Positions 1-64,000 of a stretch of 64,000 nucleotides of DNA are shown piece after piece. Made by a program: the position numbers and the translations under genes. Under the pieces are notes generated by a model. That model was not told the origin of the DNA and searched no databases. It saw only the letters and a program-made list of their open reading frames with translations. Source of the DNA: Mesonia sp. HuA40 (GTDB taxonomy: Bacteria; Bacteroidota; Bacteroidia; Flavobacteriales; Flavobacteriaceae); assembly GCF_008017835.1 (NCBI RefSeq), contig NZ_VRLT01000059.1, positions 372,001 through 436,000 of the forward strand, given 5' to 3'. Each line of letters opens with the position of its first letter. The stretch's first letter is position 1.

Positions 1-981
1 AATTTCACCAATGAAAAGCCATACGTAATTTACGGATATGCTGCCGTACCCCCTCAAAAAACATTGAATATTGATGCCGGCGCAAGACTTCATTTTCATC
101 AACAAAGCGGAATTTTAGTTGGTAATCAAGCTTCACTACAAGCCAAGGGTTTATTAAGCTCTGATTTAAAAAAAATGGAGAATGAAATCATTATGGAAGG
201 AAACCGTCTTGAACCCGAGTTTAGTGAAGTACCAGGACAATGGGGGGCGTTGTGGTTTACCCAAGGAAGCACAAACAATATAATAGAACATACTACCATT
301 AAAAATGCCAGCGTAGGAATACGTGTAGATGGAAATGATGGATCTAATACACCCACTCTAAAGGTGAACAACACCCAAATCTATAATGTATCTAATATTG
401 GTTTATTAGCTAGAACGGGCTATGTTACAGCAGAAAATTTAGTTATAAATAATTGTGGCCAAATGGCTTTAAATTTAAGCCTGGGCGGAAATTACCAATT
501 CAACAATTGTACTTTTGCTAATTATTGGCGACAAGGATTTCGGCAATTTCCTGCTGTATTTATAGAAAATGTCTTTGAAACACCCAGTCAGTTATTTTTA
601 GCACCATTAGAAAAAGCAGATTTCACTAATTGTATCATTTATGGTAATGAGAGCCGAGAACTATTATTCAATGCTCATCCAGATACTGATTTCAACTTTA
701 AATTTGAAAACACCTTAATTAAATTTAGAGACTACCAAAATAAGTATGCAGATGATCCTTTTTATGATTTTACCGATTCTAATTTGTACACCCAAATTAA
801 ATTAAACGAAGATCCTGATTTTAAGGACTCTTCTCTAAATCAAATGGAGATTGGAGAGGAATCTGCAGCAAACGCTTTAGCCAACCCCGTAACTGCAGGC
901 AATTTAGATCTTTTAGGAATACCCAGAGATGTCAATTTACCCGACAGCGGTGCATATGAAAGTACATCTTTTAGTGATTAA
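1..981 (+). CDS. Right-handed beta-helix surface protein, 5' truncated
   Basis: The frame is open from base 1, so the N-terminus lies outside the window; the stop is the TAA at 979-981. The visible 326 residues have the pattern of a parallel beta-helix: short beta-strand rungs rich in Asn, Gly and hydrophobics (for example the NAGTxxxF-like IDAGARLHFHQQSG near the left edge, then repeated xxxNCxxxN rungs such as ENLVINNCG and FNNCTF). Flavobacteria carry conserved lipoproteins of this build, usually surface-exposed, with no known reaction. The C-terminus has no T9SS sorting domain. No catalytic motif is visible, so polysaccharide lyase activity cannot be claimed. The fold call is an inference from composition and spacing. 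Confidence 0.7.
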   Translation, partial: NFTNEKPYVIYGYAAVPPQKTLNIDAGARLHFHQQSGILVGNQASLQAKGLLSSDLKKMENEIIMEGNRLEPEFSEVPGQWGALWFTQGSTNNIIEHTTIKNASVGIRVDGNDGSNTPTLKVNNTQIYNVSNIGLLARTGYVTAENLVINNCGQMALNLSLGGNYQFNNCTFANYWRQGFRQFPAVFIENVFETPSQLFLAPLEKADFTNCIIYGNESRELLFNAHPDTDFNFKFENTLIKFRDYQNKYADDPFYDFTDSNLYTQIKLNEDPDFKDSSLNQMEIGEESAANALANPVTAGNLDLLGIPRDVNLPDSGAYESTSFSD

Positions 982-1064
982 TTTGAGGCTTTAACAGACT
1001 TTGAGTAATAAAAAAAGATTAAAAATTAACAATTAGCTATTATTTCGTTAAAGTTTCTTAACAA

Positions 1065-1134
1065 CGCTTGTCGAAGCGAAGTTTGTTTTAAATTTGAGAA
1101 TAGTTACCCGTAATGGTTAGAGATTTAATCTAAC
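1065..1134. other. Two small hairpins between genes
   Basis: The gap 982-1175 holds two perfect short stems: CGCTT/AAGCG with a GTCG loop (1065-1078) and GTTAGA/TCTAAC with a 7-base loop (1116-1134). Neither is followed by a clear T-run, so they are poor terminators. They may lie in the leader of the following HNH gene. No function is assigned. Confidence 0.3.
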
Positions 1135-1175
1135 TAAAAGCCAATTATTTTCAATTAAAGCAAGACTCGAAGATC

Positions 1176-1736
1176 ATGACTATGATTAGAAATTTAAAAA
1201 ACGAAACGTGGAAAGTAATTGAATTCGACGAAAAAATATCTGAGAAAGAGAAATATAAAATCTCCAATTATGGTCGAATTCTAAATTGCAAAGGGCCAGA
1301 AGAGGTATTGGTTAAAAAATACTTTATCAATGGTTACCAAAACTTACCCGTAGTTCAAAAAAGCAATGGTAAAAAGACCAGTCGTTATGTTCACAAATTA
1401 GTGGCCCAACATTTTCTAGAAAAAAAAGAAGATGACCAATATGTAATTCATATCGATTACGACAAGAAAAACAATCAGGTGGATAATCTAAAATGGGCTA
1501 CGAAAAAGGAAAAAGAACGTCATCAATTCACCAACCCCGAATTTAAGAATATTAAGCGAAAAATACCCTCTCACGCTAAACTAACAGAATCTAAAGTAAA
1601 ATTAATCAAGCGAAAAATTAATGATCCTAATAGAAGGACTCGTATGAAAATGATTGCTAAACAGTTTGGAATTTCTGAAATGCAATTGTACAGAATAAAA
1701 AACGGTGAAAACTGGGGGTCTGTAACAGAGTATTAA
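1176..1736 (+). CDS. Orphan NUMOD4 / HNH-type endonuclease-like protein with C-terminal helix-turn-helix
   Basis: A protein of 186 residues in three parts. Residues about 10-50 fit NUMOD4 (WKVIEF followed by YKISNYGRI). Residues about 70-112 fit an HNH_3 core: VHKLVAQHF, then IHIDYDKKNNQVDNLKWAT, keeping the His, both Asn and the Trp typical of the family. Residues about 140-180 are basic and end in a plausible helix-turn-helix (MKMIAKQFGISEMQLYRI). NUMOD4/HNH proteins are often homing endonucleases of introns and phages, but here there is no intron, intein or phage gene around it. It could be a domesticated DNA-binding protein. A second Met two codons downstream (1182) could also be the start. 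It is followed directly by a strong bidirectional terminator. Confidence 0.8.
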   Translation: MTMIRNLKNETWKVIEFDEKISEKEKYKISNYGRILNCKGPEEVLVKKYFINGYQNLPVVQKSNGKKTSRYVHKLVAQHFLEKKEDDQYVIHIDYDKKNNQVDNLKWATKKEKERHQFTNPEFKNIKRKIPSHAKLTESKVKLIKRKINDPNRRTRMKMIAKQFGISEMQLYRIKNGENWGSVTEY

Positions 1737-1738
1737 AA

Positions 1739-1772
1739 AAAGAGGCTGCAAATCACAAAGCAGCCTCTTTTT
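1739..1772. terminator. Bidirectional intrinsic terminator
   Basis: An 11-bp perfect stem (AAAGAGGCTGC with its complement, 1739-1749 and 1760-1770) around a 10-base loop. The T-run on the plus strand and the A-run on the other side let it serve both the HNH gene and the convergent DUF2059/glyA transcript. Confidence 0.85.
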
Positions 1773-1797
1773 AGTTATTGTAGAAATAAATTATGGC

Positions 1798-2238
1798 TTA
1801 ATCCTCTTCAACAACTGGTTGTTCGGCCATGAATTTCTGCATCAATGGGTAAAGTTTATTTACTCCCATTTGTTGCCCGATGGCTTGCGATTCCATCATA
1901 ATTTCAGAAGTCTTTCCTAAAATTCTTTTACCAGCAGGTGTTTCATAAAAGGCGAGTAACTTCTTTAAATCGGCTTCTGTACAATGCTCTTTATATACCG
2001 CGATAACATCGGTGTACATTGCGTCGAACATATTTTTTACTTCAGCTTTAAAAGCTTCTCTATTTTCTTCGGGAATATTGACAATTATTTGAGATAATGC
2101 ATTCTCTATCATATTGCCACTTTGAGCTTCTATTAACTTACGAAGTCCTGAATCGATTGACTCTTGGGAGTGAAGCTTAGACACAGGCAAGATTACTAAT
2201 AGCAGTAAAAATACTTGAAATAAAATTGATTTTTTCAT
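1798..2238 (-). CDS. DUF2059 family exported protein
   Basis: A protein of 146 residues with an N-terminal signal peptide (MKKSILFQVFLLLLVILP, cleavage near LHSQ). The body fits DUF2059: a short helical domain with the core FYETPAGKRI near residues 97-106. The family is exported and of unknown function. The gene starts 2 bases after the glyA stop on the same strand, so it is very probably co-transcribed with glyA. Nothing ties its role to serine metabolism; the linkage may be only transcriptional. Confidence 0.82.
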   Translation of the reverse strand: MKKSILFQVFLLLLVILPVSKLHSQESIDSGLRKLIEAQSGNMIENALSQIIVNIPEENREAFKAEVKNMFDAMYTDVIAVYKEHCTEADLKKLLAFYETPAGKRILGKTSEIMMESQAIGQQMGVNKLYPLMQKFMAEQPVVEED

Positions 2239-2240
2239 AA

Positions 2241-3515
2241 TTATATTTTAAACAACGGCTTTTCGCTCATCATTTCTTTAATTTTTTCTTTTGTTTCCTT
2301 AATCACGGCCTCATTTTCAATGTTTGAGATTACTTGGTCGATAAACGTCACCACTTTTGGCATATCTTCTTCTTTTAATCCTCTAGTCGTTATCGCCGGT
2401 GTACCCACGCGAATTCCAGAAGTAACAAAAGGAGATTGTGTATCAAAAGGAACCATATTTTTGTTCACTGTAATTTCGGCTTTCACCAATGTTTCTTCGG
2501 CTTGTTTTCCTGTTACGCCTTTATTTCTTAAATCTATAAGCATCATGTGATTATCTGTACCACCAGAAATAACATCATAGCCTTTTTCAACAAAAGCATC
2601 TGCCATAGCCTTAGCATTCTTTTTAACCTGAACCATATAATGCAAAAACTCATCAGAAAGAGCCTCTTTAAAAGCCACTGCTTTGGCTGCAATGATATGT
2701 TCTAAAGGTCCGCCTTGATTTCCTGGAAACACACCACTATTTAAAAGAGAAGACATCATTTTGGGTTTACCACTTTTCAATTTTAAACCAAATGGATTTT
2801 CAAAATCTTTCCCCATTAAAATCATGCCACCTCTTGGTCCGCGTAAGGTTTTATGTGTAGTTGTGGTAACAATATGGCAGTGAGGTAAAGGGTCTTGAAT
2901 TAAACCTTTAGCTATTAATCCGGCAGGATGAGCCATATCGGCCAATAGAATGGCCCCTACTTCATCGGCTATTGCTCTAAATTTTTTATAGTCAATTTCT
3001 CTACTATAAGCTGAGGCTCCGGCTATGATTAGCTTAGGTTTCTCTTTATGCGCCATTTCTTTAACATGCTCATAGTTTATTAGCCCCGTTTCTTTTTCAA
3101 CTCCATAAAAAACAGGGTTATAAAGTTTTCCCGAAAAATTTACAGGCGAACCGTGTGTTAAATGCCCCCCGTGTGATAAGTCAAATCCTAAAATCGTATC
3201 TCCTGGTTTTAAACAAACAGAGAAAACAGCAGTATTTGCTTGTGAACCTGAGTGCGGTTGAACATTAACATATTCTGCATTAAACAATTCTTTGGCTCTA
3301 TTAATGGCCAATTGTTCTACCTCGTCTACCACTTCACACCCTCCATAATAGCGTTTCCCGGGATAGCCTTCTGCATATTTATTAGTAAGCACAGATCCTG
3401 CGGCGGCTAACACATCTTTACTTACAAAGTTTTCACTTGCAATTAACTCTAAACCATTTAATTGTCTTTCTTCCTCACGTTGAATAAGATCAAAAATCTC
3501 TTTATCTTTATACAT
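2241..3515 (-). CDS. glyA: Serine hydroxymethyltransferase
   Basis: The cytoplasmic PLP enzyme that interconverts serine and glycine with transfer of a one-carbon unit to tetrahydrofolate. The start at 3515 ([11 protein letters not shown]) gives 424 residues, the usual length; an upstream Met at 3560 would add 15 unusual residues and overlap the promoter. Visible motifs are ELIASENF (23-30), the glycine-rich YPGKRYYGG (51-59), HSGSQAN (88-94), DMAHPAGL (193-200) and the PLP-binding Lys222 in [14 protein letters not shown]. It heads a two-gene transcript with the DUF2059 protein and diverges from fumarylacetoacetase. An exact TAnnTTTG box lies 28 bases upstream of the start. Confidence 0.97.
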
Positions 3516-3542
3516 GATTTTATATTTCGTTAAAAATTTTAC

Positions 3543-3550
3543 CAAAAATA
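3543..3550 (-). promoter_or_regulatory. glyA -7 promoter box (TATTTTTG)
   Basis: The minus strand reads TATTTTTG, an exact match to the Bacteroidota -7 consensus TAnnTTTG, giving a leader of about 20 nt. No clear -33 TTTG is visible. Confidence 0.55.
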
Positions 3551-3582
3551 AGAAATTCATTCGGTTAATACATGGAAAATAA

Positions 3583-3590
3583 TATATTTG
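3583..3590 (+). promoter_or_regulatory. fumarylacetoacetase -7 promoter box (TATATTTG)
   Basis: An exact TAnnTTTG on the plus strand, 36 bases before the ATG at 3627. A TTCG 19 bases upstream (3560-3563) is a weak -33 candidate. This supports the start at 3627 over the earlier TTG at 3588, which lies inside the box. Confidence 0.6.
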
Positions 3591-3626
3591 AATAGCTTTA
3601 TTTTAACCATCTTAGAATTAAAAAAA

Positions 3627-4907
3627 ATGCATATAACAGCAAATGATCCAAAAAGAAAAACTTGGCTAGAGGTGCCAGAAAATTCTGATTTTCCTATCCA
3701 AAATATTCCTTTCGGAGTATTTCTTACGCGAGATGATATTATTACCATAGGAACACGAATTGGTAACTATGCAATAGACTTAGGAGCACTACATCAATTG
3801 GGTTATTTCAAGGGTATTCCCTTAACGGATGATATCTTTTTACAAGATACACTAAATGATTTTATAGCTGATGGTAGGAAAACTTGGCGAACTGTGCGCA
3901 ATCGCATCGCAGAAATCTTTGATGTTAACAACACTACACTACAAAATAACCAAGAGCATCAACGTGTTATTCTCTTTACCATAGATGAGATAGAAATGCA
4001 ACTTCCTGTACAAATTGGTGATTATACCGATTTTTACTCTAGTGAGGAACACGCACGCAATGTTGGTGAAATGTTTCGTGGCAAAGAAAATGCTATGGTA
4101 CCCAATTGGTACCACATGCCTATTGCTTATCATGGTAGAAGCTCATCTATAATTCCAAGTGATATTCCCATTAATAGACCTTTGGGGCAAAAAATGCCAA
4201 AAGGAGCCAAAACCCCAATTTTTGGTCCTACACGTGCCTTAGATTTTGAACTTGAAATGGCTTTTATAACTACAGACGCCAACAATATTGGTGAATCTAT
4301 ACCCGCGAAAGAAGCTGAAGATCACATATTTGGAATGGTTCTCTTTAATGATTGGAGTGCGAGAGACATTCAGCGCTGGGAGTATGTGCCTTTAGGTCCT
4401 TTTTTAGGTAAAAATTTTGCAAGCTCTATTTCCCCTTGGATTGTTACCTTAGATGCACTTGAGCCTTTTAGAACAGAGGGTCCTACTAAAAAATCAGAAT
4501 ATAAACTTTTAGATTACTTAAAAACTGAAGGAAAGAAAACTTTTGATATCAAATTAGAGGTTTTTATTCAACCAGAAAATGATGACCCTACTTTAGTTAG
4601 CGAATCAAATTTCAAATATTTGTATTGGAATATGAGTGAGCAATTGGCGCACCACACTATAAACGGTTGCCCTATAAATAGTGGAGATATGTTAGCAAGC
4701 GGTACTATTTCAGGTTCTAGAGAAGGCACTTTTGGTTCTATGCTAGAATTAAGTGAAAATGGTGAAAAACCGATTAAATTGAATAATGGAAATGATCGCA
4801 AATTTATACAAGACAATGATACGGTTATTTTGAAAGGCTTTTGTGAAAACAAAGATGTTAGAATTGGTTTCGGCGAATGTGGTACTAAAATTTTGTCTCA
4901 TTTATAA
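3627..4907 (+). CDS. fahA: Fumarylacetoacetase
   Basis: The last enzyme of tyrosine/homogentisate breakdown; it hydrolyses fumarylacetoacetate to fumarate and acetoacetate. The protein has 426 residues from the start at 3627 (MHITANDPKRKTW), the usual length. It has the N-terminal SH3-like domain followed by the FAH fold. The metal and catalytic segment GDYTDFYSSEEHARNVG carries Asp135 and His142, equivalent to Asp126 and His133 of the mouse enzyme. MPIAYHGR, DWSARDIQRWEY and the C-terminal GFGEC segment are also present. The rest of the pathway (homogentisate dioxygenase, 4-hydroxyphenylpyruvate dioxygenase) is not in the window. A terminator follows at 4934. Confidence 0.95.
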   Translation: MHITANDPKRKTWLEVPENSDFPIQNIPFGVFLTRDDIITIGTRIGNYAIDLGALHQLGYFKGIPLTDDIFLQDTLNDFIADGRKTWRTVRNRIAEIFDVNNTTLQNNQEHQRVILFTIDEIEMQLPVQIGDYTDFYSSEEHARNVGEMFRGKENAMVPNWYHMPIAYHGRSSSIIPSDIPINRPLGQKMPKGAKTPIFGPTRALDFELEMAFITTDANNIGESIPAKEAEDHIFGMVLFNDWSARDIQRWEYVPLGPFLGKNFASSISPWIVTLDALEPFRTEGPTKKSEYKLLDYLKTEGKKTFDIKLEVFIQPENDDPTLVSESNFKYLYWNMSEQLAHHTINGCPINSGDMLASGTISGSREGTFGSMLELSENGEKPIKLNNGNDRKFIQDNDTVILKGFCENKDVRIGFGECGTKILSHL

Positions 4908-4933
4908 TATTTTTTTAATACTAATAAAAATCA

Positions 4934-4960
4934 AGCCTGCTTATAGCAGGCTATTTTTTT
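4934..4960 (+). terminator. Intrinsic terminator after fumarylacetoacetase
   Basis: A 7-bp stem AGCCTGC/GCAGGCT with a 5-base loop (4934-4952) followed by ATTTTTTT. Confidence 0.85.
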
Positions 4961-4969
4961 CTCTGTAAT

Positions 4970-5543
4970 ATGCAATCAATTTTTAAAGCTGCAAAAAATT
5001 AAAGAGCTGATCGAACAAAATATCTCAAGAGACCAAAAAAATGAACGGCAATAAAATCCGCTAATGGCGGCAACCTACAATAATAATTTTGGGGTCGCTA
5101 AACTTTTAATAAAACTGGGAGCCGATGTAAATGCACATGACAATCGAATAGAAACGTCTTTTCTTCTTGTAGCTGCCGCTGATTATTACGAAGTATTAAA
5201 TGCTTGCTGCTAAACAACCGATAGCGTGATTTTTTTATAACTTAATCGTTACAGCGGTACGGTCTTAATTCTAACCTGTGAAAGAGTACACGTAAAAATT
5301 ATAAAACGGTTACTTAAAATTGAAAACTTTCCTATAGACCATATCAACAATTTAGGGTGGACAGCGCTTTTAGAAACAGTTATCCTAGGCGATGGATCTC
5401 AAAAATACATTGAAATAGTGAAAATGCTTATTGAAGCTGGTTGCGATATTAATATCGCTGATAAAAATAGAGCAACAGCATAAGAGCACACCCAGAAATC
5501 AGGTTTTACAGAAATTGATGGTTTGCTAAAAGCTAATCAATAA
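4970..5543 (+). pseudogene. Decayed ankyrin-repeat protein gene
   Basis: Reading from the ATG at 4970 gives MQSIFKAAKN and then a stop; a frame change near 4987-5000 leads into one frame (positions divisible by 3) that reads LQKIKELIEQN, MAATYNNNFGVAKLLIKLG, then NNLGWTALLE and IEIVKMLIEAGCDINIADKN. These are clear ankyrin repeats (TPLMAA..., AKLLIKLGADVNA..., GWTALLEA). In that one frame there are four in-frame TAA codons (5052, 5211, 5238, 5481), and the frame is otherwise open to the TAA at 5541. The gene is therefore dead mainly through substitutions. It fills the 690-base gap after fumarylacetoacetase; I see no other feature there apart from the terminator. Confidence 0.85.
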
Positions 5544-5595
5544 AATTGCCGTTTAGACTATTAGCTTACTTTTAATTGGGATATTTTCTGTTTGC

Positions 5596-6492
5596 TTAAC
5601 GGATTGTGACAATTGGTTTTTTCTTTTTCTCGCGTATCAGATAAATTCCTATTAATATTAAAACTGCCCCTAATAGATAATAAAAATTAAATTGCTCACC
5701 ATCTATCACTCCCCAGATTACCGCAACAATAGGAAGCAAATAAGATACCGTGCTGGCAAAAACAGCAGAGGTATCTTGAATTAACTTATAAAATAGCACA
5801 ATTCCTATCGCAGTGCCAAAAATACTTAAGAAACTTAAATACCCTAATGCCTCAAGTGCTTCTGAAGAAAACGAAACATTAAAAAAATCGGTAAACAATA
5901 AGATAATTATTGAAGGCATCATCCAGAAGGTAAAAACACTACTGGACACCTGAATTGATTTTACGTGCTGTAGCTTTAATTTTATGATAAGAGCTGATAA
6001 AGCATAAGAAGCAGAAGCAAAAACCATAAGCAGAGTAAAACCAATTTGACTTTCTTGCGTACTTACTTCTGAAAAATATAATAAGGTAGCTGCCCCCAAA
6101 AAGCCAATGACCGCTCCCATTACCTGAGTTGGTTGACTTTTTATTTTAAATAGTAAATAGCCTAACATTAAAACAAAAATTGGCTCGAGGCTGTTGATTA
6201 TACCAGCCAAAGAGCTACTTACTTTAGTTTGAGCGATAGGGAATAAAAACATGGGCAAGAAATTGCCAAAAAAACCTGCAAGAATTACCCATAATAGATC
6301 TCTTTTAGACATTTTACGCATTGCGGGTATTCCTAAAGAAGCTAAAATCAATCCGCTTAAAGCAACCCGAAATGCACCAATTTGAAAAGGTGTAAAAACA
6401 AGTAAAGATTTCTTAATTAGAATAAAAGAGCTACCCCAAGTAAGAGCCATTATACTCAGTAAAAACCACTTATTTTTAAACAATGTGGGCAT
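5596..6492 (-). CDS. EamA/DMT superfamily transporter
   Basis: A protein of 298 residues, almost wholly hydrophobic, with about ten predicted membrane helices in two EamA halves. The first opens with the typical MALTWGSSFILIK (residues 16-28) and the second with a conserved segment around VSYLLPIVAVIWG (near 253-265). The C-terminus is short and basic (REKKKKPIVTIR). Members export amino acids, metabolites or drugs; the substrate cannot be read from sequence. It lies downstream of the monooxygenase on the same strand but has its own promoter box at 6517 and is cut off by a terminator at 6601-6641, so a shared role is not supported. Confidence 0.88.
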   Translation of the reverse strand: MPTLFKNKWFLLSIMALTWGSSFILIKKSLLVFTPFQIGAFRVALSGLILASLGIPAMRKMSKRDLLWVILAGFFGNFLPMFLFPIAQTKVSSSLAGIINSLEPIFVLMLGYLLFKIKSQPTQVMGAVIGFLGAATLLYFSEVSTQESQIGFTLLMVFASASYALSALIIKLKLQHVKSIQVSSSVFTFWMMPSIIILLFTDFFNVSFSSEALEALGYLSFLSIFGTAIGIVLFYKLIQDTSAVFASTVSYLLPIVAVIWGVIDGEQFNFYYLLGAVLILIGIYLIREKKKKPIVTIR

Positions 6493-6516
6493 TTATTTTG
6501 TTTTTAATTGATGCCA

Positions 6517-6524
6517 CAAAGGTA
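6517..6524 (-). promoter_or_regulatory. -7 promoter box of the EamA permease (TACCTTTG)
   Basis: An exact TAnnTTTG on the minus strand, 25 bases upstream of the start codon. Confidence 0.6.
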
Positions 6525-6600
6525 ATTGTAATTATTAATTTATTAGACTAAAATCTATGATAAACGTTCCTGCTTAATATTAAAGAGCTAAATGATTTTC

Positions 6601-6641
6601 AAAAAAAAAGCTCAAAACGTTTATCAACATTTTGAGCTTTT
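6601..6641 (-). terminator. Intrinsic terminator after the flavin monooxygenase
   Basis: A 12-bp stem AAAAGCTCAAAA/TTTTGAGCTTTT (6606-6617 and 6630-6641). Read on the minus strand it is followed by nine T. Confidence 0.85.
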
Positions 6642-6660
6642 AAAACTAAATTTTGTAAAA

Positions 6661-8484
<1,824 letters not shown>

Positions 8485-8881
8485 ATTGATTTATATACTA
8501 TTAAAGACTTCAATCAAGATGTATTTGTGAAATTATGGCAAAAGAAAGATCTAATAAAAATTAAAAAAAGCGTTATATCAAGTTTGTAAAAATGACCTTC
8601 AATGAATATATGATGCACCAACGCAAACACAAAAAAGAGGTTAGCACTTTTGACTTTCTAAAATTTGAGACCATAGAAAATCAGGATTACTACTACAACG
8701 AGCAGATCGGTCTAAAAAGCAAAGCGCTACAGTATAGTATTTCTAAATTGACCCCGGCCTGTATAAAAATCTACAATTACGGATGAGCCGTGCAAGCTAT
8801 ATGGATATTGCTAAAGAATTAAATATAAGTGTGAAAACAGTTGAATCACAAATGCGAATAGTCTATCAAAAACTTAGGTAG
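8485..8881 (+). pseudogene. Decayed ECF (sigma-70 family) sigma factor gene
   Basis: Pieces of a Bacteroidota ECF sigma factor appear in order but in three frames. First, QDVFVKLWQKKDLIKIKKSV, a region 2 fragment, ends at the TAA at 8587. After a frame change, the segment around HQRKHKKEVSTFDF and YYYNEQIGLKSKALQYSISKL, the start of region 4, ends at the TGA at 8784. After another change come YMDIAKELNISVKTVESQM and then YQKLR with a TAG at 8879. The last piece is the region 4 helix-turn-helix. At least two frameshifts and the missing N-terminus make it non-functional. The left boundary is uncertain. No anti-sigma or SusCD-like receptor pair is next to it. Confidence 0.85.
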
Positions 8882-8991
8882 AGCTAAAAAATCTTTTTTC
8901 GCTATTTTGGCCCAAAATTCGTTACTAAACGCGGATTATTTATAAATTTAAACACTAAATTATTATTCGTTCTTCAATAAAAAAACATAAA

Positions 8992-10176
8992 ATGAAAATC
9001 AACTATTTTATATATTTACTTGCAAGCCTTATCATAATGAGTTGTAGTGGCTTAAAAAAAACCGAAAAAGCCTTAAACAGTGGTAATTATGAGCAAGCCA
9101 TTTATATTGCCACTTCTAAATTGCAAAGAAATAAAGAAAAAAAATCGAATGAAGCTTACATAAAGTTATTAGAACAGGCGCATAAAAAGTTTGTTCAGGA
9201 GAAAGAAGCTCGATTAAAATTTTTAGAAAAAGATAGATTAGGCAATCATAAGGAAGAGATTTATGACAGTTACGCACAATTGAACGCTATACAAAATAAA
9301 ATTAAGGCGCTAACTCCATTATATTTTCAAAACGGAAAGACGGCAAAATTCTACTTCAAAGATTATACTAATGATATCATTAAGGCTAAAAACGAATACA
9401 TAGCCAATTTATACAGACAGTCGGAGGAATTGCTAAATGAAAGGCCAAAAGAATCGGCGCGACTGGCTTTTGAAAAATTACAGTTAATTAATCAATTGGC
9501 CCCAAATTATAAAAATACCATTGAATTATTGAATCAAGCCCATATTAAAGGTACCGATTTTATTTATTTGAGTGTTGAAAATCATAGCGATAAGGTAATC
9601 CCTAAAGCTCTAGAAAAAGATATTCTTAACTTTAGCGGATATGATTTAGATAATTTTTGGCAAAGTTACCATGCATACATTAATCCAGAAATTAACTACG
9701 ACTACGGAATTCATTTAGATTTTAAAACTATTGAAGTAAGTCCCGAGAAATTAAATGAAAGAGAAGAAGTAATACAAAAAGAAATCACAATACATAAGGG
9801 GTATCAAAAAGATAGAAATGGGAACTATATCTTGGACGACGAAGGAAATAAAATCGAATTGAACCAAACAAGAAATGTTAAAGCTAAACTACTAACTACC
9901 AATCAGTTTAAAGCTATTTATGTTAAGGGAAGGGTGGATTATTTAGATACCCAAACCAATCAAGTAATTCAATCGTTTCCTTTAGACACCGAATTTATTT
10001 TTGAAAACATTTTCACAAGATTTAATGGGGACAAGCGTGCACTTAGTAAAGAGCAATTGGCGCTAACTCAAAATAATTTTGTGGGTTTCCCTACGTCAGA
10101 GCAAATGCTTTTTGATGCAGCTACCAATATCAAAGAAAGGTTAGCTAGCATAATAAGGCAAAATCGGTTTAATTAA
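8992..10176 (+). CDS. Conserved flavobacterial lipoprotein of unknown function
   Basis: A protein of 394 residues with a lipoprotein signal ending in LIIMSCSG (Cys18), so it should be anchored to a membrane facing the periplasm or the surface. Residues about 25-180 are helical and Lys/Glu-rich with a TPR-like opening (EKALNSGNYEQAIYIATSKL). Residues about 190-390 look like an alpha/beta domain (FIYLSVENHSDKVIP...). I do not recognise a named family. Its stop overlaps the convergent YtxJ gene by 8 bases. No exact TAnnTTTG box precedes it; the 110-base gap from the sigma pseudogene holds only weak variants. Confidence 0.75.
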   Translation: MKINYFIYLLASLIIMSCSGLKKTEKALNSGNYEQAIYIATSKLQRNKEKKSNEAYIKLLEQAHKKFVQEKEARLKFLEKDRLGNHKEEIYDSYAQLNAIQNKIKALTPLYFQNGKTAKFYFKDYTNDIIKAKNEYIANLYRQSEELLNERPKESARLAFEKLQLINQLAPNYKNTIELLNQAHIKGTDFIYLSVENHSDKVIPKALEKDILNFSGYDLDNFWQSYHAYINPEINYDYGIHLDFKTIEVSPEKLNEREEVIQKEITIHKGYQKDRNGNYILDDEGNKIELNQTRNVKAKLLTTNQFKAIYVKGRVDYLDTQTNQVIQSFPLDTEFIFENIFTRFNGDKRALSKEQLALTQNNFVGFPTSEQMLFDAATNIKERLASIIRQNRFN

Positions 10177-10567
10177 TTAAATCAGCAACAACTTCAGCTT
10201 GAATTTCATGATGGGAGAAGTGTCCTATAATTTTTTGATTCTGGAGTATGATAATTTGGGGAGATTGATGGGTGACTTGAAACTTTTCTGCGATTAGATT
10301 AGAGACTTCACGGTATTGAATTAAATCTAAAAAAAAGAAAGCAACTTGACTGTTGTCAAAATCAGCTTCAGCTTCAAAACGGTTCAAAGCCATCCTACTT
10401 ACAGGACACCTTGTTGAATGTTTAAAAACAATTGCCGTTTGCCTTTTAGATGTCTCTAGTATAGTTTCTACATCATTTACTTTCTTTACCTCTAGCCAAT
10501 CTATAGATTTTTTAGGTGTTTTTGAGGTATCTTCATCCGCTTTTAAAAATTTATCGAAAAATCCCAT
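10169..10567 (-). CDS. ytxJ: YtxJ-like bacillithiol-system redox protein
   Basis: A cytoplasmic protein of 132 residues with a thioredoxin-like fold. The motif FKHSTRCPVSRMAL carries a single Cys54 in the place of the usual CxxC, as in the monothiol YtxJ family linked to bacillithiol chemistry in Bacillus and Bacteroidota. The cis-Pro loop is the QSPQIIIL segment. The family is thought to reduce mixed disulfides with bacillithiol, though its exact reaction is not settled. The gene ends inside the last codons of the convergent lipoprotein gene (8-base overlap). Confidence 0.88.
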   Translation of the reverse strand: MGFFDKFLKADEDTSKTPKKSIDWLEVKKVNDVETILETSKRQTAIVFKHSTRCPVSRMALNRFEAEADFDNSQVAFFFLDLIQYREVSNLIAEKFQVTHQSPQIIILQNQKIIGHFSHHEIQAEVVADLIN

Positions 10568-10646
10568 AGTTAAATTTTAAAGGTAAATTTACAAAATAAA
10601 TAAGAGAAGTTGTAGTTGCGCTAAGAAAAAGAACCATGCATAAATT

Positions 10647-10856
10647 TTAGGGCTTTCTTAACACTGCCCTTCTTAAATCAACACTAGTATAAACAGAAGT
10701 ACGATAATAAACTATTAAACAGCTTTCGGTTTGTTTGATTTGCTCAACTACATTATTTATTGACTCACCATCTAATTTTTTGATAATCTTATTTGTAGAA
10801 ACAGATAAGTTTAGCACAACAATAAGCAAAACAAGCATAACCTTAACAAGAGACAT
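10647..10856 (-). CDS. Possible small exported protein
   Basis: A 69-codon open frame with a credible signal peptide (VKVMLVLLIVVLNLSVS) and then a Lys/Glu-rich stretch with one Cys. No family is recognised and no exact promoter box lies upstream. It could be a remnant of a longer gene. It sits in the otherwise empty 450-base gap between ytxJ and clpB. Confidence 0.25.
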   Translation of the reverse strand: MSLVKVMLVLLIVVLNLSVSTNKIIKKLDGESINNVVEQIKQTESCLIVYYRTSVYTSVDLRRAVLRKP

Positions 10857-10960
10857 ACAACTTTTTTTGCTAAATTAGTAACAAAGCGGTTGGTTTACCA
10901 TACCCATAACCGGGTATATTTACGTCATTTTGTCATTAAATCAAAATAAAAAACTGACTT

Positions 10961-10992
10961 TTTGTCTTGATTTCGTTAAGGCATGAAATTTG
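10961..10992 (+). promoter_or_regulatory. Probable clpB promoter
   Basis: TTTG at 10961-10964 is followed after 20 bases by GAAATTTG at 10985-10992, one step from the TAnnTTTG consensus, and the clpB ATG is 24 bases further on. No CIRCE inverted repeat is present, so HrcA control is not indicated. Confidence 0.4.
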
Positions 10993-11016
10993 TAAATTCA
11001 AATAAAAATTAAAATT

Positions 11017-13611
11017 ATGAATCTAAACAATTTTACAATAAAATCGCAAGAAGCCATACAACAGGCACAGCAACTTGCACATCAATTGGGTCATCAACAA
11101 ATTGAAAACGAGCATATATTTAAAGGAATTTCTACTGTTGATGAAAATGTTACACCCTTTATTCTAAAAAAGCTAGGAATTAACTTGGTGCTGTTTAACC
11201 AATTATTAAACAAAATTCTAGAAAGTTTTGCCAAGGTAAGCGGTGGCGATATTATGCTATCGCGAGAGGCCTCTAGAAGTTTGACTGAAGCCCAGAGTTT
11301 GGCGAAGAAAATGAACGACGAGTATGTATCTATAGAGCACCTTATTTTAGCCATTTTCAAGTCGAATTCTAAAATTGCACAAATTTTAAAAGACCAAGGA
11401 GCTTCAGAAAAAGGTTTAAAATCTGCCATAGAAGAATTACGCCAAGGTGGACGCGTAACTTCACAAAGTGCCGAAGAAACCTATAATTCGCTTAATAAAT
11501 TCGCAAAAAATCTCAATGAGTTAGCCGAAACAGGAAAATTAGATCCCGTTATTGGGCGCGATGAGGAAATTCGCAGAATTTTGCAAATTCTTTCCAGAAG
11601 AACTAAAAATAATCCGATGCTAGTGGGAGAGCCTGGTACTGGTAAAACGGCCATTGCCGAAGGTTTAGCACATCGAATTGTAGCAGGCGATGTACCAGAA
11701 AATCTAAAAAATAAAATTATTTATTCTTTAGATATGGGCGCCTTAATAGCCGGAGCCAAGTATAAAGGAGAATTTGAAGAGCGACTCAAGGCAGTGATTA
11801 AAGAAGTAACTTCTAGCGATGGAAACATTGTGTTGTTCATAGACGAAATTCACACCTTAGTAGGAGCTGGTGGAGGCCAAGGTGCTATGGACGCTGCCAA
11901 CATCTTAAAACCAGCTTTAGCACGAGGCGAATTAAGAGCTATAGGGGCAACCACTCTAGATGAATACCAAAAATATTTTGAGCAAGACAAAGCATTAGAA
12001 AGAAGGTTTCAACGCGTTACAGTAGACGAACCCGATACAGAAAGTGCTATCTCAATACTACGGGGTATAAAAGAAAAGTATGAAACACACCATAAAGTAA
12101 GAATTAAAGACGAAGCTATTATAGCCGCGGTTGAATTGTCTCAACGCTATATCACCAATAGATTTTTACCCGATAAAGCTATTGATTTGATGGATGAAGC
12201 AGCCTCTAAGCTTAGAATGGAAATCAATTCTAAACCAGAAGAGTTAGATGTACTTGATCGTAAAATCATGCAACTAGAAATTGAAATAGAGGCCATTAAA
12301 CGCGAGAAAGATGAAGAAAAATTAAAATCGCTTAAAGCGGATTTAGCCAATCTTAAAGAAGAACGTAGCGAACTAAACGCTAAATGGCAAAACGAGAAAG
12401 GAATTGTAGATAACATTCAACAAGCTAAAACCGATATTGAGAATTTTAAATTAGAAGCAGAACGAGCGGAACGTGAAGGTGACTACGGAAAAGTTGCCGA
12501 GATACGCTATGGAAAAATTAAACAGGCACAAGAACAGCTTGATAAACTGCAAAAAGAAATGGCCGAACAAAAGGCACGAGGAGCCAAATCTCTAATACAA
12601 GAAGAGGTTACCAACGAGGATATTGCAGAAGTAGTTGCCAAATGGACTGGAATTCCAGTTACAAAAATGCTCCAAAGTGAACGCGAAAAACTATTATTAC
12701 TTGAAGAAGAACTTCATAAAAGAGTAGTTGGGCAAGAAGAAGCTATTCAAGCAGTTAGTGATGCTATAAGAAGAAGCAGAGCCGGTTTACAAGATCAAAA
12801 AAGGCCTATCGGGAGCTTCCTTTTCTTAGGTACCACAGGGGTTGGTAAAACAGAGTTAGCCAAGGCTTTGGCCGAGTATTTATTTAATGACGAGGCTGCC
12901 ATGACTAGAATAGATATGAGCGAATACCAAGAAAGACACGCCGTGAGTAGATTGGTTGGGGCACCTCCAGGCTATGTAGGCTATGATGAAGGAGGCCAAC
13001 TTACAGAAGCGGTAAGGCGTAAACCATACTCTGTGGTTTTATTAGATGAGATCGAAAAAGCACATCCTGATACATTCAATATTTTATTGCAAGTACTGGA
13101 TGAGGGCCGTTTGACTGATAATAAAGGAAGGTTAGCAGATTTTAGAAATACTATAATTATAATGACATCTAATATGGGTAGTCAAATTATTCAAGAAAAA
13201 TTTGAAGCTACCCAGAATATAGAATCTGCAACAGAAGCTGCTAAAATTGAAGTTCTTGGCCTTCTTAAACAGCAAGTAAGACCTGAGTTTTTAAATCGAA
13301 TTGATGATATTGTTATGTTTACACCGTTGACTGAACAAAACATCAAAGCTATTGTTGACTTACAATTAAAAGGCCTAAGTAAAATGCTGGCGCAGCAAAA
13401 CATTACCATTGATGCTACAGATGAGGCAATTAATTTGCTAGCTCAAAAAGGTTTTGACCCGCAATTTGGAGCAAGACCGGTGAAGAGAACCATTCAAAAA
13501 GAGGTTTTAAATACCCTATCAAAAGAGATTTTGGCAGGCAAAATAAGCCCAGAGAGTATTATATTAATCGATGCGTTTGACGACCAATTGGTCTTTAGAA
13601 ATAACGCTTAA
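11017..13611 (+). CDS. clpB: ATP-dependent chaperone ClpB
   Basis: The Hsp100 disaggregase, which works with DnaK to resolubilise aggregated proteins in the cytoplasm. It has 864 residues, the typical length. In order: N-terminal Clp repeat domain (about 1-150), first AAA+ domain with Walker A GEPGTGKT (204-211) and Walker B LFIDEIH, a coiled-coil middle domain (about 410-530, a feature of ClpB and not of ClpA/ClpC), second AAA+ domain with Walker A GTTGVGKT (605-612), and the C-terminal ARPVKR segment. The ClpP-binding loop is absent, as expected. It is a single-gene unit with a promoter candidate upstream and a strong terminator at 13634. Confidence 0.98.
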
Positions 13612-13633
13612 TAGTATTTATCATATTTTTAAT

Positions 13634-13670
13634 AATAGCAGGTGGTTTTTCACCTGCTATTTTATTTTTA
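13634..13670 (+). terminator. Intrinsic terminator after clpB
   Basis: An 11-bp perfect stem AATAGCAGGTG/CACCTGCTATT with a 6-base loop (13634-13661) and a T-rich tail. Confidence 0.88.
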
Positions 13671-13673
13671 TGG

Positions 13674-13681
13674 TATTTTTG
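13674..13681 (+). promoter_or_regulatory. -7 promoter box of the acyltransferase (TATTTTTG)
   Basis: An exact TAnnTTTG, 20 bases before the ATG at 13701 and directly after the clpB terminator. Confidence 0.55.
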
Positions 13682-13700
13682 TTTCTTTTCATTTTCCTTT

Positions 13701-14225
13701 ATGTATAAATTTATTTTTACTAAATTACTTGGCTGGCAAATTGAGGGAAGTTTTGATCCCAAAGTTAAAAAATCAATCATAATTGTTGTTCCTCATACCA
13801 GTTGGCACGATTTCTATATTGGCGTTCTTACGCGCGGAATAATAAATATACCCATTCATTTTATTGCCAAAAAAGAACTTTTTAAATGGCCATTTGGTGC
13901 TTATTTTAAAAAAATGGGAGGCCATGCATTAGATCGCACACCAGGACAAAAAAAGGTTGATGCTATCGCTAAAATGTTTAAAGAAGAAAATGAGTTTAGA
14001 CTGGCCTTGGCTCCAGAAGGAACCCGAAAGAAAGTAAGCCAGTGGAAGACTGGTTTTTATTTTATTGCCTTAAAAGCGAACATACCAATTATACCTGTGG
14101 CTTTTGATTACAAAAGAAAGGTAGTTAGAATAGGTACTACCTTTTACCCATCAGGAAAACTAGAGCAAGATTTGAATCGCTTACAATTATTTTTTAAAGG
14201 GGTTAAGGGAAAAGCCGATTTATAA
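13701..14225 (+). CDS. 1-acyl-sn-glycerol-3-phosphate acyltransferase family protein
   Basis: A protein of 174 residues of the PlsC/LPLAT family, which transfers acyl chains onto lysophospholipids or related acceptors at the inner membrane. The catalytic HX4D motif is HTSWHD (His32-Asp37) and the substrate-binding EGTR is at 106-109. It is shorter than typical PlsC (about 240 residues) and lacks an N-terminal membrane helix, like the small bacterial members often found in flavobacteria. The real acceptor is unknown. The sbcDC pair follows 62 bases downstream on the same strand and may be read through from here. Confidence 0.85.
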   Translation: MYKFIFTKLLGWQIEGSFDPKVKKSIIIVVPHTSWHDFYIGVLTRGIINIPIHFIAKKELFKWPFGAYFKKMGGHALDRTPGQKKVDAIAKMFKEENEFRLALAPEGTRKKVSQWKTGFYFIALKANIPIIPVAFDYKRKVVRIGTTFYPSGKLEQDLNRLQLFFKGVKGKADL

Positions 14226-14287
14226 ACCTACAGATTTTATTAACTAAAATAAAAAGTTTAACTTCCCTTTTATGGTCAAATTAAATT

Positions 14288-15496
14288 ATGAGAATTTTAC
14301 ATACTGCAGACTGGCATATTGGTAAACGCTTACATAAACATTACCTATACCAAGATTTTGATTTATTCATAGGTTGGTTGTGCGATATTATTTTAGATGA
14401 AAAAATAGAGCTAGTTCTTGTTTCTGGTGATGTTTTTGACTTGGCAAATCCTTCCGCAGAAGCTAGAAAGCAATATTATCAAGCTTTGTTAGCTATAAAG
14501 AATTTAAACTGTAAGATTATTATTACAGGAGGTAATCATGACTCCCCTAGTATGCTAGATGCACCCAAAGAACTGCTTAACGCTTTAGACTTAAATGTAA
14601 TTGGAGGTTTACCAGAACAAATTGAAGACTGCATTATTACTTTACCCAACTCTAAAAATCCAGAAATTGTTGTAGCCGCCCTACCCTTTTTGCGTGATGC
14701 AGATATAAGACAAGCAAGCGATGGCAACACTTATGAAGATCGCTTAATAGCGATAAGAAAAGGTATTCAATCAAAGTTTGATGCAGCGGCCAATTGGTGT
14801 GAAAAAAATTACAATGGAATTCCTGCAATTGCTATGGGCCACTTATATGCAGCTGGCGTAAGTACATCTGAAAGTGAAAGAGATATTCAAATTGGTAATC
14901 AAGCTGCCTTTAAGGCCGAACAGTTTAACACCTATTTTAAATACATAGCTTTGGGGCATATTCACCAGCCCCAACAAGTTCATGCAACAGTGCCTACTTA
15001 TTATAGCGGGGCACCCATACAACTTTCCTTTAGTGAACGCCAAGATGAGAAACGCGTATTAATTATCGATACTAAAAATGGTTTTACTCCAAAAAGTCTC
15101 ACCATCCCAAAGTTTAGAAACCTAAAAAAAATTACTGGTACGCTTGAACAAATTAAAGACAAACTAGCCAAATTAATCTGGCAGGGTACCTTAACCACCT
15201 TAATTGAAATAGAGCTACGAGAAGAAAATTATAGTCTTCAAAAGTTAACTGAACTCGATGCGCTTATAAGTGATTTTAGTTTACCAAATTTTGAAATTAT
15301 AAAGCATCGTGCTCAATTTAGCAATCAACAATTGCAAACGGGAGATGTGTTTTCTAACAGGCAAAGCCTTAAAGATCTCAAACCTAAAGAAGTATTTGAT
15401 TCCTTATTAAATCAAGAGAGCTATTTACCCGAAGAACGGGTTGAATTAAGACAGACTTTTGATGAATTGTATGAACTATTAAATACCAACGATTGA
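14288..15496 (+). CDS. sbcD: Nuclease subunit SbcD
   Basis: The Mre11-type phosphoesterase subunit of SbcCD, which cuts hairpins and protein-blocked DNA ends. It has 402 residues. The metal-binding motifs are in place: DWH (Asp8, His10), GDVFD (47-51), GGNHDS near 82-87, and the paired GH segments GHLYAAG and GHIHQPQ. The C-terminal capping domain is complete. It is followed after 10 bases by sbcC, its partner, so the two are one operon. Confidence 0.96.
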   Translation: MRILHTADWHIGKRLHKHYLYQDFDLFIGWLCDIILDEKIELVLVSGDVFDLANPSAEARKQYYQALLAIKNLNCKIIITGGNHDSPSMLDAPKELLNALDLNVIGGLPEQIEDCIITLPNSKNPEIVVAALPFLRDADIRQASDGNTYEDRLIAIRKGIQSKFDAAANWCEKNYNGIPAIAMGHLYAAGVSTSESERDIQIGNQAAFKAEQFNTYFKYIALGHIHQPQQVHATVPTYYSGAPIQLSFSERQDEKRVLIIDTKNGFTPKSLTIPKFRNLKKITGTLEQIKDKLAKLIWQGTLTTLIEIELREENYSLQKLTELDALISDFSLPNFEIIKHRAQFSNQQLQTGDVFSNRQSLKDLKPKEVFDSLLNQESYLPEERVELRQTFDELYELLNTND

Positions 15497-15506
15497 TCTA
15501 TAAGCT

Positions 15507-18500
15507 ATGAAAATCTTACAGCTAAGCTTTAAAAATATTAATTCGCTCAAAGGCGAACACCATATCGATTTTACCCAGTCGCCCTTTATTCAAAACAACT
15601 TATTTGCCATAACTGGGCCAACTGGTAGTGGGAAAACAAGTTTATTAGATGCGATCTCTCTGGCACTTTTTAATCAGGTTCCACGATTGGGCAAATTAAG
15701 TACTTCAGAAGTTATCAAAAAAGGCGCTATTCTTACTCGCAATCAAACAGATGCTTATGCGCAAGTTTCATATTCTTGTGAAAAGGGAATTTTCGCTTCT
15801 CGGTGGGAGATTTCAACCGCAAGAACAGGTAACTTGCGTGATTATGAAATGCGCATTATCTCTGTTAAGGAGGACAAAACCCTAGATCTCAAAAAAAGTG
15901 AAGTGCCTCACTGTAACGAGAAATTAATAGGACTAAATTATGAACAATTCATTAAATCTGTAGTCTTAGCACAAGGTGAATTTGCTAAGTTCTTACAGGT
16001 TGATAAAAAAGAACGTGGTGCGCTTTTAGAAAAAATAACTGGTACAGGAATATATAGACAATTAGGTCAATTAGCTTATAGAAAATACGGTGAATTAGAA
16101 AAAGAAATACAGCAGCAAAAAAATAAAATCAATACCTTAAGCGAACAATTAATTGCTGATGACGAATTTAAACTCAAACAGGAAGAGGCCGCCCAAAAGA
16201 AGATTTATAAAGAGAAATTAACTGAAAAAATAGATATTTTAAAAGAGCAAAAAAGAATTAAAGAAAAAAGTCAAGCGATTCTTAAAAATTTAAATGAAAC
16301 TGAAAAAAAATTAAAAGAGCACAATCTTAATCTTGAAAACTTCAATAAAGAGGAAGGTTTAACGCTAGAAAAACACTTGGCTCTGCAGGAAACGGCAGCA
16401 AAAATCAACGAAGAGAAAAACCTTTTTGATCGAATAAAAGAATACAATGACAAGATAAATGACATTCAAAATAGTATTCAACAAAATCAGGAAAAAAGGG
16501 TAGAAAATCAGAATCATTTTCAAACAATTTTCAACCTAAACAGCTCATCCTCAGATTTTGGAAATCAACTCCAACAGTATAAAGAGCACATCCGTAAATT
16601 GGAGTCAAATCGGCAAAAAACCTTGAATGACTTTAAAAGCCTGGTCAATCAAATTACGTTTAATCTAGAGCCCTTTCCTATTGCGCTAAAAACCAAAAAC
16701 CCTCAGCTAACCAAAGCAGAAACTGAAGATTTTTTTGGTAAAAATCAAGTTGAATTAAAAGCTCTCGAGCAGAAATTTGGCTTTGACACAATAAATGATT
16801 TGGATCACGAAGACCATCAAATCACGCTTCGCTTAAATAAAATCCGTCAAGGGGAATTAAATTACTTACGTTTTCTCGATATTCAAAAAGACATTAAACA
16901 GAAACAAAAAGAGAAGTTAATAAAAGAAAAAAGCATAGCCTCGAGTCCTCAAACCATTACTATCGCTAAAAACGAAATCGAAAAGCTTGAACTGCAATTA
17001 GACATTGAAGAAAAACAGGAAAAAATTGCCTTTTTACAAAAAAAACTAAGTCATTACCGCGAAGAGTTGCAAACCGGTGAGCCTTGCCCTTTATGCGGAA
17101 GTTTAGATCATCCCTTTGCCAATCATACCCCTGTACAAAAAACAGAAGAAAAAGTAATTGCGACTTTAAAGGAGAAAATTAAAGATCAGCAGCAACAATT
17201 AACAGAACAACAAACAGAGTTAAAGGTTGCAAAAGAGGAATTAAAAGCTATAGATACTACAATTCAAACCAAGCAAAAGGAACTCAATGCTGAAAGGCAA
17301 AAATTTGAGCAATTATTTTCAAAAGACATCCATCAAATCCGTGCAAACGATTTGACTAATTCAATAAATTTACTGGAGGAAAGACAAGAAAAATTAAAAA
17401 GGTACAAGTCAATAAAACAACAGCAAAAAGCGCTTAAAAAGTTAATTGAAGATATAACCTATTTAGTTAGTTTATTGAAACAAGGAAAAACTATTAAAGA
17501 GGAAATGAATCAACATTTCAAGGGTGAAAATTTTGAAAAAGAAATTGATCAAACCGAAAAACAATATGATAAGTTAAACCTAGAACTTTTACAATTAACA
17601 TCAACCCAAAAGAATCTTAAAAAGGAATATAATGCGATAGCTGAAAAGCACGAAAATTTAGTAAAAGTGCTAGACCCGCAATTATCAAAATTAGGCTATT
17701 CTACCATTAATGCAGCTAGAAAAGATATTTTAGAGCATTCTAAATTTATAGAATATCAAGAAAAACAGACAAACTTGAAGAATGCTATTTTAGCATTAAA
17801 AACAAGTTTAAAAGACTTACGGAATCAAAATAATGAGCTTAAAGCAGAGGTTAGTGCTTTAAGCCTTGACGAATTAGCAAAATTACTTAAAACGCATCAA
17901 AATGCCCTGCAAGCAAATGACGAGGCATTAATCGAATTAAATCGAATACTCAGAAATCAAGCTAATTTTACTGATAAAATAAATAAACTAAAAACAGAAA
18001 TAAACGATCAAACCAAGAATAATAAACGCTGGAAGACAATGCGAGATTTAATTGGTGATGCTACTGGAAATAAATTCAATGACTATGCTCAAGACTTAAC
18101 TTTAAGTCAATTATTAATTTTAGCTAACAAACGCTTAACGCATTTGACGGATAGATATAAAATGGATAAACCCCTTCCTCAAGAAGACGATAGTTTAATC
18201 GCCATAGACCAGCATATGGGTGGTCAACGCAGATCAATTAAAACGCTATCGGGCGGAGAAACCTTTTTAATGAGTTTGGCTTTGGCTTTAGCCTTGTCTG
18301 ATTTAGCTTCACACAAAGTAGAAATAAACAGCCTTTTTATTGATGAAGGCTTTGGAACGCTTGATCCCGAAACTTTAGATCAAACCCTAGACACGCTTGA
18401 ATTGTTACAAGCCAAATCAAATAAAATGATTGGTATTATAAGCCACGTAACCAGTTTAAAAGAGCGTATATCAACACAAATACAAATCAATCAAAACGGT

Positions 18501-18533
18501 CAGGGGTACAGTAGTTTAAAAATTATTGGGTAA
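15507..18533 (+). CDS. sbcC: Nuclease subunit SbcC
   Basis: The Rad50-type ATPase of SbcCD. It has 1008 residues: an N-terminal ATPase half with Walker A GPTGSGKT (37-44), long Lys/Glu/Gln-rich coiled coils on both sides, a central zinc hook CPLC (Cys527, Cys530), and the C-terminal half with the ABC signature LSGGE (from 914) and Walker B LFIDEGFGTLD. ATP binding closes the dimer around DNA and activates SbcD. The gene ends 6 bases before the convergent VanX-like gene, with no terminator between. Confidence 0.96.
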   Translation: MKILQLSFKNINSLKGEHHIDFTQSPFIQNNLFAITGPTGSGKTSLLDAISLALFNQVPRLGKLSTSEVIKKGAILTRNQTDAYAQVSYSCEKGIFASRWEISTARTGNLRDYEMRIISVKEDKTLDLKKSEVPHCNEKLIGLNYEQFIKSVVLAQGEFAKFLQVDKKERGALLEKITGTGIYRQLGQLAYRKYGELEKEIQQQKNKINTLSEQLIADDEFKLKQEEAAQKKIYKEKLTEKIDILKEQKRIKEKSQAILKNLNETEKKLKEHNLNLENFNKEEGLTLEKHLALQETAAKINEEKNLFDRIKEYNDKINDIQNSIQQNQEKRVENQNHFQTIFNLNSSSSDFGNQLQQYKEHIRKLESNRQKTLNDFKSLVNQITFNLEPFPIALKTKNPQLTKAETEDFFGKNQVELKALEQKFGFDTINDLDHEDHQITLRLNKIRQGELNYLRFLDIQKDIKQKQKEKLIKEKSIASSPQTITIAKNEIEKLELQLDIEEKQEKIAFLQKKLSHYREELQTGEPCPLCGSLDHPFANHTPVQKTEEKVIATLKEKIKDQQQQLTEQQTELKVAKEELKAIDTTIQTKQKELNAERQKFEQLFSKDIHQIRANDLTNSINLLEERQEKLKRYKSIKQQQKALKKLIEDITYLVSLLKQGKTIKEEMNQHFKGENFEKEIDQTEKQYDKLNLELLQLTSTQKNLKKEYNAIAEKHENLVKVLDPQLSKLGYSTINAARKDILEHSKFIEYQEKQTNLKNAILALKTSLKDLRNQNNELKAEVSALSLDELAKLLKTHQNALQANDEALIELNRILRNQANFTDKINKLKTEINDQTKNNKRWKTMRDLIGDATGNKFNDYAQDLTLSQLLILANKRLTHLTDRYKMDKPLPQEDDSLIAIDQHMGGQRRSIKTLSGGETFLMSLALALALSDLASHKVEINSLFIDEGFGTLDPETLDQTLDTLELLQAKSNKMIGIISHVTSLKERISTQIQINQNGQGYSSLKIIG

Positions 18534-18539
18534 TCGGGC

Positions 18540-19226
18540 TTATCTCACGATAAAGTTAAAATAAGTAGAAGGAAAAGGCTCGTTTTTAAGCGTATAATGC
18601 CACCATTCTTTTGCATAAGATAAAAAACCAAATTTTCTCATTCCGTCTTTTAGCATTTTTCTGTTCATCTTCTGTATTTTGGTTAACCCTATGGCATTAT
18701 GATGAGAAATTTCATCAAAAAGATCATAGGGGCTACCCATATCTAATTCTTTACCAGTTTTTAAATCTACCAGTGTCAAATCGATGGTACTACCTCTTGA
18801 ATGCCCAGATTTTGTTGCGATATAACCCATAGCAAATAGCTTTTTCTTATCCAAATCTGGGTAAAATTCGCTCTTCATCAAGGTATCTTCGCTTTTTTTT
18901 GACCAATTAAAAAACTGATTTACGGCTCGCTGCGGGCGATATGCATCGAACACCTTAAATATATATCCTTTGGCTAAAAAATATTCACTAGCCTGTTTTA
19001 ATTGCTTTATGGCTTTTTTAGACATTATCGCTTGTGGTTGCTTATAACCTTTGATGGGTCGCCCTACAAAGTTATGCTTACCCGCGTATCTAATGTCTAA
19101 GATTATTAAATCTACATGCTCATCTATATAAGCAAATTCGGGCGGAATTTTATTGTTCTGGCTATAGAGTATACTTGAAAATAGAATTCCGCACAGAATA
19201 AGCAAATATTTTTTTCTTAAAATCAA
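18540..19226 (-). CDS. D-alanyl-D-alanine dipeptidase (VanX/DdpX-like, M15D)
   Basis: An exported zinc peptidase of 228 residues with a signal peptide (KYLLILCGILFSSILYSQ). All VanX residues are present: the Arg in DAYRP (Arg97), the zinc ligands His142 and Asp149 in SGHSRGSTID, and Glu207 and His210 in EWWHY. The family cleaves D-Ala-D-Ala, either for vancomycin resistance or for recycling D-Ala from peptidoglycan; without vanH/vanA nearby, recycling is more likely. It starts 3 bases after the stop of the M3 peptidase on the same strand and is probably co-transcribed with it. Confidence 0.9.
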   Translation of the reverse strand: MILRKKYLLILCGILFSSILYSQNNKIPPEFAYIDEHVDLIILDIRYAGKHNFVGRPIKGYKQPQAIMSKKAIKQLKQASEYFLAKGYIFKVFDAYRPQRAVNQFFNWSKKSEDTLMKSEFYPDLDKKKLFAMGYIATKSGHSRGSTIDLTLVDLKTGKELDMGSPYDLFDEISHHNAIGLTKIQKMNRKMLKDGMRKFGFLSYAKEWWHYTLKNEPFPSTYFNFIVR

Positions 19227-19229
19227 TTT

Positions 19230-21275
19230 TTATTTTTTGGTTTTTTTAGCAAATCCGCGGTCACGCAAAAGCGCTTTTACATCGGCCTCTTTTCCTCTAA
19301 ATAACTGATAAGCTTCGACAGGATCGATAGCATTTCTAGGAGCAAATAAATAATTAACCAATTTATCTGCTAGTTGCTCATCATAAAATCCGCCTGGAGA
19401 TTCGGCAAAAGCCTCTGCCGCATCTGATGTAAGCACATCTGCCCACAAATAACCATAATAGCCGGCAGCATAGCCCTCACCAGAAAATATATGCCCAAAA
19501 TGCGGCGTGCGATGACGCATAACTATTTGTTCTGGTAATCCGAGGCTATCTAATGTCTTTTTTTCAAAATCAGCAACATCTATATCGGTAGGGTCTGTCA
19601 TATGCAGTTTCATATCTATCAGTGCCGATGCCAAGAATTCTGTTGTGGCAAAGCCTTGGTTAAAGGTTGCGGCTTGTTTAATTTTGACCACTAATTCTTG
19701 AGGTATAACTTTATCTGTTTTATAGTGACGCAAGAATCTATTTATAACCTCATCTGTAGATAGCCAACGCTCTAATAACTGCGATTGAAATTCGGTATAA
19801 TCACGAACCCCTCCATTTAAAGTTGGGTAATCTACTTTGGCCGATAAAAAGTGAAGTGCGTGGCCAAATTCGTGAAAAAAGGTTTCGGCATCATCCCAAG
19901 AAATCAAAACAGGTTCACCTGGCGCAGGTTTAATAAAGTTAGAATTATTCGATGCTAAAACAGGCTTATTACCTTCTAGCTTGGTTCTACTTCGATAAGT
20001 AGTAGCCCAAGCTCCCGAGCGTTTTCCTTGTCTTGCATATGGATCTAAGTACCAAAGCCCAACTAACTTATTACTATCTTTTTGGCGCACTTCATAAACT
20101 TCGACATCTTCATGAAAAACAGGAACACTGCCTTCTTTCACTGGCTCAAATTGATAACCAAACAATTTTTCAGCCGTAAAAAACAGAGCATCTTTAAGGT
20201 TATCAAGCACTAAATATTGTTTGATTTCTTCACCATCTAAATCATATTTTTCTTTTCTTACTTTTTCGGCATAGTAACGATAATCCCAAGGCTTTATTTG
20301 AATTTCGTGTCCTAACTTATCGGCTAGTTTTTGCATATCGGCAACTTCCTCTTTAGCTCTATCTACTGCCCTTGGCCAAACATTAAGCATTAAATTCATC
20401 GCTGCTTCAGGTGTTTTTGCCATTCTATTTTGCAACCTCCAAGATGCATAATTATCAAACCCTAATAATGCCACCCGTTCATCTCTTAATTTTAAAATTT
20501 GAGCAATTATATTTTTGTTATCATAGGCATCATTGTTGTCGCCACGAGAATAATAATTCTTCCAAACCTTCTCTCTTAAATCCCGATGATCTGAATAAGT
20601 TAAAAAAGGATCTATTGACGATCTTGTATTCACTATAGCATAGGCTCCTGGTTTTCCTTGCTTTTCTGCCGTAGTGGCGGCCGCTTTTACAAATGAATCA
20701 GGAAGACCATCTAACTGATCTTTATTTAAAAATGTAACATAATTTTCTTCATCGGCTAATACGTTGTTTGAAAAATCGGTATATAGCGCAGATAACTCTT
20801 TTTGAATTTGGGCATAACGTTTTTTATCTTCTTTAGATAAATTGGCACCATTCATAGTGAATCGCTCATAAATTAAATTTAGTGTGCGTTGTTTTTGCTC
20901 GTCAAGCGGATTTTTTTGTGCGTTATCATAAACTTGCTTAATTCTTTTGAACAATTTTTCATTTTGAAGAATACTAGACTGATACTCGGCTATTTGAGGG
21001 GCTAAATCTTTTTGTACTGCTCTAAATTCTTCTGAAGATTTATTGCTGCTATATATACCATAGTATGTAAAGGCCCTATCTAAAGCCTTACCCGCCTTTT
21101 CTATGGCTACAATAGTGTTTTCAAAATTCGGTTCGCTTTCTAGATTGCTTATGCTATCCAATTCTTCTAAGTGCAAAACCATACCCTGCTTGATAGCAGG
21201 TTTGATTTGGTTCACCTTCATTTTATCAAAAGCCGGTACACCTTCATAAGGCCCTTCCCAGTCATTTAAAAGCAC
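19230..21275 (-). CDS. M3 family peptidase (Dcp/oligopeptidase A-like), separated from its signal peptide by a frameshift
   Basis: The large catalytic frame, 681 residues from a GTG at 21275. The zinc motif HEFGH is at 468-472 (FFHEFGHALHFL) and the C-terminal PHFGHIFSGEGYAAGYYGY segment is typical of peptidyl-dipeptidase Dcp and oligopeptidase A. Family members cleave small peptides. In flavobacteria this protein normally begins with a lipoprotein signal that runs directly into NPLLNDWEGPY; here that signal is present but lies in another frame (see 21266-21379). Expressed from the GTG, the enzyme would be cytoplasmic. It may instead be a recent frameshift mutation, a sequencing error in the T4 run, or a programmed shift. 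Confidence 0.9.
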   Translation of the reverse strand: MLLNDWEGPYEGVPAFDKMKVNQIKPAIKQGMVLHLEELDSISNLESEPNFENTIVAIEKAGKALDRAFTYYGIYSSNKSSEEFRAVQKDLAPQIAEYQSSILQNEKLFKRIKQVYDNAQKNPLDEQKQRTLNLIYERFTMNGANLSKEDKKRYAQIQKELSALYTDFSNNVLADEENYVTFLNKDQLDGLPDSFVKAAATTAEKQGKPGAYAIVNTRSSIDPFLTYSDHRDLREKVWKNYYSRGDNNDAYDNKNIIAQILKLRDERVALLGFDNYASWRLQNRMAKTPEAAMNLMLNVWPRAVDRAKEEVADMQKLADKLGHEIQIKPWDYRYYAEKVRKEKYDLDGEEIKQYLVLDNLKDALFFTAEKLFGYQFEPVKEGSVPVFHEDVEVYEVRQKDSNKLVGLWYLDPYARQGKRSGAWATTYRSRTKLEGNKPVLASNNSNFIKPAPGEPVLISWDDAETFFHEFGHALHFLSAKVDYPTLNGGVRDYTEFQSQLLERWLSTDEVINRFLRHYKTDKVIPQELVVKIKQAATFNQGFATTEFLASALIDMKLHMTDPTDIDVADFEKKTLDSLGLPEQIVMRHRTPHFGHIFSGEGYAAGYYGYLWADVLTSDAAEAFAESPGGFYDEQLADKLVNYLFAPRNAIDPVEAYQLFRGKEADVKALLRDRGFAKKTKK

Positions 21276-21379
21276 TGCTTGATCGGGGTGTCTTTATCTT
21301 TTTTAGGTTGTTGAGAATTTTCTTGGCAAGCACTAAATAAAATTAAAATGGCTATACCTATTCCTGTTGTTGCTTTCAT
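21266..21379 (-). other. Detached lipoprotein signal peptide of the M3 peptidase
   Basis: From the ATG at 21379 (MKATTGIG) the frame encodes a lipoprotein signal with lipobox LFSACQ, then a charged linker ENSQQPKKDKDTPIKQ, and stops at 21266 after two odd residues. The catalytic frame continues the expected protein (LLNDWEG) one frame away, overlapping by 10 bases around CTTTTAAA. A single-base indel would restore one protein covering 19230-21379. The short frame alone makes no sense as a gene. Confidence 0.75.
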
Positions 21380-21546
21380 TTTACTTTTTAAGGATAAAGA
21401 TACTTTATTTTTTGTGGATATAAAATCAAGTAAGTCGCTATATTGGCATATATTAAGCAATTAAATTTAATCTTTCTATTTTAAGTAATTACTTTCTATT
21501 TCTTATTTCGCAAAAACTTTAACCGCGTTGTTTTATTGAATTTTCT

Positions 21547-21585
21547 AAACAAAAAATCCACTTTAAAATACATTTAAAGTGGATT
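21547..21585 (-). terminator. Intrinsic terminator after rny
   Basis: A 13-bp perfect stem AATCCACTTTAAA/TTTAAAGTGGATT (21555-21567 and 21573-21585), 5-base loop, and a T-rich run on the minus strand. Confidence 0.88.
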
Positions 21586-21607
21586 GATTTATTTGAAAAT
21601 CCTTAGT

Positions 21608-23182
21608 TTATTTTGCAATATTGACTGCGCGGGTTTCTCGTATTACGGTAACTTTTACCTGACCAGGATAAGTCATATCTGTTTGAATTTTTTGTGAAAT
21701 TTCGAAAGACAAATTTGAAGCCTTCTCGTCATTCACTTTCTCACTCTCAACAATTACACGTAATTCTCGACCAGCTTGAATAGCATAGGCTTTTTTCACG
21801 CCATTAAATCCAAAAGCAATATTCTCAAGATCCTTTAAACGTTGAATATATGAATCTAGGACCTGTCTTCTAGCTCCTGGTCTTGCTCCGCTAATAGCAT
21901 CACACACTTGTATGATTGGCGACAATAAAGAAGTCATTTCTATTTCATCGTGATGAGCTCCTATAGCATTACAAACATCTGGTTTTTCACCATATTTTTC
22001 TGCCCACTGCATTCCTAAAATAGCGTGTGGTGTTTCTGTTTCGGTTTCGGGCACTTTACCAATATCATGTAAAAGTCCGGCTCTTTTAGCCAATTTAGGA
22101 TTTAACCCTAACTCAGAGGCCATAACACCACAAAGTTTAGCCACTTCTCTTGAGTGTTGTAGTAGATTCTGCCCATAAGAAGATCGATACTTCATTCGGC
22201 CCACCGTTTTGATCAATTCTGGGTGTAAACCGTGAATTCCTAAATCGATTACAGTACGTTTTCCTATATCAATGATTTCTTCTTCAATTTGTTTTTTGGT
22301 CTTTTTAACCACTTCTTCTATACGGGCCGGATGAATTCGACCATCGGTCACTAATTTATGCAACGAAAGTCTAGCAATTTCTCTTCTAACCGAATCAAAG
22401 CAAGATAGAATAATAGCTTCTGGGGTATCATCTACAATAATCTCTACTCCAGTAGCGGCTTCTAAGGCTCGTATATTTCTTCCTTCTCTACCAATAATTC
22501 GCCCTTTAACATCGTCGCTCTCTAAGTTAAAAACAGAAACGCAATTATCTATAGCTTCCTCGGTTCCTATACGCTGTATAGTACTAATAACCACTTTTTT
22601 GGCTTCTTGTTGAGCTGTCATCTTAGCTTCCTCTATAGTGTCTTGTATAATAGCCATCGCATCGGTTTTTGCCGACTCTTTTAGTGATTCGATGAGTTGA
22701 GCTTTGGCATCTTCTGCGCTTAATCCACTAATCACCTCTAATTGTTTTACCGTACTTTGGTGAATCTTGTCTATTTCCTCTTGCTTTTTTTCTAAATAAG
22801 AAGTTCTGTAGTCGTAATCCTTAAGCTTAGCTTCTAAATCTTTATTTAACTTCTTGTTTTTTGAAAGTTCATTAGATACTTGAGATTCTTTATCACGTGT
22901 TCTTTTTTCTGCGTCGGCTATTTTTTTATCACGAGATAAGATTACTTTTTCGTGTTCGGCTTTTAGCTCAATAAATTTCTCTTTAGCCTGAAGTATTTTA
23001 TCTTTCTTTTTACTTTCACCCTCGGCATTTGCCTCTTTTACAATGGCAAGAGCTTCTTTTTTTGCTTCGGCGACAATCGAATTAGCATCTTTTTCTTGAT
23101 TTGACTTTAACCAAAAATAAACCGCAATTGCACCTATGATAACACCCCCCAGGGCGCCAATAATAATACTTAATATTTCCAT
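21608..23182 (-). CDS. rny: Ribonuclease Y
   Basis: A membrane-anchored endoribonuclease that starts mRNA turnover. It has 524 residues: an N-terminal membrane helix (about 3-24), a long coiled coil (about 30-190), a KH domain with [10 protein letters not shown] (227-236), an HD domain with the catalytic pair His372-Asp373 in LLHDIGK, and the C-terminal domain ending in [13 protein letters not shown]. It lies downstream of 6S RNA and zapA on the same strand. A TAnnTTTG box inside the 6S region (23345-23352) could give it a separate transcript with a leader of about 155 nt. Confidence 0.96.
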
Positions 23183-23201
23183 AATTGTTATATATATAAA
23201 T

Positions 23202-23368
23202 AAAAAAAGCCTGTATCGGCAAAGATTTTGTATAAACTCCTTTAAACAAGTTTAGGGCTAACAAGCTGATCAATAATCCGCTCTAGACGGCGCGCTTTTA
23301 CAACTTAGACTCACCCTTTTTAAAAGAATAAGTGTTGAGTTTATCAAATATAAATAACCAATACAGGC
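23202..23368 (-). ncRNA. ssrS: 6S RNA (SsrS)
   Basis: The gap between zapA and rny encodes on the minus strand a long rod closed by an 11-bp stem: GCCTGTATTGG (23368-23358) with CCGATACAGGC (23219-23209), followed by seven T. A second stem pairs TTTGATAAACTC (23348-23337) with GAGTTTATACAAA (23239-23227, one bulged A). Beyond it both strands are unpaired, then GGG/CCC and an inner hairpin follow. A closing stem, a large central bubble and a terminal hairpin are the 6S RNA plan, which mimics an open promoter and binds sigma-70 RNA polymerase. Position next to zapA matches 6S genes in many bacteria. The exact 5' end is uncertain. Confidence 0.78.
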
Positions 23369-23385
23369 AGTAAAAAAAATTATTT

Positions 23386-23685
23386 TTAAGAACGTTCAGA
23401 TAAATGTAGGTCTATTTTGTTTTCTAATTCAACCAACTTTTCTTTAGACCACTCTATCTCTTTATCACTATTTATTGATTGCTGTTCGAGTTTTGCTGCA
23501 AATTGTAAGGCGCACATTGCGAGTACATCTTGCTTATCTCGAACCGCATAACTTTGCTCAAATTGCTTGATCACCCCCTCTATACTTTTAGCCGCTTTGC
23601 GTAAACCCTCTTCTTGCTCGGGTTTTATGCTTAAGGGGTAAACCCTATCGGCTATAGAAAGTTTAATTTTCAGCTTATCATTCAT
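23386..23685 (-). CDS. zapA: Cell division protein ZapA
   Basis: A cytoplasmic protein of 99 residues that bundles FtsZ filaments at the division ring. It shows the ZapA pattern: an N-terminal beta hairpin domain (LKIKLSIADRVYPLSI), GLRKAAKSIE, then a long coiled-coil helix through DVLAMCALQFAAKLEQ. It is second in a minus-strand unit, 9 bases after the coiled-coil gene at 23695, and is followed by 6S RNA, with which it may share a transcript. Confidence 0.9.
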   Translation of the reverse strand: MNDKLKIKLSIADRVYPLSIKPEQEEGLRKAAKSIEGVIKQFEQSYAVRDKQDVLAMCALQFAAKLEQQSINSDKEIEWSKEKLVELENKIDLHLSERS

Positions 23686-23694
23686 ACTCCTTTT

Positions 23695-23985
23695 CTATTC
23701 TGATAGATGATAAATACAATCATCTATCTCCTTTATCAAGCTATTTATTTTGAGTTTTGTCTCTCTTTTATATTCTTTACTGCCAAGCAAGGCATTTGCA
23801 GATTTTAAAGTAGCATTTTTTTGCTTTAGTTGGATCAAATCTGTTTCTAACAAAGTCACCTCTTGCTTTTTTTTAGCTAAGGCCTCTCTTAAGGCTTCGT
23901 TTTTCTGCTCCAACAATTGATTTTTTTGTATTAAGCGACTAACTTTAACACGCAGGCTTTCAACAACATCAATCAATTTTGTCAT
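23695..23985 (-). CDS. Small coiled-coil protein upstream of zapA
   Basis: A protein of 96 residues, almost entirely one heptad coiled coil rich in Lys, Leu and Gln (residues about 5-75), then a short helical tail. No named family is recognised. A coiled-coil gene just before zapA is common in flavobacteria; a ZapB-like partner role in division is an inference from location and form only. An exact promoter box lies 27 bases upstream. Confidence 0.75.
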   Translation of the reverse strand: MTKLIDVVESLRVKVSRLIQKNQLLEQKNEALREALAKKKQEVTLLETDLIQLKQKNATLKSANALLGSKEYKRETKLKINSLIKEIDDCIYHLSE

Positions 23986-24011
23986 CTACAAAGTACTTAT
24001 TGCTTCTTGTA

Positions 24012-24019
24012 CAAAGTTA
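24012..24019 (-). promoter_or_regulatory. -7 promoter box of the zapA unit (TAACTTTG)
   Basis: An exact TAnnTTTG on the minus strand, with ATTG 19 bases upstream as a -33 candidate (24039-24042). Confidence 0.6.
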
Positions 24020-24098
24020 ATATTCCTAATTGAAACCTCAATAGATTTTCTTTATATTTTTAATTTCAAGCTTTGTAATTTACTACGGTTATATTTTT

Positions 24099-24106
24099 TA
24101 AATTTG
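24099..24106 (+). promoter_or_regulatory. -7 promoter box of the M23 peptidase (TAAATTTG)
   Basis: An exact TAnnTTTG, 28 bases before the ATG at 24135; TTTG at 24072-24075 is a possible -33 element with a long 23-base spacer. Confidence 0.55.
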
Positions 24107-24134
24107 AAAATCAACACTTTTACTCATTCAAACT

Positions 24135-25859
24135 ATGCGTATATTTTATAGCATTTTCTTTTTTTCACTCACATTGTTTTTTTGCCTAAACACAAAGGCA
24201 CAATCAACTGGAAGTGCCGGTAAAGAGAATTACTTTGAAAGCCCACTAGAAATTCCGTTAATTTTATCAGGAACTTTTGGTGAACTTAGAAGCAATCATT
24301 TTCATAGTGGTTTAGATTTAAAAACACATCAACGTATTGGTTTAAATGTTTTAGCCAGTGCTTCAGGTTACGTAAGTCGTATTAAAATTTCTCATTTTGG
24401 ATATGGTAAAGCCATTTACATAAAACATCCTAATGGTCTGACGACCGTTTACGGCCATTTAAATAAATTTGCTCCGCATATTCAAAAATACATCCGTAAA
24501 GTACAGTATAAAAAAGAACAGTATGAAGTAGAAGTTTTTCCAAAGGCCAATGAACTGCCCGTTGAACAAGGAGAACTTATCGCTCTTAGCGGAAATAGCG
24601 GCGGTAGTGGGGGGCCCCATTTGCATTTTGAAATCCGTGATGAAGCACAAAAACCAATGAATGCTTTAAAATTCGGATTTACAGTTCCCGATAATCATGC
24701 CCCACTTCTAGAAGGGCTTTATGCTTATACTTTAGATGAAAATAGCCATATAGAAAGTCAACAAGGTAGAATTCAGCTAAGGCCAATACACAAAGGAAAT
24801 CACCGCTACACCACTGAACCACTTCAGGCGTATGGAAAGATTGGATTTGGAGTGATAAGTCGCGATTTACTCAATAATGCCTACAATAAAAACGGTATTT
24901 ATAAAATACAAACTTATTTAAACGGAGAAAAAATTTTTACGGCAAGCTTCGATATTTTTTCGTTTGCAGAAAGCAGATACATCAATCGTTTTATCGACTA
25001 TGAATTTTACAAAAGCGATAAAAAAAAGATTCAAAAACTTTTTATCGAAAAAAATAACCCACTCAGTTTGCTAGAACACGCCGGCAATAATGGGTTGATA
25101 AATTTAGAAGAAGAACTGGACTACAACTATAAAATAATAATTACCGATTTCGCCAATAACACCACCGAAATCACACTACCTATTCAAGCTAAAAAAAGAG
25201 ATAAAAAAGAAATAAAAACCCCTACCCCTCTTAAAACAAATTATTTAGTTAAGGCCAATCATGCCATCGCTTTTGAGGAGGGCATTTATGATATATACAT
25301 TCCAAAAAACGCTCTCTATGATGATACTTACCTCGATATAAAAGCAGAGGAAGATTACATTAAAATTCATAACGACAAGACACCACTTCATAAGAACTTC
25401 ACTCTTGGTATTGACGTGAGTGGTTATAAAACAGAAGACAAAGAAAAAATGTATATCGCCCGATTAACAGACTGGGGGAAAGCCTATTATGTTAAAACCT
25501 ATAAAAAACCAAATCGTTTCACCATAAGAACCCGAACTTTTGGTAAGTATACTTTAAAGCAAGACTGGGAAGGCCCAAAAATAGAACCGGTAAATTTTGT
25601 AAATAAAAAATGGATGAGTAAAGAAAAAGTACTTCAATTTAAAATTGAAGATGAATTGACAAACATCCAAGCTTACCGCGCTACGGTCAACGGTAAATTT
25701 ATTTTAATGGAGTATGACTACAAAACCAATATGCTTACACACTATTTTGAAGATGGTGCCGTTGTAGATACTGAAAACCATTTACAATTAATTGTTATAG
25801 ATAATGTAGGAAATAGCACTACCTTTGAAGGCATATTTTACAGGAAAACTAAATCTTAA
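24135..25859 (+). CDS. M23 family metallopeptidase (LytM domain)
   Basis: A secreted protein of 574 residues with a signal peptide ending near NTKAQ (residue 23). The LytM/M23 domain lies at about 45-180 with the zinc ligands His57 and Asp61 in HFHSGLD and His162/His164 in PHLHFE. M23 enzymes cut peptidoglycan cross-links, or act as inactive activators; the ligands are complete here, so activity is likely. The 390-residue C-terminal part has no family I recognise and looks beta-rich. The TonB receptor gene follows after 4 bases and is probably co-transcribed. Confidence 0.9.
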   Translation: MRIFYSIFFFSLTLFFCLNTKAQSTGSAGKENYFESPLEIPLILSGTFGELRSNHFHSGLDLKTHQRIGLNVLASASGYVSRIKISHFGYGKAIYIKHPNGLTTVYGHLNKFAPHIQKYIRKVQYKKEQYEVEVFPKANELPVEQGELIALSGNSGGSGGPHLHFEIRDEAQKPMNALKFGFTVPDNHAPLLEGLYAYTLDENSHIESQQGRIQLRPIHKGNHRYTTEPLQAYGKIGFGVISRDLLNNAYNKNGIYKIQTYLNGEKIFTASFDIFSFAESRYINRFIDYEFYKSDKKKIQKLFIEKNNPLSLLEHAGNNGLINLEEELDYNYKIIITDFANNTTEITLPIQAKKRDKKEIKTPTPLKTNYLVKANHAIAFEEGIYDIYIPKNALYDDTYLDIKAEEDYIKIHNDKTPLHKNFTLGIDVSGYKTEDKEKMYIARLTDWGKAYYVKTYKKPNRFTIRTRTFGKYTLKQDWEGPKIEPVNFVNKKWMSKEKVLQFKIEDELTNIQAYRATVNGKFILMEYDYKTNMLTHYFEDGAVVDTENHLQLIVIDNVGNSTTFEGIFYRKTKS

Positions 25860-25863
25860 TCTT

Positions 25864-28326
25864 TTGAAGAATTTTTTCTTATGGCTCTTTTTCCTTTACG
25901 GATTTATTTCCTTGGGGCAAGAAGCACAATTACAAGGTGTAATTTTAGATGAAAACAACGTACCTGTTGTGGGGGCGAACATCAGCACACCAACCAACGG
26001 AACCCAAAGTAATATAAATGGATTTTATACCTTAACCTTACCGGCCAATAAAATTACCACTGTTAAATTTAGCTATTTAGGTTTAGCACCTATGCAGGTG
26101 CAATTTAAACTCAAAGCTGGTGAGACCAAAGAATTTAATCCGGTACTTAAAACAGATGTTGAGCAGATTGGAAGTGTGGTTATAACGGGAGTTAGCCGCA
26201 ACAAGATTGAAGGCATTACCTCAATTGAACCGGAAACAATTCGAAGAATCCCTGGTGCCAATGCTGGGGTAGAAAACCTACTAAAGACATTACCCGGTGT
26301 TTCCTCTAATAATGAGCTTAGTACCCAATATGCTGTAAGAGGAGGAAATTATGATGAAAATCTTGTGTATGTAAACGGAATCGAAGTCTATCGACCGTTT
26401 TTGATACGATCTGGGCAGCAGGAAGGTCTTAGTTTTGTAAATACCGATTTGGTTAGAAATGTCAATTTTTCGGCGGGAGGTTTCCAAGCTAAATATGGCG
26501 ATAAATTATCCTCTGTCCTAGATATTACTTATCGTAGGCCAACTAATTTTGGTGCATCACTTGATTTGAGCATGTTGGGTGCTAGTGCCAGTGTTGAAGG
26601 CATTTCTAAAGATAAAAAATTAACTGCTATATTAGGTTTACGTTATCGCAACAATGGATTGTTTGTAAACAGTAAAGAAACAGAGGTAGACTTTAATCCC
26701 ATTTTTGCAGATGCACAAACTTATCTTACTTATCAATTTTCAAAAAAATTCAGCTTAAGCTTTTTGGGTAATATTTCGCTTAATGAATACCGCTATGAAC
26801 CTAAATTCAAGGAGACAAAATTTGGTACTATACAAGAAGCTCAGGCACTTCAAGTATTTTACGAAGGTCAAGAAGAAGATCGATATACAACTTACCTGGC
26901 AGCCTTAAAGGCAGATTACCAGCTTAATGCCAATTTTGAGACCAGTTTCATCGGATCGATCTATAACACCCAAGAGCAAGAATACTTTGACATTTTGGCC
27001 GAGTACAGATTAGGACAGCCCAATACAAATATTGGTAGTGACGATTTAGGTGAAGTTGAGTTTACAGAAGGCGTTGGCGGTCAATTAACCCACGCACGTA
27101 ATGATTTAGACGCGCTTATTGTTAATTTTCAACATAAAGGTAAAATTACCATAGAAAATAGTGAAATTAGCTACGGTTTAAAATATACACACGAAAATAT
27201 TCGTGATCGTATTCAGGAATATGAAATCATAGACTCCGCTGGCTATTCCATTCGTCCGCCACTAGAAGGTTTTGAAAATAATCAGCCTTACGAAGCTTTT
27301 GAAGCCCCTTTGGCCCCCTACTACTCCATTCGCTCCTATAACGAAACCCAAATTAATCGAATTCAGGCTTTTGCACAATACAGCTATAAAACTAAAATAA
27401 AGGAGGCCGACTTTTGGCTAAATGGAGGTGTAAGAAGCCACTATTGGCAAGTACAAGGAAAAGGCATTAACAAACAAGCCTACAATGTAATAAGCCCTAG
27501 AGCACAAGTAGCTTTAAAACCCAACTGGGAAAAAGATATGCTCTTTCGCCTTTCGGGCGGATTTTATTACCAACCTCCATTTTACAGAGAACTTCGCGGT
27601 GAAACGGGTTCGGTAAATCCAAAAGTAAAGGCACAACAAGCTATTCATATTGTTGCTGGAAATGATTACAGTTTTAAGCTAGGAAATAGACCTTTCAAGT
27701 TAATTACCGAGGCTTATTATAAAAATTTAAGCGATGTAAACCCCTACACCCTAGAAAATGTTCGTATTCGTTATGCCGCGCAAAACAATGCAAAAGCTTA
27801 TGCTTACGGTGCCGATCTTCGTTTAAATGGTGAGTTTGTTTTAGGAACCGAAAGCTGGGTGAGTGTCGGCTATTTAAAAACAGAAGAAAATATTGAAAAT
27901 AGAGGCTATATTTCAAGACCAACCGATCAACGCCTAAAATTCGCCATTCTTTTTCAAGATTATGTGCCTAATATTCCAAAACTTAAGTTATACTTAAACA
28001 TGGTGTATAACACAGGCTTACCCGGAGGTGTACCCAATTATGCCGACCCCTATATTTACCAAGTTCGATTAGATGATTATCATCGAGTAGACGCTGGTTT
28101 CTCATACGTTTTAGTAGATTCTTCTAAAAAGGAAAAAGAAGAAGGACCCAATTGGCTCAAATCTTTTAAGGATTTAAGTATCGGTTTTGAAATTTTCAAC
28201 ATTTTTGATCGTCAAAACTCAATTACTAATACCTATGTTCGTGATGTCTATTCCAAACGATTATATTCGGTCCCTAATTATTTAACGCCTAGAGTATTCA
28301 ACCTTAGAATGAGTATGCGTTTTTAA
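25864..28326 (+). CDS. TonB-dependent receptor with carboxypeptidase-like regulatory domain
   Basis: An outer-membrane receptor of 821 residues. The start is taken as the TTG at 25864, which directly precedes the signal peptide KNFFLWLFFLYGFISLGQ and leaves a 4-base gap after the M23 gene; an earlier TTG at 25825 would overlap that gene. Domains: CarboxypepD_reg-like (about 23-100, LQGVILDENNVPVVGANI), plug (about 115-225, including YAVRGGNYDENLVYVNG), and beta barrel to the C-terminal Phe. It is not of the SusC type and has no SusD partner. The ligand is unknown. Confidence 0.9.
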   Translation: MKNFFLWLFFLYGFISLGQEAQLQGVILDENNVPVVGANISTPTNGTQSNINGFYTLTLPANKITTVKFSYLGLAPMQVQFKLKAGETKEFNPVLKTDVEQIGSVVITGVSRNKIEGITSIEPETIRRIPGANAGVENLLKTLPGVSSNNELSTQYAVRGGNYDENLVYVNGIEVYRPFLIRSGQQEGLSFVNTDLVRNVNFSAGGFQAKYGDKLSSVLDITYRRPTNFGASLDLSMLGASASVEGISKDKKLTAILGLRYRNNGLFVNSKETEVDFNPIFADAQTYLTYQFSKKFSLSFLGNISLNEYRYEPKFKETKFGTIQEAQALQVFYEGQEEDRYTTYLAALKADYQLNANFETSFIGSIYNTQEQEYFDILAEYRLGQPNTNIGSDDLGEVEFTEGVGGQLTHARNDLDALIVNFQHKGKITIENSEISYGLKYTHENIRDRIQEYEIIDSAGYSIRPPLEGFENNQPYEAFEAPLAPYYSIRSYNETQINRIQAFAQYSYKTKIKEADFWLNGGVRSHYWQVQGKGINKQAYNVISPRAQVALKPNWEKDMLFRLSGGFYYQPPFYRELRGETGSVNPKVKAQQAIHIVAGNDYSFKLGNRPFKLITEAYYKNLSDVNPYTLENVRIRYAAQNNAKAYAYGADLRLNGEFVLGTESWVSVGYLKTEENIENRGYISRPTDQRLKFAILFQDYVPNIPKLKLYLNMVYNTGLPGGVPNYADPYIYQVRLDDYHRVDAGFSYVLVDSSKKEKEEGPNWLKSFKDLSIGFEIFNIFDRQNSITNTYVRDVYSKRLYSVPNYLTPRVFNLRMSMRF

Positions 28327-28424
28327 ATTTGATTAAATGCTTTGTTTACTCTATTTGTTTTTTGCAATCGCCAAAACGTATGAAGACAAGTTATTTTTTA
28401 GCGCTGAGTAAATCCGTAAAAAAA

Positions 28425-28454
28425 AAAACCGACTAGTAAAATTTAGTCGGTTTT
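28425..28454. terminator. Bidirectional intrinsic terminator
   Basis: An 11-bp stem AAAACCGACTA/TAGTCGGTTTT (28425-28435 and 28444-28454) with A- and T-runs on both sides, between the convergent TonB receptor and cysteine desulfurase genes. Confidence 0.85.
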
Positions 28455-28478
28455 CAATAATTTTTTAGGTAGTGATTT

Positions 28479-29633
28479 TTACTGGTGTTCAACTACAAAT
28501 TTTCTAAGCACCTCAACTACGTAATCTAATTCTTCTTTGGTGTTATATGCCGAGAAGGAGAAACGAATGGAGGGTTTTTCAAGGTCTTCATCGCTTAAAA
28601 CTTGAGAAAGTACGTGTGAACCTTTAGTGCTTCCACTTTGACAGGCACTTCCTTTAGAACAAGCAATTCCGTTTAAATCTAATTGAAACAAAAGCAGCGC
28701 TGCTTTTTCTTGAACTACAGGTAAACATACATTTACTAGGGTGTAAGTACTTTTATTAAAGTCCGAACAACTGCCGTTAAACTTCACGCCAGGCACATTT
28801 TCTTTTAAGGAGTTGATAAAATCTTTTTTTAGTTGTTCAATGTATTGTTTCTCTTCCTCTAGATGTTCATATGCCAAATCTAGAGCTTTTTGCATTCCTA
28901 CTATATTATGAACACTTTCTGTCCCGGCTCTAACACCGCGCTCTTGAGCGCCACCAAAAATTAAAGGTTTTAAACCTGAATTTTTTCGCACATAAGCAAA
29001 ACCTACTCCTTTAGGGCCGTGAAATTTGTGAGCACTTACCGCGGTAAAATCTACTGGTAATGCATTTAAATCTATATCGAAATGCCCAATACTTTGTACG
29101 GTGTCACTGTGAAATAAAGCGCCGTGAGCTTTACACATTTGCCCTACTTTCTCTAAAGGTAAAATAGTTCCTATCTCATTATTAATATGCATTAAGCTTA
29201 CCAGAGTCTTTGGGCTATCTTGTTTTAGCAATTCCTCTAATTGATCAAGATCTACTTGACCGCAAGGTTTAATATCTACATATTCTACTTGAATATCATA
29301 GCAATGCTTAAGCTGTTCAACCGTATATAAGACAGCGTGATGCTCTACCTTACTGGTAATTATTCTTTTAACGCCTAAATCACGAACAGCACTATTCAAG
29401 GCTAGGTTATCGGCTTCGGTCCCTCCAGAAGTAAAAATGATCTCTGCAGCTGTAACGTTTAAATGTTTGGCGATGGCCTTCCTTGCTTTCTCCATATAAG
29501 CCTTGGCTTTCCTACCAAAAGCGTGCGTTGAAGACGGATTACCAAAACTATCTTCAAGTACGTTAGTCATTTCCTTAATTACTTCGGGTCTAACTTGTGT
29601 CGTTGCGGCACTATCTAAATATACACTTCTCAT
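28479..29633 (-). CDS. Cysteine desulfurase (NifS/IscS family)
   Basis: A PLP enzyme of 384 residues that takes sulfur from cysteine for iron-sulfur clusters or tRNA thiolation. The PLP Lys203 is in SAHKFHGPKG, and the active-site Cys331 in the short loop GSACQSGS places it with IscS/NifS (class I) enzymes and not SufS. A preceding Cys325 is two turns away. No iscU, isc scaffold or tRNA thiolase gene adjoins, so the sulfur acceptor cannot be named. A weak promoter variant TATTTTCG is at 29655-29662 on the minus strand. Confidence 0.93.
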   Translation of the reverse strand: MRSVYLDSAATTQVRPEVIKEMTNVLEDSFGNPSSTHAFGRKAKAYMEKARKAIAKHLNVTAAEIIFTSGGTEADNLALNSAVRDLGVKRIITSKVEHHAVLYTVEQLKHCYDIQVEYVDIKPCGQVDLDQLEELLKQDSPKTLVSLMHINNEIGTILPLEKVGQMCKAHGALFHSDTVQSIGHFDIDLNALPVDFTAVSAHKFHGPKGVGFAYVRKNSGLKPLIFGGAQERGVRAGTESVHNIVGMQKALDLAYEHLEEEKQYIEQLKKDFINSLKENVPGVKFNGSCSDFNKSTYTLVNVCLPVVQEKAALLLFQLDLNGIACSKGSACQSGSTKGSHVLSQVLSDEDLEKPSIRFSFSAYNTKEELDYVVEVLRKFVVEHQ

Positions 29634-29706
29634 AGGGCGAAAATATTTTTTTTGCGAAAATAAGTATTTAAAATTCTTTTTACACCTTTTAAATTACTCA
29701 AATAAT

Positions 29707-29714
29707 TAAATTTG
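29707..29714 (+). promoter_or_regulatory. -7 promoter box almost touching the start codon (TAAATTTG)
   Basis: An exact TAnnTTTG ends 5 bases before the ATG at 29720. With the usual distance to the transcription start, the mRNA would be leaderless or nearly so. Confidence 0.55.
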
Positions 29715-29719
29715 TGGTT

Positions 29720-30655
29720 ATGAAAAAAATAATCCTACTTTTAGCTTTTGCAGTGGTATTACAAGCCTGCGACGACGGAGACCTCATTGTGACCAACTTT
29801 TTATTTGATGAAAATAATAAGCTTGTTTATTGTCAAAACAACAATACAACGGTGGCCTTTAGTATTAATACCAGTCCCGATGAAAGTATATTTTTTAAGT
29901 TTAATGATTCAAATTTTAGTCCTATTATAAGCGATCTAAGTGAGCAACGCACTCAGAGTTACCCTATAAGTTCTAGCAATATATTAACCTACAGGGCATT
30001 TTCTCAACCTATAAGCGCTTCTTATTTCTGTAATAGCGTACCACCAGCAAATAATAATATCACTCAAGAATATGAAGCTGACAATGGAGGAAGTGTTGAT
30101 TTTATTACACAAGCAATTTTAACCGAAGACTCAGATGGTGATGGCATACCTGATAATCAAGAAGGAAGAAGCAGTAACCAAGATACCGATGGTGATGGCA
30201 TACCCGATTATCTTGATATAGATGACGATAATGACAACGTAAGCACTTCGATAGAAATTTCCCTAATCGGGCAACCGTTAGACAATTTAAATTTTCCGGA
30301 TACAGATGAAGATGGTATCCCTAATTATTTGGACGAAGATGATGATAATGATGGTATTTTAACACGTAATGAGGATCTCAATGCGGAAGCCGGTGAGGAC
30401 GTAATTTTAAACCCTACCGACGATGACACCAACAATAATGGAATCCCTAATTATTTGGATCTCGCAGACCAGGGTGAATTAATTCTAAATCTTTATAAGG
30501 ATAATACTATTCTTAGAAGATTTAAAACCGTTGTAACAGCGAAAAACTTTACGTTCAAAAATTTAAACGCCAATGAAAGCATAAGTATTGAAGAGCTAAT
30601 TCTTGGAAGTTTTGAAGAAAGCGCCAACGTAACCACCGAGATCAACCCAGGCTAG
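29720..30655 (+). CDS. Lipoprotein with thrombospondin type 3-like calcium-binding repeats
   Basis: A protein of 311 residues with a lipoprotein signal ([16 protein letters not shown], lipid Cys near 17). The middle part carries repeated Asp-rich segments of the TSP3 type: [44 protein letters not shown] and [10 protein letters not shown], at about 135-255. Such repeats bind calcium and stiffen surface proteins in Bacteroidota. The N-terminal and C-terminal parts are unassigned. The ATG at 29720 is preferred to the GTG at 29714, which lies within the promoter box. The stop overlaps the convergent Smr gene by 4 bases. Confidence 0.8.
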
Positions 30656-31200
30656 GGAATTGGTTTTTGATAAATATGTACGGCTGTGGCCGCGTCAAAA
30701 CCATACTTGGTGCTGTCTGCATCTTCATATGCCACTTGGTTATATCGGCTAAATAAGGTTCTAAGCTCTTGTTTTAAGACTCCTTCTCCAACACCATGAA
30801 TAAAAACCAAGCGTTGATTCCTATTTTTTATCGCCTTTTCTAATTGATGCCTAGCCGTATCAATCTGAAGATTAAGTATATCGTACTTGTCCAATCGATC
30901 TACACGCCGAGTCAATTTTTCAATATGCAAATCAATTTCTATAGCAGGAATAGTTTTCTCCCTTCTTTTGGCTATAACTTGTTTCCGTTTACTGGGTTGC
31001 TTTTCTTTTAAAGCTTGTCGTAATTCTGCCTCGGTAACCTTTAAACTTGCGTTTTCTAATATTATTACTTCATCAGATTCTACCTGTAAAATAAAACCAT
31101 CTGACGTTTGAATGGTTAAACTACTGCCAGAAACATCCTCTACCCAACCGCTAAGATTTTCATCTATAAGTTCAACTGCATCTCCTGGCTTAAAATTCAT
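30652..31200 (-). CDS. Smr domain protein
   Basis: A protein of 182 residues. The N-terminus (1-50) is a small SH3-like beta barrel ([20 protein letters not shown]), followed by a basic linker, and the C-terminal Smr domain (about 85-180) with IDLHIEKL and the hallmark HGVGEG. Smr domains, shared with MutS2, act as nucleases on DNA or on mRNA of stalled ribosomes. The combination with an N-terminal barrel (DUF2027 type) is a Bacteroidota form. It starts inside the last codons of the small membrane protein gene upstream and is probably co-transcribed. Confidence 0.88.
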
Positions 31201-31372
31201 AAGGCTGTTTTTCTTTGTTATTACTGCTCAAGCCAATATTAATTTGGTACAAAGCCAACATCAATAAAATAATGCCAGCAATATTAAGAAAAACGTTATA
31301 CTTTTCTATAAACAAATTACTCACCAAAACGATTAAGGCTAAAAAAAGCAAAATGTATTTCAGCTTTAGCAT
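31190..31372 (-). CDS. Small two-helix membrane protein
   Basis: A protein of 60 residues with two hydrophobic helices (about 5-22 and 27-47) and a polar tail. No family is recognised. It overlaps the Smr start by 11 bases, which points to translational coupling. An exact promoter box stands 57 bases upstream. Confidence 0.65.
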   Translation of the reverse strand: MLKLKYILLFLALIVLVSNLFIEKYNVFLNIAGIILLMLALYQINIGLSSNNKEKQPYEF

Positions 31373-31429
31373 AACAGTTAATTTTTGGAATAAAAATTTT
31401 AATTGATTAATTTCTATCTAATTTCAAAT

Positions 31430-31437
31430 CAAATATA
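31430..31437 (-). promoter_or_regulatory. -7 promoter box for the small membrane protein/Smr unit (TATATTTG)
   Basis: An exact TAnnTTTG on the minus strand. It is one base from the opposite-strand box at 31439-31446, so the two divergent promoters overlap. Confidence 0.5.
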
Positions 31438-31438
31438 T

Positions 31439-31446
31439 TATTTTTG
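31439..31446 (+). promoter_or_regulatory. -7 promoter box of the T9SS-sorted protein (TATTTTTG)
   Basis: An exact TAnnTTTG, 16 bases before the ATG at 31463. Confidence 0.5.
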
Positions 31447-31462
31447 AATAAAATACCTAGTC

Positions 31463-33352
31463 ATGCGGCCAATAATATTTGTTTTTTGTTTATTTATGTA
31501 CGGATTTATCTCTGCTCAAATATCCGTAAAGGGGGGGGATGATAATACCGAAAGTCCTACAAACTTTATTTACGTTGAAGGAGGTTATCTCTTTAGTACC
31601 GGGAAACTGCTACTTACCCGCAACTCAGATACAGAAATTGCCAACATTTATTTACGGAATAACGCTCAGTTTATACAAGAAGATAATGTAGACAATGAAG
31701 GAAATGGTACTTTATCTGTTTTTCAAGAAGGAGCTGCCGACCAGTATGCCTATAATTATTGGGGTGCACCCGTTGGCCTAGTTAGCGGTGCTAATCCTGT
31801 GGGAAATTTATCTTTTGGAATTAATGAATTGAGTACTCCCAATTCTAGATTAAAAAGTTCTGGTGTAAATATAATTTCGGGATACAACAGTACGACGACT
31901 AATACGACTGCAAATAACTCGGCTGCTGTTTTAAATTTGGCTAAATATTGGATTTTTAAATACATCAATCAAACAGGCAACGCATACTCTAACTGGATAT
32001 CTGTCCAAGATGCAAATAATATTAACCCAGGTGAAGGTTTTACTATGAAAGGGGTTGGCGGAAACGACAATTTTACACTTTATGGCGTACAAAACAACCC
32101 CGGTTCTGCGCAACGTTATGATTTTAGAGGTAGACCCAACAACGGAGACATTGAAGTAACCACCTTTACTTCTACTAATGACATTGCCTTACTAGGTAAT
32201 CCCTACCCTTCTGCGATCTTTCTATCTAAGTTTTTAATTGAAAATTCAACTGGAACGTCCCCTAATACTGATTGTAACTTGAGCACCTCACAGCGAAATG
32301 CTACCACTGGTGTGGCTTATTTCTGGGACAGTGACCCCAGTGTACAATCGCACAATCTTAGAGATTACAACGGTGGTTATGCGACATTCTCTCCCAATGG
32401 CAGTTGTATAGGTGCAGGGACCTATACCAATGCGGTGTTTTACAATTATGACGCTAGCGGTAATCCTATTGGTAGTGGTAACGGAACAAGCAGTCTCACT
32501 TTAAATAGAAAGTTTATACCCATTGCTCAAGGCTTTTTTGTACAAGCACCCGATACTGGCACTTTAGAAGCGATTAGATTCAACAACTCCCATCGCGTTT
32601 ACCAACCCGAAGGGAAAGACAATACTAAATTTGATAGACGAAAGACAGTGACCAGCTCTAGCCCCACAGACAGCATACCCCTAATACGTCTTAATTTTGT
32701 GTTTGATAACCTGTATACACGTCAAGTTGCCGTGGTCTTTAATGATGCCGCCACAACTGGTGTTGACATGGCGATGGATGCGGCCAATATAGACGCCGTA
32801 AATTCTGATGCCGGTATTTTTAATAACAACCGAAATTATGTAATTGATATTCGCCCCTTCGACAAGAACGAGCATATACCACTCTATATTTCTTTGAATG
32901 AAGATAAAGAGATTACTTTTAAAATCAATAATCAAGAAAACATTGATTTAGAACATATTTACATTTACGATTCCCAATATAAAATGTATAATAAGATAAA
33001 TGACGGCAAGTATTTTAATATCAATTTACCAGCAGGGAATCATCACAACAGATTTTATTTAGCTTTTAAAGATCAACGCTTGGGTATTGACGAATTAGAA
33101 GGAAGCAATTTTATTATTACCCAAAATAACAGTTTGCAGACGTTAAATATTGGCAACCCCAATAACGCTAGCATAACGGCAATACGTGTTTTTGACATGA
33201 TGGGTAAGCGAATTCTTTTTAAAAACCATCTAGGAAGCAATTCTAATTATAGCTTCTCAACCCAAAACCTAGCGGCAGGAATTTATATTGTACAAATTGT
33301 AGATGAGAATCAAAACGCATTTACCCATAAAGTGAGCATTTACAACAAATAG
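31463..33352 (+). CDS. Secreted protein with C-terminal T9SS sorting domain
   Basis: A protein of 629 residues with a signal peptide (PIIFVFCLFMYGFISAQ) and a C-terminal type A sorting domain (about 550-629: ITAIRVFDMMGKRI..., NLAAGIYIVQIVDE..., KVSIYNK). It should be exported by Sec and carried across the outer membrane by the type IX system used by gliding Bacteroidota. The long middle part, rich in Asn, Thr and Gly, has no domain I recognise. A run of eight G (31531-31538) just after the signal peptide could make expression phase-variable. The next gene follows after 5 bases. Confidence 0.88.
   Translation: MRPIIFVFCLFMYGFISAQISVKGGDDNTESPTNFIYVEGGYLFSTGKLLLTRNSDTEIANIYLRNNAQFIQEDNVDNEGNGTLSVFQEGAADQYAYNYWGAPVGLVSGANPVGNLSFGINELSTPNSRLKSSGVNIISGYNSTTTNTTANNSAAVLNLAKYWIFKYINQTGNAYSNWISVQDANNINPGEGFTMKGVGGNDNFTLYGVQNNPGSAQRYDFRGRPNNGDIEVTTFTSTNDIALLGNPYPSAIFLSKFLIENSTGTSPNTDCNLSTSQRNATTGVAYFWDSDPSVQSHNLRDYNGGYATFSPNGSCIGAGTYTNAVFYNYDASGNPIGSGNGTSSLTLNRKFIPIAQGFFVQAPDTGTLEAIRFNNSHRVYQPEGKDNTKFDRRKTVTSSSPTDSIPLIRLNFVFDNLYTRQVAVVFNDAATTGVDMAMDAANIDAVNSDAGIFNNNRNYVIDIRPFDKNEHIPLYISLNEDKEITFKINNQENIDLEHIYIYDSQYKMYNKINDGKYFNINLPAGNHHNRFYLAFKDQRLGIDELEGSNFIITQNNSLQTLNIGNPNNASITAIRVFDMMGKRILFKNHLGSNSNYSFSTQNLAAGIYIVQIVDENQNAFTHKVSIYNK
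31531..31538 (+). repeat. G8 homopolymer in a secreted protein gene
   Basis: Eight consecutive G in an AT-rich genome, in the codons just after the signal peptide. Loss or gain of one G would shift the frame at about residue 25. Confidence 0.6.
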
Positions 33353-33357
33353 ATATT

Positions 33358-33642
33358 TTGGAAGATTATCTACTTACTTGTTATACCAAAAAGTTTTTCG
33401 CTTTCCCATGTCCAGGTTGCGGCGGTCAGCGGGCTGTATTATTACTAAGTGAAGGCAACCTTAAAGAGAGCTTTTTGATGTATCCTGGTCTTTATCCTTT
33501 ATTGATTTTTTTATTACTTTTACTTGTAAACAGGATTTACCCTTTTAAAAACTACCATAAATGGATAACACCTTTAGCTTTTCTAACAACGATAACTATC
33601 GTTGTTAGCTACGGTTATAAACTTTATCATTTATATTTTTAA
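33358..33642 (+). CDS. DUF2752 membrane protein
   Basis: A protein of 94 residues read from a TTG at 33358, five bases after the preceding stop; no ATG precedes the conserved part. The motif FPCPGCGGQRA is the DUF2752 signature (two Cys that may bind a metal or form a disulfide), followed by two membrane helices (about 40-58 and 70-90). The function of the family is unknown. It often sits beside the CCC-motif membrane protein, as here. Confidence 0.82.
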   Translation: MEDYLLTCYTKKFFAFPCPGCGGQRAVLLLSEGNLKESFLMYPGLYPLLIFLLLLLVNRIYPFKNYHKWITPLAFLTTITIVVSYGYKLYHLYF

Positions 33643-33685
33643 CTTTAATATTTATCAACTAAATACTTAACTCAAATTTTAAAAA

Positions 33686-34033
33686 ATGGAATTAGAAAAT
33701 CGTAAATTACCCAATGCTACTCTATCTTTAATTTTAGGTATATTATCTTTTATAGCCTGTTGCTTTAGTGCAGGATTAGGCGGCGTGATATTATCTGGCG
33801 TAGCGTTTTATTTAGCCAATAAAGACACACGCTTATACCGTCAAAATCCTGATGGTTTCGACAACTATGGCCAAGTAAAAACTGCCAAAATTATTGCAAT
33901 TATTGGCTTAATTATAGGCTTATTAGTTTTAATCTCTAGCATTGCCTTCATCGTTTCTTTAGGCGGAATTAACGAGTACTTTGAATATATTCAAGAAATG
34001 CAAATGAAGCAATTAGAAATGCAAGGGCAATAA
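33686..34033 (+). CDS. CCC-motif (DUF4190-like) membrane protein
   Basis: A protein of 115 residues: a polar N-terminus, two membrane helices with a tight turn (about 11-40 and 66-93), and an amphipathic tail. The first helix has FIACCFSAGLGGV. It resembles the flavobacterial small proteins named for a CCC motif, here reduced to CC. The neighbour upstream is DUF2752. The role is unknown. A terminator follows at 34061. Confidence 0.75.
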   Translation: MELENRKLPNATLSLILGILSFIACCFSAGLGGVILSGVAFYLANKDTRLYRQNPDGFDNYGQVKTAKIIAIIGLIIGLLVLISSIAFIVSLGGINEYFEYIQEMQMKQLEMQGQ

Positions 34034-34060
34034 CAGCTTCTATTTTTTCATTTTATTACA

Positions 34061-34112
34061 AACCTTTTTCTGTTTGATTGTTTTTTATATTCAGACAGGA
34101 AAAGGTTTTTTG
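34061..34112 (+). terminator. Probable terminator after the CCC-motif gene
   Basis: A 13-bp stem with one G-T pair, AACCTTTTTCTGT/ACAGGAAAAGGTT (34061-34073 and 34095-34107), with a 21-base loop and six T. Confidence 0.6.
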
Positions 34113-34396
34113 CATTATGTCCTACTTCCGTAAAAGTCTTTTGAGGCCATTAGCAGCGAAGTTGACTTAACTAGTAAAATATGATTTAGCAATATATAAG
34201 CTAAAGTACATCGACTCTACTTCCAATAACCTTATAAAGTGCATTGTCATTAAAAGCCTAAAAAAAAAGGTTTAGAATGCTCCCCATACCTATAATTAAA
34301 TAAAATAATAGCCTAATCGAATATTCAAATATGAAAAATTTGAATTTGGGTAATTCAAAAAATGAATTAAACTTATAAAAGAAAAAAAATTTGCTT
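34113..34396. other. Intergenic region without a recognisable gene
   Basis: AT-rich sequence between two terminators. All frames are closed by stops; I see no promoter, RNA gene or repeat in it. Confidence 0.4.
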
Positions 34397-34432
34397 ACAA
34401 AAAAGACCCTCAAGCGAAAGCTTGAGGGTCTT
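34397..34432 (-). terminator. Intrinsic terminator after rpsA
   Basis: A 13-bp perfect stem AAGACCCTCAAGC/GCTTGAGGGTCTT with a GAAA tetraloop (34403-34432), followed on the minus strand by a T-run. Confidence 0.92.
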
Positions 34433-34465
34433 AAAATATAAGGACAATAAAATATTTAAGTAAAA

Positions 34466-36292
34466 TTAGTTTTTACCTTCCATTTTATCTTTTAAAGCTT
34501 GAAGATCTGCGTTAGCATCACCAATAGTAGGCTTATTCTCTTCTTGAGCTTTTTTAGCTGCTTGTGTAACTATCTTAGCCTCTTCCTCTTTGTGAATAGA
34601 CATATGAGAAGCAACGACACGTTTAAATTCTTTATTGAACTCGATGATTACAAATTCAGCTTCATCTCCTTTACCTAACTTGGTACCGTCTTCTTTTTCT
34701 AAGTGACGAGTAGGAACAAAAGCAGTAATATCTTCATTAAACTCAATAGTAGCTCCTTTGCTTACAACATCTGCAATTGTTGCTGTATGCTTAGTACCTA
34801 CTGCGAAATCTTTCTCATATTTATCCCAAGGGTTTTCTTCTGTTTGCTTGTGACCTAAGCTCAATTTGCGTCCCTCAACATCAAGTTCAAGAACAACAAC
34901 ATCTAACTTATCACCTACATTACAGAATTCTGATGGATGCTTAATTTTCTTAGTCCAAGAAAGATCTGAGATATAAATAAGACCATCGATACCTTCTTCT
35001 AATTCAACAAAAACACCAAAGTTTGTAAAGTTTCTTACAATTCCGGTATGTCTTGAACCAACAGGGTATTTAGTCGTAATGTCTGTCCATGGATCTGGTG
35101 TTAATTGCTTAATACCTAGAGACATTTTACGCTCTTCTCTATCTAAAGTTAAAATTTGTGCTTCAACTTCATCGCCTACATTTACAAAATCTTGTGCAGA
35201 TCTTAAGTGAGTAGACCAAGACATTTCAGAAACGTGGATTAATCCTTCAACACCTTCAGCAACTTCGATAAACGCACCGTAGTCTGCAATAACAACTACT
35301 TTACCTTTAACTTTATCACCTACTTTCAAGTCGGCATCAAGTGCCTCCCAAGGGTGCTTGTTCAATTGCTTAAGACCTAACTGGATTCTAGTTTTAGCCT
35401 CATCAAAGTCTAAGATTACCACGTTTAATTTCTGATCTAATTCTACAATCTCGTTTGGATGATTGATTCTAGACCAAGATAAATCAGTAATGTGAACCAA
35501 ACCGTCTACACCACCAAGGTCAACGAACACACCGTAAGAAGTGATGTTTTTAACCACACCTTCTAACACTTGTCCTTTTTCTAATTGACCAATAATTTCT
35601 TTTTTCTGCTCTTCGATATCAGCTTCGATAAGCGCTTTATGAGAAACTACTACGTTCTTAAATTCGTGGTTAATTTTCACCACTTTAAACTCCATAGTTT
35701 TGTTTACGTAAGCATCGTAATCTCTTATTGGCTTCACATCTATTTGCGAACCAGGTAAGAAAGCTTCGATACCAAATACGTCTACAATCATACCACCTTT
35801 TGTACGGCATTTCACAAAACCGTTTACAATGGTACCTTCTTCGTGCGCTTTATTTACACGATCCCAAGCTTTAATTACACGGGCTTTACGGTGAGAAAGA
35901 ATTAATTGTCCTGTAGCGTCTTCACGTACATCGATTAAAACCTCAACTTTATCGCCTACAGCTAAGTTAGGATTGTATCTAAATTCATTTAATGAGATTA
36001 CCCCTTCACTCTTAGCGTTGATATCAATAATTGCATCACGATCTGTGATATTAATTACCGTACCTTCAACAACTTCATCATCAAGTGTATCTACAAAGTT
36101 TTCCTCTACAAGTCTCTCAAACTCATCTAACTTACCATCATCAATTGGGTCGATACCCTCTTCATAATTGTGCCAGTTAAACTCCTTTAAAAATTGTTCT
36201 GGATTTTGTTGTTGCTCGCTAGGAGCTGGTTGAGAAGAAGCGTCCATCCCGGCTACTTCTTGAATCTCTAGATTGTTTTTTTCTTCAGCCAT
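34466..36292 (-). CDS. rpsA: 30S ribosomal protein S1
   Basis: The RNA-binding ribosomal protein that helps mRNA onto the small subunit. The start at 36292 (MAEEKNNLEIQE) gives 608 residues; upstream Mets at 36307 and 36322 add a short unrelated leader. Six S1 repeats are visible, with typical ends such as GVFVDLGGVDGLVHITDLSW, GAFIEVAEGVEGLIHVSEMSW and GVFVELEEGIDGLIYISDLSW. The acidic N-terminal extension of about 50 residues is usual for Bacteroidota S1. A full promoter stands about 120 bases upstream and a strong terminator follows, so it is a single-gene unit with a long leader that could hold autoregulation. Confidence 0.96.
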   Translation of the reverse strand: MAEEKNNLEIQEVAGMDASSQPAPSEQQQNPEQFLKEFNWHNYEEGIDPIDDGKLDEFERLVEENFVDTLDDEVVEGTVINITDRDAIIDINAKSEGVISLNEFRYNPNLAVGDKVEVLIDVREDATGQLILSHRKARVIKAWDRVNKAHEEGTIVNGFVKCRTKGGMIVDVFGIEAFLPGSQIDVKPIRDYDAYVNKTMEFKVVKINHEFKNVVVSHKALIEADIEEQKKEIIGQLEKGQVLEGVVKNITSYGVFVDLGGVDGLVHITDLSWSRINHPNEIVELDQKLNVVILDFDEAKTRIQLGLKQLNKHPWEALDADLKVGDKVKGKVVVIADYGAFIEVAEGVEGLIHVSEMSWSTHLRSAQDFVNVGDEVEAQILTLDREERKMSLGIKQLTPDPWTDITTKYPVGSRHTGIVRNFTNFGVFVELEEGIDGLIYISDLSWTKKIKHPSEFCNVGDKLDVVVLELDVEGRKLSLGHKQTEENPWDKYEKDFAVGTKHTATIADVVSKGATIEFNEDITAFVPTRHLEKEDGTKLGKGDEAEFVIIEFNKEFKRVVASHMSIHKEEEAKIVTQAAKKAQEENKPTIGDANADLQALKDKMEGKN

Positions 36293-36411
36293 TGCTGATC
36301 TATTCATTTGTATTCTACACACCCTGGAAATTTAAACAGCTGGTGCACAGAAGATTGTTTAAAAATAAAAATTTATTCCGCTTGATTTTCCAAATGCTGC
36401 CAAACGGATTG

Positions 36412-36442
36412 CAAAACTAGTTATTATTTTTTGATAATCAAA
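36412..36442 (-). promoter_or_regulatory. rpsA promoter with both consensus elements
   Basis: On the minus strand, TTTG (36442-36439), exactly 19 bases, then TAGTTTTG (36419-36412): a perfect match to the Bacteroidota TTTG-N19-TAnnTTTG promoter. The leader would be about 110 nt. Confidence 0.75.
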
Positions 36443-36477
36443 TACTTATTCTTATTTTTTTATTATAGAGATAACTT

Positions 36478-36485
36478 TATATTTG
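36478..36485 (+). promoter_or_regulatory. -7 promoter box of the DUF6134-like gene (TATATTTG)
   Basis: An exact TAnnTTTG, 17 bases before the ATG at 36503. Confidence 0.55.
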
Positions 36486-36502
36486 TGGGATAACCTAGCC
36501 CT

Positions 36503-37114
36503 ATGCATCCTAATAAAAATCACCTATTAATTCTTGTTTTTCTTTTTCTTATATTTCCAATATTAAGCTCGGGGCAAGCCCAAAAATTGGTTTTTGAGCT
36601 TGTATATAAAGATAAAAACCTAGGTAAACTTACTGCACAGCACTACAAAAAAGACGACACCTTATTTTATATAAGCAATACAAGCATTAAGACAAGAATA
36701 ATTACTCCGCTTAGCGTTGAATACAATTATTTAGTTAAAACAGATCTCAACAAACAATTGCTTTTTGCAGAAGTTGCCATAGTAGTCAATGGCAAAACTA
36801 GAACGCATAGCTTCACCCGTAAAAAAGAAAACACTTATATTTTTACAGATGATAGTAATAAGAGTCATAAAATTAATCGCGCCATAAACTATTCTAGTGT
36901 ACAGCTTCTTTTTGAAGAGCCCGCTGGAGTCAAAGAAATTTATTCTGAAGAACAAGGTAAATTTCTTACTTTGCAACAAGAATCGCGTCACAAATATATT
37001 AAATCCTCCAAAAATGATTCAGAATACCATTATGTAAATGGCAACTTGCATAAAGCTATTTTAGATATAGGAATAATTTCTTTTGAAGTATTAAAGACTA
37101 CCGTTTCAAAATAA
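36503..37114 (+). CDS. Exported DUF6134-like protein
   Basis: A protein of 203 residues with a signal peptide (LLILVFLFLIFPILSSGQ). The body is beta-rich and opens with a pattern seen in DUF6134 proteins (LVFELVYKDKNLGKLTA). The family is known only as exported Bacteroidota proteins without function. The gene stands alone between its own promoter box and the convergent yaaA; no terminator is clear in the 55-base gap. Confidence 0.65.
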   Translation: MHPNKNHLLILVFLFLIFPILSSGQAQKLVFELVYKDKNLGKLTAQHYKKDDTLFYISNTSIKTRIITPLSVEYNYLVKTDLNKQLLFAEVAIVVNGKTRTHSFTRKKENTYIFTDDSNKSHKINRAINYSSVQLLFEEPAGVKEIYSEEQGKFLTLQQESRHKYIKSSKNDSEYHYVNGNLHKAILDIGIISFEVLKTTVSK

Positions 37115-37169
37115 AAAAAGATGGTTTACTCTATAGAATCTGATTTACGTAAATTAACCTATACTCCTA

Positions 37170-37931
37170 TTATCGAATGAAAACTGGTTTATTTGAACTA
37201 TCAGTATGTTCCTCGCTGTAAGTATAATCCATCCCAGTAAAGCCCAGTAAATCTTCAAATTTACTCACCTGATGGTCAATTAAGTAACGCGCCATAGCAC
37301 CGCGGGCTTTTTTAGCATAAAATGCAATAGTTTTAAGCTTATCTCCTTTAAAATCTTTAAATATAGGCGTTACTATTTGACTTTTTAATTTGGTTTTATC
37401 TATCACCTTAAAGTATTCGTTGCTAGCCAGGTTAACAAAAAGTTCGTTTTCTTGTAACTCTTCATTCAATTGCTTTGTAATCTTGGTTTTCCAAAATGCA
37501 TAAAGGTCTTTGTTGCGCTCGATACTTAACTTTGTTCCCATTTCAAGTCGGTAAGGCTGTATTAAATCAAATGGTTTAAGAATTCCATAAAGTCCAGATA
37601 AAATACGCAAACTATTTTGCAATAAATCGGCTTGTTTTTCTTCTATTGTATTTGCCTCTAATCCAGAATAAACATCACCATCAAACATATAAATAGCCGG
37701 TTTAGCATTTTTAGCTGTAGGTTTAGCTTCAAAATCTTGGTTACGCGTGTAATTTAAATCTGCCAATTGGTCGCTGATATTCATTAAATCGGCTAATTCT
37801 TTTTTCGAAAAACGAGCCAGCTTTCTGTTAATTTGAGCTGCTTCTTCCAGAAATACAGGCTGTGATGATTTTTGTATAGGCCAATTTTGGCTTTCATTCA
37901 AAGATTTAGCCGGTGAAATTACTATCTTCAT
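37170..37931 (-). CDS. yaaA: Peroxide stress protein YaaA
   Basis: A cytoplasmic protein of 253 residues of the YaaA (DUF328) family. In E. coli YaaA lowers free intracellular iron during peroxide stress and its structure suggests DNA binding. Typical segments are MKIVISPAKSLN at the start, PAIYMFDGDVYSGL, LRILSGLYGILKPFDLIQPYRLEMGTKL (split by its PYRLEMG core), NLASNEYFKV and FYAKKARGAMARY. It lies downstream of the TonB receptor on the same strand with an 86-base gap, so co-transcription is uncertain. Confidence 0.94.
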   Translation of the reverse strand: MKIVISPAKSLNESQNWPIQKSSQPVFLEEAAQINRKLARFSKKELADLMNISDQLADLNYTRNQDFEAKPTAKNAKPAIYMFDGDVYSGLEANTIEEKQADLLQNSLRILSGLYGILKPFDLIQPYRLEMGTKLSIERNKDLYAFWKTKITKQLNEELQENELFVNLASNEYFKVIDKTKLKSQIVTPIFKDFKGDKLKTIAFYAKKARGAMARYLIDHQVSKFEDLLGFTGMDYTYSEEHTDSSNKPVFIR

Positions 37932-38017
37932 AATTTAATTTTTTCCTAATTTACGATAATGGCTGATTTTAGATTTACAAAGTCAGTAATTTAAAACAAT
38001 CTTACCATAAATCTAAG

Positions 38018-39979
38018 TTATAAACTAAAACTAACACCAAATTTGGCCCACCTGCCTGGCAGTAAGATATTGCCATAATCAAAGGCGTCTTGGTCTAAAA
38101 TATTAAAAACATCAAGTAAAAAAGTAAGTTTTTTATACTTATAAGATATTTTCGTATTCAAAGTAATCACATCGTCGTAAGGCACAAAACCAATGGCTTC
38201 CTCATTGACAAAACGTTGGTAACCCCCGTTGCGTTTTTGATAAAACCCACCTATACTCCATTGCATGTTCTCTAAAGGGCTAATTACCAAATTGGCAGTA
38301 AGTTTATGTTTTAGAAAATCAAAAGCATAAGTAGATTCGAAATCTTCATTAGCGTCTGCATTATCTAAGTAACTATAACCTAATCTTAGATTATTTAAAA
38401 ACTTAGTATTAAAAATTACTGCCAGGTTAAAATCAGTTTCTACTTCTACCCCAAAACTTCCCAATTCAGCAATATTCATTGATCTAAAAACCTCATCTCC
38501 TGGCTGTAAAGTCCAATCAATTAAATTTTTCGCATCGCGATAAAATATAGCTGCTTGAGCCTTCAAGCTATAGTTTTTGAAAGCATAAGTAAGATCATAA
38601 GTTAAAGCTTCTTCAGCTCTTAAATTAGGGTTGCTTATTTGGGTAGGTCCTTTATAAAAAAGATCGGTAAACGTAGGTAAACGCATCGATTTGTTCACCG
38701 AGGCCACCACGTAGTTGCTTCGATTTATCTTATACCCTAAATCTGCTCCTGGGTAAAATTTAGTCACTCCCTCAACATGTAAACTTTTAAGCCCTATATT
38801 CAGTGTCAAATCTTTCCAATTGTATTGATGAGCCAATGTTACATCCAGAATATTGCGAGCAAAAAAATGATTGAATTCAGCTTCTTTGGTAGCGGTATAA
38901 AGTAAATTTTCATCTTCTTTTACAGAAGTTTGTGGTTCACCTAACACATTACTATTGATGAGTTCTCGCCTCCATTCGCTATGCAAACTAGTTTTACCTA
39001 ATGCGCTAGTATAATTAGCCCTTATCTGTGCGGCCACAACATCGGTTTGGTGTTTATTGTGTTGGGTATACCAAGTAGGTGGGTTTTCTCTAAAAAGCTC
39101 AAACCTATCATTGCTACGCAGTCCGTATATATTTGCATTCAATTGCAATTTACCTAAGTCTTGATTCCATTTAATTGCTGCAAATTGGGTGGTCACCTCT
39201 TCAAATTGATTTGAATATCGGGGTGTATAAAAATTAAAAGCACCAAATCCTTTATTGGCATACCCTGCCATCCAGTCAAATTGGGTCTTATTTTGTTGAT
39301 ATTTACCGTGATAAAATAAATTTAGACTTTCAAAATCTGTATTTTCTTGGTGTCCATCTCCTTCTTGGTATCCCGCCATTAGATGATGTTCGAACTCACT
39401 TCCCGTTGCGAAATAGGTTTTCGCTTGCGCGGATTTAAATCCGAAATCTCCCCCCATAAGTTCTACCTGTAACGGACTTTTATTTAAACCTGTAGTGAAG
39501 TTGATGGCACCACTAAAGGCATTATATCCGTAAAGCTTACCTCCAGCCCCCTTTAAAACCTCAATTTGATCTACTCCAAAAAAGGAAACGGGTAGACTAA
39601 GCGTGTTATGCCCGGTATGCGGATTGGTAACATTTATGCCGTTAAGCAAAACCATGTTCTGATTGAAAGTACCTCCACGAATCGAGATATCGGTCTGCAA
39701 ATCTGACATTCCACGTTGTCTAAGATCTAGAGCAGGTAGCAAATCAAGTGTTTCACTTAATGTTTGAACGGGTAAGGATTCTATTTCTGAACGAGTAATT
39801 AAGCGCGTAAGCTTACCTTCTTCTTTAAAAGTTCTTCCTAAATGGGTTTTAAGAACAACCTCATTTAAATTAATGGTGTCTTTTTCCTGGGCATAAAGGT
39901 CATTGCTGATGCACAAGACTGTAAATACAAAAATTAATATAGCAAAATTAACGGTAAAACTTAATCTAATATTTGTCAT
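38018..39979 (-). CDS. TonB-dependent receptor (BtuB/siderophore-type plug and barrel)
   Basis: An outer-membrane receptor of 653 residues. The signal peptide ends at DLYAQ (about residue 31); the plug (about 40-170) shows SLPVQTLSETLDLLPALDLRQRG, ISIRGGTFNQNMVLLNGI and the GAGGKLYGYNAFSGAINF segment; the barrel follows. It lacks the CarboxypepD domain of the other receptor in the window. The size and layout resemble cobalamin or iron-complex receptors; no B12 riboswitch or cobalamin gene is nearby, so the ligand is open. It starts 47 bases after rluD and has an exact promoter box of its own at 40000. Confidence 0.88.
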   Translation of the reverse strand: MTNIRLSFTVNFAILIFVFTVLCISNDLYAQEKDTINLNEVVLKTHLGRTFKEEGKLTRLITRSEIESLPVQTLSETLDLLPALDLRQRGMSDLQTDISIRGGTFNQNMVLLNGINVTNPHTGHNTLSLPVSFFGVDQIEVLKGAGGKLYGYNAFSGAINFTTGLNKSPLQVELMGGDFGFKSAQAKTYFATGSEFEHHLMAGYQEGDGHQENTDFESLNLFYHGKYQQNKTQFDWMAGYANKGFGAFNFYTPRYSNQFEEVTTQFAAIKWNQDLGKLQLNANIYGLRSNDRFELFRENPPTWYTQHNKHQTDVVAAQIRANYTSALGKTSLHSEWRRELINSNVLGEPQTSVKEDENLLYTATKEAEFNHFFARNILDVTLAHQYNWKDLTLNIGLKSLHVEGVTKFYPGADLGYKINRSNYVVASVNKSMRLPTFTDLFYKGPTQISNPNLRAEEALTYDLTYAFKNYSLKAQAAIFYRDAKNLIDWTLQPGDEVFRSMNIAELGSFGVEVETDFNLAVIFNTKFLNNLRLGYSYLDNADANEDFESTYAFDFLKHKLTANLVISPLENMQWSIGGFYQKRNGGYQRFVNEEAIGFVPYDDVITLNTKISYKYKKLTFLLDVFNILDQDAFDYGNILLPGRWAKFGVSFSL

Positions 39980-39999
39980 AACTCAATTAAAAAAAGCGA

Positions 40000-40007
40000 C
40001 AAACTTA
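40000..40007 (-). promoter_or_regulatory. -7 promoter box of the TonB receptor (TAAGTTTG)
   Basis: An exact TAnnTTTG on the minus strand, 21 bases upstream of the start. Confidence 0.55.
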
Positions 40008-40026
40008 AATTATTTCTAGCTAAAAA

Positions 40027-41070
40027 TCACAATAGTTCCTTCTGATTTTTTGAATATTTTCGCCATCGCTCAACACAATCTTTAATGTCTTGCGGCACTT
40101 CAGAATCAAAACTCATCCATTTTTTGGTAACGGGATGCTCAAACCCCAAAGTTTTCGCATGCAAGGCTTGACGTGGTAACACTTTAAAGCAATTATCTAC
40201 AAACTGTTTATATTTTGTAAAAGAAGTCCCTTTTAATATGCGCTCTCCTCCGTAACGTTCATCATTAAACAGGGTATGACCAATATGCTTCATATGCACA
40301 CGAATTTGGTGTGTTCTTCCTGTTTCTAATTGACACTCGACTAAAGTAACATACCCCAATCTTTCTAAAACTTTAAAATGAGTAATCGCTGGTTTTCCCT
40401 TTTCGGAATCATCTCCTTCAAAAACCATATTCTGTAAACGATTTTTGGGATGCCTACCTATATTGCCTTCTATCGTACCTTGATCTTCCTCTATATTACC
40501 CCAAACTAAAGCTATATATTTACGTTCGCTGGTTTTATGAAAAAATTGATTCGACAAATGCGCCATAGCTTGTTCAGTTTTCGCAACAACTAATAAACCG
40601 CTAGTATCTTTATCGATGCGATGTACCAAACCTGGTCTTTCACTACTATTATTGGGCAAATTGTCAAAATGATGCACCAAAGCGTTAATTAAAGTACCTG
40701 AATAGTTGCCATGTCCAGGATGAACTACCATTCCCGCAGGCTTATTTACAACTAAAAGCGTTTCATCTTCATATACAATATCTAAAGCGATATTCTCTGG
40801 AGTGAGTAAAAATTCATAAGGCGGATGGGATAGTAAAACTTTTACCTCATCGCCTGCTTTAACCTTATAATTTTGTTTGACTGGTTCGCCATTTACAAAA
40901 ACACTACCGTCACGTGCGGCTTGTTGTATTTTGTTTCTAGTGGCATTTTCAATAAAATTCATTAAGAACTTATCCACCCTTAAAGGATCTTGCCCCTTTG
41001 AAGCTGTAAAAGCGTAATGCTCATACAAATCGTCATTACCATTATCTATTCCTGTAGGATCTTGTGTCAT
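40027..41070 (-). CDS. rluD: RluA family pseudouridine synthase (RluD-like)
   Basis: A protein of 347 residues that converts uridines to pseudouridine in 23S rRNA. An N-terminal S4 RNA-binding domain (about 30-85, RVDKFLMNFI...DGSVFVNGEPV) is followed by the catalytic domain, with the active-site Asp153 in HRIDKDTSGL and downstream TGRTHQIRVHM. The S4 domain and length favour RluD over RluA. The start overlaps the stop of the PASTA gene by one base, indicating one operon. Confidence 0.92.
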   Translation of the reverse strand: MTQDPTGIDNGNDDLYEHYAFTASKGQDPLRVDKFLMNFIENATRNKIQQAARDGSVFVNGEPVKQNYKVKAGDEVKVLLSHPPYEFLLTPENIALDIVYEDETLLVVNKPAGMVVHPGHGNYSGTLINALVHHFDNLPNNSSERPGLVHRIDKDTSGLLVVAKTEQAMAHLSNQFFHKTSERKYIALVWGNIEEDQGTIEGNIGRHPKNRLQNMVFEGDDSEKGKPAITHFKVLERLGYVTLVECQLETGRTHQIRVHMKHIGHTLFNDERYGGERILKGTSFTKYKQFVDNCFKVLPRQALHAKTLGFEHPVTKKWMSFDSEVPQDIKDCVERWRKYSKNQKELL

Positions 41071-41639
41071 TATTCCTCGCTATTATAATTTCTACTCCCA
41101 TCTCCTAAAACCAAATCAATTACAGATGTTTTTGGTAAACGTTCTCCCGCTTTTACGGCTTTTCCTTTGTGTCGCAAACCAATAACGGCATCTTTTGCTA
41201 AATTGGGCTTATAGGTAATCTCTCCTATTTCAAAGCCAATTGATTTCAAAGTAGGAATCACTTGCCTTTTTGTTCTTCCCTCAATCTCGGGAATTTCAAT
41301 TTTAGCGTACCCCGAAGGATTAAGAGTAAGATATATTTTCCTATTTTCTTTCACATTTTTACCAGGTTTAGGGTTTTGCTCTATAACCGAATAAATTGGA
41401 TAATCTGGATTATAATTTGAACTGTCAACAACTACATAGCGCAAACCATAAGCCTTTAGTTCCTCTTCTACCACCTCTAAAGAAAGTTTTGAAAGATCTG
41501 GCACCTCTATACGCTGATCGTGATTAGTGGTGCTATCTAACCAACTTAAAGCAGCAAACACAATTATAAAAACAACCAATAAGGCTATAAGCAACTGGTA
41601 AACAAAGAGCTTACTAAATAGGAATCGAAATAATTTCAT
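41070..41639 (-). CDS. PASTA domain protein
   Basis: A protein of 189 residues: a short cytoplasmic tail, a membrane helix (about 14-33), and an extracytoplasmic part with two clear PASTA repeats (VPDLSKLSLEVVEEELKAYGL... and IPEIEGRTKRQVIPTLKSIGF...) plus a partial third. PASTA domains in kinases and PBPs bind peptidoglycan fragments, but here no kinase or transpeptidase domain is attached. The gene diverges from ddl, a peptidoglycan precursor enzyme, and precedes rluD. Confidence 0.9.
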   Translation of the reverse strand: MKLFRFLFSKLFVYQLLIALLVVFIIVFAALSWLDSTTNHDQRIEVPDLSKLSLEVVEEELKAYGLRYVVVDSSNYNPDYPIYSVIEQNPKPGKNVKENRKIYLTLNPSGYAKIEIPEIEGRTKRQVIPTLKSIGFEIGEITYKPNLAKDAVIGLRHKGKAVKAGERLPKTSVIDLVLGDGSRNYNSEE

Positions 41640-41659
41640 TATTCTATTAAATTATTAGG

Positions 41660-41667
41660 CAAAGATA
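41660..41667 (-). promoter_or_regulatory. -7 promoter box of the PASTA-rluD unit (TATCTTTG)
   Basis: An exact TAnnTTTG on the minus strand, 21 bases before the start at 41639. Confidence 0.6.
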
Positions 41668-41696
41668 TAAAAACACCCGTATTTTTGTGTTAGTTA

Positions 41697-41704
41697 TAAA
41701 TTTG
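41697..41704 (+). promoter_or_regulatory. -7 promoter box of ddl, almost touching the ATG (TAAATTTG)
   Basis: An exact TAnnTTTG ending 4 bases before the ATG at 41709, so ddl mRNA may be leaderless. Confidence 0.55.
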
Positions 41705-41708
41705 GTTT

Positions 41709-42689
41709 ATGAAAAAAAAAATTGCTGTCGCCATGGGCGGTTATTCCAACGAGGCTCAAATTTCTATCAATAGTGGCTCCTTAGTTATAAAACATCTCGA
41801 TAAAAACCACTACACCCCTTTTGCTGTACACATCACAACCAATGCTTGGGAAGTGGTTATGCCCGATGGTGAAAAGTATCCTATCGACAAAAGAGATTTC
41901 TCTTTCATCAAGGATGGAGTCAAAACACAATTTGATGCGGTTTTTAATATCATTCATGGAACTCCAGGCGAGGATGGCCTTTTTGCCGCCTATTTGCAAA
42001 CAGTCAATATTCCACAAACCAGCTGTGATTATTATCCGGCAGCCCTTAGTTTTAATAAGAGGGACTGTATTAGTGTTTTAAATGCATACCAAATACCCAC
42101 AGCAAAAAATTATTTTTATAATGATGGTGATTCTATTGATGAAGAAGAGATAATCAAAAAGGTTGGCTTGCCTTGCTTTATAAAGGCCAATAAGGCGGGA
42201 AGTAGTTTTGGAATTACTAAGGTAAAAGAGAAATCAGAAATTGAATCGGCTATCAATCACGCTTTGAAACAAGACGATGAAGTTATTATTGAATCGTATT
42301 TATCGGGTACAGAAGTTTCAGTAGGCGTAATACAATACCAAGGTGAGATTATAGCCCTACCCATCACCGAAATTGTAAGTGAAAATGAATTTTTTGATTT
42401 TAAGGCTAAGTATTTGGGGGAGTCCCAAGAGATTACCCCTGCAAGAATTGGAGATAAAGACACCCAAAAAGTTCAGGAATTGGCTATTAAAGTCTACAAG
42501 AAACTTAAATTAAAAGGCTTAAGTAGAGCCGAATTTATATTCCACCAGGGCGAACCTCATTTTATTGAAGTAAATACCTGCCCAGGATTGAGCGAAGCTA
42601 GTATTCTACCACAACAAATAAAGGCAGCCAATTTAAGCCTGAAAGAAGTATTTGGTGCTTGTATAGAAAGAGCCATTAGCAATCGATAA
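41709..42689 (+). CDS. ddl: D-alanine--D-alanine ligase
   Basis: The ATP-grasp ligase that makes D-Ala-D-Ala for peptidoglycan. It has 326 residues. Motifs: KIAVAMGGYSNE at the N-terminus (the usual HGGxSxE place), NIIHGTPGEDG, the ATP-binding loop NKAGSSFGITKV, EVSVGV, and the metal-binding end FIEVNTCPGLSEASI. Reading MGGYSNEAQ, the catalytic Glu after Ser is kept. The following coaD starts 27 bases downstream, so ddl, coaD and the M14 peptidase probably form one transcript. Confidence 0.96.
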   Translation: MKKKIAVAMGGYSNEAQISINSGSLVIKHLDKNHYTPFAVHITTNAWEVVMPDGEKYPIDKRDFSFIKDGVKTQFDAVFNIIHGTPGEDGLFAAYLQTVNIPQTSCDYYPAALSFNKRDCISVLNAYQIPTAKNYFYNDGDSIDEEEIIKKVGLPCFIKANKAGSSFGITKVKEKSEIESAINHALKQDDEVIIESYLSGTEVSVGVIQYQGEIIALPITEIVSENEFFDFKAKYLGESQEITPARIGDKDTQKVQELAIKVYKKLKLKGLSRAEFIFHQGEPHFIEVNTCPGLSEASILPQQIKAANLSLKEVFGACIERAISNR

Positions 42690-42716
42690 TATTTTATTAA
42701 CTTTATACTAAAAAAT

Positions 42717-43181
42717 ATGCGTAGAGCAGTATTTCCAGGGTCGTTTGACCCTATAACTCTTGGACATTACGATATAATAGAACGCGGTCTTACACTTTTT
42801 GACGAAATCATTCTGGCTATTGGCGTAAATGCCGAAAAAAAATACATGTTCAGTCTAGATGAGCGTATTGAATTTCTAAATAAAACCTTCGAGCACGAGA
42901 AAAAAATCAAGGTAATGCCCTACAAAGGTTTAACCATCGATTTTTGCAAAGCACAAAATGCAGATTTTATTTTAAGAGGCTTAAGGAATCCGGCCGATTT
43001 TGAATTTGAAAAAGCAATAGCACACACCAACAGAAAATTATCTAGTATAGAAACTTTATTTCTACTTACATCAAGTGGAAAAAGCTACATCTCTTCCTCT
43101 ATAGTCCGGGATGTCATTCGAAATAATGGAGATTACACCGTTTTAGTACCAAATGCCGTACGAATAAACAAAAAGCAATGA
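42717..43181 (+). CDS. coaD: Phosphopantetheine adenylyltransferase
   Basis: The fourth step of coenzyme A synthesis, joining AMP to 4'-phosphopantetheine. It has 154 residues, the standard size. The nucleotidyltransferase motif (T/H)xGH is TLGH (14-17) within GSFDPITLGHYDII, and the RGLRNPADFE and SSSIVRDV segments are typical; the ISSS(I/L)VR motif serves as the second ATP site. Its stop overlaps the start of the M14 gene by 4 bases (ATGA type). Confidence 0.97.
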   Translation: MRRAVFPGSFDPITLGHYDIIERGLTLFDEIILAIGVNAEKKYMFSLDERIEFLNKTFEHEKKIKVMPYKGLTIDFCKAQNADFILRGLRNPADFEFEKAIAHTNRKLSSIETLFLLTSSGKSYISSSIVRDVIRNNGDYTVLVPNAVRINKKQ

Positions 43182-44941
43182 AAAGCAAAAATACGTTTTA
43201 TTTAATCTTTCTAATATTTGGGCTGTCGAGCTTTATTAGTTGTGATTTCTCAAAATATATCAAAGCAGAAAAAAAATTTGATTTCAATACAACTTTCGAA
43301 AAATCAAATGGCTCAAAAACAGCAACCTATCAAGAAGTAATAACATTTTATCAAAATCTTGCTCAACAATTTCCATCGGTTTCCATACGCGAAATGGGAT
43401 TTTCTGATAGTGGTAAACCTTTGCACCTAGTCCTTTATAACCCGAACGCGGAATTTACCCCATCAGCATTTCAAGAAAAACAAGTTATACTTATCAATAA
43501 TGGTATTCATCCGGGTGAGACAGACGGGATTGATGCCAGCATGATGCTTTTTAGAGATCTTGCGCAAAATAAAATTGACACCCCAAAAAATACAATTGTA
43601 GCCACCATACCAATTTACAATATCGGAGGGGCATTAAATAGAAATAAATACAGCCGAACCAATCAGAACGGTCCAGAAGCCTATGGTTTTAGAGGAAACG
43701 CTAAAAATTACGATCTAAACAGAGATTTCATCAAAGCCGACAGTAGAAACGCGTTGGGTTTTACTAAAATATTTCACTATCTAGATCCAGCTATTTTTAT
43801 AGACAACCATGTAACCAACGGAGCAAATTACCAATACACCTTAACGCATTTAATCACGCAAGAACAAAAATTAGATGGCCCCTTGGGCAGGTTTTTAAAA
43901 AATGAATTTCAACAAGAAATAAAGACAAAGTTAGGGTCTAAAAATTGGGATGTGACTCCATATGTAAATATATTTGGAAAAACCCCAGAACAAGGTTTTG
44001 ATCAATTTCTCGACCTCCCCAGGTATTCGGTAGGTTATGCTAGCCTCTTCAACACTTTGGGAATAACGGTGGAAACCCATATGCTTAAAGATTACAAAAA
44101 AAGGGTTCAAGCCACGTATGATTATATGCTATCTTGCCTAGAAATCAGCGAAGAATACCCTCAACAGATAAACAGGTTAAAAGAAAAGAATACAGAATTT
44201 CATCAAAATAAAAAATGGCATAAAACCAATTTTAAGTCAGATAAATCAATTTCTTCAACTTTATTATTTAAAGGATTTAAAAGTTATATCCAAAAAAGTG
44301 AGGTAACTGGGTTAGATCAATTGTACTATGATGATTCTCAACCTTACACGAAAGAAATACCATTCTATAACCATTATATCGCTAAAGACAGTATACGCGT
44401 GCCCAAGGCTTATTTAATCCCTCAAGCTTGGCAAGGTGTAATTGCAAGACTTAAAGCGAATGAAATAATTCTTAAACCTGCCCAAAAAGACACTCTATTA
44501 GAAGTAACAGCATATAGAGTAATAGACTTTAAAACACTCAACAAGCCATTTGAAGGGCATTATTTGCATTACGAAACAAAAATCCATAAAAAGAAAATTT
44601 TAAAGCAAGTAAGAAAAGGAGATATTTGGGTACCTGCAAGACAACCTGGCATAAATTATATTTTAGAAACTTTAGAGCCAACGGCTCCAGATTCATTTTT
44701 TAATTGGAATTTCTTTGATAGTATCTTACAGCAAAAAGAACATTTCTCTTCTTATGTTTTTGATCAAACAGCAGCTAAACTACTAAGAAAAAATCCCGAT
44801 TTAAAAAGAGCCTTTGAGGCAAAAAAAGCAGCTAACCCAGATTTTAAAGCTAGTGCCTATCAACAATTAGACTGGCTACACAAGCAATCTAAACACTATG
44901 AGAAAGCTCATTTACTTTACCCTATTTTCAGATTGGAGTAA
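43178..44941 (+). CDS. M14 family metallopeptidase lipoprotein
   Basis: A protein of 587 residues. The N-terminus is a lipoprotein-type signal (FLIFGLSSFISC, Cys22). The M14 zinc carboxypeptidase domain spans about 45-320: HPGE (His111, Glu114) supplies two zinc ligands, the DNH of FIDNHVTNG supplies the third, and GITVETHML is a possible catalytic Glu region. The C-terminal 250 residues are unassigned. It may trim peptides or peptidoglycan stems in the periplasm. It is translationally coupled to coaD, and its 3' end overlaps the convergent NUDIX gene by 30 bases, an unusually long antisense overlap. Confidence 0.88.
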   Translation: MKSKNTFYLIFLIFGLSSFISCDFSKYIKAEKKFDFNTTFEKSNGSKTATYQEVITFYQNLAQQFPSVSIREMGFSDSGKPLHLVLYNPNAEFTPSAFQEKQVILINNGIHPGETDGIDASMMLFRDLAQNKIDTPKNTIVATIPIYNIGGALNRNKYSRTNQNGPEAYGFRGNAKNYDLNRDFIKADSRNALGFTKIFHYLDPAIFIDNHVTNGANYQYTLTHLITQEQKLDGPLGRFLKNEFQQEIKTKLGSKNWDVTPYVNIFGKTPEQGFDQFLDLPRYSVGYASLFNTLGITVETHMLKDYKKRVQATYDYMLSCLEISEEYPQQINRLKEKNTEFHQNKKWHKTNFKSDKSISSTLLFKGFKSYIQKSEVTGLDQLYYDDSQPYTKEIPFYNHYIAKDSIRVPKAYLIPQAWQGVIARLKANEIILKPAQKDTLLEVTAYRVIDFKTLNKPFEGHYLHYETKIHKKKILKQVRKGDIWVPARQPGINYILETLEPTAPDSFFNWNFFDSILQQKEHFSSYVFDQTAAKLLRKNPDLKRAFEAKKAANPDFKASAYQQLDWLHKQSKHYEKAHLLYPIFRLE

Positions 44942-45538
44942 AACTTTTTTTTGACCGAGTAATTCAACAATATTGGCATAAGATTTTTGTAGTGCCTTTT
45001 GTGTTTTCTCTGCATTTTTCCACTTCACCTTGGTAATACCTTCATTTAATTGAGGATATAAAGCTCCATCATAATCAGTACTCATTTTATACCAAAAGGT
45101 TTCTTTTAACTTATAAGTGCCAGTTCGTTTTAAAATATGATACGTTTTAGTAAGAAAATGATCTATTTTTAAGCCTTCCACCATTGTTTCCTCTTCAACC
45201 TCTCTTAAGGCTGTCAATTCCATAGTCTCATTTTTTTCGGCTTTTCCCTTGGGCAAATCCCACTTTTTATTTCTGTAAATAAATAGAATCTCTTGTTTTT
45301 TATTGGTTACTACCCCTCCCCCGGCTTTAATTGTTTTTAGCTTTTTTTTAAAGTAGTTTAATGCCTTCTTATCGCTTTTATGATAAAGATTCACATATTT
45401 TAGTTCGCCTTTGTCTACTTTTTTAATAATACGTTTTATCTTAGCGGCTTGAATAGGAATAGAAGTATAGGGAGATTCCATTTCTGGATTTGCCGACAGC
45501 AAAATAGGATGATCATTTACAAATATTTTATACATCAT
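44912..45538 (-). CDS. NUDIX hydrolase
   Basis: A protein of 208 residues. The first 65 residues form a small unassigned N-terminal domain; the NUDIX domain follows (about 66-190) with a complete box GKAEKNETMELTALREVEEE matching Gx5Ex7REUxEE. Members cleave nucleoside diphosphates linked to another group; the substrate here is unknown. Two ATGs in tandem (45538, 45535) could start it. Its start codon lies one or four bases from the pyrE ATG on the other strand, so each gene's promoter must lie inside the other's coding sequence or its 5' end. Confidence 0.9.
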   Translation of the reverse strand: MMYKIFVNDHPILLSANPEMESPYTSIPIQAAKIKRIIKKVDKGELKYVNLYHKSDKKALNYFKKKLKTIKAGGGVVTNKKQEILFIYRNKKWDLPKGKAEKNETMELTALREVEEETMVEGLKIDHFLTKTYHILKRTGTYKLKETFWYKMSTDYDGALYPQLNEGITKVKWKNAEKTQKALQKSYANIVELLGQKKVLLQSENRVK

Positions 45539-45539
45539 T

Positions 45540-46187
45540 ATGATTTTAGATAAAGACACGGCCAAAAAAACAGCCGAATTACTTTTACAAATAAAAGCAA
45601 TTAAATTAGAACCACAAGAACCTTTTACGTGGGCAAGCGGATGGAAATCGCCAATTTATTGTGACAACCGGATAATTTTGTCTTATCCTCCCATCAGAAA
45701 TTATATAAGAGAAAATATAGCTAAACAATTAGAGCAGCACTATGGTTTACCAGACGTAATTGCAGGAGTTGCTACTGGAGCTATAGGTATTGGTATGCTT
45801 GTAGCAGAATACTTAGGTTTGCCTTTTGTTTATGTTAGACCAGAAGCAAAAAAACATGGGAGGCAAAATCAAATTGAAGGCCAATTAGAAAAAGGTGCTA
45901 AAGTTGTAGTTATTGAAGATTTAATTAGCACAGGTAAGAGTAGTTTAAACGCTGTTCAAGCCTTAGAAAATGGTGGCGCAACCATAAAGGGAATGTTCGC
46001 TATTTTTAGTTACGGATTTGATGTAGCTCACCAAAATTTCTTAGAAAAAAACCTAAATGTGCACGTTTTAAGTAATTATGAAAATCTTATTGAGCAAGCT
46101 TACGAAACCAATTATTTAAACAACAAAGAATTAGAAACCTTAAAAACTTGGCGCACCAACCCCGCAGAGTGGAACCCAAATAAATAA
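45540..46187 (+). CDS. pyrE: Orotate phosphoribosyltransferase
   Basis: The fifth step of pyrimidine synthesis, orotate plus PRPP to OMP. It has 215 residues. Motifs: EPFTWASGWKSPIYCDNR near the N-terminus, the flexible-loop lysines in RPEAKKHGRQNQIEG, and the PRPP-binding VVVIEDLISTGKSS. It heads a plus-strand pair with the SRPBCC gene (4-base gap) and diverges from NUDIX with almost no gap. Confidence 0.96.
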   Translation: MILDKDTAKKTAELLLQIKAIKLEPQEPFTWASGWKSPIYCDNRIILSYPPIRNYIRENIAKQLEQHYGLPDVIAGVATGAIGIGMLVAEYLGLPFVYVRPEAKKHGRQNQIEGQLEKGAKVVVIEDLISTGKSSLNAVQALENGGATIKGMFAIFSYGFDVAHQNFLEKNLNVHVLSNYENLIEQAYETNYLNNKELETLKTWRTNPAEWNPNK

Positions 46188-46191
46188 AATC

Positions 46192-46590
46192 ATGCAGCTA
46201 GAGACAGATAAAGTACAAGTAAATAAAAGCCAAGAAGAGCTATTTCAATTTTTATTAAAAGTAGATAATTTTGAAAAAATCATGCCTTCTTCTATTCAAA
46301 AATTTGAAACCACTGGAGACGAAAGCTTTCTTTTTCAGTTAAAGGGAATGCCAGAAATTAAATTACTGATTAAAGAAAAGCAAGCTTATGATAAAATAAC
46401 GCTAGGAGCAAAAAGTGAAAAACTACCTTTTTCATTAATTGCTTTAATCGAGGAAGATGGTCAAGCCAAAAATAAAAGTTATGTACAGCTTCAATTTGAA
46501 GGGAATTTTAACCCCATGATGAGTATGATGATAAAATCACCACTTAAAAACTTTATTAATACACTTGCCGAAAATTTAAGCAAACTCTAA
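46192..46590 (+). CDS. SRPBCC family protein
   Basis: A protein of 132 residues with the START/Bet v1-like SRPBCC layout: N-terminal strand, KSQEELFQFLLKVDNFEKIMP, a curved beta sheet, and a long C-terminal helix (MMIKSPLKNFINTLAENLSKL). Such folds bind hydrophobic ligands; no ligand can be named. Placement after pyrE and before birA is common in flavobacteria. The stop overlaps the convergent birA end by 4 bases. Confidence 0.8.
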   Translation: MQLETDKVQVNKSQEELFQFLLKVDNFEKIMPSSIQKFETTGDESFLFQLKGMPEIKLLIKEKQAYDKITLGAKSEKLPFSLIALIEEDGQAKNKSYVQLQFEGNFNPMMSMMIKSPLKNFINTLAENLSKL

Positions 46591-47318
46591 TAAAGTAATT
46601 TTACCTCCTTCAGGTTAAACTCACGAATTCTGGCGTCCTCTAAAAGTACTTGTAAAAGGCCTTCTGGAGAGACGCTTTTTATTATGCCTGTGGTCTTTTC
46701 TCCATCTGGAAATTCAAAAACAGCAACCTCATTTCTTTTAAACAGGGTTTGGTGATATTTTGCGCTTAACAAATCAAATGATTCATTTAAAGATTTTTCC
46801 ATTTCATTTTTTAGATGGTTCGCCAATTTCGTTTCTAAAACATCTAGATTAAATAGTTTATGTTTAAGCAAACACAATGAGCTAGCTTTGGGTAAGTCTC
46901 CAAAATCAGATTGATTTACATTCACCCCCACACCTATAACACTTCCTTTAATTTGTTTACCTACAATAATATTTTCAATTAAAATTCCCGCAATTTTTTT
47001 ACTATCTGCCAAAATGTCGTTTGGCCATTTTATCTTCCAGTTAGCATTAACTACTTCCTGTAAAACCGAATGAATAGCTATTGCTGCAACCATACTTATT
47101 TTAAAACTATCTTTAATCGGTAAATTTAAATTGGGCATTAACAAACTAAATGCTAGGTTCTTATGAGCAATAGATTCCCATTTTGCGCCCAGCTGCCCTC
47201 TTCCTTGCGTCTGATTTCGACAACTTACCAAAACAGGATCGTCTTGTTTGTAGGCTCGATAAAATTCTTTGAGATAAGTATTGGTTGAAGGGGTGGTATG
47301 AACTTTGATTATTTGCAT
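46587..47318 (-). CDS. birA: Biotin--[acetyl-CoA-carboxylase] ligase
   Basis: Attaches biotin to the carrier protein of acetyl-CoA carboxylase. It has 243 residues: catalytic and C-terminal domains only, with no N-terminal DNA-binding domain, so it is a class I enzyme that is not expected to act as a biotin repressor. The biotin loop GRGQLG is at 39-44, and KWPNDILAD and KKIAGILIE carry the catalytic lysine region. It is transcribed toward the SRPBCC gene. I see no exact promoter box upstream. Confidence 0.94.
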   Translation of the reverse strand: MQIIKVHTTPSTNTYLKEFYRAYKQDDPVLVSCRNQTQGRGQLGAKWESIAHKNLAFSLLMPNLNLPIKDSFKISMVAAIAIHSVLQEVVNANWKIKWPNDILADSKKIAGILIENIIVGKQIKGSVIGVGVNVNQSDFGDLPKASSLCLLKHKLFNLDVLETKLANHLKNEMEKSLNESFDLLSAKYHQTLFKRNEVAVFEFPDGEKTTGIIKSVSPEGLLQVLLEDARIREFNLKEVKLLY

Positions 47319-47385
47319 ATGTAAAATAAAGCACTAAAGTAAATATAACTTTTTGTTAACTATGCTAAAAGAGCATTAAAAGTTA

Positions 47386-47393
47386 TAACTTTG
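47386..47393 (+). promoter_or_regulatory. -7 promoter box of the rsfS-ftsH unit (TAACTTTG)
   Basis: An exact TAnnTTTG, 22 bases before the rsfS ATG at 47416. Confidence 0.6.
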
Positions 47394-47415
47394 CCAAAAT
47401 TTGAAAATTAATTGA

Positions 47416-47787
47416 ATGACAAAAAATAATAGCAACACAGACTTATTACTGACCCACATAATTAAAGGGATTGAAGACGTTAAAGGAAATGATATTGTTT
47501 TAATGGATTTGAGAGAAATAGAAAATACAGTTTGTGATTACTTTGTAATTTGCAGTGGTAACTCAAACACCCAGGCCAATGCAATAGTAAATTCTATACA
47601 AAAAGTAGTTAGTAAAAGTTTGAAAGATAAACCTTGGCACATTGAAGGCACAGACAATGCCGAATGGATTCTTATGGATTACGTGGATATTGTCGTGCAC
47701 GTTTTCCAGAAACAAACCAGGGAGTTTTATGACATAGAGAGTCTTTGGGGCGATGCTAAAACTACTGCAATTGAGACCAATTATTAA
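47416..47787 (+). CDS. rsfS: Ribosome silencing factor RsfS
   Basis: A protein of 123 residues that binds L14 and blocks subunit joining when nutrients are scarce. Typical segments are DIVLMDLREIENTVCDYFVICSG (split around VCDYFVICSG), the AEWILMDYVDIVVHVF core and the C-terminal REFYDIESLWGDA. It begins a plus-strand run with ftsH 19 bases downstream. Confidence 0.95.
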   Translation: MTKNNSNTDLLLTHIIKGIEDVKGNDIVLMDLREIENTVCDYFVICSGNSNTQANAIVNSIQKVVSKSLKDKPWHIEGTDNAEWILMDYVDIVVHVFQKQTREFYDIESLWGDAKTTAIETNY

Positions 47788-47806
47788 AAAATTAGTACAA
47801 TAAATA

Positions 47807-49804
47807 ATGGCTAAACAACAACAGCAAAAAAATCAGCCACAAGGCAAAAAACCTAAATTTAATTCTTATTGGATTTATATAGGTATTATTCTTATATTTT
47901 TGGGTATTAACTTTTTTAGCGGAGGGGGCTTTAATGAACCCGAAAAAATAAGTCCGGCTAAATTTGAAGAAATCCTTAAGAATGGAAATATCAAGAAATT
48001 GGTGGTTATTCGGAATGTTCAAAAAGCTAATGTATACCTTACACCCGAGGCGGAAGAATCGCTAGCAAAAAAAGGCAAAGATAACCCTGGTGTATTGGCT
48101 GTAGGGGAAACCCCACACTACACAGTAAACTTTGGAAGTCTTGAAAAATTTCAGGAGGATATTGAAAGAATTGAAAAAGAATATGATGTCGAAGCAAATA
48201 TTTCCTTTGAAACCGAAAGCAATATTTGGGGGGAGTTATTATGGACACTCCTGCCCTTTATTCTTATCATCGGGTTGTGGATTTTTATAATGAGACGAAT
48301 GAGCGGAGGTGGAGCCGGTGGCCCTGGTGGTCAGATTTTTAACATCGGTAAATCTAAAGCAAAATTATTTGACCAAAATACAGATGTAAAGGTGTCTTTT
48401 AAAGATGTAGCCGGTCTAGAAGGAGCAAAAGAAGAAGTGCAAGAAATTGTTGACTTTTTAAAGCAGCCAGAAAAATATACATCATTAGGAGGCAAAATAC
48501 CTAAGGGTGCCCTTTTGGTTGGTCCTCCAGGAACAGGTAAAACTTTATTGGCTAAGGCAGTGGCAGGAGAAGCCAAAGTGCCGTTTTACTCTTTATCTGG
48601 ATCTGATTTTGTTGAGATGTTTGTAGGGGTTGGAGCTTCACGTGTGCGAGATTTGTTCAAGCAAGCAAAAGAAAAATCACCTTCAATCATTTTCATAGAC
48701 GAAATTGATGCCATTGGTAGGGCAAGAGGTAAAAACAATTTTTCTGGTTCTAATGACGAAAGAGAAAACACCCTGAACCAATTGCTTACTGAAATGGATG
48801 GTTTTGGCACCAATACCAATGTTATTGTTCTAGCCGCAACCAACCGAGCAGATGTTCTTGACAAAGCTCTTATGCGAGCTGGTCGATTTGATAGGCAAAT
48901 CTACGTAGACCTACCCGACTTAAGAGAGCGTAAAGAAATTTTCGAAGTACATCTTAGACCATTAAAACGTCTAGATGATGAATTAGATATTGAATTCCTA
49001 GCCAAACAAACACCAGGCTTCTCTGGAGCAGATATTGCCAACGTTTGTAATGAAGCTGCGCTTATTGCTGCTAGAAAAGGAAAAAAAGCGGTAGGTAAAC
49101 AAGATTTCTTAGATGCTGTAGATCGAATAGTAGGCGGGCTAGAGAAAAAGAATAAAATTATTACACCAGAAGAGAAAAAGACCATCGCTTATCATGAAGC
49201 AGGACACGCCACAGTAAGTTGGATGCTAGAGCACGCAGCTCCTTTGGTTAAAGTTACCATTGTTCCTAGAGGCCAATCTCTTGGAGCGGCTTGGTATCTC
49301 CCAGAAGAACGCCTAATAGTTAGACCAGAACAAATGCTTGATGAAATGTGTGCAACTATGGGTGGTCGTGCAGCCGAGAAAGTAATATTTAATAAAATTT
49401 CTACCGGAGCTTTAAGCGACCTTGAAAAAGTGACTAAACAAGCCAAAGCCATGGTTACCGTGTACGGATTAAATGAAAAAATAGGTAATCTAACCTATTA
49501 CGATTCCAGTGGACAATCTGAGTACACCTTTACAAAACCATACAGCGAAAAAACCTCAGAATTAATCGATAAAGAAATTTCTAATATTATTGAAGTTCAA
49601 TACCAACGAGCTATTGATTTGCTAGAGCAACACAAGGAGAAACTAAGCGAACTAGCCGAAATACTATTAGAAAAAGAAGTGATCTTTAAAGATGATCTAG
49701 AGAAGATTTTTGGGGAAAGACCCTTTGCTAAAAAAGATAGCAAAGTTGTTGAAAAACCCTCCGAAGAATTCTATAAAGAGCAAAAAGAAGAGTCTACTAA
49801 GTAA
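47807..49804 (+). CDS. ftsH: ATP-dependent zinc metalloprotease FtsH
   Basis: The membrane-anchored AAA+ protease that degrades damaged membrane proteins and selected soluble regulators. It has 665 residues: a first membrane helix (about 20-38), a periplasmic segment, a second helix (about 145-162), the AAA+ domain with Walker A GPPGTGKT (239-246), [12 protein letters not shown] and the SRH region, and the protease domain with HEAGH (463-467). The Lys/Glu-rich tail is unremarkable. A very strong terminator follows, separating it from the LUD and lipid genes, which have their own promoter box. Confidence 0.97.
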
Positions 49805-49833
49805 ATAGACTGATTTTATGCTTCTATAAACAC

Positions 49834-49874
49834 AAAAAAACTTGATTTATCACGTGTATAAATCAAGTTTTTTT
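49834..49874. terminator. Strong terminator after ftsH
   Basis: A 17-bp perfect stem (49834-49850 and 49858-49874) whose central part is ACTTGATTTAT, with loop CACGTGT and seven T in the right arm. The last T is also the first base of the next promoter box. Confidence 0.9.
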
Positions 49875-49881
49875 ATCTTTG
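49874..49881 (+). promoter_or_regulatory. -7 promoter box of the LUD-cdsA-psd unit (TATCTTTG)
   Basis: An exact TAnnTTTG that begins inside the T-run of the ftsH terminator; the ATG is at 49916. Confidence 0.55.
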
Positions 49882-49915
49882 AACGAGATGCTATTAAACG
49901 TTTGTTAACACGTAT

Positions 49916-50527
49916 ATGAACTTATTTCGTAAACTTATTGGTTATGTGACTTCTGCCAAAACAGAAGAAGATCAAAAACACAACAAAAACCAAAGCAAAT
50001 TCATGCCGGAGGAAGAACTTCCCACCGACGAAAGCTTTATGATTAAGTTTAAAGAAAATGGCGGTAAGTTTCTTTATTGTACAGATGAGCAAGAAATGCA
50101 AGAAACTTTTGGATTAATTTTAAAAGAGAATAATTGGCATGAAGAAGAGGTTATTTGCTTTGACCAAGAGCTCCAAAACAAATTAACACACTTTAATTTA
50201 AACTACACTAATCAAAAAGAAGCCACCTTCTTTATATCGGGATGTGAGTACTTAATTGGCAATACTGGTGCCTTACTTATATCATCAAACCAAATAAAAG
50301 AAAAGAAACTTGCAAGTTTACCCAATAACTTCATAATTATTGCACGCACAAGCCAATTGATTAATAGTATTGGCGAAGGCTTATCTGGCATAAAGAATAA
50401 AAGTAAAAACCGGATTCCTACCAATATCACCACTATAAAAACCTTTGGCGAAAATCAAGAAAACGATTTCCTGAATTACGGAAGTACATCTAAAAACCTA
50501 TATTTGCTGCTTGTAGAAGATTTGTAA
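49916..50527 (+). CDS. LUD domain protein
   Basis: A protein of 203 residues of the LUD (LutB/LutC) domain family. Landmarks are the segment EYLIGNTGALLISSNQ, the usual nucleotide-site pattern of the family, and FIIIARTSQLI. LutC takes part in lactate oxidation in other bacteria, but lutA and lutB are not here and flavobacteria often carry this lone LUD gene beside ftsH; a lactate role is therefore doubtful. cdsA follows after 5 bases. Confidence 0.85.
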   Translation: MNLFRKLIGYVTSAKTEEDQKHNKNQSKFMPEEELPTDESFMIKFKENGGKFLYCTDEQEMQETFGLILKENNWHEEEVICFDQELQNKLTHFNLNYTNQKEATFFISGCEYLIGNTGALLISSNQIKEKKLASLPNNFIIIARTSQLINSIGEGLSGIKNKSKNRIPTNITTIKTFGENQENDFLNYGSTSKNLYLLLVEDL

Positions 50528-50532
50528 ATCGC

Positions 50533-51357
50533 ATGAAAGAGACCCTCACCCGCGCCTTGTCTGGTGCATTATATGTTATACTTTTATTGGTAGTTTTATG
50601 GCTGCCAGACCCCTATCTCTTTAAAGGATTGTTTTTCATTTTTGGGTTATTTGGCGTATATGAATTGCAAAAACTACTAGGATTAAAAAGCTATTTATCC
50701 TACCTGATTTTTGTTGTATTTTACTTGTTTTTCTCTGTGCTGGATAGTGGTACATATCTACCAAGCAGTACGCTTATACTCAACACCCTGTTAGTACTTA
50801 CCCTACTTATTAAATCGCTCTTATTAAGAGATTTAGTTATTGTGAGTAGAATACCTCTTTTTGAGGAAAAAAAATACCTAGTGGTTATTTTTTACCTAAT
50901 CTCATCGTTTATTTTTATTACGCGTATTCCTTTTTTTAACGGTGATTATGAACCTTTACTGCTTCTTGGAATTTTTATAATGATTTGGACCAACGATACA
51001 TTTGCTTATTTAGTGGGTAAAAGCATAGGTAAACGCAAGTTATTTGAACGCATTTCGCCTAAGAAAACAGTCGAAGGTTTCCTTGGCGGATTTATTTTTA
51101 CGCTTATTGCAGCTATTATTCTAGCCAATTATTTACCACTACTAACTTCAGCACAATGGATGATTTTAGGTGCCCTATCTTCAATATTCGGGACTTGGGG
51201 AGATTTGATCCAATCAAAACTAAAACGGCAAGCTGGTGTTAAAGATAGTGGAAATTTAATGCCAGGCCACGGCGGCATTTTAGATCGTTTGGATAGTATA
51301 CTTTATACTGCTACATTTGCATATACCTATTTATATTTTATAAAATATGTTTCATAA
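50533..51357 (+). CDS. cdsA: Phosphatidate cytidylyltransferase
   Basis: Makes CDP-diacylglycerol from phosphatidate and CTP in the inner membrane. It has 274 residues and about seven to eight membrane helices. The family signature is near the C-terminus: SKLKRQAGVKDSGNLMPGHGGILDRLDS (seen around QAGVKDSGNLMPGHGG), and WTNDTFAYLVGKSIGKRK is also typical. Its last 11 bases overlap the start of psd, so the two lipid genes are coupled. Confidence 0.95.
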   Translation: MKETLTRALSGALYVILLLVVLWLPDPYLFKGLFFIFGLFGVYELQKLLGLKSYLSYLIFVVFYLFFSVLDSGTYLPSSTLILNTLLVLTLLIKSLLLRDLVIVSRIPLFEEKKYLVVIFYLISSFIFITRIPFFNGDYEPLLLLGIFIMIWTNDTFAYLVGKSIGKRKLFERISPKKTVEGFLGGFIFTLIAAIILANYLPLLTSAQWMILGALSSIFGTWGDLIQSKLKRQAGVKDSGNLMPGHGGILDRLDSILYTATFAYTYLYFIKYVS

Positions 51358-51997
51358 AGAAGGTTTTAAAATTCTGGGTGTAAGCGCTGCCCTATTTTTA
51401 GCGATTAATATCGCGAGCTTGACACTCCTCTCAACCACGTGGGTAAAATTGCTTATTTTTCTCGTATCGCTGTTTTTTTTCATTATAGTCGCTCAGTTTT
51501 TTAGAAATCCCAAAAGAAATACCTCTATAGATAGTAGTACCGTTGTTTCTCCCGTAGATGGTAAAGTAGTAGTAATTGAGGAGGTTTACGAAAAAGAATA
51601 TTTTAAAGAAAAAAGAATTCAGGTTTCGGTATTTATGTCGCCAATTAACGTTCACGTGACTCGTTACCCTATAGGCGGAAAAGTGGTTTTTAGCAAATAT
51701 CATCCGGGAAAGTTTCTTGTTGCTTGGCATCCAAAATCTTCAGAAGAAAATGAAAGAACCACAGTAGTCGTAAAAAACCAAAACATAGGTGAGGTTTTAT
51801 ATAGACAGATAGCTGGGGCACTGGCAAAACGAATTGTAAATTATGCTAAAGAAGGAGATACAGCGAAACAAGGAAGCGATAGCGGATTTATAAAATTTGG
51901 CTCACGAGTTGATTTATTTTTACCCTTGGGAACACCTATACATGTCGAATTAAACGAAAAGGTACGCGGAGGAGAATCTATAATAGCTAAAATTTAA
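51347..51997 (+). CDS. psd: Phosphatidylserine decarboxylase family protein
   Basis: Makes phosphatidylethanolamine. It has 216 residues, the short (PSD-B/archaeal-like) class. After two N-terminal hydrophobic helices (about 8-50) come VSPVDGKVV, FMSPINVHVTR and the self-cleavage site FGSRVD, where Ser186 would become the pyruvoyl group after cleavage from Gly185. It overlaps cdsA by 11 bases and is followed by the acyl-CoA-binding protein after 6 bases. Confidence 0.93.
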   Translation: MFHKEGFKILGVSAALFLAINIASLTLLSTTWVKLLIFLVSLFFFIIVAQFFRNPKRNTSIDSSTVVSPVDGKVVVIEEVYEKEYFKEKRIQVSVFMSPINVHVTRYPIGGKVVFSKYHPGKFLVAWHPKSSEENERTTVVVKNQNIGEVLYRQIAGALAKRIVNYAKEGDTAKQGSDSGFIKFGSRVDLFLPLGTPIHVELNEKVRGGESIIAKI

Positions 51998-52003
51998 CTG
52001 GAT

Positions 52004-52288
52004 ATGACCCAGAAAATGTCTCAAGAAGAGCTAGACAAGTCTTTTATGGAAGCTTACAATAAAGCTCGAAAGACCAAGTTGCGCTTCCCTCCCGACTTGA
52101 TGCTAGAGTTTTATGCCTATTATAAAAAAGCCACCAGTGGTAGCAAGCGTTTTAACCATAAAGATGAGCATCAAGAAAAATTGATTACTGCATTTAAAAT
52201 GAACGCTCTATTTCAGGTTGAAAATTTAGAACCCAATCAAGCTAAATTAAAGTATATTGAAATGGTGAATAAGTATATTCCCCATTAA
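52004..52288 (+). CDS. Acyl-CoA-binding protein
   Basis: A cytoplasmic four-helix protein of 94 residues that binds long-chain acyl-CoA. The ACBP hallmarks are present: the second-helix segment DLMLEFYAYYKKATSG with the ligand-binding Tyr and Lys, and KYIEMVNKY near the end. The Trp-rich third helix of eukaryotic ACBP is replaced by AFKMNALFQVENL. It closes the lipid operon and fits its metabolic theme. Confidence 0.9.
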   Translation: MTQKMSQEELDKSFMEAYNKARKTKLRFPPDLMLEFYAYYKKATSGSKRFNHKDEHQEKLITAFKMNALFQVENLEPNQAKLKYIEMVNKYIPH

Positions 52289-52385
52289 AAAATTAGCTCC
52301 TAAATTTAATAGGTTAAATAAATACAGAAAAGAGGCTCAAAACAAAATAATTCGTACTTTGTGAGTTATAAAATGCCTGTATTTG

Positions 52386-55300
52386 ATGGAATCAACTTTT
52401 ACAAGTTATGCCGAGCCTTTAAAGCCGCAAATTATAGCTATAGGAGCCAGTGCCGGTGGTCTCGAAACGCTACAAAATTTCTTTAGAAATCTTCCGAAAT
52501 CTGATATAAACGCCTATGTAATAATTCAGCATCTCTCCCCCAATTTTGAAAGTATGATGGCAGAGTTGCTAGAAAAATTCACCCATCTTACAATAAAAAA
52601 AATTGAAGATAAAGAATGTATAAAGCCTAAGCATATTTACCTCATCCCTCCACAAAATAACGCAGAGATTATAAACGGTTGTTTTAAGCTTTTAGCTAAA
52701 CCGAAGGGAAATACCATGAATTTCCCAATAGACATTTTTTTTAACTCCCTCGCGAAGTACAAAAAAGAAAAAGCAATTGGAATTATCCTAAGTGGAACGG
52801 GTAGTGATGGCACACGTGGCCTTAAATCCATAAAAGAAGGTGAAGGATTAATTATGGTTCAAGATCCTGAAGAAGCTAAATTCGATGGCATGCCAAGAAG
52901 TGCTATAAAGACTGGCTTAGCTGATTTTATTCTACCAGTAGATCAAATGGGACAAGAGCTTAGGCATTTCATTCAAAACAGTTTTGCAAACCCCTTATTG
53001 AAATATCAAGAAGTTGAATACGACAAGGAAGCTATAAAAGAAATTCTACATTTGGTAGATCAAAAAACACATTTAGATTTTTCTAATTATAAATATGCAA
53101 CGCTTTCAAGAAGGCTCATTAGAAGGTTCCAAGTTTGCAAGTGCAAGTCATTTCATGAGTACCTAAATTATGTAGAAGAAAACCAAGAGGAGTTACATTT
53201 ACTCGCTAGAGAATTCTTGATTGGAGTGACGGAATTTTTTAGAGACGAAGAAGTGTGGGTAAAATTGCAAGATGAAATTATACCTATGGTGGTTGCAAAA
53301 CTAAAACCACAAGACACTTTAAAAATTTGGGACATAGCTTGCAGCACTGGAGAAGAAACCTATTCGATTGCTATGCTCATAAACGAGGAGATTGAGCACC
53401 AAGAAAAAGATGTCAAAGTTAAAATTTTCGCTACAGATGTATCTCAGGAATTTTTAAATATTGCTAGTACAGGTGTTTATCCCGAAAGCATTGCCGCCGG
53501 AATTGACCCTTATTTATTGAATAAATATTTTACGCATACACATCAAGGTTATAGAGTGATTGAAAAAATTAGAAATCACATAATTTTCTCTCAACATAAT
53601 CTTTTAAAAAATCCCCCTTTCGGGCAAATGGAAATGGTTTTCTGTAGAAATTTACTTATCTATTTCCAGAATAAAATACAAAATCAAAGCCTAGATATTA
53701 TTCATTATTGTTTAAATAAAGAGGGGTTTTTAATCTTAGGCACAAGTGAAACCCTTCATTCTCATAATGAACACTTTAAATATGTTGATCGCAAATTAAG
53801 AATTTTTCAAAATCAAAATCCAACAGGAAGATTACAAAACACCCCTGATCTTAGGAACAATACTCAAAAAATGATTAAAACCACGCCCAAAAGTGATACT
53901 TCTATAATTCAGCATTCAACACGTAATAAAACTAAAAATAATTTACAGTTTTTAGATCTTTTCAATGAGTTGATTTTAGAACAATTCAACTCAGCCGCCG
54001 TATATATCGATGATGAATTTACTATCCTTCAAGGCATAGGAGATTTTAAGCGATATGCTCAATTACCCAAAAAAGGATTTAGCGTCAACCTATTAGATAT
54101 GTTGAATGATAGTCTTAAAAAGTTAATAAAATCTGGGGTGTATAAAGCTAGAAAAACCAGAGAAATGCAGCTATTTTCTCAATTGAAAGTAGGAGATTTA
54201 ACCGAGGATAAAACGGTGAAATTAATCATTAAACCTATAGAAAATCTAGAAGGTAACTCCTCTACTCATTTTATTATCTGCTTTGCTGAAGAGGAATTTG
54301 ATAAAAATCAAAAGGCTACTAGAATTGAAGTCAGCAACCAAACTGTTGAACAAGAATATATAAAGCAGTTAGAGGAAGAATTAAAAGATGTAAAACTTGA
54401 GCTTCAAACATCTTTATCTAATTTAGAGATTAGTAATGAAGAGCTTCAAGCCGCGAACGAAGAACTATTGGCTTCTAATGAGGAATTGCAAAGTACCAAT
54501 GAAGAATTGCAAAGCGTTAACGAGGAAATTAATACGGTAAATGCAGAAAATTTACAAAGGGTTGATGATCTCGAGCAACTAAATTCAGATATGAACAATT
54601 TACTAGAAAGCACCAATATAGGTACCATTTTTTTAGACAAAGAGTTATGTATCCGTAAATTCACACCTGCAATTAATAAACATTTTAATTTTATAGAAGG
54701 TGATATTGGACGTCCTATTCATCATTTTACTGGTGCTTTTAACAAACGATTCAAAAATAGAATTGTAGAAAAGTGTAAACACGTGTTGAAAAACGGTGGT
54801 GTAATCGAGAAAAAAATATTAACACAAGATGAGACAAATTATCTACAACGGGTTTCTCCATTCTTTGATTCTAATGGTAATAAAAATGGTGTAGTAATTA
54901 CTTATATTAACATAGAGTCTTTAGAAGAAGCTAAACGCAAACTAATGCTTAGCGAAAAAAGATTTAAATCATTTTACGAAGAAGACCCGGTAATGCATTT
55001 TAGTGTAGACCCAGTTACATCAAAAATAATTCATTGTAATCAAGAAGCTGCAGAAACCTTAGAATATGCTAGTAAGGAAGAATTAAAAAACATCAATTTC
55101 TTTAATCTTTACAAGAATAAGCAACAACTCAAGGCGCTTAAATTTGAAAAACTATTTAAAGAAGAAAGCCAGCTTAAAAATGTTGAGCTTGAAATATGTT
55201 CAAAAACAGGAAAAACCATTCCAATAATGCTTAATTTTACGGTAGAATATGATGAATTCGATAAGCCTATTCTTAACCGATTTACTTGTATAGATATAAC

Positions 55301-56027
55301 CGAACTTAAAAAAACACAAAAAGCCTTAAGCAAACAAAAGAAAAACCTAGAACGTACAAATAAAGATTTAGAGCAATTTGTGTCTATTTGCTCACATGAC
55401 TTACAAGAGCCTTTAGCCACAATTAAGTTTGCTAGCGATGTTATAAACAAAGTGTACGCTAAAGAATTAGATGAAAAAGCAAAAACCTATATTACCTATA
55501 TCGATCAAGCTTGCGACCGACTTTCAGAGCAGATCAAAGCATTGTTAGAACATTCTCGAATTGGTAGAAATTCTGAAAAAAAACTTATAGATACCCAAGA
55601 ACTGGTCGAAATTGTAAAATATGATTTGAGCAAGCGTATTAAAGAAACAAAGGCTAAGGTATTTGTAGGTGACTTACCAAAAATTAAGGGCTATGAGGTA
55701 GAGCTACGCCTACTTTTTCAAAATTTGTTAAGTAATGCGATAAAATATAAAGATAAAAATCGCGACCCAGAAATTAGAATTTCTTCTTATCAAGATGGTA
55801 AATACCACGTCTTTTCAATTACAGATAATGGAATTGGTATACCTAAAGAAAATCAAAAACAAATTTTTGATATTTTCAACCGTGTGCCTACAGAAGAAAA
55901 ATACGAAGGAACCGGCGTAGGATTAGCTCACGTAGAAAAAATCATTAGCTTGCATAAAGGTAGTATTTGGGTAGATTCTCAACCAGGTGCAGGTAGTACA
56001 TTTTATTTTAAATTGAAAGAAAAGTAA
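52386..56027 (+). CDS. CheB-CheR-PAS-histidine kinase fusion protein
   Basis: A 1213-residue signalling protein from the ATG at 52386 (an upstream TTG adds one residue). Domains in order: CheB methylesterase (1-190) with the triad Ser22, His49, Asp141; CheR methyltransferase (about 205-470) with the AdoMet motif WDIACSTGEETYSIAML; a heptad coiled coil built on NEELQ repeats (about 660-730); two PAS domains (about 735-845 and 855-970); HisKA with His1004 in CSHDLQEPL; and an HATPase domain with NLLSNAIKY, DNGIGIP and GTGVGL. There is no CheB receiver domain. No chemoreceptor gene is nearby, so the CheB/CheR substrate is unknown. A near-consensus TACTTTG at 52355-52361 may be its promoter. It ends in frame with, and directly abutting, the phytochrome gene. 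Confidence 0.93.
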   Translation: MESTFTSYAEPLKPQIIAIGASAGGLETLQNFFRNLPKSDINAYVIIQHLSPNFESMMAELLEKFTHLTIKKIEDKECIKPKHIYLIPPQNNAEIINGCFKLLAKPKGNTMNFPIDIFFNSLAKYKKEKAIGIILSGTGSDGTRGLKSIKEGEGLIMVQDPEEAKFDGMPRSAIKTGLADFILPVDQMGQELRHFIQNSFANPLLKYQEVEYDKEAIKEILHLVDQKTHLDFSNYKYATLSRRLIRRFQVCKCKSFHEYLNYVEENQEELHLLAREFLIGVTEFFRDEEVWVKLQDEIIPMVVAKLKPQDTLKIWDIACSTGEETYSIAMLINEEIEHQEKDVKVKIFATDVSQEFLNIASTGVYPESIAAGIDPYLLNKYFTHTHQGYRVIEKIRNHIIFSQHNLLKNPPFGQMEMVFCRNLLIYFQNKIQNQSLDIIHYCLNKEGFLILGTSETLHSHNEHFKYVDRKLRIFQNQNPTGRLQNTPDLRNNTQKMIKTTPKSDTSIIQHSTRNKTKNNLQFLDLFNELILEQFNSAAVYIDDEFTILQGIGDFKRYAQLPKKGFSVNLLDMLNDSLKKLIKSGVYKARKTREMQLFSQLKVGDLTEDKTVKLIIKPIENLEGNSSTHFIICFAEEEFDKNQKATRIEVSNQTVEQEYIKQLEEELKDVKLELQTSLSNLEISNEELQAANEELLASNEELQSTNEELQSVNEEINTVNAENLQRVDDLEQLNSDMNNLLESTNIGTIFLDKELCIRKFTPAINKHFNFIEGDIGRPIHHFTGAFNKRFKNRIVEKCKHVLKNGGVIEKKILTQDETNYLQRVSPFFDSNGNKNGVVITYINIESLEEAKRKLMLSEKRFKSFYEEDPVMHFSVDPVTSKIIHCNQEAAETLEYASKEELKNINFFNLYKNKQQLKALKFEKLFKEESQLKNVELEICSKTGKTIPIMLNFTVEYDEFDKPILNRFTCIDITELKKTQKALSKQKKNLERTNKDLEQFVSICSHDLQEPLATIKFASDVINKVYAKELDEKAKTYITYIDQACDRLSEQIKALLEHSRIGRNSEKKLIDTQELVEIVKYDLSKRIKETKAKVFVGDLPKIKGYEVELRLLFQNLLSNAIKYKDKNRDPEIRISSYQDGKYHVFSITDNGIGIPKENQKQIFDIFNRVPTEEKYEGTGVGLAHVEKIISLHKGSIWVDSQPGAGSTFYFKLKEK

Positions 56028-58217
56028 TTGAAAAAGGACAAAGACATTATTTTATCCAATTGTGATCGTGAGCCTATACATTTAATCAATCACATTCAGC
56101 CTTTTGGCACGCTGTTAGTTCTTGATAAAGAATCCTTAAAGGTAATTCAATGCGCAAAAAATGCATCGGAATACTTAGCCTTTATGGAATCATTTATCGG
56201 TAAAAAAATTAGCTTCTTAATAGGAAAAGAACTAGAGCAAAGCATTGCAAATTTTAATCTTGGCAGTAAAAATCGTCTTGAATTTAGTGGAAAAGTTAAT
56301 GCTACCCAATTTTCTTTTGTTGCTTATAAAACCAAACAAGGCATTTTACTTGAAGTAGAACGATTTACCATTTCAGACCCTATTGAGCTTCAAGATCAAT
56401 TAACTACCATAACAGAAGCTTTGGGTTCTTCAGATTCTGCACTTGAAGCATGCCAAAATGCCGCAAACATAGTTAGTAAAATATTTAATTACGATCGTGT
56501 ATTAGTGTACCGCTTTAATAAAGATTGGAATGGTGAAGTCATAGCAGAATGCAAACAAAAAAACCAAACAAGCTGGCTAGGATTACATTATCCTGCCACC
56601 GATATTCCTCAACCAGCAAGGGCTTTATTTTTAAAACAAAAAATACGCATAATTGCAGATGTAGACTATCAGCCCATTGCCATTACGCCCCAATTAAACC
56701 CTACAGATCAAAAAATAGTAGATCTCAGTAATTCAGAACTCAGAGGGGTTTCTCCAGTACATCTACAATACTTAAAAAATATGGGGGTAAATGCATCGCT
56801 TACTACCTCTATAATTATCGAAGGAAAATTATGGGGACTTATAACTTGTCATCACAGTGCTCCTAAATCTATAAACCGTACACAAAGGCAATTGTGCAGT
56901 ATATTGGTAGAAATATTTACGAATAAAATTAATAGCCTCAATTACAAAGCCGCTATAAAGGCCAACCAAGAAAGAAGTAAAATTGTAGAGCAATTAAAAT
57001 TTCAAATAGACCAGGAAAAAGATTGGTCAAATGCTTTTTTGAGTCAAGCTGATAATTTGTTAGATCTATTCAATGCCCAAGCTCTAATCATCCTGCAAAA
57101 AAATAGAACTCAAATCATTGGTGAAAAAATCAATAAAGATTTTCAAATTAGAATTTCACAATTTTTAAAGCATCAAAAATCGGGTAGAATTGTTTCTTCT
57201 AAATTGAGTTTAGATTATCCAAAATATTTTACAGCGGCTGATTCTTGGGCTGGACTTTTATCATTAAATTTGAATGGGGAGCAAAACAATACTATCGTTT
57301 GGCTTCGAAAAGAAAAAATACAACAAGTCAACTGGGGTGGTAAACCCAAGAAACCCGAAAAAATTATTGATGGTATTGCTTACTTAAACCCTAGAACTTC
57401 TTTCGCAAAATGGTCAAAACAGGTTAAAGGCCATAGCGAAGAATGGAGTGAAGAGAATTTGAAATCAATCAAAATCATCAAAGAGCTATTGCAAAATCAT
57501 TTGCTCCAACAGCAGCAAAATAAAATTAGAACGCTCAATAAAAGGTTAAAGCAAAACAACAAGGATCTCAAGGCATTTAGTTATAGCGTCTCTCACGATT
57601 TGCGCTCCCCTCTAAGGGGGATTGAAGGTTTTACTAATATGCTTTTAGAAAAACCCAAAATTGATGCGTCTACAAAACAAATCGGAAATAAAATACTGCA
57701 CTCTGTTGATTCAATGAACAATCTCATCGATGGCATTTTGAAATTGGCCACCCTCAACTTGAAGGAAATCAAAGGGCAAAACATCAAGGTGCGCGATTTA
57801 GTGCTGGGGTACCTAGAAGAGATCAATTTCTCAAATCAAGAAGGCATCCGCATTCAGATTGAAGAGGAAATTCCAGACCTTACTGGAGATTTCATTTTAA
57901 TTAAACAAGTCTTTACCAATTTAATTGATAATGCGTTAAAATATACCCAGCATAAAAAAGATGCCAAAATAGTTATTGGTTATTCACCACAAAAAAACGC
58001 CTACTTCGTAAAAGACAATGGTATTGGGATTCACCCTTCGGCGCAAAAGAAAATTTTTAAATTATTTCAGCGTTCTAGTGCGGCGCTCAAAAATTTTGAA
58101 GGGGAAGGAATTGGTTTAGCTCTTGTAAAGAAAATAGTAAAAAAGCATAATGGCAAAATATTCATCGATTCCGAGCTAGATAAGTATAGCATTTTTTATA
58201 TACAACTACCAAGCTAG
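56028..58217 (+). CDS. Bacteriophytochrome histidine kinase
   Basis: A red/far-red photoreceptor of 729 residues that uses biliverdin. The start is the TTG at 56028, immediately after the preceding TAA; no later start would keep the chromophore Cys12 in SNCDREPIH. Domains: PAS-like (12-110), GAF (about 125-300) with DIP (Asp192-Pro194), SPVHLQYL (His245) and CHH (274-276), PHY (about 315-490) with the tongue motif PRTSF (455-459), HisKA with His523 in SHDLRSPLR, and HATPase with Asn635, DNGIG and EGIGLAL. Every residue needed for biliverdin attachment and kinase activity appears present. A regulator and a heme oxygenase follow. Confidence 0.95.
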   Translation: MKKDKDIILSNCDREPIHLINHIQPFGTLLVLDKESLKVIQCAKNASEYLAFMESFIGKKISFLIGKELEQSIANFNLGSKNRLEFSGKVNATQFSFVAYKTKQGILLEVERFTISDPIELQDQLTTITEALGSSDSALEACQNAANIVSKIFNYDRVLVYRFNKDWNGEVIAECKQKNQTSWLGLHYPATDIPQPARALFLKQKIRIIADVDYQPIAITPQLNPTDQKIVDLSNSELRGVSPVHLQYLKNMGVNASLTTSIIIEGKLWGLITCHHSAPKSINRTQRQLCSILVEIFTNKINSLNYKAAIKANQERSKIVEQLKFQIDQEKDWSNAFLSQADNLLDLFNAQALIILQKNRTQIIGEKINKDFQIRISQFLKHQKSGRIVSSKLSLDYPKYFTAADSWAGLLSLNLNGEQNNTIVWLRKEKIQQVNWGGKPKKPEKIIDGIAYLNPRTSFAKWSKQVKGHSEEWSEENLKSIKIIKELLQNHLLQQQQNKIRTLNKRLKQNNKDLKAFSYSVSHDLRSPLRGIEGFTNMLLEKPKIDASTKQIGNKILHSVDSMNNLIDGILKLATLNLKEIKGQNIKVRDLVLGYLEEINFSNQEGIRIQIEEEIPDLTGDFILIKQVFTNLIDNALKYTQHKKDAKIVIGYSPQKNAYFVKDNGIGIHPSAQKKIFKLFQRSSAALKNFEGEGIGLALVKKIVKKHNGKIFIDSELDKYSIFYIQLPS

Positions 58218-58229
58218 CTAATATTACTT

Positions 58230-58237
58230 TATATTTG
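58230..58237 (+). promoter_or_regulatory. -7 promoter box of the regulator-heme oxygenase pair (TATATTTG)
   Basis: An exact TAnnTTTG, 19 bases before the ATG at 58256. It would allow the regulator and heme oxygenase to be expressed apart from the two kinases. Confidence 0.5.
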
Positions 58238-58255
58238 TTTATAATTTGTTTTTAA

Positions 58256-58810
58256 ATGATAAATGAATCTTTTAGAATAGTCTTAATTGAGGATAATCCT
58301 ACCGATATTGAATTATTTAAATTTCAATTGGAAAAAGTTTTATCTGACTTTCAATTGGTACATACCGATAATTTGAAAGAATTTGAAAGAAGTCTTAAAG
58401 AATTTGTCCCCGATATAGTTTTTTCTGATTACAACCTACCAGATTGTACCGGTTTAGACGTACTGAGAAAAACTCAAGAAATCGATTCTGATATACCATT
58501 TTATTTTTTAACCGGAACTATAAACGATGAAGAACTGGCCGCAGAAACTATTTTGGCTGGAGCCGATGGCTATATTTTAAAAAAGCATTTACCTTATTTG
58601 AGTGAGAAATTAGCTCCGTTGTTCAAGCGTTTGTTATTTAATATGGAAGCGAAAGTAGAACTTAGGGAACGACAAAGAAATCAGAAAATTGCGATTAATA
58701 AAATCTACGATTATCTAGAAGAATTAAAATCAGATAATACAAATCATAAATCAAACATCAACAAAATAAAAGAAGAAATAGAAAAAGTAAATGATAACCA
58801 CTCGTCTTAA
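58256..58810 (+). CDS. Single-domain response regulator
   Basis: A receiver protein of 184 residues with no DNA-binding output. The acidic pair Glu12-Asp13, phosphoacceptor Asp58 (FSDYNLP), Thr86 (LTG) and Lys109 (ILKK) are in place, and a helical, charged tail (about 135-184) follows the receiver. It is of the Rcp/CheY-like type often paired with phytochromes and is the probable partner of the phytochrome kinase. Its last 20 bases overlap the heme oxygenase start, so the two are translationally coupled. Confidence 0.92.
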   Translation: MINESFRIVLIEDNPTDIELFKFQLEKVLSDFQLVHTDNLKEFERSLKEFVPDIVFSDYNLPDCTGLDVLRKTQEIDSDIPFYFLTGTINDEELAAETILAGADGYILKKHLPYLSEKLAPLFKRLLFNMEAKVELRERQRNQKIAINKIYDYLEELKSDNTNHKSNINKIKEEIEKVNDNHSS

Positions 58811-59336
58811 AGAAGAAACTAAAGAACTACATCAAGCCGTTGAAAACGAGAATCTAGCCTATAAAATTATAAATCATACTATTTCTGCTAAAGAATACCT
58901 TAATTTGTTGAAACAAAACTATGCAGCATATAGCAGTGTTGAAAAGGCTATATTAAAGCATGAAGAAAAGTACAAGCCTATAAAATTTGAACTTTTACTT
59001 AAAGATTTAAAGCAAGCTAATGCCAACATAGAAACCTTAAATTCTTCATTTAATTTAAAGAACAAAGACCAGAGTATAGGTGCTCAATACGTTATCAAGG
59101 GCTCAAGCCTTGGCGGTTCGTTTATTGCTAAGCAGATGCTAGATTGTCCCGAATTAAAACCTTTTTTACCAGCTTACTTTTTTAGCACCGATAAATCAGC
59201 TATTAAAGATTGGAACAAATTTACACGATTCTTAAAAGAAAATGAAGCTGCCTTGAACCACGATGAAGTAATTGTAGGGGCAAAGAATAGTTTTGAGCAT
59301 TTTTTAAAGATTTTCACTATCCCACAGATAAATTAA
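58791..59336 (+). CDS. bphO: Heme oxygenase (biliverdin-producing)
   Basis: A soluble all-helical enzyme of 181 residues that opens heme to biliverdin, the phytochrome chromophore. The proximal heme ligand His14 is in TKELHQAVE, and the distal-helix glycines are in GSSLGGS (104-110). Heme oxygenases next to phytochromes are named BphO; iron recovery from heme is the other possible role, but position and overlap with the regulator favour chromophore supply. It needs an external reductase, which is not encoded here as an intact gene. Confidence 0.9.
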   Translation: MITTRLKEETKELHQAVENENLAYKIINHTISAKEYLNLLKQNYAAYSSVEKAILKHEEKYKPIKFELLLKDLKQANANIETLNSSFNLKNKDQSIGAQYVIKGSSLGGSFIAKQMLDCPELKPFLPAYFFSTDKSAIKDWNKFTRFLKENEAALNHDEVIVGAKNSFEHFLKIFTIPQIN

Positions 59337-59428
59337 TAGCAAAACGTAACTACAATAAAAAACGGATTAAAAAGTACTAATTTCAATATAAAAACCGATT
59401 TTTAAATTAAAATGCACAATTAAAGAAT

Positions 59429-60934
59429 ATGAATTTTAATAAACTAGTTACTTTAGGGCTCTTTTTTTTATCATTGAATACTTTTGCTCAAGATTTAAAA
59501 TTGGCCACAGACACGCTTATAACCACCCAACATCAAATAAAAACCCAAAATAAGACGCTTTCTTATACAGCAGAAGTAGGAATGCTCCCGGTTTATGACT
59601 CAGAAGGTAAGGCTTTGGCAAGTCTACACTATACTTATTATTATAAGAATATAGGTAAAAAAGGAAAACAAGAAAAACAAAACAGACCTCTTCTTATTTC
59701 TTTTAATGGTGGCCCTGGATCTGCATCAGCTTGGATGCATCTAGCTTTTACCGGTCCTAAATTATTGCAGATTGATAAAGAAGGATACCCTATTCAACCC
59801 TACGGGATTAAAGACAATCCGCACACCCTGCTGGATATTGCCGATATAGTTTACGTAAACCCTGTAAATACGGGATATTCTAGAATAATTAAAACTAAGG
59901 ATGCTTCTCCCAATCGCGATTTATTTTTTGGAATTAATGCCGATATAAATTACCTAGCCGATTGGCTTAATACATTTGTTACGCGCAAAAATAAATGGAT
60001 CGCGCCCAAATACCTAATTGGAGAAAGCTATGGTGGTACACGAGTGTCTGGATTGGCTTATGCACTGCAACAAAAACAATGGATGTACCTAAATGGTGTG
60101 ATTCTCGTTTCTCCTGCAGACTATTTAAGTTTTGAGTCAGACACGCCACTTTCAAAAGCCTTATTTTTACCTTATTATACGGCCACCGCTTGGTATCACA
60201 ACCAATTGCCTGCCAATCTGCAAGAGAAAAAATTAGAAGATTTACTTCCAGTTGTAGAAGACTATGCCATGCAGAACCTTTTACCTGCATTAGCCATAGG
60301 AAATGCCTTAAGTAAAAACAAAAAAGATGAGATTGCACAACAACTGGCTAATTTTACAGGAATAGACAAAGAAGAATTTTTGGCCTATGAACTTGCATTG
60401 CCAAGCCAGGCATTTTGGAAAAAACTTTTAAAAAACCAACCCGAATTGAGTGTAGGTAGGTTAGATAGCAGATATAAAGGTCTAGACAAATATACCGCTG
60501 GAGAAAAACCCGATTACAATTCAGAATTAATCGCTTGGCTGCAAGCCTTTACTCCAGCAATTAATTATTATATGCAAGAAGAATTACAGTTTAAAACCAA
60601 CTATAAATATAATATGTTCGGACCAGTTCATCCTTGGGACCGAAATAACAATCAAATCCGCGAACAATTGCGAAAAGCCATGGCTCAAAATCCGTATTTG
60701 CATGTGCTTTATCAAACCGGTATTTATGATGGTGCTACTACCTACTTTCATTCTAAATATAGTATGCGTCAATTAGATCCTAGTGGAAATTTAAAAGATA
60801 GAATTGAATTTAAAACCTACTTGAGCGGACACATGATGTACCTACGTGAGCAAGATTTAATTCAATCTACTCAAGATTTAAGAGAATTTATATTAAAAAC
60901 GAGTGCCCCCAAGAAAGCTGCTAAATATGATTAA
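59429..60934 (+). CDS. S10 family serine carboxypeptidase-like protein
   Basis: An exported protein of 501 residues with a signal peptide (TLGLFFLSLNTFAQ). It has the alpha/beta-hydrolase pattern of S10 peptidases: oxyanion segment SFNGGPGSASAWMH, VNPVNTGYSR, the nucleophile GESYGG, and the late Asp (GIYDGATTY) and His (LSGHMMYL) of the triad. Such proteins remove C-terminal residues at acid pH in eukaryotes; bacterial members are less studied. No link to the light module is visible. Its stop overlaps the next gene by 8 bases. Confidence 0.88.
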   Translation: MNFNKLVTLGLFFLSLNTFAQDLKLATDTLITTQHQIKTQNKTLSYTAEVGMLPVYDSEGKALASLHYTYYYKNIGKKGKQEKQNRPLLISFNGGPGSASAWMHLAFTGPKLLQIDKEGYPIQPYGIKDNPHTLLDIADIVYVNPVNTGYSRIIKTKDASPNRDLFFGINADINYLADWLNTFVTRKNKWIAPKYLIGESYGGTRVSGLAYALQQKQWMYLNGVILVSPADYLSFESDTPLSKALFLPYYTATAWYHNQLPANLQEKKLEDLLPVVEDYAMQNLLPALAIGNALSKNKKDEIAQQLANFTGIDKEEFLAYELALPSQAFWKKLLKNQPELSVGRLDSRYKGLDKYTAGEKPDYNSELIAWLQAFTPAINYYMQEELQFKTNYKYNMFGPVHPWDRNNNQIREQLRKAMAQNPYLHVLYQTGIYDGATTYFHSKYSMRQLDPSGNLKDRIEFKTYLSGHMMYLREQDLIQSTQDLREFILKTSAPKKAAKYD

Positions 60935-62090
60935 ACATCGCCTAAGTTTTATAACCTTAGTTTTATATTTATGTTCTCAAGCGCTATTTGCGCAATACGT
61001 GCAACCCATAAACTATGGCAGTAGCCAAAGCTTTGAGGTACTTACATGGAATACTGAATGGTTTCCTAAAAACGGATACAAATCCATAAACTATTTAACA
61101 GAGTTTGTTGATGAGCTTGATGCAGACCTTATTGCTTTCCAAGAAATAGATGATATTGGTGCTTTTAATCAAGTGGCAAATAATTTAATTAAATATAATG
61201 CTGTTACCTACTCTTCAGATTTTGCGGGATTGGCATTTTTGTATAATGCTAACGTAATTCAAGTGTTAGATGTTTATGAAATTTACACCTCCAATCAATA
61301 CTGGCAAGCTTTTCCAAGAGCTCCATTAATTTTAAAAATCGATTATTTAGGCGAAGAAATTTATATTATAAACAATCATTTTAAATGCTGCGGAGATGGC
61401 AACTTAAATCAAAACGACAACAATGACGAAGAAAACAGAAGATTGCAGGCCAGTACTCTTATTGATCAATACATAACAGGCAACTTAATGGGAAAAAAGG
61501 TAATTCTGTTAGGTGATTTTAATGATGTGCTTACAGATGCTCCAGCCAATAATGTTTTTGCCCCATTTTTAAATAATGCTAACTTGTACCTATTCAACGA
61601 TTTAGCAATTGCAAATGGTTCAAGCAGCCAGTGGTCTTACCCTAACTGGCCTTCGCATCTAGATCATATCGCAATTACGCAACCCTTGTTCGCCAGTTTT
61701 CAAAACCCACAAGCCAATTGCAGTACCCTACTTTTAGAAAATTATTTAAGTAACGGATGGCAAGAATATGATCAGAACCTAAGTGACCACAGACCTGTAG
61801 CCTTAAGTCTACCAAATTCAAGTTTAGACATTAAAGAACCCAAAATAGAAAGTAAAATTATTGTAAGTCCCAATCCAACTCAAGATTCTACTAAAATAGA
61901 ATGGTCTAGCAATTTACTTCTTAAAAAGATAGATTTATTAGATATTAATGGAAACCTGCTAAAGAGCTACATTCCAAAACATAAGACCAATACGTTACAA
62001 GTTAATTTTAGGTCATTTGCTACTGGACTCTATTTTTTACGCTTTCGCGGATTAAAAAACCACACTATAAAAAAGCTAATTATAAAATAA
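60927..62090 (+). CDS. Secreted endonuclease/exonuclease/phosphatase-fold protein with T9SS sorting domain
   Basis: A protein of 387 residues from the ATG at 60927, which precedes the signal peptide LSFITLVLYLCSQALFAQ. The EEP domain (about 30-295) shows LTWNTEWF, the metal-binding Glu in AFQEI, NNHFKC, LLGDFNDV and the closing SDHRPVAL. The C-terminal 75 residues form a type A sorting domain (VSPNPTQDS..., KIDLLDINGNLL..., GLYFLRF). It is likely a cell-surface or secreted nuclease or phosphatase. It overlaps the S10 gene by 8 bases and is followed by mgsA after one base. Confidence 0.9.
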   Translation: MIKHRLSFITLVLYLCSQALFAQYVQPINYGSSQSFEVLTWNTEWFPKNGYKSINYLTEFVDELDADLIAFQEIDDIGAFNQVANNLIKYNAVTYSSDFAGLAFLYNANVIQVLDVYEIYTSNQYWQAFPRAPLILKIDYLGEEIYIINNHFKCCGDGNLNQNDNNDEENRRLQASTLIDQYITGNLMGKKVILLGDFNDVLTDAPANNVFAPFLNNANLYLFNDLAIANGSSSQWSYPNWPSHLDHIAITQPLFASFQNPQANCSTLLLENYLSNGWQEYDQNLSDHRPVALSLPNSSLDIKEPKIESKIIVSPNPTQDSTKIEWSSNLLLKKIDLLDINGNLLKSYIPKHKTNTLQVNFRSFATGLYFLRFRGLKNHTIKKLIIK

Positions 62091-62091
62091 T

Positions 62092-62457
62092 ATGGAAATA
62101 GCGATAATAGCACACGACGGAAAAAAAGCCGAAATGGTTCAATTTCTTAATGAACATGCCGATTTTTTCCATCAAGAACACATCAGTTTGGTTTCTACTG
62201 GTACTACCGGTAAAAAAGTTAAAAGGGCAGGATTTGAAGTATTGCGCTTACTTTCTGGTCCTCTTGGTGGAGATGCCCAAATCGCTGCCCGAGTAGCCGA
62301 GGGCAAATGTAATATGGTTCTCTTTTTTAGAGACCCCTTAGAGAAACACCCACATGAACCAGATGTATTGATGCTGCTACGCATTTGCGATGTGCACGAT
62401 GTACCACTGGCCAGTAATCCAGCAACTGCAACGCTTCTTATAAATGCTGTTAAATAA
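62092..62457 (+). CDS. mgsA: Methylglyoxal synthase
   Basis: Converts dihydroxyacetone phosphate to methylglyoxal and phosphate, a bypass of lower glycolysis. It has 121 residues, a little short of the E. coli enzyme (152) because the C-terminal tail is missing. Motifs: AHDGKK (7-12), the phosphate loop STGTTGKK, and the catalytic Asp61 in GPLGGDAQIAA; FFRDPLEKHPHEPDV is also characteristic. It starts one base after the preceding stop and is probably co-transcribed. Confidence 0.95.
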   Translation: MEIAIIAHDGKKAEMVQFLNEHADFFHQEHISLVSTGTTGKKVKRAGFEVLRLLSGPLGGDAQIAARVAEGKCNMVLFFRDPLEKHPHEPDVLMLLRICDVHDVPLASNPATATLLINAVK

Positions 62458-62516
62458 TTACTAGCATCACTTTTTATTTGTGTATTTTTAATTAAATTAA
62501 CACAAATTTTAAAGTC

Positions 62517-62948
62517 ATGATAACTAGTGATACTAAAAAACCATTGATTAAACAGGCTAGGATTATTCATTATCAAATTCATCAAATGATAAATGAACTA
62601 GAATACCGCAGTCGTCAAAATGAAAATTCAAAATCGGTTTACCGTAAAAACCTACTTGAAGATAGCCTGCATTATATGCGCAAAAACGCAAACGTACTTT
62701 TAGCCAAACTTACTAGTGCTCAACAAATAGACTCCTATTGCTATAAAATGGAAAGCGCCTGGCTGGTTCGAAAAGCTATAAGAGAACTAAAAAACGATAT
62801 AAAAAGTTTAGAATTAAGCGGATTTGCAATCGAAAATCAAAGAAAGGTTTTAAACCTTGAAATTGAACAGTTTAAAAATTTGTTTGCTCCTTGGGTTAAA
62901 AATATTCAACCCAAAACAGGTGAGCAAGATGAGTGGGGTTTCATTTAA
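62517..62948 (+). CDS. Hypothetical helical protein
   Basis: A protein of 143 residues, rich in Lys, Glu, Asn and Leu, predicted largely alpha-helical, with no signal or membrane segment. No family is recognised. It lies 59 bases after mgsA and before the reductase pseudogene. Confidence 0.65.
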   Translation: MITSDTKKPLIKQARIIHYQIHQMINELEYRSRQNENSKSVYRKNLLEDSLHYMRKNANVLLAKLTSAQQIDSYCYKMESAWLVRKAIRELKNDIKSLELSGFAIENQRKVLNLEIEQFKNLFAPWVKNIQPKTGEQDEWGFI

Positions 62949-62996
62949 GCCAGGTCTTTATCTTGATTTTTAATATTCACTTAAAATGGCACATTT

Positions 62997-63665
62997 ATGG
63001 CATATAAACTTGATATCCTATCCATTGAAACATCAACGCATAATGTTAAACGTTTTAAAATATCTAAACCAAATAATTACAATTTTATTTCTGGGCAAGC
63101 TACCAACGTGGCGATAAATAAGCCAGAATGGCAAGATAAAAAACGAGCGTTTACAATCACAAGTTTAACCGATGATCACAGCTTATAACTGATCATAAAA
63201 ATCTATCCTGAACATAACGGAGTTACTAAAGCATTAAATGATTTAAAACCGGGAGAACAACTGTAATTAGAAGAACCTTATGGTAAATTAACCTATAAGG
63301 GACTAGGATTATTTATTGCCGGAAGTACGGCAATTACTCCATTTTTAGCCATTTTTAGAATGCTAGAGCAGAAAAATAAATTAGAGAACATAAAATTACT
63401 TTACGCAAACAAAACTTCAAAAGATAAAATACCAGAAAATGGATTGAGTATATTACTAGAAGAGAGAATGCAATTTATACTTACAAAAGAAGATAGAAGT
63501 GAGTATAAAAAAGCTTACTTAGACTTAGATTTTTTAAGACATAAAATTCAAAACAAACAGCAATACTTCTGCGTTTGCGGTCCTGCAGAAATGACTAAGC
63601 ATATAGGTCAGAACCTAAAGACTATGGCCGTTGAAGAGCGCTTTATAATTTTAGACGATCAATAA
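62997..63665 (+). pseudogene. Decayed flavodoxin/ferredoxin reductase-like gene
   Basis: One frame runs from the ATG at 62997 to the TAA at 63663 and encodes a ferredoxin-NADP reductase-type protein: FAD domain pieces YNFISGQATNVAINKPEW and KRAFTITSL, the start of the NAD domain LGLFIAGSTAITPFLAIFR, and the C-terminal FCVCGPAEM. It is broken by two in-frame TAA codons at 63186 and 63264, with no frameshift. The two breaks fall at conserved positions (the second just after LKPGEQL). It can make at most a 63-residue N-terminal fragment. Confidence 0.88.
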
Positions 63666-63712
63666 TCTGTCAATTATTCATTCTACTTTTACCTGAATTG
63701 AGTTAATTCTTT

Positions 63713-63720
63713 TATTTTTG
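63713..63720 (+). promoter_or_regulatory. -7 promoter box of the DUF808 gene (TATTTTTG)
   Basis: An exact TAnnTTTG, 25 bases before the ATG at 63746. Confidence 0.55.
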
Positions 63721-63745
63721 GTTCATTTAAAACTAAAACCTAATC

Positions 63746-64000
63746 ATGGCTTCAGGAATTTTTGCAATATTAGATGACATCGCCGCTTTAATGGATGACG
63801 TAGCGGTAATGAGTAAAGTGGCTGCCAAGAAAACAGCAGGAATTTTAGGAGATGACTTGGCAGTTAATGCAGAAAAAGCTTCGGGCTTTGTGTCTTCACG
63901 CGAAATTCCCGTTTTATGGAAAATCACAAAAGGATCTTTTATAAATAAGCTTATTATACTACCGCTGGCATTTTTATTAAGCGCTTTTGTTCCTGTAGTT
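63746..64000 (+). CDS. DUF808 family (YedI-like) membrane protein, 3' truncated by the window end
   Basis: The first 85 residues are seen. The start MASGIFAILDDIAALMDDVA and the following AGILGDDLAVNAEKASGF are hallmark DUF808 sequence, and the first membrane segment begins near LIILPLAFLLSAF. The family forms multi-pass inner-membrane proteins of unknown role. Confidence 0.93.
   Translation, partial: MASGIFAILDDIAALMDDVAVMSKVAAKKTAGILGDDLAVNAEKASGFVSSREIPVLWKITKGSFINKLIILPLAFLLSAFVPVV

What the first reader, a model, noticed from the sequence alone, without database searches (positions are those of the whole stretch)
52386..59336. Complete light-sensing module beside a CheB-CheR-kinase fusion
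Four genes in a row encode a CheB-CheR-PAS-histidine kinase, a bacteriophytochrome kinase with intact Cys12, DIP, His245, CHH and PRTSF motifs, a lone receiver protein and a heme oxygenase. Phytochrome, regulator and BphO make a known self-sufficient unit. The unusual part is the addition of a kinase carrying CheB and CheR domains with no chemoreceptor, suggesting that light state could be joined to protein methylation. Flavobacteria glide and lack flagellar chemotaxis, so the target of CheB/CheR would be new.
Basis: partly seen in the sequence, partly recalled or inferred. Interest (0 to 1): 0.72.

Follow-up and report, generated by a model that had tools for sequence, protein, structure and literature searches.

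The report
Light-sensor operon with methylation-enzyme kinase
A red-light sensor, its pigment-making enzyme and its relay protein are kept in one gene row with an unusual kinase that carries the two enzymes of bacterial chemotaxis memory, in a bacterium with no recognisable chemotaxis receptor, which hints that such cells may adapt to light by chemically marking the kinase itself.

Summary
Four tightly spaced genes (52386-59336) encode a CheB-CheR-PAS histidine kinase (CheBR-HK), a bacteriophytochrome (BphP), a receiver (REC) and a heme oxygenase. Photoreceptor and enzyme residues are intact; the genome has no MCP or CheW match. The linkage is real: 13 of 19 phytochrome genomes among 299 of the family have this order. 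Of 40 further phytochrome genes, 4 lie beside a CheBR of another clade; two of these lack a kinase. Against: a nested clade keeps CheBR-HK without phytochrome, and no activity is shown. Best model (inferred): BphP and CheBR-HK meet at one receiver, and CheR/CheB reversibly methylate Glu-Glu heptads in CheBR-HK's own long helix, a light memory without chemoreceptors. The Glu pairs are more conserved than the coil's putative core, but kinases without CheB/CheR carry shorter runs. Ten full-text searches brought up no paper describing the pairing. New variant of a known kind.

The parts
52386..56027 (+). CheB-CheR_N-CheR-PAS-helix-PAS_10-PAS_9-HisKA-HATPase kinase (CheBR-HK); residue numbers in this report count from the TTG at 52383
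52434..52961 (+). CheB methylesterase domain; S23, H50, D142 present
   Evidence: catalytic roles recalled from CheB literature
53034..53792 (+). CheR_N and CheR SAM-binding methyltransferase domains; R287, D352, N423, Y427 conserved
   Evidence: roles recalled
53916..54293 (+). PAS-like fold not recognised by Pfam
   Evidence: AlphaFold model and Foldseek against PDB
54336..54614 (+). continuous 93-residue helix between two PAS folds
   Evidence: pLDDT about 80-94 over most of it
54438..54542 (+). five heptads EELQAAN-EELLASN-EELQSTN-EELQSVN-EEINTVN, resembling the MCP methylation consensus
   Evidence: consensus quoted in PMC8396549
54591..56021 (+). PAS_10, PAS_9, HisKA (SHDLQEPL) and HATPase_c of CheBR-HK
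56028..58217 (+). bacteriophytochrome BphP: PAS_2-GAF-PHY-HisKA-HATPase, Cys12, DIP, His245, CHH, PRTSF, SHDLRSPLR
58256..58810 (+). stand-alone receiver (REC) with a C-terminal extension; E12, D13, D58, T86, K109
58791..59336 (+). heme oxygenase (BphO type), H14 conserved in 22 of 22

Best explanation
This is a conserved four-gene light-signalling module. Shown: the genes, their intact motifs, their long-term linkage and co-inheritance. Inferred: HO makes biliverdin, BphP binds it through Cys12 and acts as an Agp1-like red/far-red-controlled kinase on REC. CheBR-HK is the second kinase of the node and, with Glu at H+4, may also remove phosphate from REC, so that REC~P reports the balance of light and of whatever CheBR-HK's PAS domains sense. 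CheR and CheB write and erase methyl esters on the Glu-Glu heptads of CheBR-HK's own helix between two PAS folds, shifting that kinase/phosphatase balance slowly, like receptor methylation in chemotaxis but within one receptor-free kinase. How likely each step is, in my judgement: functional linkage 0.9; two kinases sharing REC 0.55; methylation of the own helix (in cis or within the dimer) 0.35.
For: Linkage in 13 of 19 family genomes; reshuffled flanks; matching subclades in the CheBR and BphP trees and distance correlations of 0.77-0.94 between CheBR-HK and the other three proteins in 20 operons, with 0 of 999 permutations as high. Pairings in other CheBR clades: L051, L064+L069, L166. In L064 and L069 the phytochrome ends after PHY and the next gene is CheBR-HK, the nearest candidate output. 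H-box: BphP H+1 Asp 22/22 and H+4 Ala/Ser/Gly/Val 22/22; CheBR-HK H+1 Asp and H+4 Glu 22/22. In PMC8292422 (passages) H+1 Asp matters for Agp1 kinase activity and the H+4 Glu of DrBphP for its phosphatase activity. In two Aquimarina loci a kinase without CheB/CheR but also with H+4 Glu stands in the place of CheBR-HK. Enzyme residues conserved; dN/dS CheB 0.054, CheR 0.163, kinase 0.061. No MCP or CheW. Heptads: Glu pair entropy 0.10 and 0.06 bits against 0.38 and 1.02 for the putative core positions; the first three heptads fit Glx-Glx-x-x-[ASTG]-[ASTG] in 40, 43 and 37 of 43 rows. The 30 best linker matches in 247 genomes (the window's among them) all have a CheR domain in the 1.5 kb of flanking DNA.
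Against: Kinases without CheB/CheR also carry runs of 2-4 such heptads (L210, L211, L212, L219, L220, L222), and in L204 a separate 573-residue protein beside a CheBR carries three, so the motif is neither specific nor always in cis. The last two heptads fit in only 3 and 1 of 43 rows (mostly Val at the sixth position). Five orphan CheBR-HKs of the same clade live without the phytochrome. The H+4 contrast is confounded by descent: 8 of 34 BphPs without a CheBR neighbour also have Ser/Gly/Ala, from relatives of this BphP clade, and in PMC8292422 placing Glu at H+4 in Agp1 did not create phosphatase activity. By presence and absence REC travels with BphP, not with CheBR-HK, yet by distances REC follows CheBR-HK (0.94) more closely than BphP (0.68): the partners of REC are not settled. 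G548, the genome of L064, has another phytochrome with a kinase elsewhere (L063). No biochemical data.
Confidence: 0.4

Rival explanations
1. CheBR-HK belongs to the module, but its CheR/CheB domains modify other proteins in trans, for example other kinases with Glu-Glu coils; the light sensor only changes when this happens.
For: Glu-Glu heptad coils occur in kinases without CheB/CheR, and in L204 in a separate protein next to a CheBR. CheBR forms without a kinase domain exist next to a separate kinase (L055, L056, L060).
Against: The best matching coils lie with CheR: 30 of 30 top matches. The separate kinases of L055, L056 and L060 lack the heptads.
Confidence: 0.25
2. A plain two-kinase, one-receiver light switch: CheBR-HK matters only through its kinase/phosphatase domain, and CheB/CheR are scaffolding or sense SAM or a metabolite.
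For: In two Aquimarina loci a kinase without CheB/CheR takes the place of CheBR-HK in the operon. CheB and CheR are not needed to explain the H-box pattern.
Against: Active-site residues of both domains are kept in nearly all of 48 proteins and are under purifying selection.
Confidence: 0.2
3. CheBR-HK is a separate sensor that became co-transcribed with the phytochrome unit and was kept by synteny; no functional link.
For: Orphan CheBR-HKs without phytochrome; 36 of the 40 phytochrome genes examined outside the 13 operon genomes have no CheBR beside them.
Against: Flanking genes are reshuffled while the four stay together. Pairing recurs in four CheBR clades; 4 of 40 against 0.16-0.32 expected (rough Poisson on assumed gene numbers and distances, which ignores the general clustering of signalling genes). 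Kinase-less phytochromes beside CheBR-HK.
Confidence: 0.1

Closest known systems
BphO-BphP-response regulator operons (Deinococcus, Agrobacterium, Pseudomonas types)
   Same: Phytochrome kinase, receiver and heme oxygenase in one row. PMC2222644 (passages) notes bphP1 downstream of bphO in P. syringae, 'similar to other BphPs'; [quoted passage not shown]
   Different: Here a CheB-CheR-PAS kinase is the first gene of the unit. The BphP H-box is Agp1-like (H+1 Asp, H+4 Ser), not DrBphP-like.
CheB-CheR-PAS-histidine kinase fusions ('chemotaxis protein CheB', 'CheR family methyltransferase' in annotations)
   Same: Same domain order. Common: 362 of 72,556 plasmid records hold a place that covers at least 80% of the CheB-CheR query. 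PMC2890560 mentions a CheB-CheR hybrid and PMC4618731 lists CheB and methyltransferase domains among histidine kinase input domains (passages).
   Different: No passage that I read gives such a fusion a light-sensing partner or a methylation target.
Chemoreceptor adaptation system (MCP-CheR-CheB)
   Same: CheR and CheB domains; Glu-Glu-x-x-small-small heptads in a helix, consensus as quoted in PMC8396549.
   Different: No MCP or CheW match in this genome; enzymes and putative substrate are in one kinase; the CheB part has no receiver domain.
Sensory rhodopsin-transducer photosystems of haloarchaea
   Same: Light response that may be tuned by CheR/CheB methylation, as discussed in PMC5812497 (passages).
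   Different: Those use MCP-type transducers HtrI and HtrII and act on taxis.

Membership tests
Bacteriophytochrome (biliverdin-binding histidine kinase) | PAS-GAF-PHY core with N-terminal Cys, DIP, CHH and PRxSF, plus a histidine kinase | tested here: met
   the list of defining motifs is recalled
Bacteriophytochrome (biliverdin-binding histidine kinase) | Red/far-red photoconversion with biliverdin | not testable with these tools
   Needs spectra of the holoprotein
BphP-RR-BphO operon | Adjacent co-directional phytochrome, receiver and heme oxygenase genes | tested here: met
CheB-CheR-PAS-HK fusion family | CheB, CheR_N, CheR, PAS and HisKA-HATPase in one protein with intact enzyme residues | tested here: met
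   catalytic roles of the residues are recalled
Chemosensory pathway | MCP-type receptor in the genome | tested here: not met
   0 matches; the search rang in 7 of 14 control genomes
Chemosensory pathway | CheW coupling protein | tested here: not met
   0 matches; the search rang in 7 of 14 control genomes
Chemosensory pathway | CheA kinase | not tested
   No search was made for CheA
[quoted passage not shown]
   Sequence fit in the first three heptads, but the motif also occurs in kinases without CheB/CheR; methylation not testable
DrBphP-type light-activated phosphatase | H+1 not acidic, H+4 Glu/Gln in BphP | tested here: not met
   H+1 Asp, H+4 Ser in the window BphP; determinants from passages of PMC8292422
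CheR-TPR alternative-function pathway | TPR repeats fused to CheR | tested here: not met
   No TPR family in the Pfam scan at E 0.001

The most novel reading that the evidence does not exclude
CheBR-HK is a self-methylating, receptor-free memory kinase: CheR and CheB fused to it write and erase glutamyl methyl esters on its own PAS-coil-PAS helix, and together with the phytochrome it lets a bacterium without chemoreceptors adapt to the recent light level. The whole adaptation loop of chemotaxis would then be folded into one protein, of a class found in many Bacteroidota and, by plasmid matches, in Proteobacteria.
Probability: 0.25. Interest if true: 0.85.

Novelty: new variant of a known kind. 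Interest (0 to 1): 0.52.

Why it matters
CheB-CheR kinases are common, this genome has one without any MCP or CheW, and no passage I read states what such a protein modifies. This operon names a sensor (red light), a receiver and a specific, mappable set of glutamates, so the question 'what do receptor-less CheB/CheR modify' becomes a simple test with a clean, switchable input. If the own helix is the substrate, methylation-based adaptation would not need chemoreceptor arrays. It would also give a natural light-responsive kinase pair for the kinase-phosphatase balance studied with engineered phytochromes (abstract of PMC11164954).

Tried and rejected
(1) Glu-Glu heptads as a signature unique to CheB/CheR proteins: rejected, since kinases without these domains carry shorter runs. 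In 48 CheBR proteins the longest run was 6 in 27, 7 in 8, 5 in 3, 4 in 4, 3 in 3, 2 in 1 and 1 in 2. (2) BphP as a DrBphP-like pure phosphatase needing CheBR-HK as its kinase: not supported, since H+1 is Asp in 22 of 22 operon BphPs; the reverse division of labour fits better. (3) Replacement of the window's fast BphP: its stem is long (1.6 against 0.68 for CheBR-HK), but median distances of the window's proteins to the others are raised by about the same factor for all four genes (1.11-1.20), so the whole unit is fast in this lineage. (4) Sigma-70 promoter and terminator scan: no excess of promoter-like sites (25 found, 32.2 expected) and 8 terminator-like sites against 4.7 (sd 2.2) expected; not informative here. 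(5) Plasmid collection: the 60 listed rows of each search share, by eye, one record, with the two genes far apart; 74 and 567 further records were not listed. (6) Rhodopsin in the own genome: no match, but the control rang nowhere, so no conclusion. (7) A CheB gene near the phytochrome of Spirosoma utsteinense (L108) is a separate 199-residue CheB near a contig end. (8) Other phyla could not be sampled by whole genomes. The named scan kept the best 80 of 588 relatives; 24 of the 80 (my count from the titles) are not Bacteroidota, and none of these shows a CheBR in the DNA held. Literature: ten searches brought up no paper on the pairing, judged from the listed titles and from passages of eleven papers; several searches had more hits than were listed, one search returned mostly unrelated papers, and the library lacks most subscription journals.
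Full report
What is there. Pfam gives CheB, CheR_N, CheR, PAS_10, PAS_9, HisKA and HATPase_c for the first, PAS_2-GAF-PHY-HisKA-HATPase_c for the second, a receiver for the third and heme oxygenase for the fourth. From the coordinates the spacing is 0, 38 and -20 bases. The CheB triad residues S23, H50 and D142, and CheR residues including R287 and D352, are kept in nearly all of 48 aligned CheBR proteins (46 after leaving out two that are the same contigs as others); D142 is Glu in 3, and one row is gapped at S23 (the catalytic roles are recalled, not from a call). The phytochrome residues C12, DIP, H245, C274-H275 and P455-R456-S458-F459 are invariant over 16 proteins. Receiver D58, T86 and K109 and heme oxygenase H14 are invariant over 22. 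Between the window and its nearest relative (L021, same genus), dN/dS is 0.106 for CheBR-HK as a whole, 0.054 for CheB, 0.163 for CheR and 0.061 for the kinase.

An AlphaFold model of residues 470-745, built on 46 sequences, shows a PAS-like fold at about 512-637 followed by one helix at 652-744 with high confidence over most of its length (overall mean pLDDT 71, pTM 0.43). Foldseek's best PDB matches are mostly PAS and LOV domains. The helix carries five heptads beginning EE, at residues 686-720. The architecture is therefore CheB-CheR-PAS-helix-PAS-PAS-kinase.

Linkage. Among 299 genomes of the family, 19 have a phytochrome (20 genes) and 45 have a CheB domain (53 places). I looked at the neighbourhoods of all 20 phytochrome genes, the window's own and 19 others. 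Thirteen genomes, the window's included, show CheBR-HK > BphP > REC > HO on one strand, some with an extra gene between BphP and REC; one (G177, L051) has a CheBR of another clade in divergent orientation beside BphP-REC-HO; six phytochrome genes in five genomes have no CheBR beside them. A scan of named genomes kept the best 80 loci of 588. That leaves 22 non-redundant operons. Of 231 pairs among them, 167 share no flanking gene, and the window shares none with 19 of the other 21, so the unit is kept while its surroundings change. The CheBR tree (46 rows; quick method, SH-aLRT support only, some long branches flagged) places the 22 with five orphan CheBR-HKs in one clade with support 100. The BphP tree (60 rows, same method) shows corresponding subclades, with four loci lacking CheBR and L051 nested among the operon BphPs. 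Pairwise distances of CheBR-HK correlate with those of BphP, REC and HO at 0.77, 0.94 and 0.92 (20 operons, 0 of 999 permutations as high); shared descent alone can give this. BphP and REC correlate at 0.68.

Recurrence. In a phylum sample of 326 genomes, 30 have PHY matches (37 places). Three places were already in the family set, and 33 of the other 34 were inspected (the weak G527 place, below cut-off and with stops, was not; the weak G566 place, L172, was not recognised as a phytochrome by my protein comparison but is counted). Three have a CheBR neighbour: L064 and L069, where a phytochrome of 509 or 497 residues ends after PHY and is followed directly by a CheBR-HK of 1616 or 1513 residues, and L166, CheBR-HK > HO > BphP. 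With L051 that is 4 of 40 phytochrome places outside the 13 operon genomes, in three further CheBR clades; L064 and L069 are sisters in both trees and may be one event. A rough Poisson expectation is 0.16-0.32; it rests on assumed gene numbers and distances and ignores the general clustering of signalling genes. Against a strict tie, five orphan CheBR-HKs (L041-L045) nested in the operon clade have no phytochrome, receiver of this type or heme oxygenase nearby, and their genomes are absent from the list of PHY matches.

Who does what. The own genome has no MCP signal domain and no CheW, and a single CheB match. In the 22 operons the BphP H-box has Asp at H+1 and Ala (14), Ser (5), Gly (2) or Val (1) at H+4; CheBR-HK has Asp at H+1 and Glu at H+4 in 22 of 22. 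PMC8292422 (passages read) reports that changing Asp at H+1 inactivated Agp1, which has Ala at H+4, and that the H+4 Glu of DrBphP is important for its phosphatase activity. By that reading BphP is the light-controlled kinase and CheBR-HK a kinase with phosphatase capacity on the same receiver. In two Aquimarina loci a kinase without CheB/CheR stands in the same operon place and also has H+4 Glu. Among 34 BphPs without CheBR beside them (a selection of those fetched), 26 have Thr, Glu or Asn at H+4 and 8 have Ser, Gly or Ala; the 8 belong to relatives of this BphP clade, so descent explains much of the contrast. The paper also reports that adding Glu at H+4 to Agp1 did not give phosphatase activity, and that Thr or Asn at H+4 abolished it in DrBphP.

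Target of CheR and CheB. [quoted passage not shown] The heptads EELQAAN, EELLASN, EELQSTN, EELQSVN, EEINTVN resemble it. In 43 non-redundant CheBR rows the two Glu positions have entropies of 0.10 and 0.06 bits and the Asn 0.12, while the putative core positions have 0.38 (Leu) and 1.02; the first three heptads fit a relaxed consensus in 40, 43 and 37 rows, the last two in 3 and 1. A coil kept only for stability should conserve its core first, so the Glu pairs probably do something; which positions form the core is my assignment. Among 247 phylum genomes searched with this helix, 91 had a match, and the 30 best all have a CheR domain in the flanking 1.5 kb. I fetched 20 further stretches chosen mainly for short reading frames or weak scores. 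They include kinases without CheB/CheR that carry 2-4 consecutive heptads of the same kind (L210, L211, L212, L219, L220, L222), and a separate 573-residue protein with three heptads beside a CheBR (L204). The motif is thus found most strongly in, but not private to, CheB/CheR proteins, and methylation in trans remains possible.

Verdict. The parts are known kinds: bacteriophytochrome operons and CheB-CheR kinases. Their conserved and recurrent union, with kinase-less phytochromes in two genomes, is not described in any paper that my ten searches brought up, as far as listings and passages show. I read passages of PMC2890560, PMC2829493, PMC8396549, PMC5812497, PMC11832031, PMC5108060, PMC3447774, PMC4618731, PMC2222644, PMC12471899 and PMC8292422, and the abstract of PMC11164954; others were seen only as listings.

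Noticed in passing
L064:7740-14120 and L069:3774-9841: Phytochrome core of about 500 residues with no kinase, directly followed by a CheB-CheR-multi-PAS kinase: a natural split photoreceptor.
   Followed up: partly
L028:12038-12448, L031:5728-6138, L089:11986-12396, L114:12016-12426: A second receiver-like protein of 136 residues, Rcp1-like by eye (recalled), lies directly after BphP in these loci.
   Followed up: no
L026:5315-6205 and L084:12227-13108: A secreted-looking protein of 293-296 residues, by eye like a glycoside hydrolase (recalled, not tested), is inserted between BphP and REC in two Salegentibacter-type operons.
   Followed up: no
L155, about 9775-12020: The phytochrome of Salinimicrobium xinjiangense is interrupted or shortened (560 residues) although the rest of the operon is there.
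   Followed up: no
L040:6469-11271; window 62092-62457: A methylglyoxal synthase gene directly follows a CheBR-kinase in L040 and lies about 2.8 kb after the heme oxygenase gene in the window; possibly coincidence.
   Followed up: no
L210, L212, L219, L222: PAS kinases without CheB/CheR carry 3-4 Glu-Glu heptads like those of the CheB/CheR fusions; their genomes (G428, G436, G375) also have a CheB match. They could be trans substrates.
   Followed up: no
window 58256-58810: The receiver's best NCBIfam and PDB match is the receiver of Leptospira LvrB (below the NCBIfam cut-off), and the BphP's second-best NCBIfam match is LvrA.
   Followed up: no
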